Assembly: GCA_020073665.1 (NCBI GenBank)
Contig: JAIQEU010000015.1
Location: forward strand, 1 to 64,000
From: Terriglobia bacterium
GTDB taxonomy: Bacteria; Acidobacteriota; Terriglobia; Terriglobales; Acidobacteriaceae
Length of the DNA stretch: 64,000 bases
Direction: 5' to 3'
The notes beneath the pieces are model-generated. The model saw only the letters and a program-made list of their open reading frames with translations. It did no database searches and was not told the DNA's origin. Position numbers and translations under genes: made by a program. Positions 1 through 64,000 of this stretch are shown piece by piece (positions within the stretch are counted from its first letter, which is position 1; every line of letters begins with the position of its first letter).

Positions 1-166
1 ACACTCCCAGGCAAATCGGCGCTGTGAGGCTCAAGCCTAGCAGGATCTTGGAATACCGGGTGTAGCGGTTCTCGGACTTGCGGATAACCAGCACCAGCAG
101 AAAAGTGGGGACAAGCAACATGCAGCCGATGAAGATCTCCAGAATCCAGTCGCCAAAGGCATACAT
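1..166 (-). CDS. Membrane protein, N-terminal part only (runs off the left edge)
   Basis: The reverse strand opens with an ATG at 166 and stays open for 55 codons to the window edge. The translation starts MYAFGDWILEIF and is strongly hydrophobic in residues about 8-27, followed by a short basic stretch (RKSENRYTRYSK) and the start of a second hydrophobic segment. That pattern, two transmembrane helices with a positive loop, is what a small inner-membrane protein looks like. A GGTAGG run touches the start codon and a GGAAGA lies further upstream, so the start could be slightly earlier in the same open frame. Too little is present to name a family. Confidence 0.5.
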   Translation of the reverse strand, partial: MYAFGDWILEIFIGCMLLVPTFLLVLVIRKSENRYTRYSKILLGLSLTAPICLGV

Positions 167-1029
167 CCTACCCGATGCCGCGACGTCTTCCGGATGAGGC
201 GTGCGTCTTGGCGGACCATTGGAAGATCGATTGCCCAGAACTGGTGCGGCAGTTCATGCCTGAGTAAGATCCGCAACTCCCGGTTTGTCGGCCAACCGGA
301 AGTTGGGAACTCCGACCGGGAATGCTGCTTTTGCGCCTGATCACCCGCTTTGCCCGTCCGCGTTTTCTCTGAGTGCCTAATCTGCGAATCTGGGGTCAGT
401 GCTGCCCAAAATCGCCTCCGTGGCGCGTGTTGTCATGACCTTGGCGAGGTCGGGCGACGCTGCCCGGTGGTCAACCCCACCCTCCACCCAAGAACCTTGC
501 TGGCCAACCGTGGTCCCCGTTTCGCTCTACACACTTGCTAAGCTGTAGTTGCTCCTGTTTTCACTCGGAACTGCGCATTCCTTGCCGGGGTTGCCGCTAA
601 TTGAAAATCTGCCTACACCGATTGTCTGTCGCGGCAGACTGGCGGCTCTGGGAACCGTTGCCTTGACTATTCGCTCGGGATTCAAAGTCCGACAGAACAA
701 GGGCGGCAGGCGTCCCTAATACCCAGAACGTGGCAGCACCTTGCGACTATGAAACCTTGCGGGATTAGCCAATTAACTAAGCTCGCGTCTAGCACCAATT
801 CGGCAAGCTCCTCCGGGCGGACGAGCCTCGAAAAAATGGAGTACAAAACGGAGAACAATAGTTGCCGAATGAGACCCAATCCACCCGTCTTCGACACATC
901 TGCTCCGCCCCTAAATGGTTGAGACAATTGAGAACAGAGAAAAAGGGTAGATTTGCTAAACCGTTGTAAAGGTTAACACCTGTACCTCGTCGTGGCGATT
1001 TTGAAGTCATTCTCGCGCAAGCCCTGAGT
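167..1029. other. Gene-poor stretch between the edge gene and the integration module
   Basis: About 860 bases with no reading frame that looks coding: the few open frames of 60-80 codons overlap one another, lack ribosome binding sites and have no recognisable domain. Base composition is visibly more AT-rich around 900-1010 than in the flanking chromosome. It lies inside or at the far edge of the relic integration module; no duplicate of the tRNA 3' end (a possible second attachment site) could be found in it by eye. Confidence 0.5.
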
Positions 1030-1383
1030 CTATTTGGCACCTTTCATCGTGAGATCGTTTATGGTCTGCATCGGAATTAGCACCCGCCGCCCGATCCGAA
1101 CAGAGGGAATGATTTGTTGCCTGACGTGTTTTCTAACGGTGTGTTGGCTCACACCGAGCAATCGTGAGGCTTCCGCGAGACCCACTGCCCGAGGTTCCAA
1201 TTCTTTTCTTGCTTGTCCGTGGATCGCAGGAGGCACAACAACTGGCTTGTGTAGCTCTGGAGTCGGTTTTGGTCGAGTTTCTTCCTGTGTCAATCGGAGC
1301 ACCTCCTTGAAGAAGAGGGCCGCGAACCTTTCCAGAGGTACTTCACGATCTCCGACTTTGAACTTAACTTGAACACTAAACAT
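1030..1383 (-). CDS. Excisionase/MerR-like helix-turn-helix protein
   Basis: A 117-residue protein whose C-terminal half (about residues 67-117) is a small winged helix-turn-helix of the excisionase type: LAEASRLLGVSQHTVRKHV followed by IPSVRIGRRVLIP, the usual wing that reads DNA. The N-terminal half (MFSVQVKFKVGDREVPLERF) is not recognised. The start at 1383 is chosen because GAGGAGG sits five bases upstream of the ATG; the frame is open further upstream but without such a site. It lies downstream of the broken integrase on the same strand, so it probably belonged to the same integrated element, as a regulator or directionality factor. DNA binding is seen from the motif; the target is unknown. 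Confidence 0.75.
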   Translation of the reverse strand: MFSVQVKFKVGDREVPLERFAALFFKEVLRLTQEETRPKPTPELHKPVVVPPAIHGQARKELEPRAVGLAEASRLLGVSQHTVRKHVRQQIIPSVRIGRRVLIPMQTINDLTMKGAK

Positions 1384-1530
1384 TGTGGCCTCCTCGATGA
1401 ATTCAGTCTTGCGCGGTGTCTTGAGTTTAGAGCGACAGCTCCTTAGGGCCGGACAGTTTATCAAATACGGTCAGCGAGATCGCCTGGCAAGTCCGATCAA
1501 TTCCCTACCGTCCCTTGCCGTCTCAACTCC

Positions 1531-2794
1531 CTACTGAACGTATCCCGACGATTTCTTGCCGAGCCTGCCCCGGTCACCTGATGTCAGAGGGTGATCCACG
1601 GACGAAACCGAGGGGGCTGACTGATCCCCCTGACGCTCGTCGACGGCATTCAATCCGAGACGGGAGAGCAGGTCGGGACTTTGCCGCTCAATCAGCTGTG
1701 CAGCCCTGTGAACAGCGGTCTGAGAGATATGGCAGTAATGCTCAACCATCGTCGCTGACATGTGGCCTACCTGCGCTTGAATCACCATGAGAGGCACGCC
1801 CGCTTCTGCAGCGCGGGTGATGTAGCTGTGCCGCAAATCATGAAATCGTCTACCCTCGATTCCGGCCTGCTTTCGAACTTCTCCCCACTCGGCATCCCAT
1901 GAAGTTTGCGGATGCGTGGGATCCCAACCAGACCCACCGCATAGTGGGTCAGATGCCCACGTGTGCCGATCAAGTCGAGTCGGAAGCAGATAGTGCTCGG
2001 GCCGGCTGGCTCCCAGTTTCACAGCCCGGTCGAGCAACCTCCGGATCGCCCAACAGGCCATCTTAATCTAGTGCCACGAACCGGGCCCCCTTGTTCGTCT
2101 TCGTGGTTTCCCGCTTCACTTGAATCTGCGGATGTCCCGGTTCGAGGTGAATCGCCCCGATCTGCAACTGCTTTATCTCGCAAGAGCGCATTCCGGTGGC
2201 GTAGGCGAGCACTGCAGCGAGGGGTGCAACGGCGTCTTCTCCAGCCACCCGAGCTAATTGGATCAATCGGTAGGCTTCCTCCCGCGTCAGCGCATCTGGA
2301 ATGTCGCTCTTCCTTACCGCCAAACGCTTGTAGTCCTCCTCGACCCGCCGCCACAGCTTGGCTTCGCGCAGGACGCCTGCCAGCACGACAATCTCGTTGT
2401 TCACCGTCTTGGGAGAAATTCCCTGAGCCAGCCGCACGGTCTCGTAGTGCCGAATGTTCTCAATATCCGCCAGCCTATGTAGTCGTACATCGGCACCCAG
2501 CACCCGTAACAGCGTCCTTGCAATTGCAGCTTCAGAGGCGAAGCTGCCCGTAGCAAGCCGGTACTTGCGGTCGACAAGCCGCTGCTCGATCGCCTGCCGC
2601 AGTGTCCATCGTGCACGCTCATTCGGCAGCTTGCCCTGTTCCAGATCAGCAAGAAAGTCGCTGCGGATTTTGCGAGCGTCGGCATAGTTCTGCGTGCGAG
2701 TGGCCTGCTCTCGCCATACTCCGTCCGGCGTTTTGAATTTGAAGTACCAGTACCCGCGACGTGCATACAAGCCATCCGACCGGCGCGCCATCAC
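1531..2794 (-). pseudogene. Tyrosine recombinase (phage-type integrase), frameshifted
   Basis: Two adjacent frames together make one integrase of about 420 residues. The first (2794 to 2063, 243 aa) carries the Arg-rich N-terminus, the SAM-like core-binding domain and catalytic box I (ATGMRSCEIKQLQ with the conserved Arg) plus the beta-hairpin Lys region (TTKTNKG). The second (about 2061 to 1531) carries HDLRHSYITR, VGHMSATMVEHYCH with the remaining catalytic His/Arg/His and the nucleophilic Tyr. The first frame ends in TAA immediately before the second begins one base out of phase, so a single-base change would restore one protein. The start ATG overlaps the stop of the upstream excisionase-like gene (ATGA), as in xis-int pairs. 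As it stands the enzyme should be inactive unless the frameshift is an assembly error. Confidence 0.85.
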
Positions 2795-3012
2795 GACACC
2801 TCCCCGGCCACGGTGTGCCGCGCGACAAAGTCGTCGAGATCGGAACGCCGGTAGCGCAAAATCCCGCCCAAGAAGAAATACTTCGGCCCAACCTTCTTCT
2901 TGCGCCAGCGGCGAATGGTGGAAAGGGAAACTCCGAGACGATGCCCGGCCTGTGCTTCGGTCAGAAGCACCAGATTTTGCTGTTCGGTTGCAGGGGTATT
3001 CGAGTCAGCCAC
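2791..3012 (-). CDS. Excisionase-like HTH protein (xis-type)
   Basis: A 73-residue protein beginning at GTG 3012, preceded by GGAGCGGATAAA, an acceptable ribosome binding site. It is essentially one small MerR/Xis-type winged helix-turn-helix: LTEAQAGHRLGVSLSTIRRW, then KKKVGPKYFFLGGILRYRRSDLDDFVA, the family's typical recognition helix, wing and closing helix. The stop overlaps the start of the integrase by four bases, indicating translational coupling. Proteins of this shape next to tyrosine integrases bend att-site DNA and steer excision. The open frame extends upstream to 3369, but that part overlaps the tRNA gene and reads as noise, so the short form is preferred. Confidence 0.75.
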   Translation of the reverse strand: MADSNTPATEQQNLVLLTEAQAGHRLGVSLSTIRRWRKKKVGPKYFFLGGILRYRRSDLDDFVARHTVAGEVS

Positions 3013-3302
3013 TTTATCCGCTCCGCGAAGTACGGCAGCCCGGTGGAGCTGATCCACATCGGGAAAGCCGGAATTCGCACGCCGCAGATAAAGCTCAGAT
3101 CCTGTTATCCAGGACCTGTGGCGGAAAGGTAGGCCCGCCATCGACCCGCGCCTTGGCCGGGGGAGTTTTCCCCGACCGAGGTGTGCTCGGTTGATTATAT
3201 GCTCGGGGAGGCGGCTGCGATTCAGATTTCGCTGCTCGGCACTGCGGTTGCTGCTGTGCCTACCGTCGCCGGAGTTTGGGGAAATCTTTGGGGAAATGGA
3301 AA

Positions 3303-3324
3303 GGGCGCTCTTCTCGGAGCGCCC
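3303..3324 (-). terminator. Hairpin terminator of the tRNA-fMet gene
   Basis: A perfect 8-bp stem (GGGCGCTC with GAGCGCCC) around a six-base loop, followed on the reverse strand by a short T run (TTT then CC). It lies 18 bases past the tRNA 3' end and faces the right way to end that transcript. The T tract is short, so termination may be partial. Confidence 0.6.
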
Positions 3325-3342
3325 ATAAGTGCTTGAAGAAAT

Positions 3343-3419
<77 letters not shown>

Positions 3420-3424
3420 CAGCC

Positions 3425-3453
3425 ATCATAACAACCTGCCTAACGAGCGTCAA
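3425..3453 (-). promoter_or_regulatory. Sigma-70 promoter of the tRNA-fMet gene
   Basis: On the reverse strand TTGACG and TATGAT are separated by exactly 17 bases, and the first base of the tRNA falls only six bases after the -10 box, so the transcript should start at or almost at the mature 5' end. This is one of the best consensus promoters in the window, fitting a stable RNA gene. A small hairpin (CGATT-TGGG-AATCG) between the upstream gene's stop and this promoter may separate the two transcripts. Confidence 0.85.
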
Positions 3454-3481
3454 ACCTGACGATTCCCAAATCGGGTTTGAT

Positions 3482-4060
3482 CTAGCTTTTCTCTCGGCGC
3501 CGCTCGCAGGCCACCACTAGCTTGGTCGGATCGATGGCGTCGTGGTCTACCTGCATTTCCAGAATCTTTCCGTCTTTGCCTATCAGAAAATTCACCCGTC
3601 TCGGGGCCTGGTACTCGTTTTCGTACACTCCGTAGCGGCGAGTCACTTCCCCGCCCCAGTCGCTCAGCAACGGAAACTTCACGCCGATCTGGTCGGCAAA
3701 GGCTTTGTTCGCAAAGGCGCTGTCCATGCTCACACCCAGGACCTGGGTGTCGGTAGCTTCCAGCTTTTCCAGATTTTGCTGGAAGTTTTTCATCTGCTGG
3801 GTTCAACCACCAGTGAACGCGAAAATGTAGAACGCCAAGACTACGTTCTTCTTTCCCCGATACTGGCTGAGTGACACATCTTTCAGATCGGTGCCGTCGA
3901 AGTATTTCAGGTGGAAATCGGGAGCGGCGTCGCCGACTTTCAGGGCGGGTGGCGATGGGGCCGGCTTCTTGGCCTGGGCCCACAATTGGGGAAGACCTGG
4001 GGGCAACATCGTCGCTGCCAGCAACCCGGCGGCAAGTGCGGTGAACACGGTTTTTCGCAT
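3482..4060 (-). CDS. Exported peroxiredoxin-like protein, probable selenoprotein (TGA = Sec86)
   Basis: Read through an in-frame TGA at 3805-3803, this is one 192-residue AhpC/TSA-type thioredoxin-fold protein. Residues 1-30 form a signal peptide ending in AQA. The redoxin domain starts [15 protein letters not shown], runs into the strand [13 protein letters not shown], and the TGA follows at residue 86, exactly where the family has its peroxidatic Cys (here TGG-Sec, with the conserved Thr three residues before it). The same frame continues without a break: [40 protein letters not shown], all family landmarks; a Cys in the tail (VVACERR) could resolve. Start at 4060 follows GAGGTAAGG. A SECIS-like hairpin follows the TGA. 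The alternative is a nonsense mutation in a dying gene; the position of the TGA and the intact downstream half argue against that. Confidence 0.8.
3757..3800 (-). promoter_or_regulatory. SECIS-like hairpin just after the in-frame TGA
   Basis: On the coding (reverse) strand, starting a few bases after the TGA, two foldings are possible: CTTCCAGC with GCTGGAAG (eight perfect pairs, 13-base loop), or a taller form with CCAGC/GCTGG at the base and TTCCAG/CTGGAA at the top closing a six-base loop CAAAAT. In both, the upper stem starts about 17 bases after the TGA, within the distance used by bacterial selenocysteine insertion elements. Bacterial SECIS elements usually have a G at the start of the apical loop; here a G is the last base of the upper stem, so the match is plausible rather than perfect. 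Confidence 0.5.
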
Positions 4061-4087
4061 TAGCCTTACCTCGCGAACCTCAGGCAA

Positions 4088-4116
4088 AGCCTACTATCCA
4101 GCCGCAAGACGGTCAA
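4088..4116 (-). promoter_or_regulatory. Promoter of the peroxiredoxin gene
   Basis: On the reverse strand TTGACC and TAGGCT are spaced by 17 bases and lie about 28 bases before the chosen ATG, leaving room for the GAGGTAAGG ribosome binding site. The -10 keeps the most important first A, second position and last T. Confidence 0.55.
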
Positions 4117-4117
4117 C

Positions 4118-4143
4118 CTGAAACCCGTTTCAGATTGCGCAAT
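4118..4143. promoter_or_regulatory. Two adjacent palindromes next to the peroxiredoxin -35 box
   Basis: CTGAAAC-CC-GTTTCAG (7-bp arms) is followed immediately by the 10-base palindrome ATTGCGCAAT. They sit in the divergent gap between the peroxiredoxin and the acyl-CoA synthetase, abutting the peroxiredoxin -35 box, where a regulator's operator would lie. The binding protein is unknown. Confidence 0.35.
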
Positions 4144-4185
4144 CGCGCACGAAACCAGTACATTTCTTTATAGATCCCGGTTGAC

Positions 4186-5982
4186 GTGCCGCGGTTACAA
4201 ATGAGTCCCCAGACCCTCAACGATATCTTCTTCGCTATCGTCGAACGCAATCACCCCCAGGTCACCATGTACCGGCAGGCCATTCAGTGGGTTCCGGTCT
4301 CCTCGCAGGAGTTCTATCGAGACGTGGCCGGAGTAGCGCGTGCGCTCCGCAGTTGGGGAATCGGCCGCGGAGACCGGGTCGCGATTTTGAGCGAGAACCG
4401 GCCGGAGTGGACAATCGCCGACTTTGCCTGCCTGCTGATCGGCGCGGTGGTCGTGCCTATCTACGCGACTGTCACAGGAGAGCAAACCGCCTACATCCTT
4501 TGCGATTCCGGGGCACGGGCGGTTTTCGTTTCCACGGAGAAGCAACTGCAAAAGGTTCTCGGCATTCAGCGCCAGACCGCAACTGAACAAATCGTGGTCA
4601 TGGACGCAGTGGAAACCGCGCACGCCCACCATATGCATCGCCTGATGCAGGACGGCCCCACCCAGCGCGATCCCGAATTAGACATTGGAGCGCGCAGCCT
4701 CGGTCCGGATGACCTCGCCACCATCATTTACACCTCGGGAACCACCGGCACTCCCAAAGGGGCAATGCTGACCCACGGCAACATGGCTTCAAACATCAAC
4801 TGCTCGCTCGCGGGATTTGCGGTCGGCCCGGGGCAAACCAGCATTTCGTTTCTCCCGCTCTCGCATGTCACCGCCCGCCACGTGGATTTCGCCATGCTCT
4901 ATCACGGGGTCACGCTCGCCTATGTCCCTTTTGTCGAGCAGCTCCAGCGGGCGCTGTTGGAAGTGCAGCCGACCATCTTCGTCGGAGTACCGCGCGTTTA
5001 TGAGAAAGTCCATACCCAGGCCGACCTGAAGGCGCAGGGATTTCCCAAGAGCTTGATCTACCGCTGGTTGCTCCGGGTCGGCCGCAAGTACCGGGCTGAA
5101 ACGCTGAAAGGACGCACGCCCGATTCCCTGGTATGGCGCCTGGCCGACCGACTGGTTTACTCGAAGGTTCGTGAGGGCATGGGGGGCCGGGCCGAACTGT
5201 TCATCTCCGGAGGTGCGCCGCTGGGGCGCGAACTGGCCGAGTGGTACGCGAGCATCGGCATCCGCATCCATGAGGGCTACGGCCTTACCGAGACGTCTCC
5301 GGTGATCGCCGTGAATACACCGGCCGCTCACAAGCTGGGCACCGTCGGCAAGCCGCTGGCGAATGTGGAGGTCCGCATCGCGCCCGATGGGGAGGTTCTG
5401 GTTCGAGGTCCCTCGGTGTTCAAGGGTTATTGGAACCGTCCCGAAGAAACGCGGAATGCTTTTGAAGACGGCTGGTTCAAGACCGGCGACATCGGCAACC
5501 TGGATGCGGATGGATTCTTGTCCATCACCGACCGGAAGAAAGACCTCATTAAAACCTCCGGCGGAAAGTTCATTGCCCCACAACCGATCGAGAACTCGCT
5601 CAAGCACAACGTGCTGGTGGCCGAGGCCGTGGTTCTGGGGGACAAACGCAAGTTTCCCTCGGTTCTGATTTCGCCGTACTTTTCTCTGCTGGAAGACTGG
5701 GCCCGCGCCAACCAGGTGACGTTTGCCTCCCGCCAGGAATTAGTGGCGCATCCCAAGGTGCGCGCGTTGTACGAAGGCATTGTTGCCGACTTCAACCAGA
5801 CGATGGCGCGCTTTGAAAAGCTGAAGCGGGTCCTGCTGGTGGCGGAAGAATTCTCCGCTGAGACCGGAACCTTGACCGCCAGCTTGAAGATGCGGCGGCG
5901 AGCGGTGGAGGAGCGTTACCGCCGGGAGATCGATGAGATGTATGAGCAGGCGGAACGCGAAGCGCCGGTGGCGCAGGAGTAA
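4186..5982 (+). CDS. Long-chain acyl-CoA synthetase (AMP-forming)
   Basis: A 598-residue member of the ANL adenylating superfamily. It shows the full set of signatures: the ATP loop IIYTSGTTGTPKGAMLTHGN (about residues 180-200), GYGLTETSP, the hinge WFKTGDIGNLDADGFLSITDRKKDLIK split over two motifs, and a closing C-terminal domain with the catalytic Lys region. Its arrangement resembles bacterial FadD15-like and eukaryotic-type long-chain fatty acid CoA ligases that work at the cytoplasmic face of the membrane. The reaction is fatty acid plus ATP and CoA to acyl-CoA. The frame starts at GTG 4186; ATG 4201 (MSPQTLND) is an equally good start, and neither has a clear ribosome binding site. A TATAGA box 15 bases before the GTG would give a very short leader. 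The fatty-acid chain length cannot be read from sequence. Confidence 0.9.
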   Translation: MPRLQMSPQTLNDIFFAIVERNHPQVTMYRQAIQWVPVSSQEFYRDVAGVARALRSWGIGRGDRVAILSENRPEWTIADFACLLIGAVVVPIYATVTGEQTAYILCDSGARAVFVSTEKQLQKVLGIQRQTATEQIVVMDAVETAHAHHMHRLMQDGPTQRDPELDIGARSLGPDDLATIIYTSGTTGTPKGAMLTHGNMASNINCSLAGFAVGPGQTSISFLPLSHVTARHVDFAMLYHGVTLAYVPFVEQLQRALLEVQPTIFVGVPRVYEKVHTQADLKAQGFPKSLIYRWLLRVGRKYRAETLKGRTPDSLVWRLADRLVYSKVREGMGGRAELFISGGAPLGRELAEWYASIGIRIHEGYGLTETSPVIAVNTPAAHKLGTVGKPLANVEVRIAPDGEVLVRGPSVFKGYWNRPEETRNAFEDGWFKTGDIGNLDADGFLSITDRKKDLIKTSGGKFIAPQPIENSLKHNVLVAEAVVLGDKRKFPSVLISPYFSLLEDWARANQVTFASRQELVAHPKVRALYEGIVADFNQTMARFEKLKRVLLVAEEFSAETGTLTASLKMRRRAVEERYRREIDEMYEQAEREAPVAQE

Positions 5983-6077
5983 AGAGAAAGCCCCACGTCT
6001 CGCAAAAGGCGCGAGACAGCCGAAACCCTCATATCCGTCCACGATGAAGTTCCGCACCTCCAGTTGGCGGCATTCAT

Positions 6078-6083
6078 TACAAT
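6078..6083 (+). promoter_or_regulatory. -10 box of thiG, six bases before the start codon
   Basis: TACAAT ends six bases before the thiG ATG, so transcription should begin at or within a base of the start codon. There is no Shine-Dalgarno sequence in the gap, which fits a leaderless transcript. No TPP riboswitch motif (CTGAGA box) is present upstream. Confidence 0.5.
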
Positions 6084-6089
6084 AGACCT

Positions 6090-6863
6090 ATGACGGACTC
6101 GTTGATTATTGCCGGACGCCAGTTTCGTTCCCGTCTGATTGTAGGTACGGGGAAATACAAATCCTTTCAGGAAACCGCACGGGCGCTCGAAGCCAGTGGC
6201 GCGGATATGGTCACGGTGGCGGTGCGGCGGGTGAATCTGGATCGTAGCAAGGAATCGCTGCTCGACTACATCGATCCGAAAAAGTATTTTCTGCTGCCCA
6301 ATACCGCTGGTTGCTACACCGCGGACGAGGCGATCCGCACCGCGCGCCTGGGACGCGAGGTGGGCATTTCCGACTGGGTGAAGCTGGAAGTCATCGGCGA
6401 CCAGGCGACCCTGTATCCCGATGTGCAAGCCACCCTGGAAGCGACCCGCATCCTGGTCAAGGAAGGCTTCACTGTTCTTCCCTATACGTCGGATGACATC
6501 GTGTTCGCCAAGCGCCTGCTGGATGCCGGCGCCAGCGCGATCATGCCTTTGGGTGCGCCCATCGGCAGCGGGATGGGAATTCAGAACGCGGCCAACATCC
6601 GCATCTTGCGCGAAATGATCACGGGCGTGCCCCTGATCGTGGACGCAGGAGTGGGAACCGCGTCCGACGCCGCCATTGCGATGGAACTGGGAGCCGACGC
6701 GGTGTTGATGAATACCGGTATCGCCAATGCCCAAGATCCCGTGCTGATGGCGGAGGCCATGAAGAACGCCGTGAGCGCGGGCCGGATGGCGTATCTGTCG
6801 GGGCGGATGGTGAAGAAACTTTACGCTACCGCGAGTTCGCCGCTTGAGGGCGTGGTGCGATAG
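6090..6863 (+). CDS. thiG: Thiazole synthase ThiG
   Basis: A 257-residue protein of normal ThiG length and sequence: [13 protein letters not shown] at the N-terminus, the Schiff-base lysine in WVKLEVI, the phosphate-binding [13 protein letters not shown], and the closing [29 protein letters not shown]. ThiG is a TIM-barrel enzyme that makes the thiazole phosphate of thiamine from deoxyxylulose phosphate, dehydroglycine and the sulfur carried by ThiS. No ThiS, ThiF, ThiO or ThiH gene is adjacent, so the pathway must be scattered. It appears to be transcribed alone and ends at a strong bidirectional terminator. Confidence 0.96.
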
Positions 6864-6906
6864 CCCTCACACATTGCCGGCGGACGCCGGCGCTACAACG
6901 AAAAAA

Positions 6907-6924
6907 GGCGGCCCTTGGGCCGCC
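6907..6924. terminator. Bidirectional terminator between thiG and the convergent small secreted-protein gene
   Basis: An 8-bp GC-rich stem (GGCGGCCC with GGGCCGCC, two-base centre) has six A on its left and CTTTATT on its right. Read on the reverse strand it is followed by TTTTTT and should be a strong terminator for the gene at 6951; read forward it serves thiG. Confidence 0.85.
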
Positions 6925-6950
6925 CTTTATTCTCGTTCGGTAACTCTGCT

Positions 6951-7274
6951 TCACATCATTTTGACGCTGTCCACGTGGACCATGTTTCCGGTGACGTGTC
7001 CGGTAACGGTTACGTGGTGGCCTTCGTGGCCTTTGAGGGCGTCAGGGTTTTCCACCTCCAGGACTTTCTTGTCCGAGTCGGTGACCACCACTACCTTCGC
7101 GCCTTTCTCCAGGCACTTCTTCATGCAGGCTTCATGCCCATCAGCTGCGCCCTTGGCGCCGCACTGGGAGTCGCTGACCCATCCATTCACGGACTGGGTG
7201 TCGGCGGCAGAAGCGAAAGTTACCAGGAAAAACACTAGGGAGAGGGCAACACAGAGCAGCAACAGTTTTTTCAT
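6951..7274 (-). CDS. Small secreted protein, acidobacterial type (DUF5818-like)
   Basis: A 107-residue protein with a clear signal peptide (MKKLLLLCVALSLVFFLVTF then ASA cleavage near residue 23). The mature part starts SVNGWVSDSQCGAKG, holds the Cys pair region ACMKKCLEKGAKVVVV, then a small beta domain ending in HEGHHVTVTGHVTGNMVHVDSVKMM. This pattern (GWVSDSxC near the start, KC.EKG, and an OB-like VTVTG tail) recurs in small exported acidobacterial proteins; the DUF5818 label is from memory and not verified. Three Cys and a His-rich tail could bind metal or form disulfides. The start at 7274 follows GGAGAAGATTC. Function unknown. Confidence 0.8.
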   Translation of the reverse strand: MKKLLLLCVALSLVFFLVTFASAADTQSVNGWVSDSQCGAKGAADGHEACMKKCLEKGAKVVVVTDSDKKVLEVENPDALKGHEGHHVTVTGHVTGNMVHVDSVKMM

Positions 7275-7495
7275 GGCAGAATCTTCTCCTCGAGCTGTGG
7301 CGGCCGTAGCCGCGAATTTGAACCCCGACCCTGCGCTCCGCTGCCCGCAAGTTCCGGAACACCCCATGTTCGTGGAGACCCAGATTGCGTAGCCAGTTGC
7401 AGGGACCGCTGCACCATCGGGAAATTGCCCCGAACTATATCACAATCCGATGTGATAGTTGTAAACGGGAAGCCTGCCCCCGAAATGCAGCGGGA

Positions 7496-7966
7496 TTATT
7501 TCCGGGCGGCAGCCGTCGACGGAGGCTGGGGATGCGCCGGCGGGGGCGCGACGTAAACCACCTCGCCCGGCCGGGTGTAGTGAAACTGCTCCCGGGCTTC
7601 CTTCTCGATGGTCTCGGGATCGGTCTTCAGGGCCTTGATCTGGTCGGTGTAGTGATCGTTCTCGCGCTGCAGGCTGTCGATTTCTTTCTGCAGGTCCTGA
7701 TACTCGGAGCGCTTCTGGCGGTATACCACCATTCCGTTGGCGCCAAACATCACGTGGACAAACAACCACACCGTGAGCACTCCTACCGCGGTAGTAGCCA
7801 GGCGACGCCGGGAGGCATACAGCCAGGTCAACGCGGGGCGCAATCTTTCCATCGAACGTTCCGCCCATGCCTCCGCCTGCGGCGCCCGGTTTACCAGCGC
7901 GCGCAAGCCGTCCTCGGGACGTGGAAGAACCCGAATTTTGGGAAGCTGCTCTACTCGAAAATCCAT
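7496..7966 (-). CDS. FtsB/DivIC-type septum formation initiator
   Basis: A 156-residue single-pass membrane protein. An N-terminal cytoplasmic part of about 55 residues precedes one transmembrane helix (LATTAVGVLTVWLFVHVMFG), followed by a coiled coil (YRQKRSEYQDLQKEIDSLQR) and the family end EAREQFHYTRPGEVVYV, which closely matches the FtsB/DivIC signature (KexAREel.y..pGE.v). In division, FtsB bridges FtsL and FtsQ in the periplasm. The tail after the signature is Pro/Ala-rich. Its start overlaps the end of the phosphohexomutase gene by 16 bases, so the two are one transcription unit. The long N-terminal extension before the membrane helix is larger than in E. coli FtsB. Confidence 0.88.
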   Translation of the reverse strand: MDFRVEQLPKIRVLPRPEDGLRALVNRAPQAEAWAERSMERLRPALTWLYASRRRLATTAVGVLTVWLFVHVMFGANGMVVYRQKRSEYQDLQKEIDSLQRENDHYTDQIKALKTDPETIEKEAREQFHYTRPGEVVYVAPPPAHPQPPSTAAARK

Positions 7967-9357
7967 TGCTTGGCCAACCCGCTCAGCTTCTGCAGCTCAT
8001 CCTGGCTACCGGCTTCCGAATACACGCGTACCACCGGCTCGGTTCCGGATAAGCGGTAGCAAACCCACGAGTTGTCGTCGAATACCAACTTCAGACCGTC
8101 AGTACGGACCACTTCGCTGACCTTCCGCCCGAAGAACTCGCGCGGTTCCAGCCGCAACTTCTCAGTGAACTTCTCCTTCACCACCGGCGTCAAGCGGAAG
8201 TTCTCCCGTTGGGGGTAGAAGGAACCAACTTCGGCAAATAGCTCTCGCAGTTGCCGGCCCAGGGGCTTGCCCCGCTTTGCCACCATTTCGCAGCACAATA
8301 GCCCGGCCAGCACGCCATCTTTCTCCGGGACGTGGTGCCGGATGGAGAGCCCTGCACTCTCCTCCCCGCCGATGACGATTTTGTCCTGCTTGATCAGTTC
8401 GCCGATGTACTTGAAGCCAACGGGGGTCTCGTGCAGTTCGACGCCGTGCTTCCGGGCCAGGGCGTTGATCAGATTGGTGGTCGCAACCGACTTGGCGACG
8501 CCATTCTTCCAGCCCCGGCTTTCCACCAGGTAGTCGAACAGCAGCGCGATGATGTAGTTGGGCTGAAAGAAAGTGCCGTCTTCATCCACGATGCCGAAGC
8601 GGTCGGCGTCGCCGTCGGTAGCGATGCCGATGTGGGCCTTCATTTTTCGCATCTGCTCGCGCAGGGCTTCCAGCAGGTGATCGTCAGGCTCGGGTGCGTG
8701 CCCGCCAAACAGCACGTCGCGGCAGTCGTGGACGGTGGCGACCTCCACTCCAGCAGCACGCAAAAGCGAATCAGGGTAGCCGCGCGCCGCGCCCCAGAGC
8801 GGATCGTAGACAACCCGCAACCCCGCTTTCTTGATGGCGGCAAAATCCACGATTTCCTGTAGCCGCGTGAGGTACATTTCCCGGGGATCCAGTCGCGCCG
8901 ACGCGGCGCCTGCTTGGGATGGACCGCCCTGGGCGACCGTATCAATGGCGGCAATCTCCGCCTCGATGCGTTTGGTCACCTCGGGCAGGGCGGGTGCACC
9001 ATCAGGGGTGGAGAACTTGATGCCGTTGTACTCCGGAGGGTTGTGCGAGGCGGTGAAGTTGATGGCGCCGTCGGCGCGCTCGCGAATCACCGCGTAGGCG
9101 ATCGCCGGAGTGGGCGCGGCCTCGGCAATTACCAGAGGGCTGACGCCATGGGCGGTTAGAACCTCTGCGGCAATTGCGCAGAAAGTCTCGCCCAGAAAGC
9201 GCGGATCGCGTCCCACAATGACGCGCCCCCCCGAGGCCTTCTGCGAGACAACGTAGCGCGCAATCCCGGTGACCGCACGCCGCACATTGGCAAAGGTGAA
9301 GTCCTCCGCCATGACGGCGCGCCATCCCGAGGTGCCAAACTTGATTTGTGTTGCCAT
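7951..9357 (-). CDS. Phosphoglucomutase/phosphomannomutase family protein
   Basis: A 468-residue alpha-D-phosphohexomutase. It begins IKFGTSGWRAVMAEDF and carries the active-site serine loop FTASHNPPEYNGIK, the metal-binding loop ATDGDADRFG and the sugar-binding loop GGEESAGL, followed by the phosphate-binding C-terminal domain (RLSGTEPVVRVY). All catalytic elements are present, so it should interconvert hexose 1- and 6-phosphates. Whether glucose, mannose or glucosamine phosphate is preferred cannot be told; GGEESAG favours the glucose/mannose groups over GlmM. It is the first gene of a pair with the FtsB-like gene, an unusual partner that may couple precursor supply to division only by shared transcription. 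Confidence 0.93.
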   Translation of the reverse strand: MATQIKFGTSGWRAVMAEDFTFANVRRAVTGIARYVVSQKASGGRVIVGRDPRFLGETFCAIAAEVLTAHGVSPLVIAEAAPTPAIAYAVIRERADGAINFTASHNPPEYNGIKFSTPDGAPALPEVTKRIEAEIAAIDTVAQGGPSQAGAASARLDPREMYLTRLQEIVDFAAIKKAGLRVVYDPLWGAARGYPDSLLRAAGVEVATVHDCRDVLFGGHAPEPDDHLLEALREQMRKMKAHIGIATDGDADRFGIVDEDGTFFQPNYIIALLFDYLVESRGWKNGVAKSVATTNLINALARKHGVELHETPVGFKYIGELIKQDKIVIGGEESAGLSIRHHVPEKDGVLAGLLCCEMVAKRGKPLGRQLRELFAEVGSFYPQRENFRLTPVVKEKFTEKLRLEPREFFGRKVSEVVRTDGLKLVFDDNSWVCYRLSGTEPVVRVYSEAGSQDELQKLSGLAKQWIFE

Positions 9358-9427
9358 CGGCCCCTGCCTGCGAAAGATGCTACCCTTTTTTGCCGGACAA
9401 CTATTCCTTGCCGAAGGCTGATTCTAT

Positions 9428-9745
9428 ATGACGAACAACCGACTCGTCCTGAGCACCGCTGCATCGAAGGAAGAAGCCAGCAAAATCGCCCACGCGCTGG
9501 TAGAGCGCGGCTTGGCCGCGTGCGTGAACATCATTCCACAGGTTGCGTCGGTGTATCGCTGGCAGGGTAAGGTGGAGGAAGGACAGGAACTTCTGCTTCT
9601 GATCAAAACTTCTGCGGACAAATTCGAGGGTGTTTCCAGCGCGATACTCGAACTGCACTCCTACGAGGTGCCGGAGTGTATCTCATTCGCGATTGACAAC
9701 GGCAGCCCGGACTACCTGAAATGGATGGCGGAGTCGTTGGAGTGA
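9428..9745 (+). CDS. cutA: Divalent-cation tolerance protein CutA
   Basis: A 105-residue protein matching the CutA1 family over its whole length: STAASKEEASKIAHALVERGLAACVNIIPQV, SVYRWQGKVEEGQELLLLIKT and LHSYEVPECISFAI, then the C-terminal YLKWM helix. CutA forms very stable trimers with a ferredoxin-like fold and is linked to copper tolerance, though its biochemical role is debated. It is transcribed divergently from the phosphohexomutase gene and stands alone. Confidence 0.96.
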   Translation: MTNNRLVLSTAASKEEASKIAHALVERGLAACVNIIPQVASVYRWQGKVEEGQELLLLIKTSADKFEGVSSAILELHSYEVPECISFAIDNGSPDYLKWMAESLE

Positions 9746-9805
9746 AGTAGAAGCGCGAAGAGAGACTCGCCGCTTCAGGACTCCGCCATGGCTCGGGTTG
9801 CCGCG

Positions 9806-10309
9806 CTACTTTCCTTGGCGGTCGTGGTGAATGTCGCGCCGGTCACGCCTCGCATCACGCTCATCATGGCGAACGTCGCGGCGGTCGGCGTGGACATCGC
9901 GCCGGTCATGGTTGATGTCGCGCTGGTCGCCCCGAACCTCTTGACGGTCGCGGGTAATATCGCGGCGGTCGCCGCGGATGTCCGCACGCTCTTTGCGGGC
10001 GTCTGTGGTGTCACCCGAGCGGATGTCCTGGCGTAAATCCCGCCGATCGCTGTTCAAGTCGCGCTGGTCTTTGCGAGCGTCGCGCACGTCCCGGTTACGG
10101 TCCACACGGTCGCGACTGAGATCGCGCTGGTCGTGCCGGATGTCACGGCGGTCCCCGCGGATGTCACGGCGGTCGCTATGAAGGTCGCGGCGGTCATGCA
10201 TGGCGTCAGGATGGGTCACCGGTGGTTCAGGTGCCGGCGTGGTCTGACCAAACGAAAACAACGATCCGAATACTAGAAGAGCACTAGTCAAGCCGATGGT
10301 GCGTCCCAT
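9806..10309 (-). CDS. Exported Arg/Asp heptad-repeat protein
   Basis: A 167-residue protein with a signal peptide (MGRTIGLTSALLVFGSLFSF, cleavage near GQ) and a short Pro/Thr linker, followed by about 17 tandem degenerate seven-residue units of the form D-R-R-D-(I/L/V)-(R/H/N)-x. The mature region is almost entirely Arg, Asp, His and a few Ile/Val, with opposite charges regularly spaced, so it should form a single long charged helix or coiled coil held by salt bridges. In DNA the repeat shows as a 21-base period. Similar RD-repeat proteins occur in other acidobacterial and proteobacterial genomes but I know no function. It stands alone between cutA and the transsulfuration genes. Confidence 0.8.
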   Translation of the reverse strand: MGRTIGLTSALLVFGSLFSFGQTTPAPEPPVTHPDAMHDRRDLHSDRRDIRGDRRDIRHDQRDLSRDRVDRNRDVRDARKDQRDLNSDRRDLRQDIRSGDTTDARKERADIRGDRRDITRDRQEVRGDQRDINHDRRDVHADRRDVRHDERDARRDRRDIHHDRQGK

Positions 10310-10506
10310 ATCTCACTCCCAGAATCAAGAATCTTCAACCTACACTTATCTTGAACACCGGGGGTGGAGGGAAGTTTCTGGCAACCATCCAGCCACGGGC
10401 GGCATCGCACTGACCTCGGTAATCAGTGCTGGTTACCGGCAGCTGGAAGGCGGCACAGTCCTTATAAATAAGAAGGAAGCAGGGTTTGACTATGGCGACT
10501 GAGTTT

Positions 10507-11661
10507 CTAAATTGCAGCCAACGCCTGGTCTAAGTCAGCCAGTATGTCCTCGACATCTTCGATGCCGACCGAGATGCGCACCATCCCATCGGTGATGCCG
10601 ATGGCTCTCCTGCCCTTCTCGCCAAGTGCAGCGTGGGTCATGGTGGCGGGATGCGAGATCAGGGTTTCGACTCCGCCCAGTGATTCGCCTAGAGAACATA
10701 CCCGCACCTTCTTCAGCATCTTGTTGGCGTTGGAGACAGATCCGGTTTCGAACGTGATCATCGAACCGAATCCGCTCATCTGGCGTTTCGCTAACTCGTG
10801 CTGGGGATGGTCCGGGAGCCCAGGGTAGAACACCTTCTTCACCTTCCTGTGCTTGGCCAAGTAGTCAGCCACGATCCGGCCGCTGCGATCGTGCTGCTGC
10901 ATGCGTACGGCCAGCGTCTTGACGCCGCGCAGCACCAGCCAGCACTCGAACGGGGACAGAATGGCTCCCGCGGCCTTCTGCAAGAAGGCCAACTTCTCGG
11001 CTTGCTCCGGGCGGGTGCAAACCACCACTCCTCCCAAACCGTCGCTGTGGCCGTTCAGAAACTTGGTAGTCGAATGAACCACCATGTCGGCGCCCAGCGC
11101 AATGGGCTGCTGAAAATAGGGTGACATGAAAGTGTTGTCGACCACCAGTTCTACTTTCTTGCGCCGGCAAATCTGGCTGATAGCTTTGATGTCACTTAAT
11201 GACATCAGCGGATTTGTGGGCGTCTCCACATAGACCATGCGGGTATTCTTGCGGATGGCGCGCTCTACATTGCCGGCGTCGGAAGTGTCGACGTAGGTGA
11301 ACTCCATGCCGAAACCTGTCAGCACCTGGTTGAACAGCCGGGGCACGCCGCCGTAGAGGTCGTTTCCGCACACCACGTGGTCGCCTGCCTTGTACATGGT
11401 GGCGATGGCATTGATTGCCGCCATGCCACTGCCAAACACCGGCGCGGCAATCCCGCCTTCGAGTGCAGCCAGGTTCTGTTCCAGGCGGCTGCGCGTGGGA
11501 TTGGAAACGCGGGAATACTCGTAACCTTTATTCTTACCCAGCTCTTCCTGCACATAGGTTGAAGTGGGGTAGATGGGCACCGTAACTGCACCGGTTTGAG
11601 GATCGGGCTCCTGCCCGACGTGAATGGCACGAGTGGCAAAGCCGGGTTGCTGGTTTGGCAT
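10507..11661 (-). CDS. Cystathionine gamma-lyase/gamma-synthase (PLP enzyme)
   Basis: A 384-residue Cys/Met-metabolism PLP enzyme. Landmarks are TRAIHVGQEPDPQTGAVTVP, YEYSRVSNPTRSRLEQNLAALEGG, the PLP-stacking SGMAAINAI, VDNTFMSPY and the Schiff-base Lys in HSTTKFLNGHSD, with the C-terminal SLGGVETLISHPATMTH. The start at 11661 follows CGGAGAAGC. Lyases and synthases of this family cannot be told apart safely by eye; the neighbouring cystathionine beta-synthase-type gene 75 bases upstream on the same strand favours a lyase acting in reverse transsulfuration (cystathionine to cysteine). Confidence 0.92.
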   Translation of the reverse strand: MPNQQPGFATRAIHVGQEPDPQTGAVTVPIYPTSTYVQEELGKNKGYEYSRVSNPTRSRLEQNLAALEGGIAAPVFGSGMAAINAIATMYKAGDHVVCGNDLYGGVPRLFNQVLTGFGMEFTYVDTSDAGNVERAIRKNTRMVYVETPTNPLMSLSDIKAISQICRRKKVELVVDNTFMSPYFQQPIALGADMVVHSTTKFLNGHSDGLGGVVVCTRPEQAEKLAFLQKAAGAILSPFECWLVLRGVKTLAVRMQQHDRSGRIVADYLAKHRKVKKVFYPGLPDHPQHELAKRQMSGFGSMITFETGSVSNANKMLKKVRVCSLGESLGGVETLISHPATMTHAALGEKGRRAIGITDGMVRISVGIEDVEDILADLDQALAAI

Positions 11662-11736
11662 GCTTCTCCGATGATGGCCGGGGACTCCCCGGCACAATTT
11701 TTGTTTCGGTCAGCGAAAATCTGAACGGGAGACGGG

Positions 11737-12690
11737 TTAGATCCCACCCTCGAATATCTTCTTCGACAAATACCGTTCCGCAGAATCCGGAATCATGGTC
11801 ACGACACGCTTCCCCGTCCCCAGGCGCTTGGCCACTTGCATGGAGGCAAACACATTGGCGCCGCCGCTTGAACCAGCCAGCACGCCTTCTCGGGCCGCCA
11901 GCTGTTTCACCATGTCGAATGCCTCGGGGTCCTTCACCATGATCACCTCATCGCAGACCGAGGAATCAAAGTTCTTGGGTATGAAGCTCGACCCAATGCC
12001 CTCCACCTTATGTTGGCCAGGCTGACCGCCGCCGAGCACCGAACCCTGGGTCTCAACCGCGAAGGCCAGCACCTTGGGTAAACGCTGCTTCACATAGCGG
12101 GCAATTCCGGTAAACGTGCCCGCGGTTCCGGCGCCAATGACCACGGCATCAATCTTCCCTTCCATTTGCTCAAAGATTTCGCGGGCGGTGGTCTGGTAGT
12201 GGTAGTCAGGATTGGCGGAGTTCTCGAACTGACCGGCCATGAAGGCGTTGGGGTCGCTCGCTGCCAGTTCGTTGGCGCGGCGAATGGCTCCTTGCATGCC
12301 CTCGGCATCCGGGGTGCGCGTCACCTCGGCGCCGAGGGCGCGCATGATCATAACTTTTTCTTCCGAGAACTTTTCCGGGACAAAAAGCGCCACCTTGTAG
12401 CCCCGGTTGACCCCGATCAGCGCCAGGCCGATGCCGGTATTTCCGGCCGTAGCCTCGATGATGGTGCCACCCGGCCGCAACTTCCCTTCCTGCTCGGCGC
12501 GGGCAATCATGCCGATCGCGGCCCGGTCTTTCACGCTGCCGCCGGGATTGAGGTATTCCAGCTTGGCGTACACGTTGGCCGATCCCGGAGTGGCCAGCCG
12601 CTTCAATTGAAGTAGGGGAGTCCCGCCGACGAGTTGGGTAATGTCGTCGGCGACACGCAGATGAGCCGATTCGATGGTCTTGGGTTGCAC
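11737..12690 (-). CDS. Cystathionine beta-synthase / cysteine synthase family
   Basis: A 317-residue fold-type II PLP enzyme. It has the PLP lysine in NPGGSVKDRAAIGM, the phosphate loop (GTAGTFTG), the substrate loop EATAGNTGIGLALIG and the tail VVTMIPDSAERYLSK. Several stretches (PEKFSEEKVMIMRALGAEV, NPDYHYQTTAREI, VEGIGSSFIP) resemble the catalytic core of cystathionine beta-synthases more than plain CysK; the regulatory CBS pair and heme domain of animal enzymes are absent. With the downstream gamma-lyase-type gene it forms a mccA-mccB-like pair converting homocysteine and serine to cysteine. O-acetylserine activity is also possible. Confidence 0.9.
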   Translation of the reverse strand: MQPKTIESAHLRVADDITQLVGGTPLLQLKRLATPGSANVYAKLEYLNPGGSVKDRAAIGMIARAEQEGKLRPGGTIIEATAGNTGIGLALIGVNRGYKVALFVPEKFSEEKVMIMRALGAEVTRTPDAEGMQGAIRRANELAASDPNAFMAGQFENSANPDYHYQTTAREIFEQMEGKIDAVVIGAGTAGTFTGIARYVKQRLPKVLAFAVETQGSVLGGGQPGQHKVEGIGSSFIPKNFDSSVCDEVIMVKDPEAFDMVKQLAAREGVLAGSSGGANVFASMQVAKRLGTGKRVVTMIPDSAERYLSKKIFEGGI

Positions 12691-12727
12691 CCTACAGGGT
12701 ACGGAAGCTAGGGCGGAAGCGTCAAAC

Positions 12728-12752
12728 CAGCATTCAGCACTCAGTACTCAGC
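12728..12752. repeat. Heptanucleotide tandem repeat (CAGCAYT type)
   Basis: Three and a half copies of a seven-base unit in a row: CAGCATT, CAGCACT, CAGTACT, CAGC. It lies between the cystathionine beta-synthase start and the end of the VWFA gene. Two units of the same kind recur at 18521-18534. Confidence 0.6.
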
Positions 12753-12806
12753 CCGGACACCAACTTCTCAGAGATTGGAACAAGCATTGGCGGGATGAGT
12801 TAAGTC

Positions 12807-13841
12807 TTAGTTCTCGCCGCTCGCCGCCCGCTCCTGGCCTGCATAGTAGCCGCTGCGGGTTCTCACCGTGAGCTTGTTGTAGCCGTGGGCCTTGGCGTCC
12901 ACATGGACGGTGCGGTAGCCGGGGATGTTCTTAGGAGTTGTGGGCTTGTATCCGATGGTGTACTGGTTGCGAATGTCGTGAGCTACGGTGCGGCTGATCT
13001 CGTCCACTTCGTCGAGTGTCTTGGGGAGAAAGGCGATTCCACCGGTCCGCTCGGCCATCTGCTGCAATGCCCGCCGTGCGCGCCGGGCTTTCTCTTCGCC
13101 CAGCAGCCCGATGGCGTACACCGTGGGCCCGTTCTCCTCTTGCAGCCGGCGCACCGCCTGCTCCAGGGACTCGCGGCTGGCATTGTCTTCGCCATCGGTC
13201 ACCACGAACAAGACTTTCTTCTGCAACTTGGCGTTCCGCTTCAGGTGATCCGCTGTAGCTACTACGGCGTCGTATAGGGCCGTGCCGCCCCGCGATTCCA
13301 CTTTTTCCAGGGCCTCGCGCAGCTTGTTGATGTCTCCGGTAAAGTCCTGGTCAAGATAGTACTCGTCGTTGAAGTTGACCACGCAGACCTGGTCCTGGGG
13401 ATTGCTCGAACGCACCAGGTTCACGGCGGCCTTGTTCACCTTGTCGCGCTTCTCGCGCATGGATCCGGAATTGTCGATGACGATGCCCATGGCAACGGGA
13501 ATATCCTCGTGCCGGAAAGAGGTGATGACCTGCGGCTTGCCATCTTCGAAGACGGTGAAGGCGTTCTTGTCCAAGTTGGTTATCAGGCGCTGCTTGTCGT
13601 CAACCACGGTGGCGTGCAGCATGACTTCCTGCACTTCCGCATGGAACACGAACTCACCGCCTTCGGACTGCTCGGCTGGTTTGCCAGGGTTGGGCGGCTG
13701 CGCTTGGGGTTGGGGTTGGGCTGCGGGCACGGCGCTGCCAGGGGGTGGACTGGGTGGAGCAGGATTCTGCGCCCCTGACCTCACGCCAAACAAGAACAGG
13801 CAGAGCAGAAGGATCAAGACCCGACTATTCCGAAGGCGCAT
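12807..13841 (-). CDS. Secreted VWFA-related acidobacterial domain protein (first of three)
   Basis: A protein of about 344 residues with a signal peptide (RVLILLLCLFLFGVRSGA), a Pro/Gln/Ala-rich linker, and a von Willebrand A domain with the metal-site motif VIDNSGSM (DxSxS), the Thr of GGTALYDA and the Asp of VTDGEDN, so the MIDAS is complete. The C-terminal end RNQYTIGYKPT...RSGYYAG is the hallmark of the VWFA-related Acidobacterial family. It presumably binds protein or polysaccharide partners in the periplasm or outside; no enzymatic site is seen. The start at 13841 gives the cleanest signal peptide and overlaps the previous gene by 17 bases; ATG 13859 is possible. Co-transcribed with the VWFA gene upstream. 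Confidence 0.9.
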   Translation of the reverse strand: MRLRNSRVLILLLCLFLFGVRSGAQNPAPPSPPPGSAVPAAQPQPQAQPPNPGKPAEQSEGGEFVFHAEVQEVMLHATVVDDKQRLITNLDKNAFTVFEDGKPQVITSFRHEDIPVAMGIVIDNSGSMREKRDKVNKAAVNLVRSSNPQDQVCVVNFNDEYYLDQDFTGDINKLREALEKVESRGGTALYDAVVATADHLKRNAKLQKKVLFVVTDGEDNASRESLEQAVRRLQEENGPTVYAIGLLGEEKARRARRALQQMAERTGGIAFLPKTLDEVDEISRTVAHDIRNQYTIGYKPTTPKNIPGYRTVHVDAKAHGYNKLTVRTRSGYYAGQERAASGEN

Positions 13842-14853
13842 AGTATCCCGTCTTGGCATACACCTTGAGCGGCGGCAGTCCTTTGGGCGGAATCAGCTTC
13901 ACTTTTATCTTACGCCATTTGCCGTCGTGTACTGGATTCTTTGGACGGTATCCGAGTACATATTGGTTGCGCAGCTCGACCCCTATTTTTGCAGCTACGT
14001 CGGCCAAGTCATTGGGATTGTCAATGGTAAAGGCACGCCCGCCGGTCAATTCCGAAATCTCGCCCAGCAGGGCGGGGCCCAGACGCTCTTCCTCGGTGGG
14101 CATGTATTGATCGTAGATACCGATGGCATAGATCAGCACATCGGCTTCTTTGACCATTGATTTGATCTCGCCTTCAGTGTAGCGGCTGTGGTTATCGCCG
14201 CCGTCGGAAATCACCAGGATCGCCCGCTTAGGATATTTTGCCTGGCGCATCTTGCTCACGCCGAGATAAATCGCGTCCAGCAGGGCGGTGCGGCCTTTGG
14301 GTATGGTGTAGACGAGTTTGCCCTGGATGTCTTCAACGGATTGAGTGAAGTCGGAGATTTCCTCGGGCTTGTCGGCAAACGTGATCATGAAGAACTCGTC
14401 CTGCGGGTTGGCGGTCTTGAAAAATTCAATCACCGCTTCGCGGGCGCGTTCGATCTTGCTGCTCATACTGCCGCTCATATCGAAGATCACCCCCAGCGAA
14501 ACCGGCGCGTCCTCGCTGGAAAAGTGTTTGATCTCCTGCTGGTCCTTGCCCTCGAAAAGGGCGAAGTTGTCCTTGTCCAGCCCCGTCACCAGGCGGTTCA
14601 AGGGGTCGGTGATGGTCACCGGAACCAGCACCAGGTCCACATCCACCAGCAGCGGCTTGGTGTGGGTGCGCAGCGAAGGATCGATGAGGTCAGCTTCTTT
14701 TGCTTTTGGGTCGACAGGCTGGACCCTGGGTTTGACGTGCACATCATCCACTTGGCTTTGCGCCCACGCTAGTGATGAAACACCACACGTAACCGCCATG
14801 ATCACAGCAAGAAGAATTTGGATGGCGAAAGCCTGCTCTCGGGCTTGCAGCAT
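13825..14853 (-). CDS. Secreted VWFA-related acidobacterial domain protein (second of three)
   Basis: A protein of 342 residues with an N-terminal membrane/signal segment (IQILLAVIMAVTCGVSSLAWA), a prodomain-like stretch (VDVDLVLVPVTITDPLNRLV, DNFALFEG) and a VWA domain with VIFDMSGSM, GRTALLDA and ISDGGDN, an intact metal site. It ends RNQYVLGYRPKN...KTGYYAPSE. The start at 14853 follows AGAAGG; the frame is open upstream to 14943 without a better site. Its sequence is strikingly close to the third copy at 20621, whereas the partner at 12807 is more diverged. The two neighbouring genes overlap, so they should be made together. Confidence 0.9.
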   Translation of the reverse strand: MLQAREQAFAIQILLAVIMAVTCGVSSLAWAQSQVDDVHVKPRVQPVDPKAKEADLIDPSLRTHTKPLLVDVDLVLVPVTITDPLNRLVTGLDKDNFALFEGKDQQEIKHFSSEDAPVSLGVIFDMSGSMSSKIERAREAVIEFFKTANPQDEFFMITFADKPEEISDFTQSVEDIQGKLVYTIPKGRTALLDAIYLGVSKMRQAKYPKRAILVISDGGDNHSRYTEGEIKSMVKEADVLIYAIGIYDQYMPTEEERLGPALLGEISELTGGRAFTIDNPNDLADVAAKIGVELRNQYVLGYRPKNPVHDGKWRKIKVKLIPPKGLPPLKVYAKTGYYAPSE

Positions 14854-15071
14854 AAGCCTTCTCTGGGGCCGGGATTGAGCTACGTACAGGTTCCGGGCTA
14901 GGGTCAGGGGGCGAGATGACCCGCGCCCATATTGGCGGGCCATAAATTACCTCATTGAGGCTGATAGTACCATAGCCCGCGAGTGCCGTCTGGAGGTTTT
15001 TCGTCCCCAGCGGATTGCTCGTGCGCAAGGGTTTTCTTTATTCAAGTTCACTGCCCGCACCCTAGGGGTCT

Positions 15072-15080
15072 TGCTACAAT
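15072..15080 (+). promoter_or_regulatory. Extended -10 promoter of the DUF1015 gene
   Basis: TGCTACAAT is an extended -10 element (TGn plus TACAAT). It overlaps the in-frame ATG at 15079, so that codon cannot lie on the transcript; transcription would start near 15087, about ten bases before the ATG at 15097. No convincing -35 is seen, which extended -10 promoters do not need. Confidence 0.5.
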
Positions 15081-15096
15081 GCCAGCTTCGCCCGAC

Positions 15097-16455
15097 ATGG
15101 CCTACATTTCGCCATTCCGCGCCCTTCGCTACGACCCAGCCCGCGTAGCCTTGCCGGATGTCGTCACCCAGCCTTACGACAAGATCACCCCCGAGATGCA
15201 GGACCGTTACTACGCCGCCAGCCCCCACAACCTGGTGCGCATTATCCTGGGCAAGCGCGAACCTACTGACCATGAAGGGGAAAACACCTACACCCGGGCC
15301 GCAGCGAGCTTTAGGGACTGGCGGCGGCAAGGCATCTTCCTGCAGGACGGCCAACCCTCCCTATATGTCTACCACCAGCGCTTTGCCGTTCCGGGGGGAA
15401 AGGGCGAACTGGAGCGCCGGGGCTTCATTGCGCTGGGCCGGATCGAGGACTACTCGACCGGCGTCGTCTTCCGCCACGAGCAAACCCTGGCCAAACCCAA
15501 GGCCGACCGACTCGACCTACTCCGCTCCACCCGGGCCCACTTTGGACAGTTGTTCATGCTGTACAGCGACCCCGCACGTGAGATTGAGGGGCTGCTCGTG
15601 CCCGGGGGCGATCCCGCGATCGAAGTTCGTGATGAGTACGGTGTTTCGCACCGCATATGGAAGGTCGCAGACCCGACCCTGATCGAGCTGGTGCGTGGCA
15701 AGATGCGCGACAAGAAACTCATCATTGCCGATGGCCACCATCGTTATGAGACCGCGATCACCTACCGCAACGAGCGGCAGAGCGAGTTGGCTGCAACCGC
15801 GCCGAGCGGAGTTCCCCGGCCGCGCTCCTCCCAGGAGGTCTTGGTGCGTGGCGGCGATGCGGAAGGCGTTCCTTTCCAACTGGTTATGATGACCTTCGTC
15901 AACATGGACAGCCCGGGACTGGTGATCCTGCCCACGCACCGAGTGGTGCATGGGCTGCCATCGTTTTCTTCAGGGACGCTGCAGTCGGGGGCACGCCGCT
16001 ATTTCGGGGTGGAAGAAGTCGATCCCTCGATTGACGCGTACCGGGCCAACGTTATCCTGCGAGAGGCTGGTCATGCAGGGATGGCGCTGCTGGCGGTGAC
16101 CGGCGATCGCGCCCTTCTCCTCGACCGCCCCAAAGCCGGTCCGGAGATGTTTGCCGGACTGTCTCTGCGCCAACAGTCGCTCGACGTGCTGCAATTGCAC
16201 AAATGCGTCCTGGAAGGCGTGCTGGAAATTTCTGAAGAAGCCATCCGCAACCAGCAGAACGTCAGTTACATTCGCGACACGGGCGAAGCCCTGGCCCGAG
16301 TGCGTAGCGGCCAGGCCAATGTTGCGTTCCTGATGAATCCGGTTCGCATCGAGCAGGTGCGGGACATCGCGTTTGCCGGTGAAGTGCTGCCGCAAAAATC
16401 CACCGACTTCTATCCCAAGCTGCTGAGCGGTCTAACCATCTATGCGCTGGAGTAA
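15097..16455 (+). CDS. DUF1015 family protein
   Basis: A 452-residue protein of the DUF1015 family. It begins MAYISPFRALRYDPARVALPDVVTQPYDKI, the family's N-terminal signature (PFrAlR, PYD.i), and carries IADGHHRYETA in the middle and a C-terminal half with KSTDFYPKLLSGL. Members are widespread and often lie near serine or cell-wall genes; the activity of this branch is not established and the conserved DGHHR motif suggests a catalytic site. The frame is open from 14983; 15097 is chosen because the protein then starts at the family's usual N-terminus and because the promoter box overlaps the earlier ATG. Its end overlaps the downstream amidase gene by 14 bases. Confidence 0.88.
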   Translation: MAYISPFRALRYDPARVALPDVVTQPYDKITPEMQDRYYAASPHNLVRIILGKREPTDHEGENTYTRAAASFRDWRRQGIFLQDGQPSLYVYHQRFAVPGGKGELERRGFIALGRIEDYSTGVVFRHEQTLAKPKADRLDLLRSTRAHFGQLFMLYSDPAREIEGLLVPGGDPAIEVRDEYGVSHRIWKVADPTLIELVRGKMRDKKLIIADGHHRYETAITYRNERQSELAATAPSGVPRPRSSQEVLVRGGDAEGVPFQLVMMTFVNMDSPGLVILPTHRVVHGLPSFSSGTLQSGARRYFGVEEVDPSIDAYRANVILREAGHAGMALLAVTGDRALLLDRPKAGPEMFAGLSLRQQSLDVLQLHKCVLEGVLEISEEAIRNQQNVSYIRDTGEALARVRSGQANVAFLMNPVRIEQVRDIAFAGEVLPQKSTDFYPKLLSGLTIYALE

Positions 16456-17917
16456 GACTCCGAGCCGGAGCCTGCGAGTTCTGGCGTTGCCCGGCCCGCG
16501 GATGGGCCTCTGGACCTCATTTGGTCTGGTGGTTCTGCTCTCGACGCTTCTCATCGTCGCCGCTCCCACCGGCGAAAAGCGCATTTCCATCTACTCCTCC
16601 GCAGCCAACTACACTCTGCCGGTCATAGAACGCAATGGACAGGACTATGTTGCCCTCTTCGAAGCTCTCGAGCCCCTGGGCACGGTCAGTACCAACGCCC
16701 AGGGCCCACGATGGAAGCTGCGCTATAACGATGTGGACAGTGAGTTCACCGCTGGGAAAAGGCGCTGCCGCATTCGCGGGCGCGACTGGGATCTGCCGGC
16801 GAATTTCCTGCTGGACAATGGCCGAGGGCTGGTCCCGCTGGCTTCTCTGAGCGTGCTGATGCCACGATTCCTGGGTGGGCCGGTAATGTTTCACGAGACT
16901 TCACGCCGCTTGTTCGTGGGGAATGTTGCGGTTCACTTCACGGCCCAGGTCAGCAAGGGCACGCCTCCCATGCTGGTCATGGACTTCACCTCGCCGGTGA
17001 ACCCACGAATCGCCACTGAACCCGGGAAACTGCTGATGGTGTTCAGTCACGAACCGCTGGTGCCGCCCGGCTCGCAGATACTCACCTTCGACAGCAAGAT
17101 CATTCCCTCGGCCAGCTACCAGGAGGACAACGGCACTGCCGAGATCACGGTAACCGCGAGTGTGCCGCTTTTCGCCAGCTTCAGCAATGATGGCCGCACT
17201 ATTACCATTGCCCCCGCTCCCTCGCCGACGACCCAAGCCTCTATCCAGCCTCCCGCGCAGCTGCCCCTAGGCACTCCAACCGTGAGCCCACCCGGCACGG
17301 GCACAACCGCCGGCCCCAACGGCTCTATCTCCTTCTTCGTGGTGGTAGACGCCAGCCACGGTGGCGATGAGCGCGGCGCGGCCTTGAGCGACCAATTGGC
17401 CGAAAAAGATGTCACCCTGGCTTTCGCACGCCGATTGCGGCAGGAACTACAAAACCGTGGACTTACGACCCTGGTAATTCGCGACGGTGACACCACGCTC
17501 AGCCCCGACCAGCGAGCGGGCATGGCGAATTCCGCCCATCCCCGAATCTACATTTGTGTGCACGCGGCTTCGCAGGGGCACGGCGTTCGTCTCTATTCCG
17601 CGCTGCTGCCCGCAGGTGGAGACAACCACGGACCGTTTCTTGACTGGCAAACCGCCCAGTCTTCCTTTCTGGCGACGAGCCAAGCCGCCGTCTTGAGCCT
17701 GGCGGCGGAGTTACAGAAGGGGCACGTTCCAGTCCGCACCCTGACAGCGCCTTTGCGTCCGTTGAACAACCTCACCACGGCAGCAGTTGCCGTGGAAATC
17801 GCTCCTCCCGCGGGCAGCGCCTCCGATCTGAATAACGCAGACTACCAGCAAGCCGCGGCCAGCGCGGTCGCCGCCGGGGTGCTGGCGGTGCGCGACAAAC
17901 TGGAGGCGGGCCGGTGA
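16442..17917 (+). CDS. Exported N-acetylmuramoyl-L-alanine amidase-like protein
   Basis: A protein of 491 residues. A membrane/signal segment (LWTSFGLVVLLSTLLIVAA) precedes a copper-amine-oxidase-N-like/AMIN-like beta region, a Pro/Thr-rich linker (about 265-295) and a C-terminal Amidase_3 domain. The zinc site can be traced: His in VVDASHGGDERGA, Glu in LAEKDVTLAF, His in YICVHAAS, and the catalytic Glu in AVAVEIAPP. The usual GHGG is SHGG here and the last part is shorter than in AmiC, so activity is likely but not certain. It would act on peptidoglycan in the periplasm. It overlaps both neighbours (DUF1015 and GerMN genes), so it sits in a tight operon. ATG 16502, directly before the membrane segment, is an alternative start. 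Confidence 0.82.
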   Translation: MRWSKTPSRSLRVLALPGPRMGLWTSFGLVVLLSTLLIVAAPTGEKRISIYSSAANYTLPVIERNGQDYVALFEALEPLGTVSTNAQGPRWKLRYNDVDSEFTAGKRRCRIRGRDWDLPANFLLDNGRGLVPLASLSVLMPRFLGGPVMFHETSRRLFVGNVAVHFTAQVSKGTPPMLVMDFTSPVNPRIATEPGKLLMVFSHEPLVPPGSQILTFDSKIIPSASYQEDNGTAEITVTASVPLFASFSNDGRTITIAPAPSPTTQASIQPPAQLPLGTPTVSPPGTGTTAGPNGSISFFVVVDASHGGDERGAALSDQLAEKDVTLAFARRLRQELQNRGLTTLVIRDGDTTLSPDQRAGMANSAHPRIYICVHAASQGHGVRLYSALLPAGGDNHGPFLDWQTAQSSFLATSQAAVLSLAAELQKGHVPVRTLTAPLRPLNNLTTAAVAVEIAPPAGSASDLNNADYQQAAASAVAAGVLAVRDKLEAGR

Positions 17918-18516
17918 TTCCTCGTCACTTGCTGATCGGAGTCGCAATCATGCTGGCAGTGGCGCTCGGTATGGGCGTATTTGCCTGGCGCATGCGCGGA
18001 CGTGCCACTCAAACCGAGCCCGCAGCAGCGTACACCCAGCCCGTGGCCCCGCCCGTGTCTGGACCGACCGAGCAGGTTACGTTGTACGTTGCCTATGACG
18101 ACCCGGGAATTCTTCGCGCCCAGCCAGCTCACATTCCACTGCCGGCAGGACGTCAGGAGCGCGCCCAGGAGTTGCTGCGCGCCTTGGTCGGCTTGTACGT
18201 GGACAAGTTGTCTTCGCCCCACCCACTGGCCCCCGGCGCCGAGATTCGCGATGTCTACCTGGTTGACCCGGGGCTAGCCGTGATTGATGCCAACGCAGCA
18301 TTCGCCGATGGCCACCGCTCCGGAATACTGATTGAAGAGCTGACGGTGGCCTCCCTGGTGCAAACTTTGTCGGTCAATATCCCGGGTATCACTCGGGTAA
18401 AGATTTTGGTAGACGGCAAGGCCCGCGATACCCTGGCCGGACACGCTGACCTGTCAGATTTCTACGATGTCTCGACGGTGAACCAGTTGGTGTTGCAGTT
18501 GCAGTCTTCGCAGTAG
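17914..18516 (+). CDS. GerMN-domain membrane protein
   Basis: A 200-residue protein: an N-terminal membrane anchor (HLLIGVAIMLAVALGMGVFAW), a short linker and a GerMN domain (VTLYVAYDDPGILRAQ, LLRALVG, VYLVDPGLAVIDANAAFADGH, LTVASLVQTLSVNIPGITRVKILVDGK). The domain is named from the Bacillus germination protein GerM but is common in non-sporulating bacteria beside cell-wall amidases, where it is thought to act as a periplasmic partner. Its GTG start overlaps the amidase stop by four bases, implying coupled translation. Confidence 0.88.
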   Translation: MIPRHLLIGVAIMLAVALGMGVFAWRMRGRATQTEPAAAYTQPVAPPVSGPTEQVTLYVAYDDPGILRAQPAHIPLPAGRQERAQELLRALVGLYVDKLSSPHPLAPGAEIRDVYLVDPGLAVIDANAAFADGHRSGILIEELTVASLVQTLSVNIPGITRVKILVDGKARDTLAGHADLSDFYDVSTVNQLVLQLQSSQ

Positions 18517-18520
18517 CGCC

Positions 18521-18534
18521 CAGCGTTCAGCACT
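18521..18534. repeat. Two heptanucleotide units (CAGCGTT, CAGCACT)
   Basis: Two seven-base units directly after the GerMN stop codon, of the same kind as the longer run at 12728-12752. Confidence 0.4.
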
Positions 18535-18608
18535 TCAATTGTCATCCCGAGCGCCGCTCGGGACCTGGGTTCCCCTTCGCGTTTCCCGCGTCTCTAGCGG
18601 TTTTCATT

Positions 18609-18614
18609 TAGAAT
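18609..18614 (+). promoter_or_regulatory. -10 box of rph, seven bases before the start codon
   Basis: TAGAAT lies seven bases before the ATG of rph, so the transcript should start at the start codon itself. The gap (CTCGACC) has no ribosome binding site. rph can thus be transcribed as a leaderless message in addition to any read-through from the amidase operon. Confidence 0.5.
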
Positions 18615-18621
18615 CTCGACC

Positions 18622-19359
18622 ATGTTCTATCGCTCGGATAATCGCCAGCCCGACCAGATGCGGCCGGTGAGCATTCTCCCCCACTACATCAACACTGCCG
18701 AGGGCTCTGTCCTCATCGAGGTGGGAAATACCCGCGTCATCTGCACCGCTTCAGTCGAAGAAACCGTGCCGCCATTCATGCGCAACAGCGGCAAGGGCTG
18801 GGTTTCAAGTGAATATGGCATGCTACCTCGGGCCACCCTGACGCGCACACCTCGCGAAGTGAACAAGGGCCGTCCGGGCGGGCGCACCCATGAGATCCAG
18901 CGGCTGATTGGCCGCTCGTTGCGCGCGGTAACCGATCTTACGCGCCTGGGTGAGCGCACCATCTGGATTGACTGCGACGTGATTCAAGCCGATGGCGGGA
19001 CCCGCACCGCGTCCATCACCGGCGCTTTCGTGGCCCTTGGGCTGGCGCTGGAGAAGTTAGTGGAAGCCGGCACATTGACCTCCGTCCCCTTGCGCGATTT
19101 CATGGCGGCGGTCAGCATCGGCATCGTGGATGGCGAGATCCTGCTGGACCTTTGCTACGAGGAAGACTCCCGCGCCGACGTGGACATGAATTTCGTCATG
19201 ACCGCCGGGCGCAAGTTGGTCGAAGTGCAAGCCACCGCGGAGCACCAGGTTTTCGACGAACCCCAATTGGGAAAGATGATTGCGCTGGCCAGCCAGGGCG
19301 TGCAGTCGCTGATCGCCAAGCAGCAGGCGATCCTGCGGACGCTGACTCTGTTGCAGTAG
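18622..19359 (+). CDS. rph: Ribonuclease PH
   Basis: A 245-residue protein that matches RNase PH from end to end: RPVSILPHYINTAEGSVLIEVGNTRVICTA split over two motifs, EYGMLPRATLTR, the phosphate-site Arg region GRSLRAVTDL, IWIDCDVIQADGGTRTASITG and VDMNFVMTAGRKLVEVQATAE. It removes nucleotides from tRNA 3' tails using phosphate. All catalytic residues appear present. It follows the amidase-GerMN pair on the same strand after a 105-base gap containing its own promoter. Confidence 0.97.
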   Translation: MFYRSDNRQPDQMRPVSILPHYINTAEGSVLIEVGNTRVICTASVEETVPPFMRNSGKGWVSSEYGMLPRATLTRTPREVNKGRPGGRTHEIQRLIGRSLRAVTDLTRLGERTIWIDCDVIQADGGTRTASITGAFVALGLALEKLVEAGTLTSVPLRDFMAAVSIGIVDGEILLDLCYEEDSRADVDMNFVMTAGRKLVEVQATAEHQVFDEPQLGKMIALASQGVQSLIAKQQAILRTLTLLQ

Positions 19360-19367
19360 GGAGCGCC

Positions 19368-19473
19368 AAACCAAAACCGCAGGGGACGCAGAGGTTTTCG
19401 GATCTCTTAAACCTAAACTTGAGGTTTTTACCATTCTCCTCTGCGTCTTCTGCGTCCCCTGCGGTTTTGGTTT
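19368..19473. repeat. Nested inverted repeat (25-bp perfect arms)
   Basis: A 25-base arm at 19368-19392 (beginning AAACCAAAACCGCAGGGG) is perfectly complementary to 19449-19473. Inside, AAACCT and AGGTTT form a second small hairpin, and the right arm holds an extra 9-base repeat (TCTGCGTCT then TCTGCGTCC). A related single arm lies at 37413-37440. This looks like a dispersed intergenic palindrome (REP- or MITE-like), here between rph and the aldolase gene; as RNA it would form a long stem and could act as a terminator. Confidence 0.75.
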
Positions 19474-19536
19474 CATCTCCTCAAACGTATTACAATTGCT
19501 CGTCATCCTAATAGCTCGCATTCATCGGAGGAATCT

Positions 19537-20544
19537 ATGAAGCTCACACCGGGAAAACTGGCTGGCCTGAAGAAAGTATCGAATGAGCGGGGCGTCATTG
19601 CCGCCGCCGCGATGGACCAGCGCGGCTCGCTGCAGAAATCGCTCGCCAAAGAAAAAGGCTCGGCGGTGGACGACCGCATGATGGAGGAGTTTAAGAGCCT
19701 GGTTGCTGAAGTCCTGACCCCGCACGCTAGCGCTATCCTGCTCGATCCCGAGTGGGGGCTGCCTGCCTCCAAGCGGCGCGCCAAGAATGCCGGCCTGCTG
19801 CTGGCTTACGAAAAGACCGGATACGACAAGACGGGCCCCGGCCGCCTGCCCGACCTGCTCGACAACTGGTCGGTCCGCCGTCTGAAAGAAGCCGGCGCCG
19901 ACTGCCTCAAGATCCTGCTCTACTACACGCCGTTCGATCCCAAGAATATTAACGACGTCAAGCACGCCTGGGTGGAACGAATCGGCGACGAATGCCGCGC
20001 CAACGATATCCCTTACTTCCTGGAGTTCGTCACTTACGAAGAAGGTGTGGACGAGAAGGGCTTTGACTTCGCCAAGAAGAAGCCCGAAGCCGTAATTGAA
20101 AGCATGCGGGAATTCAGCAAGGACCGTTACGGCGTGGACGTCCTGAAGGTCGAAGTACCGGTCAACATGAAGTTTGTCGAGGGCGCCAAGGCTTATACCG
20201 GACAGAAGGCCTACAGCAAGCAGGAAGCCATGGACCTGTTCCGCAAGGCGGCCAGCGTCGCCACCAAGCCCTTCATTTATCTCTCGGCGGGCGTCAGTAA
20301 CGCCGAGTTCACCGAGGCGCTCGAACTGGCTGCCGAAGCCAAAGTGAAGTTCAACGGCGTGCTGTGCGGCCGTGCGACTTGGAAAGACGGCATTCCGGTT
20401 TACGCCAAGCAGGGCGCCGAAGCTTTCCGCAAATGGCTGCAAACCGAGGGCGTGACCAATATCAACAACGTAAACCAACGCTTGAAGGCTGCTACTTCAT
20501 GGCATTCGATCTACGAGGTCGAACCGGCCATGGCCGGGGTGTAA
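19537..20544 (+). CDS. lacD: Tagatose-1,6-bisphosphate aldolase family (LacD-like class I aldolase)
   Basis: A 335-residue class I aldolase resembling LacD: AMDQRGSLQKSL near the start, LLDPEWGLP, ADCLKILLYYTPFD, FLEFVTYEEG, DVLKVEVPVN (a likely Schiff-base Lys region), IYLSAGVSNAEF and VLCGRATWKDGI. LacD cleaves tagatose 1,6-bisphosphate and often fructose 1,6-bisphosphate to triose phosphates. No galactose or tagatose genes are nearby, so it may serve general sugar metabolism. A strong ribosome binding site (CGGAGGAATCT) precedes the ATG, with a TACAAT box about 40 bases upstream, a conventional leader unlike several neighbours. Confidence 0.85.
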   Translation: MKLTPGKLAGLKKVSNERGVIAAAAMDQRGSLQKSLAKEKGSAVDDRMMEEFKSLVAEVLTPHASAILLDPEWGLPASKRRAKNAGLLLAYEKTGYDKTGPGRLPDLLDNWSVRRLKEAGADCLKILLYYTPFDPKNINDVKHAWVERIGDECRANDIPYFLEFVTYEEGVDEKGFDFAKKKPEAVIESMREFSKDRYGVDVLKVEVPVNMKFVEGAKAYTGQKAYSKQEAMDLFRKAASVATKPFIYLSAGVSNAEFTEALELAAEAKVKFNGVLCGRATWKDGIPVYAKQGAEAFRKWLQTEGVTNINNVNQRLKAATSWHSIYEVEPAMAGV

Positions 20545-20563
20545 GCCAAGCAGAGATCTCGAG

Positions 20564-20589
20564 AGCGTGCCCAGGATGATGGGCACGCT
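20564..20589. terminator. Hairpin between convergent aldolase and VWFA genes
   Basis: A perfect 9-bp stem (AGCGTGCCC with GGGCACGCT) and an eight-base loop in the 76-base convergent gap, followed by TTGTGCTTTG in the forward direction. It probably ends the aldolase transcript and may act in both directions; the T tract is poor. Confidence 0.6.
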
Positions 20590-20620
20590 TTGTGCTTTGA
20601 AGCGGTGCTTAGAAGGTTTC

Positions 20621-21634
20621 CTACTGGCTGCTGGCGTAGTACCCCGCCTTGGCATGCACATGGAGAAATCCCAGTTTGCTGGAAATCTTCAGCTTGATCT
20701 TGATTTTGTGCCACTTCCCATCCCGCTCAGACTGCTCCGGGCGGTAAGCCAGCACGTACTGGCGGCGAATCTCCAGACCAATTCTGCCGGCGACGGCTGG
20801 CATCTCGTTGGGATTGTCCAGGGTAAAGGCTTGCCCGCCGGTGGCCTCGGCAATGTTGGCCAACAGCTCCGGCCCCAGCATTTCCTCCTCCGTGGGCACA
20901 TAGCGGTCATAGGTTCCGACGGCGTAAACGGTCACGTCGGCCTCTTTGATCAGAGACTTGACCTCCCGCTCCGTGTAACGGCTGTGATTGTCACCCCCAT
21001 CCGAGATGATTAGCAGCGCCTTCCTCGAGTAGCGGGCCTCCTGCATTTTGCTGATGCCCATGTAGATGGCGTCGAGCAGGGCGGTGCGCCCCTTCACCAG
21101 CGGGAAGGCCAGATTGCTCAGAATGTCTTCCGGACGGGAAGTGAAATCGGCCACCACGCGCGGCGCGTCCGAAAACGTGATCATGAAGAATTCGTCCTGC
21201 GGATTGGCGTCGTTGCAGAACCGCATCACCGCCTCTCGCGCCCGGTCCATCTTCTGCTTCATGCTCCCGCTGATGTCCATAATGATTCCGAGGGAGACGG
21301 GCGTATCCTCGCTGGAGAAGTGCTTGATCTGCTGGGGCTTCTTCCCCTCAAAGACCTGGAAGTTGTCTTTTGCCAGCCCCACCACCAACCGGTTCCACGG
21401 ATCCGTGATGGTCACCGGAACCAGGACCAGGTCGACGTTCTTTCGGATTGGTTTACTGTAAGTGTCGAGAGAAGGATCCATGACAGCGGCGGTGGTCACG
21501 ATCGCGGGGCCTTCGCGCGGCGAAATGTGCGCATCGCTACTATTGTCTTGAGCCAACGCCGCAACGGCGCACGTCAAGAACCCGAGAAAGAAGAACAACC
21601 TACGGAAGGAAACCGCTCTGGAAGACGCCGGCAT
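20621..21634 (-). CDS. Secreted VWFA-related acidobacterial domain protein (third of three)
   Basis: A 337-residue protein with a signal peptide (RLFFFLGFLTCAVAALAQ), the same prodomain as the copy at 13825 (NVDLVLVPVTITDPWNRLV, DNFQVFEGKKPQQIKHFSSED) and a VWA domain with IIMDISGSM, GRTALLDA and ISDGGDNHSRY, a full metal-site set. It ends RRQYVLAYRPEQ...AKAGYYASSQ. Runs of identical residues show a recent duplication with the 13825 gene even though they are 6 kb apart. It is transcribed alone. Ligand unknown. Confidence 0.9.
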   Translation of the reverse strand: MPASSRAVSFRRLFFFLGFLTCAVAALAQDNSSDAHISPREGPAIVTTAAVMDPSLDTYSKPIRKNVDLVLVPVTITDPWNRLVVGLAKDNFQVFEGKKPQQIKHFSSEDTPVSLGIIMDISGSMKQKMDRAREAVMRFCNDANPQDEFFMITFSDAPRVVADFTSRPEDILSNLAFPLVKGRTALLDAIYMGISKMQEARYSRKALLIISDGGDNHSRYTEREVKSLIKEADVTVYAVGTYDRYVPTEEEMLGPELLANIAEATGGQAFTLDNPNEMPAVAGRIGLEIRRQYVLAYRPEQSERDGKWHKIKIKLKISSKLGFLHVHAKAGYYASSQ

Positions 21635-21934
21635 GGTCGCACCGCCCCAATGGCAATCGGCAAGGAGCCGGCTTTCCTAACAAGTCTGCTTCGTCGCCTG
21701 CTTGGTTTTAGGACGGGAGAGTGGACGAGGCAAGGGAACTTTAACGCAGAGCAAATCCAAAGTAACTTCGTCCGGTGGCGAGGCCTGTCGGCCGCGTCAC
21801 GACTTCGCCGGTATGTCTCCAAAGGCAGGGATCATTCGCCAGTTCCTGCCGTGCTGCTTGTAGAATCCTGGTGTCCCGGCCGGGCCGAGTCGGCTTAAGG
21901 GCCGTGCAAGATCGTCAACTGACGGGGAGATGCC
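21635..21934. other. Divergent intergenic region between VWFA and SDR genes
   Basis: Three hundred bases without a convincing gene; the open frames in it are short, overlapping and have no ribosome binding sites. It must hold the divergent promoters of the two flanking genes. A TAGAAT box at about 21859 could serve the SDR gene; no regulatory palindrome stands out. Confidence 0.4.
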
Positions 21935-22714
21935 ATGACCACCACCACCGCGCTCATCACCGGCGCCTCCGGCGGCATTGGATACGAACTGGCCAGACTG
22001 TTTGCCAAAGACCATCACAACCTGGTGCTGGTGGCCCGCAGCAGCGGCAAGCTCACCCAGTTTGCCAACGAACTGCAGCGCCAGTTTGGGGTCTCGGCGA
22101 AGGCTGTAGCCCTGGACCTGGGCGCATCACCGGCCCCGCAGTTTTTGTTTGACCAAGTGCAGCGGGAGGGAATCGCCATCGATTTCCTGGTCAACAATGC
22201 CGGTTACGGGAGGCATGGCGAATTCGCCGAGATTCCCCTCGAAGAATCGTTGGGCCAGATTCAACTCAACATCATCGCGCTGACTCAAATTACAAAACTG
22301 TTTCTTGGCCCAATGATGGAACGTCGCCGCGGTAGGATTCTGAACGTCGCCTCGACCGCCGCATTCCAGCCAGGGCCACTGATGGCGGTCTATTACGCCA
22401 CGAAGGCTTATGTGCTTTCGTTTTCCGAAGCGCTGGCCAATGAACTGAAGCCCAACGGAGTGACCGTGACCTGCCTGTGCCCCGGTCCCACTGAGACTGG
22501 ATTCCAGGAAAGGGCTGCCCTCGCGGGTTCACGCCTGGTGAAGTTCGGAATGATGAGCGCCAAAGCGGTCGCTAACGACGGGTATCGGGGCATGCTGGCG
22601 GGCAGGGCCGTGGTCGTTTCCGGGGTTCAGAACTGGCTGCTGGCCGAGTCGGTTCGCTTTGCGCCGCGACGATTGGTAACTGCGATTTCGCGAAAGGTTT
22701 CGGAAAAGACTTGA
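21935..22714 (+). CDS. Short-chain dehydrogenase/reductase
   Basis: A 259-residue classical SDR. It shows the cofactor loop TGASGGIGYELA, the structural NNAGYG, the catalytic Ser in NVASTAAFQPG and the YxxxK pair in YYATKAYVLSFSEAL, then CPGPTETGF. The basic residues after the first beta-alpha unit (ARSSGKL) favour NADPH. The group resembles the DltE/YqjQ-like reductases whose substrates are mostly unknown. Its stop lies only 14 bases from the convergent secreted-protein gene. A GGGGAG sits before the ATG. Confidence 0.93.
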   Translation: MTTTTALITGASGGIGYELARLFAKDHHNLVLVARSSGKLTQFANELQRQFGVSAKAVALDLGASPAPQFLFDQVQREGIAIDFLVNNAGYGRHGEFAEIPLEESLGQIQLNIIALTQITKLFLGPMMERRRGRILNVASTAAFQPGPLMAVYYATKAYVLSFSEALANELKPNGVTVTCLCPGPTETGFQERAALAGSRLVKFGMMSAKAVANDGYRGMLAGRAVVVSGVQNWLLAESVRFAPRRLVTAISRKVSEKT

Positions 22715-22728
22715 GCCCTGGTCAATAC

Positions 22729-23655
22729 CTATTTCACCTGGAAGTTTCGGGGGTCTAGGGTAACGTTTTCAAGAATCCTGGTCGCTGTCGTGTCCCAATC
22801 CAGGATCGTTGATCTCCCACTCTGCAGCTCCTGAGTGAAGTGAATGACGTAGTGATTGGGCAGGGTGATGCCATCGACAGTCTTGAAATCGCTGAATCTT
22901 TCCTCAACCCGGTATCTGGTTTCCTGCTGCCCGCTGGCTTGTGAGGCGTCGGCACCCGCAGGTGCTTGTATTCCGGCCGTGCCCCCCATTTCAGGAACCG
23001 AGAGCGAGTTAGCCTGTCCGCCCTGAACCAGTTGAGGCTGGATCCTCAAGGTGTAGACCGTCAGCACGTGGTGAAAACTTTCCGGATCGAAGTAGAGATG
23101 GATTTCTACATCTGCACTTTTCTTGGGTTTATAGCGGACGTCGTAAAGCGTCTTGCCATCGATGGTCTTCGTTCCCTCGTAGCTGAGCTTGGGCTTGCGT
23201 CCGTCCAAGTCGAGCAGGGGCCAAGCGGTGGTTAATACGCCACCCAGTAGGCCTTCGCGCAGCAGTACGTCCTGCAGATAGACAAACTGCCCAAAGTTAG
23301 AACGGTTCTGAGCGTCAGTGCTGGTGGCAATCTGTACTTTGCTTCCGTCGCAAATGAATCTTTCCCCGTGATAATTGCCGCTGGGGAACTTCATGTTGAG
23401 TTGGAGTTTGCGGTCGTCAGAAACGATAACCGCCTTACCATCGGTTGTGCCTGCCCCACCCGTCAAGACCTTGAACTGCGTCGTACCCTCGACCACGCGT
23501 GACTTGGTAGCCGTTCTGGTCGGAGCCTTTGCGATGGAGTCAAGGTGACCAGCAATGATGTCGTCCAGCTTCACCTCGGTAGCGGCCATGCCAATTGCAG
23601 GACAAAGGGCAACGACCACCACGACGGACAGGGCAAAACTCAGCATTCGCGACAT
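22729..23655 (-). CDS. Secreted protein of unknown function (paralogue A)
   Basis: A 308-residue exported protein with a signal peptide (LSFALSVVVVVALCPAIGMA). The mature protein has an outer-membrane-lipoprotein-carrier-like beta pattern: VEGTTQFKVLTGGAG, KFPSGNYHGERFICDGSK, LYFDPESFHHVLTVY, YRVEERFSDFKTVDGITLPNHY, ending NVTLDPRNFQVK. It is a clear paralogue of the gene at 26602 (shared TxSRVVEGT, GKxV.VS, KYHGExF, ERFSDFK, TLDPRNF). The layout recalls LolA/LolB-fold proteins that hold a lipid, but no lipid-binding residues can be named. GAGGTGAAAG precedes the start. Confidence 0.82.
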   Translation of the reverse strand: MSRMLSFALSVVVVVALCPAIGMAATEVKLDDIIAGHLDSIAKAPTRTATKSRVVEGTTQFKVLTGGAGTTDGKAVIVSDDRKLQLNMKFPSGNYHGERFICDGSKVQIATSTDAQNRSNFGQFVYLQDVLLREGLLGGVLTTAWPLLDLDGRKPKLSYEGTKTIDGKTLYDVRYKPKKSADVEIHLYFDPESFHHVLTVYTLRIQPQLVQGGQANSLSVPEMGGTAGIQAPAGADASQASGQQETRYRVEERFSDFKTVDGITLPNHYVIHFTQELQSGRSTILDWDTTATRILENVTLDPRNFQVK

Positions 23656-23866
23656 GGCACTTTCACCTCAACAAAGAAGCCTACTCCCGTAACAGCCTGC
23701 AGTACAACTGTGGCCAGTGTTGTTAGGGACTGCACATGAAGATCTGGTTTAACTGAGGTCGCAACCGGGAACGGCTTCCTTTGTTCAGATTCTGCCCGAC
23801 GACCGCGGAGGCGTTGCCGAATGCGTCTCTACAGCACGCGGAAGGATTGCGGTAGCTGAGGTCCGT

Positions 23867-25429
23867 TCACTCCCACTCTATCGTCCCCGGCGGCTTGGAG
23901 GTCACGTCGTACACCACGCGGTTCACGCCCTTCACCTCGTTCACAATCCGGTTGGAGATTGCCTTCAGTACTTCATAGGGGAGCGGCACCCAATCCGCGG
24001 TCATGCCGTCTTCGGAATGCACTGCGCGGATGGCACAGGTGCAGGCGTAGGTTCGCTGGTCACCCATGACCCCCACTGACATCACCGGCAGCAGCACGGC
24101 GAATGACTGCCAGACCTTGTTGTATAGGCCGGCGTTCTTGATTTCGGTCACCACGATGTCGTCGCACTCGCGCAGGATCGCCAGCCGCTCCGGCGTGACC
24201 TCGCCCAGGATTCGCACCGCCAGTCCGGGGCCCGGGAAGGGCTGGCGTTGCAGAATCTCTTCCGGCATGCCCAAATCGCGGCCTATCTTTCGGACTTCAT
24301 CCTTAAACAAGTCCTTTAAGGGCTCAATGAGCTTCAGCTTCATCTCCTCCGGCAGTCCGCCCACGTTGTGGTGCGTCTTTATGGTCTGCGACGGCCCGCG
24401 CACGGAGCGGGACTCGATCACGTCCGGGTAGAGCGTTCCCTGCACCAGCCAATCGACGGCGCCCTCTTGTTTCTCGATGCGGTGCGCTTCTTCATCGAAC
24501 ACCGCGATGAATTCCTTGCCAATAATCTTGCGCTTCTTCTCGGGATCGGTGACACCGGCAAGCTTGTTGAGAAAGCGTTCGGTAGCGTCCACGGCCACCA
24601 GGTGCAGCCCCAGCTTGTCGCGCAGGTTCTGCTGTACTTTCTCAAATTCGTTCTTGCGCAACACCCCGTTGTTCACAAACACGCAGGTCAGCCGGGACTT
24701 GCCGCCTTTCCGGCCGAGAGCCCGGTCAACCAACGTGGCGGCCACGGCGGAATCCACCCCTCCGGAAAGCGCGCAAAGGGCGCGCCCGACACCGACCGTG
24801 TTGCGGACGGTTTCGATGGTCTCGTCAATGAAGCGCTGCGCCGTCCAGTTGGGCTTGGCGCCACATATCTTGAGAACGAAATTGCGCAGGATATCGGTCC
24901 CCAGGGGCGTGTGGTGTACCTCCGGGTGAAACTGCACCGCCCACATCTTCTCCCCGGGATTTTCAATGGCTGCGACTGCATTCGGCGACTGCGCGGTCAA
25001 ATAAAAGCCGGCGGGCAGTTCCACGGCTTCGTCGCCATGCGACATCCAGACAGCCAGAATCTTGGGGAGTCCTTCGAACAACCGCGAGCCAGCCTGCACC
25101 TCGACTTTGGCATGGCCGTATTCATGCTTGTCCGCAGGGCGCACTTTGCCTCCGAGCGCGTGCACCATGTACTGCAGCCCATAACAAATACCGAGCACTG
25201 GGACGCCCAGACGGAAGACGCGCTGGTCGGCCACGGGCGCATCCTTGTCGTAGACCGACGAAGGTCCGCCAGACAGAATGATGCCCATCGGCGAGTAGCT
25301 GCGGATTTCGTCCAGGGACGCGTTGCAAGGAAGGACAACCGAAAAGACGTTCTGTTCGCGGATGCGGCGCGCAATCAACTGCGAATATTGCGCCCCAAAG
25401 TCGAGGACAACAATAGATTGAGTTTCCAC
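23867..25429 (-). CDS. guaA: GMP synthase (glutamine-hydrolysing)
   Basis: A 520-residue GuaA of normal length. The N-terminal class I amidotransferase has the nucleophile in GICYGLQYMVHALGG and the His/Glu in VQFHPEVHHT; the ATP-pyrophosphatase domain has ALSGGVDSAVAATLV; the dimerisation domain has QPFPGPGLAVRILGEV and ends KPPGTIEWE. It makes GMP from XMP, ATP and glutamine. The start is GTG 25429 (GTGGAAACTCAATC). It is downstream of the membrane-protein gene on the same strand, 63 bases away. Confidence 0.98.
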   Translation of the reverse strand: METQSIVVLDFGAQYSQLIARRIREQNVFSVVLPCNASLDEIRSYSPMGIILSGGPSSVYDKDAPVADQRVFRLGVPVLGICYGLQYMVHALGGKVRPADKHEYGHAKVEVQAGSRLFEGLPKILAVWMSHGDEAVELPAGFYLTAQSPNAVAAIENPGEKMWAVQFHPEVHHTPLGTDILRNFVLKICGAKPNWTAQRFIDETIETVRNTVGVGRALCALSGGVDSAVAATLVDRALGRKGGKSRLTCVFVNNGVLRKNEFEKVQQNLRDKLGLHLVAVDATERFLNKLAGVTDPEKKRKIIGKEFIAVFDEEAHRIEKQEGAVDWLVQGTLYPDVIESRSVRGPSQTIKTHHNVGGLPEEMKLKLIEPLKDLFKDEVRKIGRDLGMPEEILQRQPFPGPGLAVRILGEVTPERLAILRECDDIVVTEIKNAGLYNKVWQSFAVLLPVMSVGVMGDQRTYACTCAIRAVHSEDGMTADWVPLPYEVLKAISNRIVNEVKGVNRVVYDVTSKPPGTIEWE

Positions 25430-25492
25430 CGATGAGTTTCTCAGAACCGCAGAATACTGTAAAGAGGAGAGTGCGGGTTCCGGTAGCCAGTT

Positions 25493-26578
25493 TCAGCTCC
25501 CTGCTGGATTGGGAAGAACGTCGCCCGCTAAATCGCTCAGGATCAGCTCATCTCGGTCGACACACGTACGCAAATCCAGAGCCAACTGCGAGCTATCTTG
25601 CGGCGGCAACGGCGGGGGTGGCGGCGAGACCACAGGCATCGGTGGTGGTAGCTCCACAATGGCCACGTAGGCGGCCAGCCGTCCCGTGTAAAGGAAGTCG
25701 ACCACGGCGAAGTAGAGCAACGTCACCAGCAGCACCCCCCCAAAGACCACCCCGCCCGGAAGTACGCGAGCCAGCGCCAGGGGAAACGCAACCACGGAGG
25801 TGGCAATAAAGAAAGCCACCAGGTGAGCCAAGCCAAACCAGGTGCCGGCAGCAAAGACCGAACCGGCCCGATTGCGGCACAAACGCACCGCGGCTGCGAT
25901 CGCCGCGAAAGTGTCGCAGCCGTCAGCCACAACGAACACCGCGGCCAAGGAAAGAAACCAGTTCACGACGGTCCAAGTCAGCCAAACCAGCATCAGCAGC
26001 ATCAGGAAGATGAGGGTTGCGCTGCCCGGCGCCGGATCGGACTTGGAGGAGGTCGATCCGGCCAGAAGCATTGCACCCAAACAACCGACGGCCGCGGCCA
26101 GGGTCATGCTGACGCGGAAAAAGTTTAGCCCGAGGAGGGGAGCCAGGCGCCAGTTGCTGTCTTGGGGGACGGGAAAAGGCAAACTCACCGGCTGCGAGTC
26201 GTCGGTAAATTCCCGGAAATAGCTGAGCAGCGCGCGGACCGTAGCGGCCCGGCCAAAGGCGGCGATCACTATCCACGCCAGCGCCAACCCCGCACCTACC
26301 ACCATGGTGGCAAGTACGAATCGTGGGGCTGTTCCTTTGAAGATGCGCGCCAGCGCTTGAGAGATCAGCGCCGGCTGACGAGAGCGCAATAGAAGAAGTT
26401 CAGCGGCATTTACCGGCAGAGTATCCAGATACTCCAGAAAGGAGAATGTCCCGAGCAGCACGGTCGCCAGGCCGACGCTCCAGCGCCAGGAAATTTCAGC
26501 CAGGCCAAGCAACGGCCGGCGAAACATGACTCGAAACCCTTCTAGAGTGGGTGAGCGCATCTTCCTGCATGGAATCAT
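25493..26578 (-). CDS. Multi-pass membrane protein of unknown function
   Basis: A 361-residue protein with five or six hydrophobic segments (WRWSVGLATVLLGTFSFL, VLATMVVGAGLALAWIVIAA, VSMTLAAAVGCLGAMLLAG, ATLIFLMLLMLVWLTW, VFAAGTWFGLAHLVAFFIA, LPGGVVFGGVLLVTLLYFAV) and a cytoplasmic tail with a long proline run before about 30 charged residues. The N-terminus (SPTLEGFRVMFRRPLLGLAEISWRW) resembles a family of acidobacterial integral membrane proteins but no function is known to me. The start could also be ATG 26560 or 26527. It lies between two paralogous secreted-protein genes and guaA. Confidence 0.78.
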   Translation of the reverse strand: MIPCRKMRSPTLEGFRVMFRRPLLGLAEISWRWSVGLATVLLGTFSFLEYLDTLPVNAAELLLLRSRQPALISQALARIFKGTAPRFVLATMVVGAGLALAWIVIAAFGRAATVRALLSYFREFTDDSQPVSLPFPVPQDSNWRLAPLLGLNFFRVSMTLAAAVGCLGAMLLAGSTSSKSDPAPGSATLIFLMLLMLVWLTWTVVNWFLSLAAVFVVADGCDTFAAIAAAVRLCRNRAGSVFAAGTWFGLAHLVAFFIATSVVAFPLALARVLPGGVVFGGVLLVTLLYFAVVDFLYTGRLAAYVAIVELPPPMPVVSPPPPPLPPQDSSQLALDLRTCVDRDELILSDLAGDVLPNPAGS

Positions 26579-26601
26579 AAACCATGATCCCAGTCAGGTA
26601 A

Positions 26602-27495
26602 CTACGGGATCCGGAAATTCCTGGGATCGAGGGTCACACCATTTAGTACACGGGTGGTGGTCACATCCCATTCCACCGTCTTGGTGAAACCGTTTGCCAG
26701 TTCTTCAGTGAAGCGCAGGTCGTAGCGAGATGGCAGGGTCAACCCGTCGTTTTCCTTGAAGTCGCTAAAGCGCTCCTCGATCTTGTAGCGAGTCTGCTGC
26801 TGGCGGGCGCTTGCGGTTTCGGCGCCTCCCGGGATCGGGCTCGTCGGTCCTTCCGGATTTGTCCCCACAATTCCGGCGTGAACACTGGTCTTGTACACGG
26901 TCATGACGTGGCGAAATGTCTGGGGATCGAAGTAGAGGGTGACGTCCATGTCTGTTCCCTTCTTCGGCCGATAGGAAACAACCTCGCGTTCGTTTCCTTC
27001 CACCTTCTTCCTCCCTAGGTACTTTAGCGTCCCTTTGCGCGCATCAAGGTCGAACAGAGGCCAGGTAGTGGACAATGTCCCGCCGATTAAGCCTTCGCTT
27101 AACGGGAGGTCCTCGCTCCGCAGGAACTCACCAAACTCGGAACGGCTGTGGTCATCGTAGGTTCCTTCCACGAAGGTCTTGTCTCCGTCACAGAGGAACT
27201 TTTCACCGTGATATTTCAGGGCATTGATCTTCAGCAGAAGTTGGAACTTGTGTCCTTCCGACACCAGCACCGACTTACCATCGATGCGGCCCGAACCACC
27301 CACCAAGATCTTATAAGCAGCCGTTCCCTCTACGACCCGTGACTTCGCCGCGGAACGAGCGGCAGGAGTTCCTACAGAATCGAGGTGATGGTGCAGCACC
27401 TCTTCCACTCTTAGATCGTTCCCGGCAAGAGCCGACCCCGTCAACAGCAGCAGCATAGCGACGCGCGATGTAAGGTGTTTATAATCTGAGAACAT
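26602..27495 (-). CDS. Secreted protein of unknown function (paralogue B)
   Basis: A 297-residue exported protein, paralogue of the gene at 22729: SRVVEGTAAYKILVGGSG, KYHGEKFLCDGDK, LYFDPQTFRHVMTVYK, YKIEERFSDFKENDGLTLP and the end GVTLDPRNFRIP align position by position. The signal segment is VAMLLLLTGSALAG. Start at 27495 is chosen because the upstream in-frame ATG adds only MDWTC. The two paralogues bracket guaA and the membrane protein, suggesting a duplicated exported component that works with the same partner or in different conditions. Confidence 0.82.
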   Translation of the reverse strand: MFSDYKHLTSRVAMLLLLTGSALAGNDLRVEEVLHHHLDSVGTPAARSAAKSRVVEGTAAYKILVGGSGRIDGKSVLVSEGHKFQLLLKINALKYHGEKFLCDGDKTFVEGTYDDHSRSEFGEFLRSEDLPLSEGLIGGTLSTTWPLFDLDARKGTLKYLGRKKVEGNEREVVSYRPKKGTDMDVTLYFDPQTFRHVMTVYKTSVHAGIVGTNPEGPTSPIPGGAETASARQQQTRYKIEERFSDFKENDGLTLPSRYDLRFTEELANGFTKTVEWDVTTTRVLNGVTLDPRNFRIP

Positions 27496-27671
27496 ACAAG
27501 TCCAATCCACTTCAACTAGATTCCAAGTCTAGAATCTAGTCCCGCACTGCTGAGCATGTAAATGACATTGCCTCGGGTTGGCTCAAAACTCCGCCCAAAA
27601 TGGGAAGATAACATCAGGGATTAGGCAAGGGGCACCACTTAGTCGAGCCAGTGGACTCGTCGAAGAACGCA

Positions 27672-30224
27672 TCAGCGGACAACTATGTTGACCAGCTTAC
27701 CCGGCACGATAATCACATTTACGACCTGCTTGCCGGCGATCGCCGCCTTTACTTTCTCGTCGGCGAGCGCGCGCCCCTTTACCTCGTCACCACCCAAGTC
27801 GGCGGGCACCGTGATGCGGCTGCGCAGCTTGCCGTTGACCTGCACCGGAATCTCAATTTCTTCTTCCTTCGCCAGCGCCGGGTCGTATTTCGGCCAGGGC
27901 GCGCGCAACAGGCTCTCGGGTTCACCCAGCATTTCCCACAACTCATGCGCGAGATAGGGAGCAAAGGGCGCCAGTAACAACGCCAGGTCGCGTTGCGTCT
28001 CCGCCAGCAAGGAAACGGGGATTGCTCCCTTGGCGATGGCGTCCTCGGCCGCGTAGAGCTCGTTCACCAGCTCCATGATCGCGGCGACGCAGGTGTTAAA
28101 GTGCCAGCGTCCTCGGAAGTCGTCGCTCACGCGTTTGATGGTCTTGTGTAACTTGCGCTGAATTTGACGCGCTTCCGGAAGCAGAGGCCCATCAGACGAA
28201 GACGCAGCACGCCGCGCCTGTGCAGAACTATTCGGGGCGTGGCGTGCCACAAACCGGTACACGCGCGCCAGGAAGCGCTGAATACCTTCGATTCCAGAGT
28301 CCTGCCAGTCCAGTTCGCTATCCGGGGAAGTAGCAAACAAGGTGTACATGCGCGCGCTGTCGGCGCCATAGCGGGCAACCATCTCGTCCGGCGTGACCAC
28401 ATTGCCCAAGCTCTTGGACATCTTGGCGCCATCCTTGATGATCATGCCCTGGGTGAAGAGACGCTCAGCGGGTTCATCGTTCTTCACCAATCCCATGTCA
28501 CGCATGAACTTCGTCCAGAAGCGCGAATAAATAAGATGGAGGATTGCATGCTCTACGCCGCCGATGTACTGGTCGATGGGAAACCAGTATCCCGCCGTCT
28601 TGCTGTCGAACGGGACCCGGTCATTGTGCGCGTCGGTATAGCGATAGAAGTACCAGGACGAATCGACAAACGTATCCATGGTGTCGGTTTCACGGCGCGC
28701 CGGACCGCCGCACTTGGGACAGGTGGCGTTGACGAACTCCGGCACACGTCCCAGCGGCGAACCGCCAGTCAAGGTGATGTCCACCTGCTCGGGCAAGATC
28801 ACCGGCAGGTCTTTCTCCGCCACCGGCACAATGCCGTCTTTCTCGCAATAAAGCATGGGGATCGGCGTGCCCCAATAGCGCTGGCGGGAGATGCCCCAGT
28901 CTTTCAGGCGGAAGGTCACCGTGGCCTTGCCGAAGCCCTTCTTCTCGGCATGCTCCGACATTTTCTGGATGGCCTCTTCGCAGTCGAGACCGCTGAACGG
29001 GCCCGAGTTCACCAGCGAGCCGTTCAAGGTCGTGAACGGTAGGGCGGGTTCCACCACGGTTTCGTCGGGATCATCTGGACGCGGCACAATGACCAGGCGA
29101 ATCTCCAGGTTGTATTTCTTAGCGAACTCGTAGTCGCGCTCGTCGTGCGCCGGCACGCTCATGATGGCGCCGGTCCCGTAGTCCATCAGGATGTAGTTGG
29201 CCACCCAGACCGGAACCGGCTGCTCGGTAAACGGGTTGCGGGCGAAGCGTCCAGTGTTGACGCCGTGTTTCTCGATGGCGCCGATGTCGCCTATCTCTTT
29301 TGCCTTCCGCTGTTCCGCGATCAACTGATCGACCTTGGCGCGTAGTTCGGGATCTTTGGCTGTCATATCGGCGACCAGCGGATGTTCGGGCGCCAACTGT
29401 ACCGACGTAGCGCCGTAAATCGTGTCCACACGGGTGGTGAAGACGGAAATGGTGGAGCCAGCCGGGCCCACCGTCCCTCCAAGATCAAAGTCCACCAGCG
29501 CACCCTCACTGCGGCCGATCCAGTTACGCTGCATGGTGGCGACTTTGTCGGGCCAGCCCTTGAGCCGGTCGAGATCGCGGAGCAGTTCCTCGGCATACTG
29601 GGTGATCCGCAGGAACCACTGTTCCAGTTCCCGCTGCTCGACGGGCGTGTCCTCATGGCGCCAGCAATTTCCCGCGACCACTTGCTCATTGGCCAGCACC
29701 GTGCAGCACTTCGGGCACCAGTTGACTTTGCTCTTCTTGCGATAGGCCAGGCCCTTTTCGAAAAGCTTGAGAAAGAACCACTGGTTCCAGCGGTAGTACT
29801 CCGGCAGGCAGGTCGTTACCTCGCGCGACCAGTCGTACCCGAAGCCCAGGCGCTTCATCTGCGCCTTCATGTTGGCGATGTTGCGCAGGGTCCATTCGCG
29901 CGGCGGAGTGTTGTTGGCGATAGCGGCGTTTTCTGCCGGCAATCCGAACGAATCCCAGCCCATGGGATGAAGCACGTTATAGCCGTTCATCCACATGTAG
30001 CGAGCAAGCGCGTCGCCGATGGAGTAGTTGCGCACGTGTCCCATGTGCAGCGCGCCCGAGGGGTAGGGCAACATTTCCAGAACGTAATACTTCGGCTTGG
30101 TGGAGTCGGGCTCGGCGGCGTAGAGCGATTCGTCCTGTTGCCAGCGCTCGAACCACTTGGTCTCGATGCGCTGCGCGTCGTAGCGCTCATCGCGGATTAC
30201 CACGGTCTTTTCTTCCTGCGGCAT
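27672..30224 (-). CDS. leuS: Leucyl-tRNA synthetase
   Basis: An 850-residue class I synthetase of standard bacterial length. Visible features are the HMGH form of HIGH in [19 protein letters not shown], the long CP1 editing insertion ([20 protein letters not shown] and the [17 protein letters not shown] active site), a zinc Cys pair ([16 protein letters not shown]), the KMSKS loop ([14 protein letters not shown]) and the C-terminal tRNA-binding domain. It charges tRNA-Leu and removes mischarged amino acids. Transcribed alone; no T-box leader is visible upstream. Confidence 0.98.
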
Positions 30225-30474
30225 AGAGGGGGACTTCGGCTACTGGGTAAACCCTAGATTTTACAACGATCCCCGGCAAAGACGCAGCCCGGCTGCACCT
30301 CTGGCATTTTCTATGGCGCAATAGGTTCTAGTTCCGGTTCCTTCCCGCAGAAGACAATTGACGAGTCCATAGCAGGATGACACATTGTCAGGGAAGCTGG
30401 GCTGTATCAAAACAGCACGGCTGCGTTGCTCCATGCGAGTCTCGGGGCAAGAGCAGGTGCCTGTCTGCGGGGCT

Positions 30475-32109
30475 ATGAAGAAAAGTAAGAAGAGTCGGGA
30501 TAAGAAATCCGAGGCCCCCGCGCCGAGTTTCTCGCCCTACTGGGGTTACGCGCTGCTGCTCCTCGTTATTCTGTTCTTTGCCTTGATCCGCATCCGCCTG
30601 CGGGACATGCCCCTGGAACGGGACGAAGGGGAATACGCTTACGCGGGGCAGTTGATCCTGCAGGGTATACCTCCCTACCAACTGGCTTACAACATGAAGC
30701 TCCCGGGGACGTATGCGGCCTATGCCGTGATTCTCAGCGTCTTCGGCCAAACCCCGGCGGGAATCCATTACGGATTACTCCTGGTTAATGCGGCGACCAC
30801 CCTCCTGGTATTCCTGCTGGCGGCGCGGCTGTTTGGGCAGCTCGCCGGATTGGTTGCCGGCGCCAGTTATGCCCTGCTTTCCACCAGCCAGGCGGTATTG
30901 GGTTTCGCCGGACATGCCACCCATTTTGTCGTGCTGCCCGCCGTCGCGGGCGTCCTGTTGCTGCTGCGCGCCATCGAGTCTAAGCGGGGCTGGATATTTT
31001 TCTGCTGCGGCCTACTGATGGGGCTGGCGTTCGTAATGAAGCAGCCAGGAGTGTTGTTCGGATTCTTCGCCGGCCTCTACATCTTGAAAAGCGAGTCGCA
31101 ACCTCCCGTGGATTACAGTGGCCTGGCCAGGCGAGTGGGATGGTTTTCCCTGGGAGCGCTGCTTCCCTTTGCCGTGACTTGCCTGCTGATGCTGCGGGCG
31201 GGGCTGTTCCGGAAATTCTGGTTCTGGACGTTCTCCTATGCCAGCCAGTACGGGACCAACGTGAGTTTACGCGACGGTATCCACATCTTCTGGATGGCGT
31301 TCCCGGAAATCCTGACCTCCTCGCTCTTTCTTTGGATCATTGCGGGAGTGGGCCTCACAGCGCTCTGGTGGAACCGGGCTGCCCGCGCCCAGGCGGCGTT
31401 CGTGGGCTGGTTTCTACTATTTTCCTTCCTCGCGGTGTGCCCAGGACTCTATTTCCGGCAACACTATTTCATTCTCATGTTGCCGGCGGTGGCGCTGCTG
31501 GTCGGACTGGCAGTGAGTGCCGCAACAGATAGCCTTGGCCACAATGTCTTTCTGCGTGCCGTCCCCGTGCTGGTCTTTCTGGCTGCCAGTGTTTACGCCA
31601 TCGCCGACCAGCACGAGTTTTTCTTTGCCATGGATCCCGTGACCGCCTGCCGGGAGACCTACGGGACCAATCCTTTCCCCGAAGCCATCAAGATCGCCGA
31701 CTACATTAAGAGCCAGACCACGGATGGAGCCCGCATCGCCGTGGTGGGCTCCGAACCCGAGATCTATTTTTATTCCCGGCGGCACTCCGCCACCGGCTAC
31801 ATCTATACCTATCCGCTGATGGAGCCGCAAAAATACGCCTCCACCATGCAGAGAGAAATGACCAGCGAGATCGAGGGCACCCGTCCGGAGTTCCTGGTGT
31901 TTGTGGATGTGCCATTCTCCTGGCTGGTGCGGCCTCAATCCGACGCCTACATCTTCACCTGGGCTGAGACATATCTTCACGATCAATACGAACGAGTCGG
32001 AATCGCCGACATCGGCCGGACCACGGAGTATCGTTGGGGCGACGAGGCCAAGACCTATCATCCGCTCTCGTCGTGGACGGTCTCAGTCTTCAAAAGACGA
32101 GCACCCTAG
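30475..32109 (+). CDS. GT39/ArnT-like membrane glycosyltransferase
   Basis: A protein of about 544 residues. A basic N-terminus (MKKSKKSRDKKSE) leads into a first membrane helix and then the PMT/ArnT signature of the first periplasmic loop: RDMPLERDEGEYAYAGQLIL, where the DEGEYAY acidic motif is the catalytic Asp/Glu of GT-C enzymes. About eleven further hydrophobic segments follow (to residue 400), then a C-terminal soluble domain (IAVVGSEPEIYFYSRRHSA). Such enzymes move a sugar from a polyprenyl phosphate to lipid, protein or polysaccharide. The acceptor is unknown. ATG 30475 is preferred to 30385 because the basic-then-hydrophobic start is typical, though GGGG just before it is a weak site. 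Confidence 0.82.
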   Translation: MKKSKKSRDKKSEAPAPSFSPYWGYALLLLVILFFALIRIRLRDMPLERDEGEYAYAGQLILQGIPPYQLAYNMKLPGTYAAYAVILSVFGQTPAGIHYGLLLVNAATTLLVFLLAARLFGQLAGLVAGASYALLSTSQAVLGFAGHATHFVVLPAVAGVLLLLRAIESKRGWIFFCCGLLMGLAFVMKQPGVLFGFFAGLYILKSESQPPVDYSGLARRVGWFSLGALLPFAVTCLLMLRAGLFRKFWFWTFSYASQYGTNVSLRDGIHIFWMAFPEILTSSLFLWIIAGVGLTALWWNRAARAQAAFVGWFLLFSFLAVCPGLYFRQHYFILMLPAVALLVGLAVSAATDSLGHNVFLRAVPVLVFLAASVYAIADQHEFFFAMDPVTACRETYGTNPFPEAIKIADYIKSQTTDGARIAVVGSEPEIYFYSRRHSATGYIYTYPLMEPQKYASTMQREMTSEIEGTRPEFLVFVDVPFSWLVRPQSDAYIFTWAETYLHDQYERVGIADIGRTTEYRWGDEAKTYHPLSSWTVSVFKRRAP

Positions 32110-32202
32110 CAACCTTGAGCCAGGGTCTCCGCCCCTTAGAACCCGCCCGTTTGCCGCAATCCGGATACTAACGATAAACTTGATAGTTTGTGAGGTAGGG
32201 CC

Positions 32203-33291
32203 ATGTTAGTAGTCATGAAGGCGCACGCCACCGAAGAGCAGGTGCGTGCTGTCTGCGAGAAAATCGAGTCCCTGGGATATCGCGCTCATGCCATGCCCGG
32301 GGCGCAACGCACCGCCATCGGCATCACCGGAAACCAGGGTGAGGTTGAGCCCGGCACCCTGGAAGAACTGCCTGGCGTGCAGGAACTGATCCGTGTCAGC
32401 AAGCCTTACAAGCTGGTAAGCCGTGACGTCAAACAGGAAAATACTGTCATTCGTTTCCCTGGCACTGATGCCACCGTGGGTGGGCCAGGACTCGCCATCA
32501 TGGCCGGGCCGTGTGCGATCGAGAGCCGCGAGCAGGCCATGGCGGTTGCAGAGCGCGTGTGCCGCGCCGGGGCGCAGTTCTTCCGCGGTGGAGCCTACAA
32601 GCCGCGCACTTCCCCTTACTCCTTCCAGGGGCTGGGTGAGCAAGGCCTGCAGATCATGGCTGAAGTGCGGGACAAGTTCGGAATGAAGATCGTCACCGAG
32701 GCCATCGACAACGAGTCGCTGGAACTGGTGGAGCAGTACGCCGACATTATCCAGATCGGTGCTCGCAACATGCAGAATTTTTCGCTGCTGAAGCGCGCCG
32801 GACGGACCCGGAAACCGGTGCTGCTCAAACGCGGCATGTCAGCCACACTGGAAGAGTTCCTGATGGCCGCCGAGTACGTGATGAGCGAAGGCAACTACCA
32901 GGTGATCCTGTGCGAGCGCGGCGTGCGCACGTTCGCCGACCATACCCGCAACACGCTGGACTTGAGCGTGGTGCCGGCGGTGCGGCGGTTGAGCCATCTG
33001 CCGATACTGGTCGATCCCAGCCACGGGACCGGCAAGCGCAACAAGGTGACGCCGCTTTCGCGCGCGGCGGTCGCAGTGGGCGCGGATGGCCTGATTGTCG
33101 AAGTCCACAGCGAGCCCGATAAGGCGCTGTCTGACGGGATGCAGTCGCTCTACCCCGAACAGTTCGAAGAACTCATGGCGCAGGTGCGGCAGATTGCGCC
33201 GGTGGTGGGACGGACGGTGCCGGGGATTGGGGCGCACGTTTCGGTTGACCTCCGAACGCAAACTGACTTCCACGCGCCCGCCGCTGACTGA
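32203..33291 (+). CDS. aroF: 3-deoxy-7-phosphoheptulonate synthase (DAHP synthase)
   Basis: A 362-residue enzyme of type I-beta: an N-terminal ferredoxin-like regulatory domain ([21 protein letters not shown], about residues 1-90) and a KDOPS-like TIM barrel with [61 protein letters not shown] and [10 protein letters not shown]. It starts aromatic amino acid synthesis from PEP and erythrose 4-phosphate. The N-terminal domain of this type can bind Tyr or Phe; which one is not readable. A GAGGTAGGG precedes the ATG. Its 3' end overlaps the YVTN gene. Confidence 0.97.
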
Positions 33292-34453
33292 ATTGCGAAA
33301 GTTCCTCTTCATCGCGGTCCTTATTCCCCTCGCAGCTGCGCTGGGCTGGTGGTACTTTCACCTGCGCAGCCTTCCCGAGTATGGCCCTGCCTACCGTGAA
33401 TACGCGTACGTCACCAATGGCAAGAGCAACACCGTCAGCGTCATCGACCTGCGCACCTTCGAGCCGGCCAAGACCATCCGTGTAGGCAGCGGGCCCACCG
33501 GAGTCGCCGCCAACCTCAAGAAGAACGAGATTTACGTGGTTAACACCGGGTCGAGCAACGTCAGCGTGATTGACGCGGAACGTAACGCGGTGGTGGCGAC
33601 CATCGGTGTGCATGCGGCCCCTTACTTTATTGACGTTTCCGCGGACGGAAGACACGGGTACGTGGCCAACTCCGGGTCAGCCAACGTTTCCGTCATCGAT
33701 CTGGAACATCGTGTCGTGGTCGCCAACATTCGCGTGGGCGCATCGCCGGGGCTGGCCCGAGTTTCGCCCGACGGCCAGACGGTGGTGGTCAGCAATCGGG
33801 GCGACGATTCGGTTTCGCTCATCGCTGCCGACAAACTCAGCGTGCGTACCACCATTCCGCTGTGCAAGGCCCCTGAGGATATCGTGATCCAACCCGACAG
33901 CAGCAAAGCCTTCGTGGCCTGCGCCGGTTCGGCCCAGGTTGCGGCCATTGACTTGAAGACCGACAAACTGCTGGCCCTGCTCGATGTTGGGAAATCTCCG
34001 GTGAATCTGACGTTGAAACCGGATGGCGGCGAGATGATTGTGTCCAACTTCGATTCCGACAGCATCTCCATCATCGAAACCACGACCAACGAAGTCGGCG
34101 GCAGCTACCTGATCGGCACGCATCCGGCGCGCGGCGTGGTCACCGCCGACAACGCCCGCCTTTACGTAAGCAACCTCGGCGCCAACAGCGTCGCGGTCTA
34201 TGACATTGACGCCGGCAAGGTGATCGCATCGCTGCCTGTCGGCAGCCGTCCGGATGGACTGGCGTTGTCGCAGAACCAGAACTACCTGCTGGTGCTCGAC
34301 TCGCAGTCCGGGGACGTGACCGTGATCCAAAAGCGTAAGCCCACCAAGCTGGAACCAACGGAATACTCTCTGTTGACCATGATCCCAGTGGGTGTGCAAC
34401 CCAACAATATCGTGGTGAAATCGTTTATCGTGGCCCCGGGACCGGGAAAATAA
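33245..34453 (+). CDS. YVTN-family beta-propeller protein, membrane-anchored
   Basis: About 402 residues: a short N-terminus, one membrane helix ([19 protein letters not shown]) and then seven to eight beta-propeller blades, each with the YVTN pattern ([62 protein letters not shown] and so on). The blades face the periplasm. Such repeats are common in archaeal and acidobacterial surface proteins and usually mediate binding; no catalytic residues are visible. The true start is uncertain: the frame is open from 33095 within aroF, and only TTG codons (33245 or 33293) give a sensible N-terminus. The overlap with aroF suggests one transcript. Confidence 0.8.
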
Positions 34454-34526
34454 GGGCGGCCTCGCCGTAAAGTTGAGGTTGCAGTTAGTGAACAGATTTC
34501 AGTAAACTTACATTTTCAACGAACCC

Positions 34527-34561
34527 CGCCCATGCGCAACGTGCGCGCGGGCGTTTTTTTT
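34527..34561 (+). terminator. Rho-independent terminator after the YVTN gene
   Basis: Stem CGCCC/GGGCG plus GCGCA/TGCGC separated by a 2x2 internal mismatch, a three-base loop and then eight T. It ends the aroF-YVTN transcript and lies directly before the next gene's ribosome binding site. Confidence 0.9.
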
Positions 34562-34581
34562 CCCAAACCCGAGAGGTAGCT

Positions 34582-35031
34582 ATGACTGTGACACCTTACC
34601 GTAACCCAGAGGATATTGCGTCCGTGGTCCGCAAATTTGAGAATTGCGAATACCGCACCGACCAGTTCACCCATGCTTTCCATCTGACCGTGGCCGCCTG
34701 GTATCTGTCCCACTTCTCGATGGAGGAGTCCTTGGATCGCATACGATTGGCGCTATTGCGGTTTACCCAGCACCACGGGGTCAATGGATATCACGAAACC
34801 ATCACACGCTTCTGGTTACAACTGACGGCAAACTTCCTCAAGCAGGCCCCGGCAGACTCCGACTTGACCCACCGGGTCACTGAACTGGTCCAACGCTTTG
34901 GCCGGAAGGACCTTGTGTTCGAGTACTACAGCCGGGACCGGGTCATGTCTGACCAAGCTCGAAACGGCTGGGTGGAACCGGACTTACAAACCTTCCAGAA
35001 GCATGCCCCACCACCTCAGCACAAAAGTTGA
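34582..35031 (+). CDS. Conserved protein of unknown function, His-rich helical
   Basis: A 149-residue soluble, mostly helical protein without signal peptide. Conserved-looking stretches are FTHAFHLTVAAWYLSHFSM, RLALLRFTQHHGVNGYHETI and TRFWLQL. The His cluster (HAFH, HHG, YHET) resembles a metal site, but I recognise no characterised family, only similar unannotated proteins in Acidobacteria and Proteobacteria. The start follows AGAGGTAGCT directly after the terminator of the previous gene. The next gene starts 54 bases downstream. Confidence 0.8.
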   Translation: MTVTPYRNPEDIASVVRKFENCEYRTDQFTHAFHLTVAAWYLSHFSMEESLDRIRLALLRFTQHHGVNGYHETITRFWLQLTANFLKQAPADSDLTHRVTELVQRFGRKDLVFEYYSRDRVMSDQARNGWVEPDLQTFQKHAPPPQHKS

Positions 35032-35085
35032 GTAACCTCAAACGACGGGTGCCGTCTAATATCACGACAATCCTGCGGAGGGTGG

Positions 35086-37395
35086 ATGGTGCGGAAACTG
35101 GGTCTGCGAATAGGTTGGGTGGTTGCCGGGATGGCTCTCGGCATGGCCCCACTGCACGCTTCCCCACCGCAGCCGCCCAACTTCGGGCAAATCCTGATTC
35201 CCCGCGTCAGTCTTCCCCCCGTTCTGGAAGATTTCCTCGACATGAAACCCAGCCCCGCCTGGGAAGGCAAGCTGGCCAAGGTGGATAAGTTCACCCAAAG
35301 GGTTCCGAGTGACGGCGAGCCCTCTACTCAGCAAACTGATGCCTACCTGGGATACGACGACAAGAATCTGTACGTCATCTTTGTGTGCTTCGACAAAGAA
35401 CCGCAGAAGCTGCGTGCGCGGCTCTCGCGTCGCGATGACCTCATCGACGACGACTCGGTGGAAGTTATGCTGGACACGTTTCATGATCACCGCCGCGCCT
35501 ACACATTCCTGTCGAATCCCCTGGGGGTTCAGGCGGATGGGTTGTGGACGGAAGGTCAAGGTTTCGATTTTTCTTTCGACACGGTGTGGAATTCAGAAGC
35601 CAAGGTCACTGACCGGGGCTTCGTCGCGTTGATAGCGATTCCCTTCCGCAGCCTGCGCTTCGCTTCGAACGATCCGCAAACCTGGGGAATCATTTTGAAC
35701 CGGGGCATCCCGCGCAATAACGAGGACACATTTTGGCCTCCGTACTCCAGTCGTATCGAGGGCCGGTTGAACCAGGAGGGGGAGGCCAGTGGCCTGGAGA
35801 ACATTTCTCCCGGACGCAACTTTCAGCTGATTCCGTATGGCATCTTTCGCTCGTTCAAAGAACCGGACCTGCGCGATCCCCTGGTCCCCACCTACACTCA
35901 GCGACAGGCCTTCTTCCAAGCAGGCTTGGACGCAAAGGTTGTGTTGAAAGACAAGTTCGTTCTCGACATGACCGCCAACCCTGACTTCAGCCAGGTCGAG
36001 TCCGATGATCCACAGGTTACGGTGGACCAGCGCTTCGAGGTCTTCTTTCCGGAAAAGCGGCCGTTCTTCCTCGAGAACTCGAACTATTTTCAGACGCCCA
36101 TCAACCTGGTATTTACTCGCAGGATTGCCGATCCCCGATGGGGCGTCCGCCTGACCGGGAAAGACGGTCCCTGGGCCGTGGGCCTGTTGGTGGCCGACGA
36201 TGCCGGTCCCGGCGACAACGCGGCTACCAGCGACCCGTTGTTCCACAAGGACGCCTACTTTGCCGTCGGCCGAATCAGCCGCGATTTCGGCAACCAGAAT
36301 TCCATCGGACTGCTGTACACCGACCGGGAAATAGACGGCTACTTCAATCGCGTAGGAGGAATCGACGGGCGGCTAAAGCTGAACAGCAACTGGGTGGCGG
36401 GGTTCCAGGGAGTGTACAGTTCGACCTTCAACGTGGTCGACAGCAACTTCAATACCAACGGTGCGTACCAGTCAGGATCGGCCGGAGAAGTCACACTCCA
36501 ACGTGACGGGCGCAAGCTGAATTACTTCCTGGACTACACCGATCGGAGCCCCAACTTCCGGACCTTGACCGGCTTCGATCCCCAGCCCGACATCCGCAAC
36601 CTTTACCAGCGAATCCAGTACAGTTTCCGTCCGGAGGGCAAACATCTGATCTCCTGGGGACCGCAGTTTGAGACCTACGAAACCTACGATCACGAGAGCA
36701 ATCGCATCAACTCGGGATATTTTCCGTCCATGCGAGTGGAATTGGTTGGGCAAACGTTTCTCACCGCTCTCTTTGCCCAGGAGATGGAACGGCTCCGCCC
36801 GCAGGATTTCTCGGCCATCACCGTGATTCAGAAGTATGTTCGTCATACTACGGAATTCGCGTTCGATACCAGCTACTACAGGCCGATTTCCTTTCATGCC
36901 GACTACCGTTTCGGCACTCGCGTGAACTACGACCCGCCCGACGGTGTGATTCCCTTCCTGGCGCGGCGCACCAGCGCCACTACTACCCTGACCGTCCGTC
37001 CGAACAAGGCGCTGCGCGTCGACACCACCTACATCCTGTTTCGACTGCGCAGTCTCGAAGGGCCATCCGGAGCGTTCAACGACCACATCCTCCGCTCGAA
37101 GTGGAACTATCAGTTCAACCGGCAGTTCTCTTTCCGCTTTATCGGAGAGTACGACAGTGTGCTCGCGAACCCGTCTTTTACCGACTTGCACACGACCAAG
37201 AACTTTAATGCCGACTTTCTGTTCACCTACTTGCTGCATCCCAGCACCGCCGTGTACGTGGGCTACAACACGAACTTGGCGAACGTGCTCTCCCCGCTCG
37301 CCTACGATGACGACCAGGATCTGCTGCGCGGCAAGCGCTTCGTCAACGACGGGCGGAATTTCTTTGTGAAGGTGTCGTACTTGTTCCGGTTCTAA
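35086..37395 (+). CDS. CBM9-like / DUF5916 outer-membrane-type protein
   Basis: A 769-residue exported protein. After a signal peptide (WVVAGMALGMAPLHA) comes a carbohydrate-binding module 9-like domain (about 40-240: VLEDFLDMKPSPAWEGK, AYLGYDDKNLYVIFVCFDKEP, DDDSVEVMLDTFHDHRRAY, WNSEAKVTDRGFVALIAIPF), followed by a DUF5916 beta-barrel region with PDFSQVESDDPQVTVDQRFE and PEKRPFFLENSNYF, and ending in a strand with a terminal Phe (VKVSYLFRF), as barrel proteins in the outer membrane do. It probably binds or imports an oligosaccharide. GGAGGGTGG gives a good start and a TAATAT box lies about 25 bases further up. Confidence 0.87.
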   Translation: MVRKLGLRIGWVVAGMALGMAPLHASPPQPPNFGQILIPRVSLPPVLEDFLDMKPSPAWEGKLAKVDKFTQRVPSDGEPSTQQTDAYLGYDDKNLYVIFVCFDKEPQKLRARLSRRDDLIDDDSVEVMLDTFHDHRRAYTFLSNPLGVQADGLWTEGQGFDFSFDTVWNSEAKVTDRGFVALIAIPFRSLRFASNDPQTWGIILNRGIPRNNEDTFWPPYSSRIEGRLNQEGEASGLENISPGRNFQLIPYGIFRSFKEPDLRDPLVPTYTQRQAFFQAGLDAKVVLKDKFVLDMTANPDFSQVESDDPQVTVDQRFEVFFPEKRPFFLENSNYFQTPINLVFTRRIADPRWGVRLTGKDGPWAVGLLVADDAGPGDNAATSDPLFHKDAYFAVGRISRDFGNQNSIGLLYTDREIDGYFNRVGGIDGRLKLNSNWVAGFQGVYSSTFNVVDSNFNTNGAYQSGSAGEVTLQRDGRKLNYFLDYTDRSPNFRTLTGFDPQPDIRNLYQRIQYSFRPEGKHLISWGPQFETYETYDHESNRINSGYFPSMRVELVGQTFLTALFAQEMERLRPQDFSAITVIQKYVRHTTEFAFDTSYYRPISFHADYRFGTRVNYDPPDGVIPFLARRTSATTTLTVRPNKALRVDTTYILFRLRSLEGPSGAFNDHILRSKWNYQFNRQFSFRFIGEYDSVLANPSFTDLHTTKNFNADFLFTYLLHPSTAVYVGYNTNLANVLSPLAYDDDQDLLRGKRFVNDGRNFFVKVSYLFRF

Positions 37396-37412
37396 GGAGG
37401 AAAAAACCTTAT

Positions 37413-37440
37413 TCCTCTGCGTCCCGAAGTGTCCCCTGCA
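37413..37440. repeat. Single arm related to the nested inverted repeat at 19368
   Basis: CCTCTGCGTC, a variable centre, GTCCCCTGC and then GTTTT match the right arm of the palindrome at 19449-19473 with few changes. No matching left arm is present. A small GAGGAA/TTCCTC hairpin just before it may close the outer-membrane gene. Confidence 0.5.
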
Positions 37441-37456
37441 GTTTTCATTTGCAGCT

Positions 37457-38767
37457 TTAAGGCTTTCCCAAAAGCTCCAGCACCGCCGTCATCTCCGCTT
37501 CGACTCCGGTGCGCAGGCTAGGCTCACGGTCGGGAGCGAAGAACGGCGAGTGCGGGCCGGGCAGTGCCTCACCGCTCTTCTGGGCCGCAGCAAACTGTGC
37601 CGGGTTCACCGCGCCGACGGAAAACTCAAGCGCCGGGACCCCTGCGCGACCATAGTAGGCAAAATCATCGCCGGCCATGGCCGGTGCCTCCTGCAGCACC
37701 GCCGAGTCTCCGAGCGACTGTTTCAGTGCGCCTGCAATGCGCTGGGTGAGCGTTGGATCGTTGTAAACCGATGGCACGCTCTCGGTGACCTCCACCAGCG
37801 GCGGTTTGGGTGCGCCGGCGGCCTCGGCTTCGGCTCTCGCGATTCGCGCAATCGAGTCGAGCAGGTGCTTTCGCACCTCGTCTTTGTAGGAGCGTACAGT
37901 TAACTGCATGTGCACTTCATCCGGAATGATGTTGTGCTTGGTCCCGCCGTGGATGGAGCCCACGGTAATCACGGCTGGATCCATCGGATCGTTTTCGCGA
38001 GCCACGATGGTTTGCCAGGCGACGATAGTGCGGGCGGCGATCACGATGGGATCGACCGACTCTTGCGGCGCAGCGCCATGCCCGCCTTTGCCGAAGACAG
38101 TGACGTCAACTGAATCCGAATTAGCCAGCGCGTAGCCAGTGGTATAGCCCACTTTTCCGGCAGGCAAGCTGTTGGTGTCGTGCACCGCAATAGCGTAGTC
38201 GGGTTTGGGAAAACGCGTAAACAGCCCATCGGCCAGCATCGCATCCGCTCCCTTGACGCGTTCCTCAGCAGGCTGCCCCACAAAAATGAAGGTACCGCGC
38301 CAGCGGTCCTTGTTCTGGGAAAGCAAGGTTGCCGTGCCGATTCCAATCGCCATGTGCAGGTCGTGGCCACACGCGTGCATTACGGGCACATCCACGCCGA
38401 GGTCATTTTTTGTCATCACGTGGCTGGCGTAGGGCAGACCGGTTTTCTCCGGCACCGGCAGTGCATCGAGTTCCGCCCGCACCATCACCGTGGGCCCTGT
38501 CCCATTCTTCAAGACGCCGACCACGCCGGTGTGGGCCACCCCGGTAGTCACCGCGAAGCCCAGGTGGCGAAGTTGGTCTGCCATCTTCGCGGCCGTCTTC
38601 TCCTCATGCAACGACAATTCCGGGTTTCGGTGTATGTCCATGTAGAGGGACTCGATCTGCGGATAGATGCCGTCAATCTGCGACTTTGACGGTACCCGCC
38701 AGGCATCAGCGGCGAAAAGCGGCACAGCCCACAGCAGACAAGCAAGAACGTAACGTCCATAGCTCAT
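37457..38767 (-). CDS. Exported M20 family amidohydrolase/peptidase
   Basis: A 436-residue protein with a signal peptide (YVLACLLWAVPLFAADA) and a complete M20 amidohydrolase: DIHRNPELSLHEEKTA, VRAELDALPVPEKTG, HACGHDLHMAIGIG, QPAEER, GKGGHGAAPQESVDP with the dimerisation domain, and MAGDDFAYYG. The metal ligands (HxCGHD, E of PAEE, H near the end) are present. The family hydrolyses N-acyl amino acids, indole-3-acetyl conjugates and similar amides; the substrate here is unknown. It starts at 38767 after GAGGAAATCCC and is co-directional with the bacilliredoxin gene. Confidence 0.92.
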   Translation of the reverse strand: MSYGRYVLACLLWAVPLFAADAWRVPSKSQIDGIYPQIESLYMDIHRNPELSLHEEKTAAKMADQLRHLGFAVTTGVAHTGVVGVLKNGTGPTVMVRAELDALPVPEKTGLPYASHVMTKNDLGVDVPVMHACGHDLHMAIGIGTATLLSQNKDRWRGTFIFVGQPAEERVKGADAMLADGLFTRFPKPDYAIAVHDTNSLPAGKVGYTTGYALANSDSVDVTVFGKGGHGAAPQESVDPIVIAARTIVAWQTIVARENDPMDPAVITVGSIHGGTKHNIIPDEVHMQLTVRSYKDEVRKHLLDSIARIARAEAEAAGAPKPPLVEVTESVPSVYNDPTLTQRIAGALKQSLGDSAVLQEAPAMAGDDFAYYGRAGVPALEFSVGAVNPAQFAAAQKSGEALPGPHSPFFAPDREPSLRTGVEAEMTAVLELLGKP

Positions 38768-38863
38768 GGGATTTCCTCGGTTGCGTATTAGAACACGCGG
38801 AGCAGAACAAGCGAAATTGGAGACGCAGCGGGGCTGCGTCTCCACGGAACAATTGCCGCTTTT

Positions 38864-39295
38864 TTATACAGCGGCGGGCTTGGCGCAGAACTTATCGAAC
38901 ATGCGGGTAAGCTCGGAAGCGATGTCCCCGGCTTCGCGATGCTCGATGTCGCTGCGTTGCACCATGTGGAGCAACTTGCCATCGCGCAGCAGCGCGATCG
39001 ACGGCGAAGAGGGAGGATATCCAGTGAAGTAGCCGCGAGCGCGTTCCGTGGCTTCGGTGTCTTGTCCGGCGAACACCGTGAAAATTTTGTCGGGCCGCGC
39101 GGGGTGTTGCAGGGCCACGCGCACCGCGGGGCGCATACGGCCGGCGGCACATCCGCAAATGGAATTGACCACCACCATGGTGGTGCCAGGTTGATTGGCG
39201 AGGGCGCGGTCCACCTCTTCGGCGGTGTGCAGCTCTTGAATTCCCAACCGGGTCAGTTCCTCGCGCATGGGGACCACCAGAATCTCAGGGTACAT
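38864..39295 (-). CDS. Bacilliredoxin BrxA/BrxB family protein (YphP/YqiW)
   Basis: A 143-residue thioredoxin-fold protein: MYPEILVVPMREELTRLGIQ, then VVNSICGCAAGRMRPA with the CGC active site, VFAGQDTEATERARGYFTGYPPSSPS and LLRDGKLLHMVQRSDIE. These features define the YphP/YqiW family, which removes bacillithiol from proteins in Firmicutes; in Acidobacteria the low-molecular thiol partner is less certain. GAGGAGATCC precedes the ATG. Confidence 0.92.
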   Translation of the reverse strand: MYPEILVVPMREELTRLGIQELHTAEEVDRALANQPGTTMVVVNSICGCAAGRMRPAVRVALQHPARPDKIFTVFAGQDTEATERARGYFTGYPPSSPSIALLRDGKLLHMVQRSDIEHREAGDIASELTRMFDKFCAKPAAV

Positions 39296-39402
39296 TGGAT
39301 CTCCTCGGTGTAATTGTATACGGAGAGCGTGGAGCCTTATAGAAACGCACTTGAGCCGCGTCTCTGCGACGCTTTCCACGTCATATATATTGTTGTGATC
39401 GC

Positions 39403-40449
39403 ATGCTCATTCTGCAAAATGTGCCGCTGGCGCCACTGACCACGCTCAAGGTGGGCGGGGCCGCACGCTATTTCGTCGAAGCCAAGAGCCACGCCGAAGT
39501 GCACGATGCCGTCGAATTTGGCCGCTCCGAGGGCCTTCCCCTGTTCGTGCTGGGCGGTGGCAGCAACCTGGTCATTTCCGACGACGGCTGGCCCGGGCTG
39601 GTGTTGAAGGTAGGTATTGGCGGGATAGAAGAGAGTGCAGAGAAAGGCAAGATCCGGTTCGAAGTCGGGGCAGGAGAAGAGTGGGACCGTTTTGTGGCCA
39701 AAGCCGTGTCCCGTAATTGCGCGGGTGTGGAGTGCCTAAGCGGCATCCCGGGGAGTGTGGGTGGGGCGCCGGTGCAGAACGTGGGAGCCTACGGGCAAGA
39801 GGTCTCAGAGACGATTGAATCCGTCCTCGTACTCGACGGCAAAGATCTGCAGCTGCACGAACTCTGTCGCGAAGCCTGCGGGTTCGAGTATCGAACCAGC
39901 GTCTTCAATACTACCGAACGCGGACGTTACATCATTTTGCGTGTGACGTATTCCCTCACGCCGGGCGCCGCGCCGCGCCTGGCCTATGCCGACCTGAAGA
40001 AGTACTTCGCGGGATGGGCCAGCCCGCCGACTCTCGCCGATACACGGGAGGCGGTGCGGCAGATACGGGCCAGCAAAGCCATGCTGATCAAGGCTGGCGA
40101 CGAGGACTGCCGCAGCGCCGGTTCCTTCTTCAAGAATCCAGTAGTTTCGAGCGACCAGTATCAGGACTTGGTCAGGCGAGCCACGGCCAAGGGTCTGAAG
40201 ATTCCAAGCTATCCCGCGCTCGACGAGCAGAGGAAGGTCTCCGCAGCCTGGCTGGTGGAGCACTCCGGCTTCAGCAAGGGCTACGGTCGTGGGCAGGTGG
40301 GGATTTCCCGCAAGCACGCGCTAGCCATTGTGAACCGGGGTGAAGCCACGGCGGCGGACATTCTGGCGCTCAAGGAGGCGATCCAGCAGCGCGTCCATGA
40401 CGTCTGGGGCATCCACCTGGAGCCCGAGCCCGTGTTTGTGGGGTTCTGA
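39403..40449 (+). CDS. murB: UDP-N-acetylenolpyruvoylglucosamine reductase
   Basis: A 348-residue MurB of the E. coli type I form. It carries the FAD-binding LTTLKVGGAARYFVEA, PLFVLGGGSNLVIS, GIPGSVGGAPVQNVGAYGQE, the Tyr/Ser region (AGSFFKNPVVS, the Ser being the general acid) and the type I tail with EPEPVFVGF. It reduces the enolpyruvyl group on the way to UDP-MurNAc in the cytoplasm. A TATATT box lies 11 bases before the ATG with no ribosome binding site, so the leader should be very short. Confidence 0.97.
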   Translation: MLILQNVPLAPLTTLKVGGAARYFVEAKSHAEVHDAVEFGRSEGLPLFVLGGGSNLVISDDGWPGLVLKVGIGGIEESAEKGKIRFEVGAGEEWDRFVAKAVSRNCAGVECLSGIPGSVGGAPVQNVGAYGQEVSETIESVLVLDGKDLQLHELCREACGFEYRTSVFNTTERGRYIILRVTYSLTPGAAPRLAYADLKKYFAGWASPPTLADTREAVRQIRASKAMLIKAGDEDCRSAGSFFKNPVVSSDQYQDLVRRATAKGLKIPSYPALDEQRKVSAAWLVEHSGFSKGYGRGQVGISRKHALAIVNRGEATAADILALKEAIQQRVHDVWGIHLEPEPVFVGF

Positions 40450-40576
40450 CTCGGCCAGGGCCTAGAGGGCCGCGTCCGACACTCAATGGTGGAACGGCGC
40501 CACCCCGGACCGTGGCCCAGCGTTCAAGGAGTCGAGGGTTTGCCCACAATCCGGCCCCAGCGGCGACCGTCCCAAA

Positions 40577-41266
40577 TTACCTATCGGCAAGGCGGGCCGC
40601 TTCTTTAAAGATGCGCACAAACATGGGACGCGTAAGCTTGCCAGTCTGGGTATTCTGGTTCGACGGATGGTAGGAAGCCAGTAGAATCTTGCCGTCCGGC
40701 ATCTTGTACCTGGCGCCATGTTGAAAGGTGTAGGACTTCTTGCTTGCGATCAGGCCAAGCCGTTTCAAATAGTTGAGGTAAGCATCAAACCCTATCTTCC
40801 CTAGAGCGACGACCACCTTGACCCGCTTAAGGCCATCCATCTCGCGGTCAAGATAAGAAGCGCAGTTGGCCAATTCGCTGGGCAGCGGCTTGTTGTCCGG
40901 AGGCGCACAGCGCACCGCCGCGGTAATGTACATGTCCCGGAGTTTGAGGCCATCGTCCCGGTCGGTCGCCGTCGGCTGGTTAGCAAAACCCGCCTGGTGC
41001 AGCACCGGGTACATGAAATTGCCGGAGGCGTCGCCAGTGAATGGCCGCCCGGTGCGGTTGGAGCCGTGGGCGCCGGGAGCCAGCCCCAGGACCAATACCC
41101 GGGCATCCGGATCGCCAAATCCCGGAACCGGTTTCCCCCAGTACTCCCAGTCGCGATACGCGCGCCGCTTCTCCCGAGCCACCTGCTGGCGATAGGTCAC
41201 CAGCCGCGGGCAGCGGACGCAAGAGATCACTTCGCAGTTGAGCTGAGGAAGCCAGTCGTTGGGCAT
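40577..41266 (-). CDS. Uracil-DNA glycosylase, family 5 (UdgB type)
   Basis: A 229-residue glycosylase with a 4Fe-4S cluster: Cys in CEVISCVRCPRL and later VRCAPPDNKPLPSELANC supply the four ligands. The active-site loops GLAPGAHGSNRTGRPFTGDASG (without the catalytic Asp of family 4, as in family 5) and ASYHPSNQNTQTGKLT fit UdgB. These enzymes remove uracil and often hypoxanthine from DNA in thermophiles and acidobacteria. The start codon sits inside a GGTCATC-type heptamer repeat, so its real start could shift with repeat number. Confidence 0.9.
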   Translation of the reverse strand: MPNDWLPQLNCEVISCVRCPRLVTYRQQVAREKRRAYRDWEYWGKPVPGFGDPDARVLVLGLAPGAHGSNRTGRPFTGDASGNFMYPVLHQAGFANQPTATDRDDGLKLRDMYITAAVRCAPPDNKPLPSELANCASYLDREMDGLKRVKVVVALGKIGFDAYLNYLKRLGLIASKKSYTFQHGARYKMPDGKILLASYHPSNQNTQTGKLTRPMFVRIFKEAARLADR

Positions 41267-41288
41267 CGGTCATTGGTCATCGGTCACA
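41261..41288. repeat. Heptanucleotide tandem repeat (GGTCATC type)
   Basis: Four units in a row: GGGCATC, GGTCATT, GGTCATC, GGTCACA. The first contains the start codon of the glycosylase gene on the reverse strand. Confidence 0.6.
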
Positions 41289-41545
41289 GCCAAAAAGTAC
41301 AAAGGGAGCTAGATTTCAGCCAATGGCTGGAACCGGGGATTCGCAAGCACGAGGGCACAGTTTACTCTCACCATGGCCACTACATCGTCCTGTTCAGCCA
41401 ACAACAAACGACCAACGACGGTGTTCCCCCGTTTGACGATGCTCTCCCTCTGTCTTTACACTCAAAGCTTGAGCCGCGTGGATTCCGGCCCCTTACCCTA
41501 CCCCAAGGGAACGGGGCATCCGGTTCGAACCGCGAAAGGCAAAAC

Positions 41546-42814
41546 GTGAGCCCCACTGAAACCAGCAGCAGCACCAAGCGGGAGATTGAGGTTGAGATTC
41601 CCGCCGCAGAAGTAGCCCGGGCAACCGACGCCCTGATCCAGAAGTATCAGAAGAGCGCGCGCCTTCCCGGCTTTCGCCGCGGGCACGTGCCTGCCTCCAT
41701 TATTCGCCAGCGTTTTTCGGAAGACATCAAGACCGACGTGGTGGAATCCCTGGTTCCAAGATACTTCCACCAGGAAGCCAGCAAGCAGGGCCTGATTCCC
41801 GTCTCGCAGCCGCGGGTCAGCGATCTGCACGTTCACGACGGAGAGCCACTGCGGTTCAAAGCCAGCTTTGAAGTCTTGCCGGAAATCAAGCTGGAGGGCT
41901 ACAAGGAACTGCGGGCAGAAAAGCCGCAGATTACGGTAACCGACGAAGAAGTCGCGGACTCGCTGAACGGCATCCGCGAGCAGCACGCCACCTTCTCCTC
42001 CATCGAGGGGCGCGCCCTGGCCGATGGCGATTTTGCCCAGGTGTCGCTGCACGGCCAGCCCAAAGAGGGCGAAGGCCAGCCCGTCCACATGGATGACATT
42101 CTGGTCGAAATCAACGGCAAGAGTACGATGCCGGAGTTCACCGAGAATCTGCGCGGCGCGGTGGCGGGTGACGAACGCACCTTCGATGTCACCTATCCCG
42201 CGGACACCCAGGATCAACGCCTGGCGGGAAAGACTTTCACCTACACCGTAAAGGTGCTGGCCCTTAAGCAGAAGAGCCTCCCCGAACTCAACGATCAGTT
42301 CGCCAAAGAGCTAGGCGAATTCGCCAGCCTGGATGATGTACGGCAGCGCATCCGCGAAGGTATGGAAGCAGAACGCAAACATGCGGCCGAACACGAAGCC
42401 AAGGACAAGCTGGTTGCCGAACTGGTGAAGCGTAATCCGTTCGAGGTACCGGAAGCGCTGGTCGACAGGCAGATCGATATCCGCCTGGAGCGCGGATTGC
42501 GCGCATTGGCGGCGCAAGGTATGCGCGCCGAAGACATCAAGAAGATGGACCTGAACCGCTTGCGGGCTGGCCAGCGTGACCAAGCTTTGCATGAGGTGAA
42601 GGCCTCGCTGTTACTGGAAAAAATTGCCGAGGAGGAAAAAATCGAGGTCGGCGATGAGGAATTGGACCGGGAAGTCGAAGCCCTGGCTAAGCAGTCCAAA
42701 CAGACCACGGAACAGATCCGGGCTCGTTTGACACGCGATGGGGCGCTCGATAGAATCCGGAACAGAATCCGCAACGAGAAGACCCTCGAATTTCTGTACC
42801 ACCAGTCCGCATGA
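41546..42814 (+). CDS. tig: Trigger factor (ribosome-associated chaperone)
   Basis: A 422-residue trigger factor. The N-terminal ribosome-binding domain has the signature [20 protein letters not shown] (GFRxGx.P, here with H instead of K); the middle FKBP-like prolyl isomerase covers about 155-240 ([31 protein letters not shown]); the long helical C-terminal arms contain [11 protein letters not shown] and end [12 protein letters not shown]. The GTG start at 41546 is preferred because AAAGG lies six bases upstream and the upstream open frame overlaps the glycosylase gene. It heads the tig-clpP-clpX-lon cluster. Confidence 0.95.
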
Positions 42815-42872
42815 CGCGGACCACTTTCGACTCCCCCAAAGTTCAAGCGGTGTTGGGGCAGGAGTGTGGCAG

Positions 42873-43481
42873 GTGAATGTGAAAGACGCACAGATGATGC
42901 TAGTGCCCATGGTCATTGAGCAGACCGGACGGGGCGAACGGGCTTACGACATTTATTCCCGGCTGCTGCGGGACAACATTATTTTTATTGGCACTCCCAT
43001 TGACGACAACATCGCCAACCTGGTCATTGCCCAGATGCTGTTCCTGGCCCAGGAAGATCCGGAGAAGGACATCCAGCTTTACATCAATTCTCCGGGGGGA
43101 TCGATCACGGCGGGTATGGCGATTTACGACACCATGCAGTACGTGAAGAACGACGTGACCACCATCTGCATCGGACAGGCGGCGTCGATGGCGGCGCTGC
43201 TGCTGGCCGCCGGAGAGCCCAAGAAAAGGCTGGCCCTGCCCAATTCGCGCATCCTGATCCACCAGCCGTCCATGGGCGGCCTTTCGGGTCAGGCTACCGA
43301 TATTGACATCCACGCGCGGGAAATCCTGCGTATGCGGGAGATAACTAACCAGTTACTGGCCAAGCACAGCGGCCAGCAGCTGGAAAAGGTAGAAAAGGAT
43401 GTCGAGCGCGACTTCATCATGAACGCGCAACAGGCTAAGGAATACGGAATCATAGACGATATCATCTACAAGACGAGATAA
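42873..43481 (+). CDS. clpP: ATP-dependent Clp protease proteolytic subunit
   Basis: A 202-residue ClpP. The catalytic triad is seen in [14 protein letters not shown] (Ser), LIHQPSMGG (His) and [18 protein letters not shown] (Asp), with the typical [20 protein letters not shown] start and [19 protein letters not shown]. It forms the double heptamer that ClpX feeds. GTG 42873 is chosen because AGGAG lies eight bases upstream; ATG 42894 also fits the family. It follows tig by 58 bases. Confidence 0.97.
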
Positions 43482-43603
43482 AGGGTATTATCGGAATTCC
43501 GCCGATCAATTCCTGCGGTCTCGGCGAACAACGGTCTCCTGGCTGACCGGGCGAAGGGCGCCCTGGGGCGGGGAGAGGCGAGGCAAATAAGGAGTAAAGC
43601 CGA

Positions 43604-44881
43604 GTGAAAAACAGGACCGGCACTGAAGAAATCTTGCGCTGTTCGTTTTGCCACAAGTCGCAGGACGCGGTGGCCAAGCTGATTTCGTCCCCCAGCGATT
43701 ATCCTCGGGCGTACATTTGCGATGAATGCGTTGCCGTTTGCAATTCTATTCTTGAAGATGACCGCACCGCGACCCCGCCCAGCACCACGCCCAATCAACT
43801 GCCCAAGCCGCTCGAGGTGAAAACCTTCCTGGACGAGTACGTCATTGGCCAGGAGCAGACCAAGAAGAAGCTGGCCGTGGCGGTCTACAACCATTACAAG
43901 CGTATCTTCATGAACCGCCAGCGCACCGGCGACGGCATTGAACTGACCAAATCCAACATCATGCTGATCGGGCCCACCGGGACCGGCAAGACCCTGCTGG
44001 CCCAAACCCTGGCCCGCATGCTGGATGTGCCTTTCGCCATCGTGGACGCCACCACCCTGACCGAAGCCGGCTACGTCGGCGAAGACGTGGAGAACATCAT
44101 CCTGAAGTTGCTGCAGGCAGCCGACGGCGACGTGGGACGCACCCAGACCGGCATCATTTACATCGACGAAGTGGACAAGATCGGCCGCAAAGACGAGAAC
44201 CCGTCCATCACCCGCGATGTCTCCGGCGAAGGCGTGCAACAGGCGCTGCTGAAGATACTGGAAGGGACCATCGCCAATGTGCCGCCTCAGGGCGGGCGCA
44301 AACACCCCCACCAGGAATTCACACCGGTCGACACCACCAACATTTTGTTCATCTGCGGCGGTGCGTTTGTCGGCCTGGAGAAGATCATTGGGCGGCGCGT
44401 CGGCAAGAAGTCCCTGGGCTTCAAAGTCGGCGAAGAGGCGGAAGCGGAAGACGCGTCCACCAATCGCAAGCGCAACTTCGAATTGCTGAGCGACGTCCAG
44501 CCTGAAGACCTCATCAAGTTCGGGTTGATCCCTGAGTTCGTGGGGCGTCTGCCGGTGGTGGGAGTGTTGGAAGATCTGGACGAATTTGCCCTGATCGAGA
44601 TCCTTACCCGTCCCAAGAACGCGATCGTCAAGCAGTACCAGCGGCTGTTCGAGTTCGAGAACGTGCGGCTGAAGTTCAGTGACGATGCCCTGAAAGCGAT
44701 CTCGCGCCAAGCCATGGCCCGGAAGGTGGGCGCACGCGGCCTGCGCATGATTCTCGAAGAACTGATGCTCGACCTGATGTACAACCTGCCCAGCCAGAAG
44801 AAAGTAAAGGAGTTTGAGGTGACCCGCGAGATGGTCGAGAAACGCGCCGCGTCCCTTGCTATGATGGAGAAGGCAGGCTAG
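43604..44881 (+). CDS. clpX: ATP-dependent Clp protease ATPase subunit
   Basis: A 425-residue ClpX: the N-terminal zinc-binding domain with Cys13, Cys16, Cys39 and Cys42 (CSFC and ICDEC), the AAA+ domain with [15 protein letters not shown] (Walker A), [13 protein letters not shown] (Walker B), the IGF-type ClpP loop region (VGKKSLGF) and the sensor-2 arm in [15 protein letters not shown]. It unfolds tagged proteins for ClpP. The GTG start follows AAGGAGTAAAG. It shares the clpP strand after 122 bases that may hold a secondary promoter. Confidence 0.97.
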
Positions 44882-44966
44882 CTTCTAGCAGCTAGCCACT
44901 AGCTGCACCGGAAGTGCCGTCGAACGAGGGATTGAGCTAGCGGCTAGCCGCTAGAAGCTGTTTTTT
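44880..44966 (+). terminator. Long hairpin terminator between clpX and lon
   Basis: Two 25-base arms (44880-44904 and 44935-44959) pair with only two mismatches, enclosing a smaller GCAC/GTGC hairpin, and are followed by six T. The arms are made of near-identical seven-base units (CTAGCxx), so the terminator appears to be built from tandem repeats. It would end the clpX transcript just before the lon ribosome binding site. Confidence 0.75.
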
Positions 44967-44976
44967 CGGAGACTAA

Positions 44977-47388
44977 GTGACCACACCTAAGGAAAAGTTC
45001 GAGACCAAGAAGCTGCCCATGATGCCCATTCGGGATGTGGTCATCTTCCCCTACATGATGACCCCGTTCGTGGTGGGCCGGGAATCCAGCGTGCGTGCCC
45101 TGGAAGAGGCGCTGGCTGCCGACAAGAAGATTTTCCTGTCGACCCAGCACGACGCCAGCATTGACGAGCCCAAGCCCAACGAGATTTACCAGGTGGGCAC
45201 CATCGTCAATATCGTGCAAAGTCTCAAGCTGCCGGACGGCAACATTAAGGTGCTGGTCGAAGGCATCGAGCGCGGCAAGATCCTGCAGATTGCCGAGACT
45301 GAAGGCTTCATGCAGGCATCGGTGCGGGTTGCCCGCTATACCACCGAGACTACGCCCCAGATCGAAACCGGCATGCAGCGGGTCACCGCCCTGTTCGAGC
45401 AGTACGTGAAGCTGTGCCAGTCTTTGAACTACGAGACCATGATCGCCGCCGTGCGCATGGAAGATCCGGCCAAGCTCACCGACACCATTTCCGCCAACCT
45501 GCAGCTCTCCATCGAGGAGAAGCAAGAACTGCTGGAAATCTTTGACCCGGCCGAGCGCTTGAGCCGCATCGGCGACGTGCTCGACATCGAGATTGAAAAA
45601 CTGAACATGGATCGCACCATCCAGTCGCGGGTAAAGCGGCAGATGGAGCGGGCGCAGAAAGAGTACTACCTCAACGAGAAGATCAAGGCCATCCAGAAGG
45701 AACTGGGACGCGGCGAGAAAAGCGAGTTCGACGAACTGAAGAAGAAGATCGAAGCCGCCGGTATGCCCAAGGAAGTCCGCGACAAAGCCATCCAGGAACT
45801 GAAGAAACTGGAGGCCATGCCGCCCATGTCGGCCGAGTCCACCGTATCGCGTAACTACCTGGACTGGCTGCTGGCGGTGCCGTGGAAGAAGCGCTCCAAA
45901 GAAATCCGCAATATCACCCGCGCCGAGAAGGTTTTGAACGAAGATCACTACGGCTTGGAGAAGATCAAGGAGCGCATCCTGGAATTCCTGGCGGTACGCC
46001 AGTTGGTGAAGAACCCCAAGGGTTCGATCCTGTGTTTCGTGGGGCCTCCCGGAGTCGGCAAGACTTCCCTGGGGATGTCCATCGCCAAGGCAACCGGCCG
46101 GAAGTTTGTGCGTATGTCGCTGGGCGGCGTCCGTGACGAAGCCGAAGTGCGTGGCCACCGCCGCACCTATATCGGCGCCTTGCCCGGACAGATTATCCAG
46201 ATGATGAAGAAGGCCGGAACCAAGAACCCGGTCTTCATGCTGGACGAAGTGGACAAGATGTCCATGGACTTCCGCGGCGACCCGTCGGCGGCCCTGCTGG
46301 AAGTGCTCGATCCCGAGCAGAACTTCATGTTCGTGGACCACTACCTTGACGTGGAGTACGACCTGTCCCAGGTCTTCTTTATTGCCACCGCCAACGTGAT
46401 CCACACCATCCCTCCGGCCTTGCAGGACCGCATGGAAGTGTTGCGGCTGCACGGCTACACGGAACTGGAGAAGATCGAAATCGCCAAGCAGTTCCTGGTG
46501 AAAAAGCAGACCTTGCAGGCGGGGCTTACGGAAAAGAACATCAGGTTCGTGGACGAAGCCATTACCGCAATGATCCGCTCCTACACCCGGGAAGCCGGCG
46601 TTCGCAACCTGGAGCGCGAGATCGGCAACGTCTGCCGCAAGGTGGCGCGCAAGGTGGTCAAGGAAGGCGAAGGCTACAGCATCACCATTACCCCGGAAAA
46701 TCTGAACGAGTTCCTCGGGGTCATCAAGTTCCGCGATACCCTGGCACACGAAAAGAGTGAAGTGGGCCTGGTCACCGGGCTGGCCTGGACCGAGGTTGGC
46801 GGTTCCATCCTCAGCACCGAGGCCACCGTGGTCGATGGCAAGGGCAAGCTGACCCTGACTGGGAAACTGGGCGACGTGATGCAGGAATCGGCACAGGCTG
46901 CCATGTCGTACGTGCGTTCGCGGGCCTCGCGCCTGGGCCTGACGCGCGACTTCTATCGCAATCTCGATATCCACGTCCACGTGCCCGAGGGGGCTATTCC
47001 CAAAGACGGCCCTTCGGCGGGTATCACCATCGCCACCGCCATCTCCAGCGCGCTAAGCAAGATTCCAGTGCGGCGCGACATCGCCATGACCGGCGAGATC
47101 ACGCTGCGTGGCAAGGTGTTGCCTATCGGCGGATTGAAAGAGAAGTTGCTGGCCGCTCACCGCGCCGGCCTGTTCGAAGTCATCCTGCCACTGGAAAATC
47201 AAAAGGATGTGGCCGAGGTACCGGAGAACCTGCGCAATGCCATGAAGATGCATTTTGTCGATACCATGGACCAGGTCCTGGCGGTGGCCCTGGAGCAACC
47301 GCTGCCCGAGATGACGCCGGTGGTCACCGAAACCGCTCAGCCGATTGCCCCGCTGGCTCCACCAGAGGGACCCACAGCACACCAGTAG
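44977..47388 (+). CDS. lon: Lon protease (ATP-dependent)
   Basis: An 803-residue LonA protein: the N-terminal substrate domain ([19 protein letters not shown]), a long coiled coil, the AAA+ module ([19 protein letters not shown] and FMLDEVDKM), and the protease domain with the catalytic Ser of [10 protein letters not shown] (about residue 680) and the Lys in the [13 protein letters not shown] region (about 722). It degrades damaged and regulatory proteins. The GTG start follows CGGAG; the terminator hairpin of clpX lies just upstream, so lon probably has its own promoter inside the hairpin region or depends on partial read-through. Confidence 0.98.
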
Positions 47389-47408
47389 GCTTGGTTTCAA
47401 TCTTGAGA

Positions 47409-47432
47409 GGGCCCGCAAATGCGGGCCCTTTT
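47409..47432 (+). terminator. Rho-independent terminator of lon
   Basis: A perfect 8-bp stem (GGGCCCGC with GCGGGCCC), a four-base AAAT loop and four T, 20 bases past the lon stop. Confidence 0.9.
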
Positions 47433-47501
47433 CCATCGCGCTCCTCCGCGTCTACACCGGCTCCTGGAACGTTTTAGAATAGGAAGTAGGCGGGTGCACC
47501 G

Positions 47502-47738
47502 ATGGAACCGGGTCCTGATCTGCGCGAACCGAGAATCTCCTTCCGCGGCTCGGCCAGCTTGATCGTCGCTGTGGCGGTCGTCTGCATACTTCTGATCTGG
47601 CTGCCGGCCTATCGCTGGTTTTTCCTGATCAGCCTGGGGATCGGCGCTGTGGTGGCGGGTATCCTCTACTTGTGGCGCAAATACCGCCCGATCAAGGAAG
47701 AAGACGTCGAGCAGAAACGTCCGCTGGGGCTGGACTAG
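47502..47738 (+). CDS. Small two-TM membrane protein
   Basis: A 78-residue protein with two hydrophobic helices (SLIVAVAVVCILLIWLPAYR and FFLISLGIGAVVAGILYLW) joined by a short loop, a Pro-containing N-terminus and a charged tail (RKYRPIKEEDVEQKRPLGLD). The ribosome-binding-like GGAAGTAGGCGGG precedes the ATG and a TAGAAT box lies 21 bases upstream. It is conserved-looking but not recognised; its place between lon and engB might link it to membrane quality control, which is only a guess. Confidence 0.75.
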   Translation: MEPGPDLREPRISFRGSASLIVAVAVVCILLIWLPAYRWFFLISLGIGAVVAGILYLWRKYRPIKEEDVEQKRPLGLD

Positions 47739-47820
47739 CCGCCGCCTCAGTCAACATCTCCTGCAGGAACTCCAGATACGACTGGGTTGACACTGGCACC
47801 TGGAAACCAGAAACTACTTT

Positions 47821-48429
47821 ATGAGAGTTTTGTCCCGATTCGTGATGGCGGCCAGCGCTCCCAACCAGTTCCCCGCTCCCGCCCTGCCTGAGATTGCCTT
47901 TCTTGGGCGCTCCAACGTGGGGAAGTCCAGCGTCATCAATTCCCTGTTGGGTTCCAAGATCGCGAAAACCAGTTCGACCCCGGGCCGCACCCGCAGTATC
48001 AACTTCTTCGAAGTCCGATGGGCGGGGAAACCGCACCCGGAACTGATGTTCACCGATCTCCCCGGCTATGGTTATGCTCGCGTGTCGCGCGAAGTTTCCG
48101 AAACCTGGCCGAGTTTTATTGAGCCCTATCTGCGGGAACGTTCTTGCCTGGCCTTGTGCCTGTCCCTGGTGGATGTGAGTATCCCTCCCCAGCCGAGTGA
48201 CCGCCAATTGCTTGAGTTCCTGCGCGCCAGCGGGCGAGGATTTGTGGTGGTGGCCACCAAGAGCGACCGGCTTTCCGCCAACCAGTTGCGGAACTCGCTG
48301 CAGGTGCTTGGCCAGGAATTCCCCGAAGCACGCATTGTTGCCTTCTCCGCCCGGACCGGCGCTGGAAAAGAGGACTTGTGGCAGGAAATTCGGGCAGCGG
48401 TAGAAGACCATCCTACAGTTCCGTTCTGA
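47821..48429 (+). CDS. engB: Ribosome biogenesis GTPase EngB (YihA/YsxC)
   Basis: A 202-residue GTPase with all G motifs: FLGRSNVGKSSVINSL (G1), STPGRTR (G2 Thr), DLPGYGYA (G3, with Leu in place of the usual Thr), TKSDRL (G4) and FSARTG (G5). It helps 50S subunit assembly. It lies downstream of lon as in many bacteria (clpX-lon-engB order). No strong ribosome binding site precedes ATG 47821, so the start may be elsewhere by a few codons. Confidence 0.95.
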   Translation: MRVLSRFVMAASAPNQFPAPALPEIAFLGRSNVGKSSVINSLLGSKIAKTSSTPGRTRSINFFEVRWAGKPHPELMFTDLPGYGYARVSREVSETWPSFIEPYLRERSCLALCLSLVDVSIPPQPSDRQLLEFLRASGRGFVVVATKSDRLSANQLRNSLQVLGQEFPEARIVAFSARTGAGKEDLWQEIRAAVEDHPTVPF

Positions 48430-48573
48430 ATTCCTTCCCAAAGTGAACGATGGACGACCTTTCGTAAGCCACGTGCCGGACCTGCCCCCCTAGAGCCCTG
48501 CCAGCAGAAATCCGTAGGATCGAGAGTGAGATCGTAAGACGCCCCCTCGAGGATTTGGAGCGGGGAGGGGAGT

Positions 48574-49209
48574 ATGAATTTCCAGCGACATTCACCCGGC
48601 TCGTTTTCACCGACGGCAGAGGAAGTTTCCAGCACTGCAGAGTATCTGCGAGCCCTGAAGCAGAATAACGAGGCCGAAGCTTCCCCCGTTGCGACCGCAG
48701 CGGCAGGGCAACCGCTCGCGTCCGGACAGGCCGAACGGCGGGGCCATCCTCGATACAAGTGTGAGGGCAGCGCCGAGTTTCGTTCCGAAGGCAGCGACAT
48801 TCGGACCTGGGCCACGGTGACCGACCTCAGCCGTGGCGGGTGCTATGTGGAGATGCAGGCGACCTCACCCCGGGATTCGCTGGTGGACATGCAGATCGAG
48901 GTAAAAGGCGTCAGGGTGCGGGTCAAGGGCATGGTGAGGGTGACATATCCGTTCCTGGGAATGGGGATCGAGTTTACCGAGATGACGGACGAAAACCGGG
49001 CGCGGCTGGAAGATATTCTGCTTCGCCTTGCCAGCCAAGCTTCACGGCCCATCGCCTCCGATTCTGCCACAGCGCCAACCGCGGCTCCCGATCTCTCCCG
49101 GGTCAGCGATGCTGCCGCGGCCCTGAAAGCGGTAGCGGAGTTCTTTCAGACCAGCCCCGCCCTCACTCGCCAAGAATTCGCGGAATTGATCTTCGAGAGC
49201 CAGCGCTAG
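48574..49209 (+). CDS. PilZ-domain protein with intact c-di-GMP motifs
   Basis: A 211-residue protein. An unstructured N-terminus of about 50 residues precedes a PilZ domain (about 50-150) with RRGHPR (RxxxR) and TDLSRGGC (DxSxxG), the two loops that hold cyclic di-GMP, so it should bind the messenger. After the domain comes a low-complexity linker (ASRPIASDSATAPTAAPD) and a short helix. A GGGGAGGGGAGT gives a good start. No output domain is present, so it is probably an adaptor. It stands alone on this strand. Confidence 0.88.
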   Translation: MNFQRHSPGSFSPTAEEVSSTAEYLRALKQNNEAEASPVATAAAGQPLASGQAERRGHPRYKCEGSAEFRSEGSDIRTWATVTDLSRGGCYVEMQATSPRDSLVDMQIEVKGVRVRVKGMVRVTYPFLGMGIEFTEMTDENRARLEDILLRLASQASRPIASDSATAPTAAPDLSRVSDAAAALKAVAEFFQTSPALTRQEFAELIFESQR

Positions 49210-49289
49210 TCGTGTGCCTGCTCCACCCGCCAGGTGCAAGCCCGGTCTCCCGGGTGTAAACTTTAGTTAATCTGTTCTGGAGGTCATCC

Positions 49290-49613
49290 GTGCAACGCCT
49301 CCTGTCACTATTCCTCGTCGCCGGTTTGATCTTGGCCAGTTCCAGCTGCGGCAATGTCGAGATCAACGGAGCAATCAACCCCGGAACGTCCACCATCACC
49401 GGTTTCGTCAGCGTCGTCCACCTCACCAGCGTGATCGGAGGAGACGGAGTCACGGTATTGGTAACATTTGTCACGTTTCTCGCCGAGGGCTCGTCTACTA
49501 CGGTCGGGTTCTGCGGCGACCAAACCATGCAGTTCCCGCTGAATCAGATGGTGCAGGCTAATTTCACTCCCGGACAAACCTGCGCGGCCATCATCGTGAT
49601 CATCATCAAGTAG
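49290..49613 (+). CDS. Small exported lipoprotein
   Basis: A 107-residue protein whose N-terminus (LLSLFLVAGLILASSSCGN) is a signal sequence with a lipobox ending SSC, so it should be lipidated at Cys20. The mature part is rich in Thr, Val and Gly, of beta type, with two further Cys (VGFCGDQT and GQTCAAI) that could form a disulfide; it ends in a hydrophobic AAIIVIIIK. GGAGG lies six bases before the GTG start. Not recognised. Confidence 0.75.
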   Translation: MQRLLSLFLVAGLILASSSCGNVEINGAINPGTSTITGFVSVVHLTSVIGGDGVTVLVTFVTFLAEGSSTTVGFCGDQTMQFPLNQMVQANFTPGQTCAAIIVIIIK

Positions 49614-49712
49614 CCCGCACGGCCCACCGCGTATCCAGTTGGTTTCTCCGGGGTTACTTTTGTTTTGGGCACCCAGCCACACCGCAAGCGAATCCGCTAT
49701 CATGAATGCCTT

Positions 49713-50654
49713 ATGGCTCTTTACCTCATTACTGGAGTTGCAGGCTTCATTGGGTCAGGCCTGGCGCGGGCGGTGCTGGCGCAGGGCGATCAAGTGCGCG
49801 GGATCGATAATCTTTCTACCGGACGACGTGAGAATCTGACGGAAATCAAGGATGGGATTGATTTCCGCGAAGCTGATCTGCTCGATCTCGACGCCGTGCA
49901 TGCGGCCTGCAAAGGCGCTGACTACGTGCTCCACCAGGCCGCCATCCCGTCGGTGCCCAAGTCGGTGGTGGATCCGCTGGGCAGCAATCGGGCCAACGTG
50001 GACGCCACCGTGAATGTGCTGGTGGGCGCGCGCGACGCCAAAGTAAAGCGGGTGGTTTATGCTGCCTCGTCCTCGGCGTATGGCGACACTCCAACTCTGC
50101 CCAAACGCGAAGACATGCCGCCCAATCCGATTTCCCCCTACGCCGTGGCCAAGCTGGCCAGCGAGTATTACATGGTTTCCTTCTATCGCTGCTACGGACT
50201 GGAGACGGTCTGCCTTCGCTACTTCAATATTTTTGGGCCGCGCCAGGACCCCAGTTCGCCCTACTCCGGGGTGCTGGCCAAATTCATTACCCAGATGCTC
50301 CGCGGGGAGCAGCCGACCATCTTCGGGGACGGCTCGCAGAGCCGAGATTTCACCTACATCGATAACGCCGTCGAGGCCAACCTGCTGGCCTGCAAAGCTC
50401 CTGCAGAACAAGCGGCGGGGCGGGTCTTCAATATTGCTACCGGCCGGCGTGTCGATCTGAATGAGACCTTCCTTACCCTTAAACAGATCATCGGATACAA
50501 AGGTGAAGTGAAACACGCCCCGGAGCGCGCCGGCGATATCAAGCACTCTCTCGCCGACATGTCACGCGCCGAGAAACATCTCGGCTACAAACCCAAAGTG
50601 GACTTTGAGGAAGGGCTGCGGCGGACGATCGAATGGTATCGGAAAAGTCTCTAG
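49713..50654 (+). CDS. NAD-dependent nucleotide-sugar epimerase (extended SDR)
   Basis: A 313-residue extended SDR. The NAD loop is GVAGFIGSGLA, the catalytic Ser and Tyr/Lys are in AASSSAYGDT and SPYAVAKLASEYY, and substrate landmarks are GIDNLSTGRRENL, ASIPSV-like AAIPSVPKSV, RYFNIFGPRQDP and GDGSQSRDFTYIDNA. This fits UDP-glucose/UDP-GlcNAc 4-epimerases of the WbpP/WbgU group, which also accept N-acetylated sugars. The start at 49713 is taken because a TATCAT box ends nine bases upstream, giving a nearly leaderless transcript. Confidence 0.92.
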   Translation: MALYLITGVAGFIGSGLARAVLAQGDQVRGIDNLSTGRRENLTEIKDGIDFREADLLDLDAVHAACKGADYVLHQAAIPSVPKSVVDPLGSNRANVDATVNVLVGARDAKVKRVVYAASSSAYGDTPTLPKREDMPPNPISPYAVAKLASEYYMVSFYRCYGLETVCLRYFNIFGPRQDPSSPYSGVLAKFITQMLRGEQPTIFGDGSQSRDFTYIDNAVEANLLACKAPAEQAAGRVFNIATGRRVDLNETFLTLKQIIGYKGEVKHAPERAGDIKHSLADMSRAEKHLGYKPKVDFEEGLRRTIEWYRKSL

Positions 50655-50801
50655 ACCGTGGCGCCGGTAGCCCGAGGGATGATTTGTCGCTCCTTTGGTC
50701 CGCGGGATACGAGTGTTCTGCCCCCCCCTGCGACCTGCCACCTGCTTTGCCATTACCTTCGTTATCTAGGGACAGGTTACACGCCAGAATAGAGTGGCCA
50801 C

Positions 50802-51476
50802 ATGACACTTTCATCCATGGTGGTTTCGCGCGATTGGCAGGAAGTCAGTGTTTTGGAATGCATTCTCGGAGGTCTGCATATCGGTGTGGACGTGGTATCC
50901 GAACCAGACCGCGCGCGGGCCAAACTGGCCAAGTCGAAGATCGACGCCCTCATTATCGATTGCGACTTGAGCGGCACCAGCAGTTTCCTGCGTGCTGTGC
51001 ACGCCAAGCAGCATAACTCGGTGCCCCTGGTCATCGTGAGCGGCTCCAGCGGCCGCGATATGCTGGAATCCACCGGTGCCAGCTTCGTCTTCGAGAAACC
51101 AATCTCGGTAGAGCAGGCCGTTCACACCCTCTCCGCAGCCCGCAACATGATCATGGATGGGAGACTCCACTATCACCGGCAGTCGCTCGAGATGCCGGTG
51201 TCGCTGAGTTGCGGACCGAAGACTCGTCTGCAGGTTCGGCTCACCAATATCAGCCAAGGCGGCGCCGGTATCCGCGTGGACTCCCCGTTGCCCGCTACCG
51301 CTCCGGTTCGTCTGAGCTTTGACTTGCCCGGGACCGACTTATCCGTGAAACTGCTGGGCAAAGTGGCGTGGATGGACCAACAGGGAAACGCCGGGATTCG
51401 CTTCGTGCAGATCAGTCGCCGGGTCAAGCGCGACTTGCAACTGTGGCTGGAGCGACAGTATTTCGTCGGCCACTAG
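50802..51476 (+). CDS. Receiver-like plus PilZ domain protein
   Basis: A 224-residue protein. Residues 1-110 look like a response-regulator receiver fold: ALIIDCDLSGTSSF in the phosphoacceptor position, LVIVSGSSG and VFEKPISV with the conserved Lys, but the usual acidic pair at the N-terminus is reduced to one Asp. The C-terminal PilZ domain has NISQGGAGI (NxSxxG) but no clean RxxxR before it, so c-di-GMP binding is doubtful. The end (RVKRDLQLWLERQYF) matches the helix after the PilZ domains at 51487 and 61955. A TAGAGT box lies six bases before the ATG. Confidence 0.82.
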   Translation: MTLSSMVVSRDWQEVSVLECILGGLHIGVDVVSEPDRARAKLAKSKIDALIIDCDLSGTSSFLRAVHAKQHNSVPLVIVSGSSGRDMLESTGASFVFEKPISVEQAVHTLSAARNMIMDGRLHYHRQSLEMPVSLSCGPKTRLQVRLTNISQGGAGIRVDSPLPATAPVRLSFDLPGTDLSVKLLGKVAWMDQQGNAGIRFVQISRRVKRDLQLWLERQYFVGH

Positions 51477-51486
51477 GTGGTCGGCT

Positions 51487-52323
51487 TTACCGAAACCGCG
51501 GCTGCTCTTCCTTCTCCACTGGCATCGCGCCCTCGGAATCCGCGCCCGCCAGCTGCACCAGGCGCCTTCCCGCCGTACACCCGATCCAGCTGACAAACAG
51601 GAACCAATACACTGCAGCAAACACGCAGGCGGTCGCCAGCGCCAAAACTGTTGCGACTGGCCACGCAGGGGAAAAATGCGTCATCACGAGCGACAGCACC
51701 CAGAACAGCAGCACCGCCGATAGCACGATCAGGCCATCGATCAGTCTCGGAAGATGGCGCGCTGAAATGGGATACCCAGGAAGACTCACGGGCGCTGCCC
51801 GGTCTTCTTGGCTCCCCTGGGTGGCTGGGTTCGGCCGCGGCTCCAAGTGAATCGCCGGCCGGGCTGCGGCGGAAAACGACAGTTCCCGAGCTTCCTCGCC
51901 GCGCTTGCCATGAATGAAAATGGACTCCGCGTCCGAGCCCTGGTAGGCAGCGGTTAGAAGCTGAGTAAAGAGCCAGTCTTTCAGCTGGCGGCGAACTCGC
52001 GGTGGAAGGTCGATCAACTCCAGACCGGCTTGCCCGGTAGAGTCAGCCCAGGCAACCCTGCCGGTGGCTTCGACTCGGGTGCGAGGATTCAACAATTCAA
52101 AACGAAGCTGAACTTGCTGGTCCGGGTGCAATGCACGGACCGCCTGGACGGCCAGCCCGCCCTCGCCCAGATTGCGGATAATGCCGCCGTTGGCATCGTC
52201 CAGATTGACGTACGCGAGGTTATGGATGCGCTGGCGATAGTAGCGCCGCCGCAGGCGCGGTTCCGCCGCTACCGAAGCGGTTTCGCCGGACGCGGTCGCT
52301 TGCGCACCGTACTCCATCCCCAA
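51487..52323 (-). CDS. PilZ-RDD fusion membrane protein
   Basis: A 278-residue protein: an N-terminal PilZ domain (about 22-125) with RRYYR (RxxxR) and RNLGEGG, where the usual Ser of the second motif is Gly; a helix RRQLKDWLF as in its paralogues; a linker; then an RDD-type membrane domain (about 180-278) with HLPRLIDGLIVLSAVLLFW, a second helix (VATVLALATACVFAAVYWFL) and the GCTAGRRLVQLAG end typical of RDD proteins. RDD domains are thought to sit in transport or ion-related membrane complexes. A PilZ domain on one would let c-di-GMP act on a membrane protein. It ends ten bases from the convergent receiver-PilZ gene. Confidence 0.85.
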   Translation of the reverse strand: MGMEYGAQATASGETASVAAEPRLRRRYYRQRIHNLAYVNLDDANGGIIRNLGEGGLAVQAVRALHPDQQVQLRFELLNPRTRVEATGRVAWADSTGQAGLELIDLPPRVRRQLKDWLFTQLLTAAYQGSDAESIFIHGKRGEEARELSFSAAARPAIHLEPRPNPATQGSQEDRAAPVSLPGYPISARHLPRLIDGLIVLSAVLLFWVLSLVMTHFSPAWPVATVLALATACVFAAVYWFLFVSWIGCTAGRRLVQLAGADSEGAMPVEKEEQPRFR

Positions 52324-52379
52324 ATCTTAGCCTTGGACGTGGCCAGGTACAGTAACCGCGCTGGTTCTCAGGGGATGGA

Positions 52380-52685
52380 TCAGGAGGCAGATCGCTCTAC
52401 TGACGGTTTGGGTTGCGGCTGAGGCTGACCACGCCGAGCGCGTTCCCATTCGATCAAGCGGTTGAGGTCGTAGCTGAACGGTCCGTAGGCGCGGAAGGCC
52501 TTCTCATCGAACAGGCGCTTGATGCCGCAGCCCATGCAGACCTGGTAGGAGTATTCGTGGGATCGGACCGGCCAGCTCATCTTTCCGTGCCAGCAGCCGC
52601 GGAAGACCATGACCGCCGCTCCGGCCAAACCGGTGGCCATCAGGCCCAAGGGCCATAACCACCCCGACTTCTTTTTTTCACCCAC
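52380..52685 (-). CDS. Small membrane protein with a Cys motif
   Basis: A 101-residue protein with one N-terminal helix (LWPLGLMATGLAGAAVMVF) and a soluble part containing VCMGCGIKRLF, a CxxC that could bind metal or form a disulfide, followed by FSYDLNRLIEWERARRG. The start is GTG 52685 with GAGG 11 bases upstream. It follows no obvious operon and I do not recognise the family, though similar small proteins occur in Acidobacteria. Confidence 0.7.
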   Translation of the reverse strand: MGEKKKSGWLWPLGLMATGLAGAAVMVFRGCWHGKMSWPVRSHEYSYQVCMGCGIKRLFDEKAFRAYGPFSYDLNRLIEWERARRGQPQPQPKPSVERSAS

Positions 52686-52997
52686 CCGCCAGAACCTCGT
52701 AACCGCTTCTTAGAGTAAGGATATGCGCATCCGGCTCGGTGCGCAATGGCACCAAACTGCCATGCCGGAAACCGCGCAACCGAAGGCTTACCAAAGAGCA
52801 TAGTCGCAATGCCGCCCTTTCGTGTGGCTGGGAAGGTTGCGATTGGGTAAGAACCGCTGTAACTTACAGAGTAATCGGCCGATATCGTTAGCAGCCAGAC
52901 TCCCCCACAGCGGGGGGGGTACGCAAGTCGTGAATTGACAAGCGCTTTACTCGTGAAAGAATCACGACTGGCAGTTCAGAAAGTTGTTTAGCTTTTC
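52686..52997. other. Intergenic region before the GAF-amidase gene
   Basis: About 310 bases without a gene. It contains a G-run hairpin (five C, five-base loop, G run, near 52900-52919) and, at the right end, the promoter and inverted repeat listed separately. Confidence 0.5.
52926..52969 (+). promoter_or_regulatory. Promoter framed by an 8-bp inverted repeat
   Basis: TTGACA (52935-52940) and AAGAAT (52957-52962) are 16 bases apart. AGTCGTGA (52926-52933) and its exact complement TCACGACT (52962-52969) flank the promoter, one arm just outside the -35 and the other overlapping the -10 end and the probable start point. This is a plausible operator for the GAF-amidase gene 29 bases downstream. 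Confidence 0.55.
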
Positions 52998-55205
52998 ATG
53001 AGTGCGAACCCGACCAACGCGAGCCTGGAGTTGGCCAAGCAGACCATGGGATTGGCCGTGCCCGAGGGTTCGCGCCCTGTGGCCCCGGGATTTGAGGCGT
53101 TGCAGGCACTGCTGGCCTTCTCTTCCCTGCACGAGCAGATTCGGCAACGCCGCGCCCGCGAAATGCGCAACGGCGCACGTTTGAGTCCCGAAGACGCCTG
53201 GGAGCTCGAGCAGTTTGTTCTGGATGACGTGCTGCAACTGGTGGCCGAGCGTGCCTTGGCGCTGACTGGCTGCGACGGGGTGGCCATTGCCTTGGCCGAA
53301 GGTGACGAAATCATCTGCCGGGCTTCGTCGGGAGAGATCGCTCCGGACGCGGGAGCGGGGCTGGATCCCAACTCCGGCTTTTCCGGTGCTTGCCTACGAA
53401 CCGGCCACATCATCCGCTGCGATGATACCGAGAACGACCCGCGGGTCAACGTGCAGGCTTCCCGCCGACTGGGAGCACGCTCCATGGTGGCTGTGCCGCT
53501 GGCTGGCCAGCAGGGAGCGATCGGCCTGATCGAGGCCTTCTCCTACGATGCGCACGCCTTCAACGACAGTGACGTCCGCAGCTTGAATCTACTGTCTGAG
53601 CTCATCCTGTCAGCGCTGCGGCCGGAGGAAGAAGACCGGCTGGCCCAAGTCTCGCAACAGGTAGTGGCCCGAGCGGTGCTCCCCGAGCCTGCATGTGAGC
53701 CCGCGACTGCGTCGCCCGACGCCGAATCCGAAATTGCGGTTCCTTGCGAACTCGAAGCCAGCGACAACGGGGTACCTTTTTCCGGACCGGCCCCATTCGC
53801 CGAGTACGCACGCACCCAAAGTTCAAGGCCCGGCCTATTCGTGGTGTTTGCGGTGGTGCTATTCGCCATCGCGGTGGGCGCGGGAGTGTGGTGGACAATC
53901 CAGCATAAGGCACAGCCGGTAAAAGCCGTTGTTCCGCAAGCGGCGCCAGCCCCAGCCGCTGCTCCGCCCCCGGCCGCGAAGGCAACCACTGCCACTTCAC
54001 CGGAAGAACCGCCGCTTCCAGTTCCGACCGAACCGGCCAACAGCAGCTCGGCCGTCAAAGCCAAGCTGGCGGTGTTGCCGCAAGTTACTGGAATCCGGCA
54101 CTGGTCGTCCGCCGATGCCAGCACTGTCGCCGTGGACCTCCAGGATCAGGTGCAATACGAAGCGCACCGCTTGACCGATCCGGAGCGAATCTACATAGAC
54201 TTGCACGACACCGGCCTCTCGCCCGGACTGTTTGGGAAGACGATTGAGGTTGGCGATGGCCTGCTGTCCCGGGTTCGAATCGCCCAGCCGATGCCCGGCG
54301 TGACCCGCGTGGTTCTGGAGACCAAGGGCGGAGCAAACTTCTCCGTCAGCCTGGAGCCAAATCCTTATCGCCTGGTAGTGGAAGTTCGCGGCATAAACGC
54401 GCCGCCTAAGCCGCGCGCCAAGGTCGAATTGTTTGGGCCGGCGAATCCGTCCCAGGCAAAGACTGCGGCCCCGGTGAAGGTTTCGAGCGATGACCAGAAG
54501 CTCCGCGCCCAAGTTCCGAAATTCCGCATCGTTCTCGACGCCGGACACGGCGGCTGGGACCTGGGAACCGTAGGCCGCCAGGGTCTGCTCGAAAAGGACC
54601 TGGTGCTCGACATCGTCGGCCGGCTCGGTGAGTTGGTCAGCAAGCGCCTGGGCTCGGAAGTGATTTACACCCGTCAGGACGACAACTACGTCGCGCTGGA
54701 GAAGCGGGCTGAGATTGCCAACCAGTCGCAGGCCGACTTGTTCCTGTCGGTACACGCCAACTACAGCGTGCTTCCTTCCGCCCGTGGAGTTGAAACCTAT
54801 TACACCAATACCTTCTCCTCGGTCCACGCCCACACCAGAGACGCCGACAGTCCGCTGCAGAACGTGAGTTTTGCCAATGTGGACATCCGAGAGAAGGTAC
54901 AAGAGTCGCACCGCTTCGCAGCCAGCGTGCAGCGCGCGCTGTACGGCGCCCTGGCTTCGAAGAACTCGGGCATCCGCGACCGGGGCGTGAAAGAAGCTTC
55001 GTACGTGGTGCTGACCGGGACCTCGATGCCGGCGATTCTGGCGGAAGTTTCCTTCGTCAGCAGCCCCACCGATGAGCAGAACCTGCAGAGCTCGACCTAC
55101 CGCCAGCAGATTGCGGAGGCTTTGTATAAGGGTGTGGCGCGCTATGTGGCCACATTCCACAAAGTGAAGATGGCTAGCGCGGCGGCCAAGCCATCGTTAC
55201 GCTAG
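52998..55205 (+). CDS. GAF-TM-AMIN-Amidase_3 fusion: cell-wall amidase with a cytoplasmic sensor domain
   Basis: A 735-residue protein with four parts in order. Residues about 60-215 are a GAF domain (ALTGCDGVAIALAEGDEI, FSGACLRTGHIIRCDDTEND, LGARSMVAVPLAG). After a low-complexity stretch, one membrane helix (GLFVVFAVVLFAIAVGAGVWW, about 278-298) crosses the membrane. Residues about 363-470 are an AMIN domain (VTGIRHWSSADASTVAVDL, RIYIDLHDTGLS) that binds peptidoglycan or septal partners. Residues about 509-720 are an Amidase_3 domain with complete zinc and catalytic residues: VLDAGHGGWD, LLEKDLVLD, FLSVHANYS, AILAEVSF. The GAF end lies in the cytoplasm and the amidase in the periplasm, so an intracellular signal could control wall cleavage. 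A promoter inside an inverted repeat lies just upstream. Confidence 0.92.
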   Translation: MSANPTNASLELAKQTMGLAVPEGSRPVAPGFEALQALLAFSSLHEQIRQRRAREMRNGARLSPEDAWELEQFVLDDVLQLVAERALALTGCDGVAIALAEGDEIICRASSGEIAPDAGAGLDPNSGFSGACLRTGHIIRCDDTENDPRVNVQASRRLGARSMVAVPLAGQQGAIGLIEAFSYDAHAFNDSDVRSLNLLSELILSALRPEEEDRLAQVSQQVVARAVLPEPACEPATASPDAESEIAVPCELEASDNGVPFSGPAPFAEYARTQSSRPGLFVVFAVVLFAIAVGAGVWWTIQHKAQPVKAVVPQAAPAPAAAPPPAAKATTATSPEEPPLPVPTEPANSSSAVKAKLAVLPQVTGIRHWSSADASTVAVDLQDQVQYEAHRLTDPERIYIDLHDTGLSPGLFGKTIEVGDGLLSRVRIAQPMPGVTRVVLETKGGANFSVSLEPNPYRLVVEVRGINAPPKPRAKVELFGPANPSQAKTAAPVKVSSDDQKLRAQVPKFRIVLDAGHGGWDLGTVGRQGLLEKDLVLDIVGRLGELVSKRLGSEVIYTRQDDNYVALEKRAEIANQSQADLFLSVHANYSVLPSARGVETYYTNTFSSVHAHTRDADSPLQNVSFANVDIREKVQESHRFAASVQRALYGALASKNSGIRDRGVKEASYVVLTGTSMPAILAEVSFVSSPTDEQNLQSSTYRQQIAEALYKGVARYVATFHKVKMASAAAKPSLR

Positions 55206-55233
55206 CCGGGCAGGTTAACGCGAATACCTCTGT

Positions 55234-55239
55234 TAGAAA
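55234..55239 (+). promoter_or_regulatory. Extended -10 box of the GNAT gene, seven bases before the start
   Basis: TAGAAA preceded by TGT (an extended -10 element) ends seven bases before the ATG at 55247; no ribosome binding site lies between. This fits a leaderless transcript. Confidence 0.45.
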
Positions 55240-55246
55240 ATCGCAA

Positions 55247-55981
55247 ATGTCAAAGACTGAGCGTGTAAATCATCTAGGCCAACCGATCGGCTTCCCTCTT
55301 GACAATTGGACCACCCGCCCGCGTCCGCCGCGAAGTGCGATGGAAGGGCGATTTTGCCGGGTCGTGCCGATCGATCCCGAACGCCATGCCGCCGATCTGC
55401 ACGCCGCCAATCTGCAAGATGCCACCGGAAGCAACTGGACTTACCTGGCGTATGGGCCGTTCGAGCGTCTGGAGGATTATCGCGATTGGATGACCAAGAC
55501 CTGCCTGGGCAACGACCCGATGTTCCATGCAGTGGTGGATCGGGCGACCGGCCGTGCCGTCGGCGTGGCCAGCTATTTGCGGATCGACGAGCGCGCTGGT
55601 GTGATCGAAGTCGGGCATATTAACTACGCACCGCCTTTGCAACGCACCCCAGCTGCGACCGAGGCCATGTATCTGATGATGCGGCGCGTGTTCGACGAGT
55701 TGGGCTATCGCCGCTACGAGTGGAAGTGCGATGCGCTGAATGCACGCTCGCGTGCCTCCGCCCAGCGCCTGGGCTTTCGCTTCGAGGGAATATTTCGCCA
55801 AGCCACCGTCTACAAGAACCGCAACCGGAACACCGCGTGGTATTCCATCGTGGACAGCGAGTGGCCGGCGCTCAAAGCGACTTTTGCACGCTGGCTAGGC
55901 CCGGAGAATTTCGATGGCGCCGGGCAACAGCACCAGAGCCTGGCAAGCCTCACCGGGCCTTTGGTTGATCGTGCCGGCTGA
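55247..55981 (+). CDS. GNAT family acetyltransferase (RimJ/RimL-like)
   Basis: A 244-residue acetyltransferase of the COG1670 type: EGRFCRVVPIDPERHAADL, then DRATGRAVGVASYLRIDERA, GVIEVGHINYAPPLQRTPAATEAMYLM, the acetyl-CoA loop region, and RYEWKCDALNARSRASAQRLGFRFEGIFRQ at the core of the fold. Such enzymes acetylate N-terminal or side-chain amines of proteins or small molecules. The C-terminus (NFDGAGQQHQSLASLTG) is normal for the group up to the last residues. Its stop abuts a fragment of an unrelated gene on the other strand. Confidence 0.92.
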   Translation: MSKTERVNHLGQPIGFPLDNWTTRPRPPRSAMEGRFCRVVPIDPERHAADLHAANLQDATGSNWTYLAYGPFERLEDYRDWMTKTCLGNDPMFHAVVDRATGRAVGVASYLRIDERAGVIEVGHINYAPPLQRTPAATEAMYLMMRRVFDELGYRRYEWKCDALNARSRASAQRLGFRFEGIFRQATVYKNRNRNTAWYSIVDSEWPALKATFARWLGPENFDGAGQQHQSLASLTGPLVDRAG

Positions 55982-56121
55982 TAGCAATCAGCGACCGCCA
56001 CCGAGAGAACGGTATCGTCGGTGAACCGGCTTTCGGCAACAAAGAGCGGGAACTCTGTGGTTTTCAACCCGCGGAACTCGTGCACCGAGCCGATGATGTC
56101 ACCCGCGATTGCGCCTAGCAT
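55982..56121 (-). pseudogene. ADP-ribosylglycohydrolase, N-terminal fragment
   Basis: A reverse-strand ATG at 56121 opens with MLGAIAGDIIGSVHEFRG, then TTEFPLF and SRFTDDTVLSVAVADCYQ: the exact N-terminus of the DraG/ARH-type ADP-ribosylglycohydrolases, including the metal-binding FTDDT. After about 47 residues the similarity stops, at the end of the acetyltransferase gene, and the frame becomes unrelated sequence. The rest of the 260-residue enzyme is missing, so this is a remnant left by a deletion or insertion. Confidence 0.8.
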
Positions 56122-56195
56122 CCCAGCCCCCTGCCCGAAAACCAAGGCCATTAAACTTCAGAGATCGTGAATCCTGGATTCCCGTCGCGCCCCGG

Positions 56196-58328
56196 CTATG
56201 GCGCCGCCGCGATCCCTCCATACTTCTGCAGCCACTTCAACTCTTCGCGCACTTTGATCTTTCCGTGCCAGGGATCCTTATCCAGCGAGTGGCCTTCTCC
56301 GGGAAAGAGCAACAGCGTGCTAGGGACGCCTAGAGTGTGCAGCGCGCGGTCGAGCAGGTAGTCCTCCAGCACTGCGACCCGGATATCATCCGCGCCCGCA
56401 ACCATGTGGGTGGGCGTCTTGACCTTGTCGATCTGGAAGATGGCGGCTTCGTCGTGATAGCGCTGGGCCGCCTCCCAGGGCAATCCGCCCAGAAAGTAGG
56501 CGTCGTCGAAAGTGGTGTCGTCGTTGCCCCAGTTGGCAACGTTCTCTACCGCACCAGCGCCGGTGACCGCAGCCTTGAAGCGCGTGGTCTGGGTGATCAG
56601 CCAGTTGGTCATGTATCCTCCATAGCTGTAGCCGCCGATGGCGAGGTGGTCGGGATCGGCAATCCCATCCTTCACCAGCGCGTCTACTCCTGCGAGGATG
56701 TCTTTACCCGGACGGGAAACCATTTCCGGGACAATTCCCATGAGGAATTTGTCGCCGTAGCCGCTGGAGCCGCGGTAGTTGGGCTCGAAGACAAGCCATC
56801 CTTGATTCGCCGCCAGCCGGTCCCACACGTACCAGTCGGCTTCGAAGTGGTCACCGTCGGCGTCGGCCGGGCCGCCGTGAATGAATACGAACATGGGCAG
56901 ATTTTTCGCTTCGAACTTTCCCGGTGGGTACATGAGCATGCCCTCAACCTGGGTACCATCCTCGGCGGTCCAGCGATAGAGCTTGCCTTTGGGTAGGTCG
57001 CGTTCGGTAAACAGTTTGTTAAACGACGTGATGGGCCGGGCGTCGGCTAGCTTGTCAATGCTGTCGGCCAGGTAAACTTCTGCCGGCTTTTCCAGGCTCG
57101 AGTACACAAACGCAACTTTGGGAGAGCGCTCCGCCGCCGCTACATGTTCGTAGGTGCCAGGCCAGTTCGATCGCTTTGCAAAAGGCGCCGATGGTTGCGA
57201 TTCAGAATACAGTTGCACCTCGGTTCCCAGGCGGGCAGCCAACAGGGGCGCGCCATCTGGGGTGAGCGCATAAGGTGACACGGCACCGCCGAAATCACTG
57301 GCCCAGCGTTGTACATCACCGGTATCGGCGTTGACCCAGTACAGGCGCGGCTGCGTGTCTTTGTACTTTCCTTCGACCGAACCAATCTCGATTTCGAAGA
57401 AGACATGCTTGTTGTCATGCGCCCATCGGATATCCTGCTCTACGGCCTCGTTGTGAGTGAGCTGCCGCGGCGGGCGGTCAACAGAAGCCCCGACCAAATC
57501 GACGGCGTAGATTTCGTACTCGCCAATCAATTCGTTGCGCTCGGAAATTGACTCGCTCATAAACGCCAGCCGGCGTCCATCTGGGGAAACTACCAGTTCC
57601 TGCGCTCGCCACGGTGTCGTGGCCACAGGGTGGGAGCCCGGAGTCGCACCGGATGCGTTCTCCGAGTCGTCTGCCGGCTTGGTACCGGCTGCGGCATTCC
57701 GGGCCAACGCGTCCGCAACCTCGAGGCTGAAAATCATGTCGCCCCGTTCGGCGGCACGGTATTGCTCGACATCCTTCCATTCTTTTTTGTAGGCGTCCTT
57801 CTGGGCTTTGGTCCAAGGCGTTCGAGTAGCAAAGTATAAAGTGCGTGAGTCCGGCGACCAGGCAAAGGCGTGGACGCTCTCCTCGCCCTGGGTCGCAGGA
57901 AAGGCTTCGCCGCCGCTAGGCGCGACCAGGTAGAGCTGGGATGCGCCTTCTTTATCCTTGGACTCGCTGTCGCCCGAGTCACCTTCTTTCCCGGTGCTTG
58001 GCTTGCGCTCGGAAAGAAATGCGATCCAACGCCCATCCGGCGACCACTCGGGCTTGCTGTCATGGCCCGACTGGGTTAGCTGAGTCAGGGCTCCCTGGCT
58101 ACGACCGTCATCGCGGTAAAGCCAGAGATCTTGGCGAAAGATGTTCTGCTCCCAGTCGGCGTGCTCGGCGCCGATCACAACCGAGTGCCCATCCGGCGAT
58201 ACCTTCACCGCCGTAAAGTCCACCGCGTTAAAGAATTCGTCGAGAGTGATTTTGGGTTTGTCGGCGGCAAGAGCGAAAACGGTTAGCAAAACAACCACGG
58301 AACAGAGTGACAGGTTTCGGTTCTTCAT
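56196..58328 (-). CDS. Exported S9 prolyl oligopeptidase family peptidase
   Basis: A 710-residue enzyme: a signal peptide (LCSVVVLLTVFALA), an N-terminal beta-propeller (WSPDGRWIAFLSER, FAWSPDSRTLYFATRT, LVVSPDGRRLAFMSE) and an alpha/beta hydrolase domain with the nucleophile in GGYSYGGYMTNW, an Asp in AGADDIRV and the His in FPGEGHSL. It should cleave peptides in the periplasm, most likely as a dipeptidyl- or acylaminoacyl-peptidase. Alone on its strand between the fragment at 55982 and the DUF885 gene. Confidence 0.93.
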   Translation of the reverse strand: MKNRNLSLCSVVVLLTVFALAADKPKITLDEFFNAVDFTAVKVSPDGHSVVIGAEHADWEQNIFRQDLWLYRDDGRSQGALTQLTQSGHDSKPEWSPDGRWIAFLSERKPSTGKEGDSGDSESKDKEGASQLYLVAPSGGEAFPATQGEESVHAFAWSPDSRTLYFATRTPWTKAQKDAYKKEWKDVEQYRAAERGDMIFSLEVADALARNAAAGTKPADDSENASGATPGSHPVATTPWRAQELVVSPDGRRLAFMSESISERNELIGEYEIYAVDLVGASVDRPPRQLTHNEAVEQDIRWAHDNKHVFFEIEIGSVEGKYKDTQPRLYWVNADTGDVQRWASDFGGAVSPYALTPDGAPLLAARLGTEVQLYSESQPSAPFAKRSNWPGTYEHVAAAERSPKVAFVYSSLEKPAEVYLADSIDKLADARPITSFNKLFTERDLPKGKLYRWTAEDGTQVEGMLMYPPGKFEAKNLPMFVFIHGGPADADGDHFEADWYVWDRLAANQGWLVFEPNYRGSSGYGDKFLMGIVPEMVSRPGKDILAGVDALVKDGIADPDHLAIGGYSYGGYMTNWLITQTTRFKAAVTGAGAVENVANWGNDDTTFDDAYFLGGLPWEAAQRYHDEAAIFQIDKVKTPTHMVAGADDIRVAVLEDYLLDRALHTLGVPSTLLLFPGEGHSLDKDPWHGKIKVREELKWLQKYGGIAAAP

Positions 58329-58421
58329 AGGGGTCTAGGAATGACGTATATACTGGCGCACCCGTCTACGCAAATCGAAGGTCACGGGGTTTCGACTCCG
58401 GGTCACATCGCCAGAAGACAT

Positions 58422-60107
58422 TCACCGCAAGTGATCGAGCGCATCTACTTCATCCTTTAAACCGAGATATTCCCAACGTTGCAACGCAATTGGAACATTC
58501 CCGTTTTGCCAGAGAAAATCATGGAGCCCGCGCAGGCTGAAGGCCTTGCCCTTCTGGCGGCGGGCATCGGCGAGAAACCGGGATATCTGGAGTTTGCCGA
58601 TCTGGTACGAGATCGCCTGGCCGGGAGTGGAAGCGAAATTCGATGCCTCGGAGTGCGCGGTCTTGGCATCCATGGGCACGGCTGTCCTCAAATACTCCGC
58701 TGCCTGCTCGATGGTAAACTCTCCCAGCGCGAGTTTGACGTCGACTTCTACACGCAGCGCGCGCAAGCGCATGAAGTTCCAAATAATCTCGCGCGTGCGC
58801 GGGCTGTCGTCAAACAGGCCGGCGTGCATCATCATCTCTTCCGCGTAGAAACCGATGCCCTCGCTGGCGCTGGAATCGTAGTAGTGGCGGCGGAGGAGAT
58901 CGGGATTGGCCCAGGAGAGCGCCAACTGAAAGTAGTGGCCGGGCACGCCCTCGTGAACCAACAAAGGCCGCGTGTCCTTGGCCGCGCTTAGCGCGAAGTA
59001 GCCAAGGCTGGGGCTGGGCGGATTGATGTAGCGGGTGCCGTTCTCCTTCAAACGGCTTGGTCCGGTGAAATCATCGGTCTCGCCAAGTTGGAGCGGCGCA
59101 AGGTATGGCGGCATCTTGGCCAACCGGTAATGCTGCATCCAGGCGGGAACACTGAGAATGTCTTTCTCTTCCAGGTAGCGGCGCACCGCCAGCTCATCTT
59201 TTTCTTCCCGTGCAATCTGCTCAGCCTCGTCTTTGAACAAGGTCAATTGGGGCACGCCCAAGTTGCGGTGCTCTTCGTAGGTCTGGGATGCCACGGCCCG
59301 CGCCCATTCCTGCCGGCCGATAGCCAACAACTGTTCAGGAGTAAACGGCAGCAGGGCCACGTTCTTCAGGAAAAAGACGTACTGCTCGCGGCCAACCGCG
59401 GTCCCGGCGGACATTGTGGGCAAGCGTTGCAAGAGCCAATCGCGGTAGGCTTCCAAAGCCACGATCGCTTGCTCGGCCGTCGAGTCGAGATCACGCGCGG
59501 CTGCGGGATCAAGCAAAGGTTTCAGTTCATGAACCGACTCCAGCAACGATGCACGTACGTCCTCCAGGTCGGCGAGCGCAAGCCGGGCAAACGGGCCGAC
59601 CGGCTGGGTCAGGTTCTTCTTGCCGTCCTCTAGAATTGTGGGAACCGCAGCCAGGATGGCCACGATTTGCTTGCTGCGAACCACGTCGAACGGCGGGGGC
59701 GGCAGCAGCGCCTCGAAATACGCTCCCACACTCTGTTCAACGTAGAACTCGGGATTTCGCTGCCAGATCTGAAGCACCTCCAGTTCCCAGCGTACCCGCG
59801 CCAGTGCTGATCCCAACAGGCGATAGTCCACTTGGCGTGCCACCGGCCCAGCGGAAGGCTCCATTTTTTTCCAGCGGCTCTCGAAGCCCTCAAGTTGCTT
59901 CTGATATCCAGCCACCGCGGCCGGGGACCAGTCCGGCACCCACCCGGCAGGACGCTCCAGGCGCAGAATGTCATCAAAAGTGACCGGTTGCTCAGAGGCG
60001 CGCCAGGCCCAGAAATCGCGCGCCAGGTCGTCCAAAGAATCGGCGCGTAGAGTTGTTACGGTAAGAATCAGGATCAACAACAGCTGGATTCTGACGACAC
60101 GTTTCAT
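58422..60107 (-). CDS. Exported DUF885 family protein (putative metallopeptidase)
   Basis: A 561-residue protein with a signal peptide (IQLLLILILTVTTLRA) and the DUF885 fold: an all-helical domain with the motif HEGVPGHYFQLALS (HExxxGH) and a downstream EGIGFYAEEMMM that would supply the third ligand, as in gluzincins. Such proteins are common in Acidobacteria and are thought to be carboxypeptidase-like enzymes. It is co-directional with the S9 peptidase 94 bases downstream, a likely peptide-degrading pair. Confidence 0.9.
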   Translation of the reverse strand: MKRVVRIQLLLILILTVTTLRADSLDDLARDFWAWRASEQPVTFDDILRLERPAGWVPDWSPAAVAGYQKQLEGFESRWKKMEPSAGPVARQVDYRLLGSALARVRWELEVLQIWQRNPEFYVEQSVGAYFEALLPPPPFDVVRSKQIVAILAAVPTILEDGKKNLTQPVGPFARLALADLEDVRASLLESVHELKPLLDPAAARDLDSTAEQAIVALEAYRDWLLQRLPTMSAGTAVGREQYVFFLKNVALLPFTPEQLLAIGRQEWARAVASQTYEEHRNLGVPQLTLFKDEAEQIAREEKDELAVRRYLEEKDILSVPAWMQHYRLAKMPPYLAPLQLGETDDFTGPSRLKENGTRYINPPSPSLGYFALSAAKDTRPLLVHEGVPGHYFQLALSWANPDLLRRHYYDSSASEGIGFYAEEMMMHAGLFDDSPRTREIIWNFMRLRALRVEVDVKLALGEFTIEQAAEYLRTAVPMDAKTAHSEASNFASTPGQAISYQIGKLQISRFLADARRQKGKAFSLRGLHDFLWQNGNVPIALQRWEYLGLKDEVDALDHLR

Positions 60108-60144
60108 TTATCGACCTCAATCGTTCAAAGCTCTTGCGATATCG

Positions 60145-60759
60145 TTACTGCGCGGTTTCGGCGTTCTTCAGCGCGTCATCCAGGCTCTGATTGCTTCGCG
60201 GAGCACTGCCTTCGATCAGCCGCCAGCCGTCGTCGTAATGACGGAAGGCCACAGTCGAGTTGTATTGCACGCCCCCGGCATTCAGAGCCGCGCCGACTTC
60301 GTTCAGCGGCGCCCACTTCCAGCGAAACTCCACATCCGCAAAATTACCTTCTTTGCTGATGCCGGTCACCGCCACCAGTTCCCTTCTCGCCACCGGCACG
60401 CTGAAGAATTGGGAAGTAGCTGCATCCTTGGGGATCAGATCGCGGAAGGTCTCGACCCCGAGCGGCGTCAGCGCCACATCCCAGCATGCCGGAGGTGCTC
60501 CCCGGGGTGCCGCATTCGGACCGCACGGCACGGCAGCGCCGGTTATCCAGCCGCGGTGCTGCAGCAGCAGGTACTCCGGCGAAGCGTAGTCCTTGCTGGA
60601 AATCACCCCGGTGCGTAACCAGAATTGCTGCGTGGTTTTGAAAGTTTCCGACCCGGCGATCAGGTCGGCCGCCAGCCGCCGGGTCAGAAAATCGCGAGGC
60701 GAACAAGCCACTGCCATACACAAGCAGGTCACGATCAGGGAAATCCGCAGTCTCGGCAT
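60145..60759 (-). CDS. Lipoprotein of unknown function
   Basis: A 204-residue protein with a lipoprotein signal (LRISLIVTCLCMAVACSPRD, lipobox AVAC at Cys19). The mature domain has two Cys (VPCGPNAAPRG, ACWDV) and a beta pattern (VEFRWKWAPLNEVG, VAFRHYDDGWRLIEG) that recalls NTF2-like or SCP2-unrelated folds but cannot be assigned. It ends 37 bases from the DUF885 start. Start at 60759 is taken as the ATG that opens the signal sequence; the frame is open further upstream inside the amrS tail. Confidence 0.78.
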   Translation of the reverse strand: MPRLRISLIVTCLCMAVACSPRDFLTRRLAADLIAGSETFKTTQQFWLRTGVISSKDYASPEYLLLQHRGWITGAAVPCGPNAAPRGAPPACWDVALTPLGVETFRDLIPKDAATSQFFSVPVARRELVAVTGISKEGNFADVEFRWKWAPLNEVGAALNAGGVQYNSTVAFRHYDDGWRLIEGSAPRSNQSLDDALKNAETAQ

Positions 60760-60776
60760 GCAGTTGGGTTGGTGGC

Positions 60777-61901
60777 TCAGTTGTGGATTGTAACCAAACG
60801 CGAGGGCCGGCGGGGCAAGAAAGGACGGTCGGCCGCCTGCCCTTCGAACCTCGACGCCCACCGCCCCGGAACCGGCGTTCGGCAGGATGGACAGCAGCCT
60901 TCCGGGGTGAGCCGGTAATCCTCAATGTAGTAGCCATGCCGCTTGATCAACACCTGCCCGCAAGCGTGACAGCGCGTGTCCTCCAGGTCACCCACCATGC
61001 TGGGCAAGTTGCCGGCATAAACATGCCGCAGGCCAGCCGTCTTGCCGGCCGCGGCGGCGCGAAGCAGATCCTGAGGGCGGGTGTCGCCGGGATCGGTCAT
61101 CTTGTAGTCCTTGTGAAAGGCCGTCACATGCCAGGGAATCTCGGGCGAGACGCCGGCAATAAATTCCGTCAATCTGCGCAGTTCCTCCTCTGAATCGTTA
61201 AATCCGGGAATGAGCAAAGTCACGATCTCGATCCAAATGCCCATCTGGTGGAGACTCCGGATGGTCTCCAAGATGGGAGCGAGGCGACCTCCTAGCCTGC
61301 GATAGTGGTGATCGTCGAAACTCTTCAAGTCAACTTTATAGAGATCTATCCACGGGCGCAGATATTCGAGCACTTGCGGCGTGCCATTGCCGTTGGAGAC
61401 GAATCCGGTGATGAGGCCGGCTGCCTTGGCTTGTTTGAAAATCGCCACCGCCCACTCGCTGGTGATGAGCGGCTCGTTGTAAGTGCTCACCAGTACCTTG
61501 GCCCCCTGCTGGATGGCGTCTTGCACCAAGGCCTCCGGCGAAGCCTGGAGCGGCGGAGACACCGCGTTCGGATCACGCAACGCTTGCGAGGTCACCCAGT
61601 TCTGGCAATACCCACAGTGGAGATCGCAGCCCAGCATTCCGAAACTGTAAGCCAGCGCTCCCGGGTAGGCGTGGAAAAAGGGCTTTTTCTCGATGGGATC
61701 GCACTGCACCCCGCCAACGTATCCCCAAGGCACGTAAAGCACGCCGCCTTGGTTATAGCGGACCTTGCATACGCCGGGTTGACCTTCAGGGATGGGGCAG
61801 CAGTGACCGCAGGCGTAGCAGCGCACGCGGTTGCAGTCCAGCTTTTCGTACAAGTCCCCCTCGCGAACGTGTTCGTAAACGAGGTCGCGAAGGGTGGCCA
61901 T
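60777..61901 (-). CDS. amrS: AmmeMemoRadiSam system radical SAM enzyme
   Basis: A 374-residue COG1180-type radical SAM protein. An N-terminal Cys cluster (RCYACGHCCPIPEGQPGVCKV) precedes the radical SAM motif GCDLHCGYCQNW (CxxxCxxC) and GFVSNGNGTP, with NLP-type family landmarks YNEPLITSEW and TAFHKDYKMTDPGDT. The C-terminal end has two further CxxC pairs (TRCHACG and CCPSC), probably zinc. In the known system AmrS acts with a MEMO and an AMMECR1 protein; neither is visible beside it, so it may be an orphan or its partners lie elsewhere. Confidence 0.93.
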   Translation of the reverse strand: MATLRDLVYEHVREGDLYEKLDCNRVRCYACGHCCPIPEGQPGVCKVRYNQGGVLYVPWGYVGGVQCDPIEKKPFFHAYPGALAYSFGMLGCDLHCGYCQNWVTSQALRDPNAVSPPLQASPEALVQDAIQQGAKVLVSTYNEPLITSEWAVAIFKQAKAAGLITGFVSNGNGTPQVLEYLRPWIDLYKVDLKSFDDHHYRRLGGRLAPILETIRSLHQMGIWIEIVTLLIPGFNDSEEELRRLTEFIAGVSPEIPWHVTAFHKDYKMTDPGDTRPQDLLRAAAAGKTAGLRHVYAGNLPSMVGDLEDTRCHACGQVLIKRHGYYIEDYRLTPEGCCPSCRTPVPGRWASRFEGQAADRPFLPRRPSRLVTIHN

Positions 61902-61954
61902 GGGGCACTCTCTGACTTTATTCTAAACCTGGTGGCCAGCGGATAACCGTGCGA

Positions 61955-63589
61955 CTATTGGCGCTTGGGAACGGGCAAATTGTTGGCCAGTTGATGCTGC
62001 TTGATCCAATCGTTGGCCTGTTGCTGGGCTGCCAGAACCTGAGCTCGGCTCATCCGCGAAGCCAGGACCGCGACCCGGTACTTGCTGGCTTGATCTCCAC
62101 CCGCCTGGGCCAGGACCGACCAGAAGTAGGCTTTGCCCAAATCCTGCGGCACACCGCGTCCCGCCCAGTAGTACGCGCCCAAGGTGGCTTGCGAGATGAC
62201 GTGTCCCTGCTCGGCGGCCATCGAAAACCAGCGGACGGCCTCGGCGTAGTCCTGCGCAACGTCTTCCCCGGTGGCGTATTTCGCACCCACCGCAAATTGT
62301 GCGGCGGCGTCACCCTGCTCTGCCAGTTTGCGCAAGCCGTCCAGATCGGTGGGCGCATCCACTGCAGGCGGCGCCTTGGAGGCCACCTCCTGCGGCGCCG
62401 GCGGCGACGCAGGTGGACTCGCGGCCGGCCGCACTCGCACACGCGGGATCAACACCCAAAGCAACGCGAACGCCAACGTGGCAGCGGCCACCACGAGGAT
62501 AGCGCGGTGCACCCAAGCCCATGAGGATGGCGTGGCAAGGACCTCTTCGGAGTCATGGGAAGAGGCCACGCGGGGGGACGTCGCGGGAGCCTCCGCATGG
62601 GTCGCCCGGTTTACCGCTGCCAGTACGGTTTCCGCCAGGCGTTGCAGTACGACGTCATCGCTGTGATTGAAAGCATTCGCTGCCGGTGAAAAAACCTCCA
62701 GCAGGCCCAGCACGTGTTCGCCCATGCGGATCGGCACGGCAACCATCGACCGGATCCCCAAAGCGCTGCAGCTTTCCCGGTCCACTCGCGGATCGGTTTC
62801 GCTGTCGTCGCAGCGCAGCAAGCGGCCGGTGCGGGCGCACTCCCCGGAAAAACCCTCTCCTACCTGCAGCCTGGTGCCGACGCCGGGAGCATCGGAGCCG
62901 GCGCTGGCCACGCAGATCATCTCCGGCCCCTGCGACAACGCAATCGCCGCCCCGCTGGCATGGGTAAACGCCAGAGAACGTTCTGCAATCAGTTGCAGGG
63001 CGGTGTCCAGGTCGGGCCCCACGGCCGCTACTTCCCGCTTGACCGCGGCCAAGCCAGCCAGGACTGCGGTGTAATCCGAAGCAACCGGAGGCTCGCCCGC
63101 TGCCACAGCCGCAGGCACAGGACCACTAGGAAGTACCTCTTCGAAGGACGGCGGGACCGGAGCCTCGGCATCGGCCGGTGGCGGCAGTGCCGCGTGATTG
63201 GCGCTGGCAATCATTGCATTCAGGAAAAGCCATTCCTTGAGTTGCCGCCGCGACGATTCGGCCATCTCGGGGAACCGGATTCCCGTACGCCCCGACCGGT
63301 CTGACCACACGACATGTCCAGTGGTGTAGATGAAGCCCTTGGTCTCTGAAAGATCCAAGCACAAACTAATATCCTGCTGTAGGGCCGGTGGAGGCAAAGC
63401 TTGAATGGAGGCGCCGTCCTCGCTGATGTCTAGAATCTCGCTCAGGTCGAGCACCATCCCGGTCGAATTTCCGTTCAAGCTGGCGTAGGCAGGGGTATGC
63501 ACCTTATGTCGTACCCGCCGGCGACGCTCGCCCGTGGCGGGTTTCAGGTCCCGGTAGGTCTCATCCCGCTTGGTTCCAGGGGTCTCCAT
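61955..63589 (-). CDS. PilZ-GAF-TM-Sel1 fusion protein
   Basis: A 544-residue protein. Residues about 21-125 are a PilZ domain with both c-di-GMP motifs (RRRVR and DISEDG); a helix SSRRQLKEWLFLN follows. Residues about 175-330 are a GAF domain with GFSGECARTGRLLRCDDSET and LGIRSMVAVPIRMGE, the same subfamily as the amidase fusion. One membrane helix (WVHRAILVVAAATLAFALLW) and a Pro/Ala linker precede two Sel1-like repeats (WFSMAAEQGHVISQATLGAYY), which bind partner proteins. The soluble sensor part is thus cytoplasmic and the Sel1 part periplasmic. No catalytic domain is seen; it looks like a signal-transducing scaffold. Confidence 0.92.
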   Translation of the reverse strand: METPGTKRDETYRDLKPATGERRRRVRHKVHTPAYASLNGNSTGMVLDLSEILDISEDGASIQALPPPALQQDISLCLDLSETKGFIYTTGHVVWSDRSGRTGIRFPEMAESSRRQLKEWLFLNAMIASANHAALPPPADAEAPVPPSFEEVLPSGPVPAAVAAGEPPVASDYTAVLAGLAAVKREVAAVGPDLDTALQLIAERSLAFTHASGAAIALSQGPEMICVASAGSDAPGVGTRLQVGEGFSGECARTGRLLRCDDSETDPRVDRESCSALGIRSMVAVPIRMGEHVLGLLEVFSPAANAFNHSDDVVLQRLAETVLAAVNRATHAEAPATSPRVASSHDSEEVLATPSSWAWVHRAILVVAAATLAFALLWVLIPRVRVRPAASPPASPPAPQEVASKAPPAVDAPTDLDGLRKLAEQGDAAAQFAVGAKYATGEDVAQDYAEAVRWFSMAAEQGHVISQATLGAYYWAGRGVPQDLGKAYFWSVLAQAGGDQASKYRVAVLASRMSRAQVLAAQQQANDWIKQHQLANNLPVPKRQ

Positions 63590-63661
63590 ACAGAAGCTGG
63601 GTACATATTACTCCAGTGGGCGCGGGAAGAAAGTGACCATTCGGAATCAGAAGGGCAAAGA

Positions 63662-64000
63662 TCAGGCCGATTGCCGCTGGCGGAGTAGTCCGAGATTGGA
63701 AAGGCGCGACATCGCGGCAACCATCATGCTGGAGAGGAGTTGCATGGTGGCCACGTCCCGGCCATCAAAGGCGTAAGGAGCCGCAGAGAGCACCTCAAAT
63801 ACCCCCAGGGTCCGGCGAAAATGGCGTAGAGGAGCCACCAGGATGGAACGCACACCCAAGCGGCGGCAACTGGCCAGATCGACCCGGGGATTTCGTTCGG
63901 CGTCGTTGCAAAGTACGACCTCGCCGGTGCGGACGCATTCCGCAGAAATCCCGGAATCGGTTTGCAGGCGGGCGCCGAGATCGGGCGCGGTGCGGCCGGT
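63662..64000 (-). CDS. GAF-domain protein, C-terminal part (runs off the right edge)
   Basis: The reverse-strand frame is open from the window edge to the stop at 63662, 112 residues. It is the C-terminal half of a GAF domain of the same subfamily as its neighbours: SGISAECVRTGEVVLCNDAE, RNPRVDLASCRRLGVRSILVAPL, TLGVFEVLSAAPYAFDGRD, then a final helix with LSSMMVAAMSRL. The upstream part, and probably a PilZ domain, lies beyond the window. It is 72 bases upstream of the PilZ-GAF-Sel1 gene on the same strand, so they may form one operon of paralogues. Confidence 0.85.
   Translation of the reverse strand, partial: TGRTAPDLGARLQTDSGISAECVRTGEVVLCNDAERNPRVDLASCRRLGVRSILVAPLRHFRRTLGVFEVLSAAPYAFDGRDVATMQLLSSMMVAAMSRLSNLGLLRQRQSA

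Follow-up and report, generated by a model that had tools for sequence, protein, structure and literature searches.

Division amidases are dangerous enzymes, and their known control in Gram-negative bacteria acts from the periplasm. AmiA, AmiB and AmiC of E. coli are exported by a signal peptide. All three are autoinhibited by a blocking helix, and LytM activators release the block (PMC10268282). In AmiA, Glu167 of this helix is bound to the zinc and holds the enzyme inactive, while an adjoining interaction helix serves as the docking site for the LytM activator EnvC (PMC10268282). Amidase_3 enzymes that do not have a blocking helix are active by themselves (PMC8496864). Here, we characterized a locus in a 64,000-nucleotide stretch of DNA from a Terriglobia bacterium (the window) that encodes an amidase of a different layout, carried by one soil-dwelling lineage of acidobacteria. 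The reading frame starts with the ATG at 52998; the start at 52926 given in an earlier note is the position of an inverted repeat ahead of the gene (Table 1).

Table 1. Features of the amidase locus and its surroundings (window positions)
Feature	Position	Strand	Details and evidence
Upstream box CTTACCAAAGA, conserved	52787–52797	+	Homologous upstream regions
Conserved promoter-like element TTGCGA-17-TAACTT	52837–52865	+	About 130 nt before the start codon
Inverted repeat on both sides of the second promoter; no conservation, near-chance frequency	52923–52972		Arm search, homologue alignment, genome count
Second promoter-like element TTGACA-16-AAGAAT (the promoter of the earlier note)	52935–52962	+	Consensus-like; AATTGACA common to several homologues
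CDS, GAF-TM-AMIN-Amidase_3 protein, 735 aa	52998–55205	+	ORF call, Pfam, 48 homologous ORFs with identical order
N-terminal helix, conserved, aa 32–58, consensus DALQALLAFSALHEQ, runs into GAF	53091–53171	+	AlphaFold2 helix; columns A34–R49 near-invariant
GAF domain, aa 75–207, signature C-D-D-x-E-x-D-x-R-V	53220–53618	+	Pfam, alignment, fold match
GAF-TM linker, aa 232–277, disordered, length differs among homologues	53691–53828	+	pLDDT < 50
Single membrane helix, aa 278–304	53829–53909	+	AlphaFold2 pLDDT about 90; hydrophobic peak in 48/48 homologues
TM-AMIN linker, aa 306–348, disordered, Pro/Ala-rich	53913–54041	+	pLDDT < 50
AMIN domain, aa 366–465	54093–54392	+	Pfam; pLDDT about 95
Amidase_3 catalytic domain, aa 511–714	54528–55139	+	Pfam; zinc ligands H517, E532, H586, catalytic E683; fold match
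Regulatory insert, aa 603–626, degenerate, without AmiA-type blocking and interaction helices	54804–54875	+	Alignment; pLDDT < 50, no helix
PilZ-GAF-TM-Sel1 protein, separate gene, GAF module common with the amidase	61955–63589	-	About 52% identity in GAF

Architecture and distribution of the GAF-type amidases

Pfam and AlphaFold2 placed a GAF domain, a membrane helix, an AMIN domain and an Amidase_3 domain in this one reading frame, confirming the single chain proposed in the earlier note. The Pfam matches were GAF_2 (7.3e-16, 59.1 bits against a cut-off of 28.6), AMIN (PF11741, 4e-11, 43.3 bits against 20.5), placed before Amidase_3, and the whole Amidase_3 domain (PF01520, 5.8e-48, 163.7 bits against 27). 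The protein scored below the cut-off of the NCBIfam AmiC model NF038267 (131 bits against 700). In the AlphaFold2 model, built on an alignment of 37 homologues, the three domains and the membrane helix were ordered, with segments of pLDDT below 50 between them; all such segments comprised residues 1–28, 232–277, 306–348 and 475–503 and, within the amidase domain, 603–626 and 668–675. The 27-residue membrane helix coincided with a hydrophobic peak (mean hydropathy 2.5). All amidase ligands are intact, as had been noted earlier: the three zinc ligands are invariant in 37 sequences, and the glutamate expected to be catalytic, E683, is present. The closest amidase folds included, at Z 22, 4rn7, 5emi (AmiC2) and 8c2o.

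The GAF domain matched solved GAF domains with Z about 14–17.6. The best match was 4mmn (Z 17.6), and the fold was nearest to free methionine sulfoxide reductase and GAF sensors. Three of its residues, C141, D147 and R149, are invariant in the 37 amidase-type sequences, and C141 is invariant as well in a GAF alignment of 27 rows, the other fusions among them. In the free methionine-R-sulfoxide reductase (fRMsr) TafRMsr, Cys84 and Cys60 are the catalytic and the second essential cysteine (PMC6211008). C132 and position 155 of the window protein are possible counterparts, lying at about the spacing of the fRMsr cysteines. No fRMsr was found among the sequence matches at E ≤ 1e-6. The reductase activity raised by the fold match is doubtful for the window protein, because its position 155 is Ser.

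The same domain order was recovered by a search for like architectures, which yielded 48 verified ORFs from Terriglobia (Acidobacteriota), in each of which a hydrophobic helix separates GAF from amidase. This set joins contig-scan relatives and whole-genome loci, and some of its members are one gene from two collections. Scanning genome contigs yielded 24 relatives with matches to both the GAF and the amidase part; they came from metagenome assemblies of Terriglobia/Acidobacteriota, among them Candidatus Sulfotelmatobacter. Pfam confirmed the order in six further members. In a phylum-wide sample of 396 genomes, a near-full-length match occurred only in the genome of the window and one other of its family, and a third genome carried a divergent version. 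The latter protein (L037:220-2646) has the same four-part order with GAF at its extreme N-terminus and a regulatory insert that is almost wholly deleted; it is possibly an independent fusion. The head was strongly matched in about 90 of 398 genomes of the family, mostly in ORFs longer than 690 aa.

The gene neighbourhood, retained in many loci, runs in the order epimerase, PilZ-receiver protein, PilZ-RDD protein, small protein, amidase gene, S9 peptidase, radical SAM and PilZ-GAF-Sel1. Since the domain order is kept in 48 ORFs as an unbroken chain and in conserved synteny, a fusion artefact of two separate genes was ruled out. The literature searched, which covered few subscription papers, held no relevant paper linking GAF with AMIN or Amidase_3. 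The domain combination is real and conserved, with no description found in the searchable literature.

The GAF and membrane helix head is a reused lineage module. Its GAF subfamily is expanded in the genome of the window, where eight proteins carry it: the amidase, PilZ-GAF-TM-Sel1, PilZ-GAF, two GAF-TM-TonB_C proteins, a GAF protein with a C-terminal hydrophobic helix, and others. A second GAF protein adjoins PilZ-GAF-TM-Sel1 beyond 63700 on the minus strand and runs past the window end. In the GAF-TM-TonB_C fusions (L100:1300-2781 and L101:1285-2706), a TonB-like periplasmic end is set on the GAF head. Three relatives encode GAF-TM-AMIN proteins of 530–568 aa that end after AMIN with a clean stop (L105:358-1947, L106:401-2104 and L107:482-2125), and no amidase remnant was found within 0.8–0.95 kb downstream of these genes. 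The otherwise invariant C141 is missing from two of the three. These amidase-less proteins would be natural candidate partners of the enzyme. In the GAF tree, in which several rows labelled 'unk' are cut copies of one gene, all amidase heads but that of L037, whose branch was very long, grouped together (94/94); the tree was too weak to show whether the head arose from the PilZ-GAF-TM-Sel1 gene nearby.

The upstream region

The pattern of the conserved promoter-like element was present in 27 of 34 upstream regions compared with a mean of 0.8 (maximum 5) in shuffles, a contrast inflated by mononucleotide shuffling and by the relatedness of the sequences. At locus L014, the element lies 37 nt before the ATG. 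A 13-nt palindrome, CTGTAACTTACAG (52857–52869), overlaps the element in the window and is only partly kept in homologues. The distance from the upstream box to the promoter is 49–50 nt in the window; six homologous loci, including a near-identical pair, show that same distance, and two others have 38–39 nt, a shift of about one helical turn. This spacing provides a lead for an activator site.

The earlier note had read an inverted repeat around the second promoter as a sign of tight transcriptional control. The repeat exists (arms 52923–52933 and 52962–52972, 11 nt with one mismatch) and does frame a consensus-like promoter, but its role as a control element was not confirmed. It was found in none of nine aligned homologous upstream regions and occurs once in the 5.42-Mb genome. 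In the 64-kb window, perfect 8-bp arms at 20–40 nt spacing numbered 23 compared with about 20 by simple expectation, and 11-bp arms with no more than one mismatch numbered 19 compared with about 11. A conserved operator at the repeat was rejected on these grounds. The proposed regulator recognising AGTCGTGA/TCACGACT is likewise unsupported: the left arm together with the -35 element (≤2 mismatches) occurs 22 times elsewhere in the genome and 16 times for a reversed control, counts that are not far apart.

The regulatory insert and control of the enzyme

The other AMIN-amidase of the window's genome, L001, contains an AARENA segment that aligns with EREN of AmiA; counting from His65 of AmiA, the last Glu of EREN, which is the Glu of REN, falls at position 167. 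All 28 non-GAF acidobacterial amidases contained the motif [AST][ASE]REN, whereas not one of the 34 GAF-type amidases did. REN alone is kept in the insert region by five of the 34, and part of the blocking helix may survive in some of these members. The GAF-type insert is a short disordered stretch, variable in length and composition, and the segment that forms the interaction helix in the AmiA/B/C type is replaced by a short variable stretch. AlphaFold2 predicted two helices in the L001 insert (108–118 and 122–133, moderate confidence) and no helix in that of the window protein.

In the tree, a branch with 100/100 support sets the GAF-type amidases apart as one clade, which places the gain of the head and the loss of this latch on one branch. 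The two changes count as one correlated event rather than many independent ones, and they may be unrelated to each other. Because the blocking and interaction helices are lost in the clade, LytM (EnvC/NlpD)-type activation is unlikely for GAF-type amidases, as judged from alignment and predicted structure. Their activity is probably controlled otherwise than in the known division amidases, and another inhibitor could exist.

Flanking charge averages about 0 (0.1) ahead of the membrane helix and +1.8 behind it, so the positive-inside rule gives no support to an N-in/C-out orientation. That orientation is supported by TonB_C and AMIN, both of which are periplasmic domains. Together with the missing N-terminal signal, the peptidoglycan-acting C-terminal domains and the TonB_C parts of sister proteins point to GAF in and amidase out, in agreement with the cytoplasmic GAF domain suggested earlier.

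With moderate confidence, we favour a tethered amidase that has lost its latch, would be independent of an activator and would be controlled by placement or clustering and by transcription. A cytoplasmic GAF head would be connected, through a flexible linker and a single membrane helix, to the periplasmic AMIN and zinc amidase, and AMIN would serve as the periplasmic targeting domain of a lineage-specific, membrane-tethered peptidoglycan amidase. Having lost the blocking and docking helices, the amidase would need no EnvC/NlpD-type activator to be catalytically competent. Its control would then act on the position and density of the enzyme through the membrane tether, AMIN binding, and GAF dimerisation or ligand binding, with transcription as a further layer.

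Two other explanations were weighed. The GAF domain might bind a cytoplasmic ligand, with a conformational change through the membrane helix switching the amidase on or off. The GAF-TM-effector order kept in 48 of 48 ORFs and the clear GAF fold are in line with such a switch, and the absence of the periplasmic latch leaves room for it; however, GAF-to-TM spacing ranges from 47 to 175 aa among homologues (median 93.5), the model shows disorder in both linkers next to the helix, and Pfam showed no HAMP or other connector domain in the window amidase. Given these linkers and this spacing, we doubt a rigid switch across the membrane, consider tethering or clustering through the GAF domain likelier, and regard ligand switching across the membrane as unlikely. 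Of the cytoplasmic switching proposed in the earlier note, the departure from switching from outside is strengthened by the lost latch, but a direct conformational relay is weakened. The head could also be a passive scaffold left by domain shuffling, performing no sensing in an ordinary membrane-anchored amidase. It does occur with many different partners, and at position 155 the window protein carries Ser, against Cys in 30 of 37 homologues, so some residues are dispensable; yet the GAF core is strongly conserved while the linkers drift, and a mere anchor needs no such core. The probability of this explanation is also low.

Beyond the favoured tethered amidase, we put forward only tentatively, as rather improbable, that a cytoplasmic signal read by GAF directly governs the periplasmic amidase within one polypeptide and takes the place of the FtsEX-EnvC/NlpD relay; the amidase-less GAF-TM-AMIN paralogues of some relatives would be regulatory partners through GAF dimerisation. 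Loss of the latch and gain of a cytoplasmic sensor-type domain in one chain offer a testable alternative for cytoplasmic control of wall cutting. The locus also draws attention to a GAF-TM head that is reusable among Terriglobia proteins, other members of which carry TonB_C or Sel1 parts.

Comparison with described systems

The window amidase shares the AMIN and Amidase_3 folds and the zinc ligands with E. coli AmiC, AmiA and AmiB (AMIN-Amidase_3 or Amidase_3; 4bin, 8c2o), and the catalytic core is similar. It differs from them in the GAF and membrane helix head and in the lost regulatory insert, which bears out the unusual order and the departure from AmiC-type enzymes claimed in the earlier note. 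Nostoc punctiforme AmiC2 (5emi) and CwlV (1jwq) are among the closest folds and, like the window amidase, are Amidase_3 enzymes without a blocking helix. To our knowledge, neither has a GAF domain or a cytoplasmic head. Both are active on their own (PMC8496864).

Within the same genome, the L001-type amidase (C27; TPR-AMIN-Amidase_3) shares AMIN and Amidase_3 with the window protein (53% identity in the amidase); in contrast, it has no GAF domain and keeps the blocking and interaction helices. The GAF-TM-TonB_C and PilZ-GAF-TM-Sel1 proteins carry a GAF domain of the same subfamily (about 44–52% identity) followed by one hydrophobic helix, and differ from the amidase in their C-terminal effector. 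S. aureus LytH-ActH and C. difficile CwlD-GerS also combine Amidase_3 with control that does not use a blocking helix of its own (for CwlD, PMC8496864). LytH and CwlD are controlled by separate membrane or lipoprotein partners, whereas the window amidase carries a fused GAF domain, predicted to be cytoplasmic.
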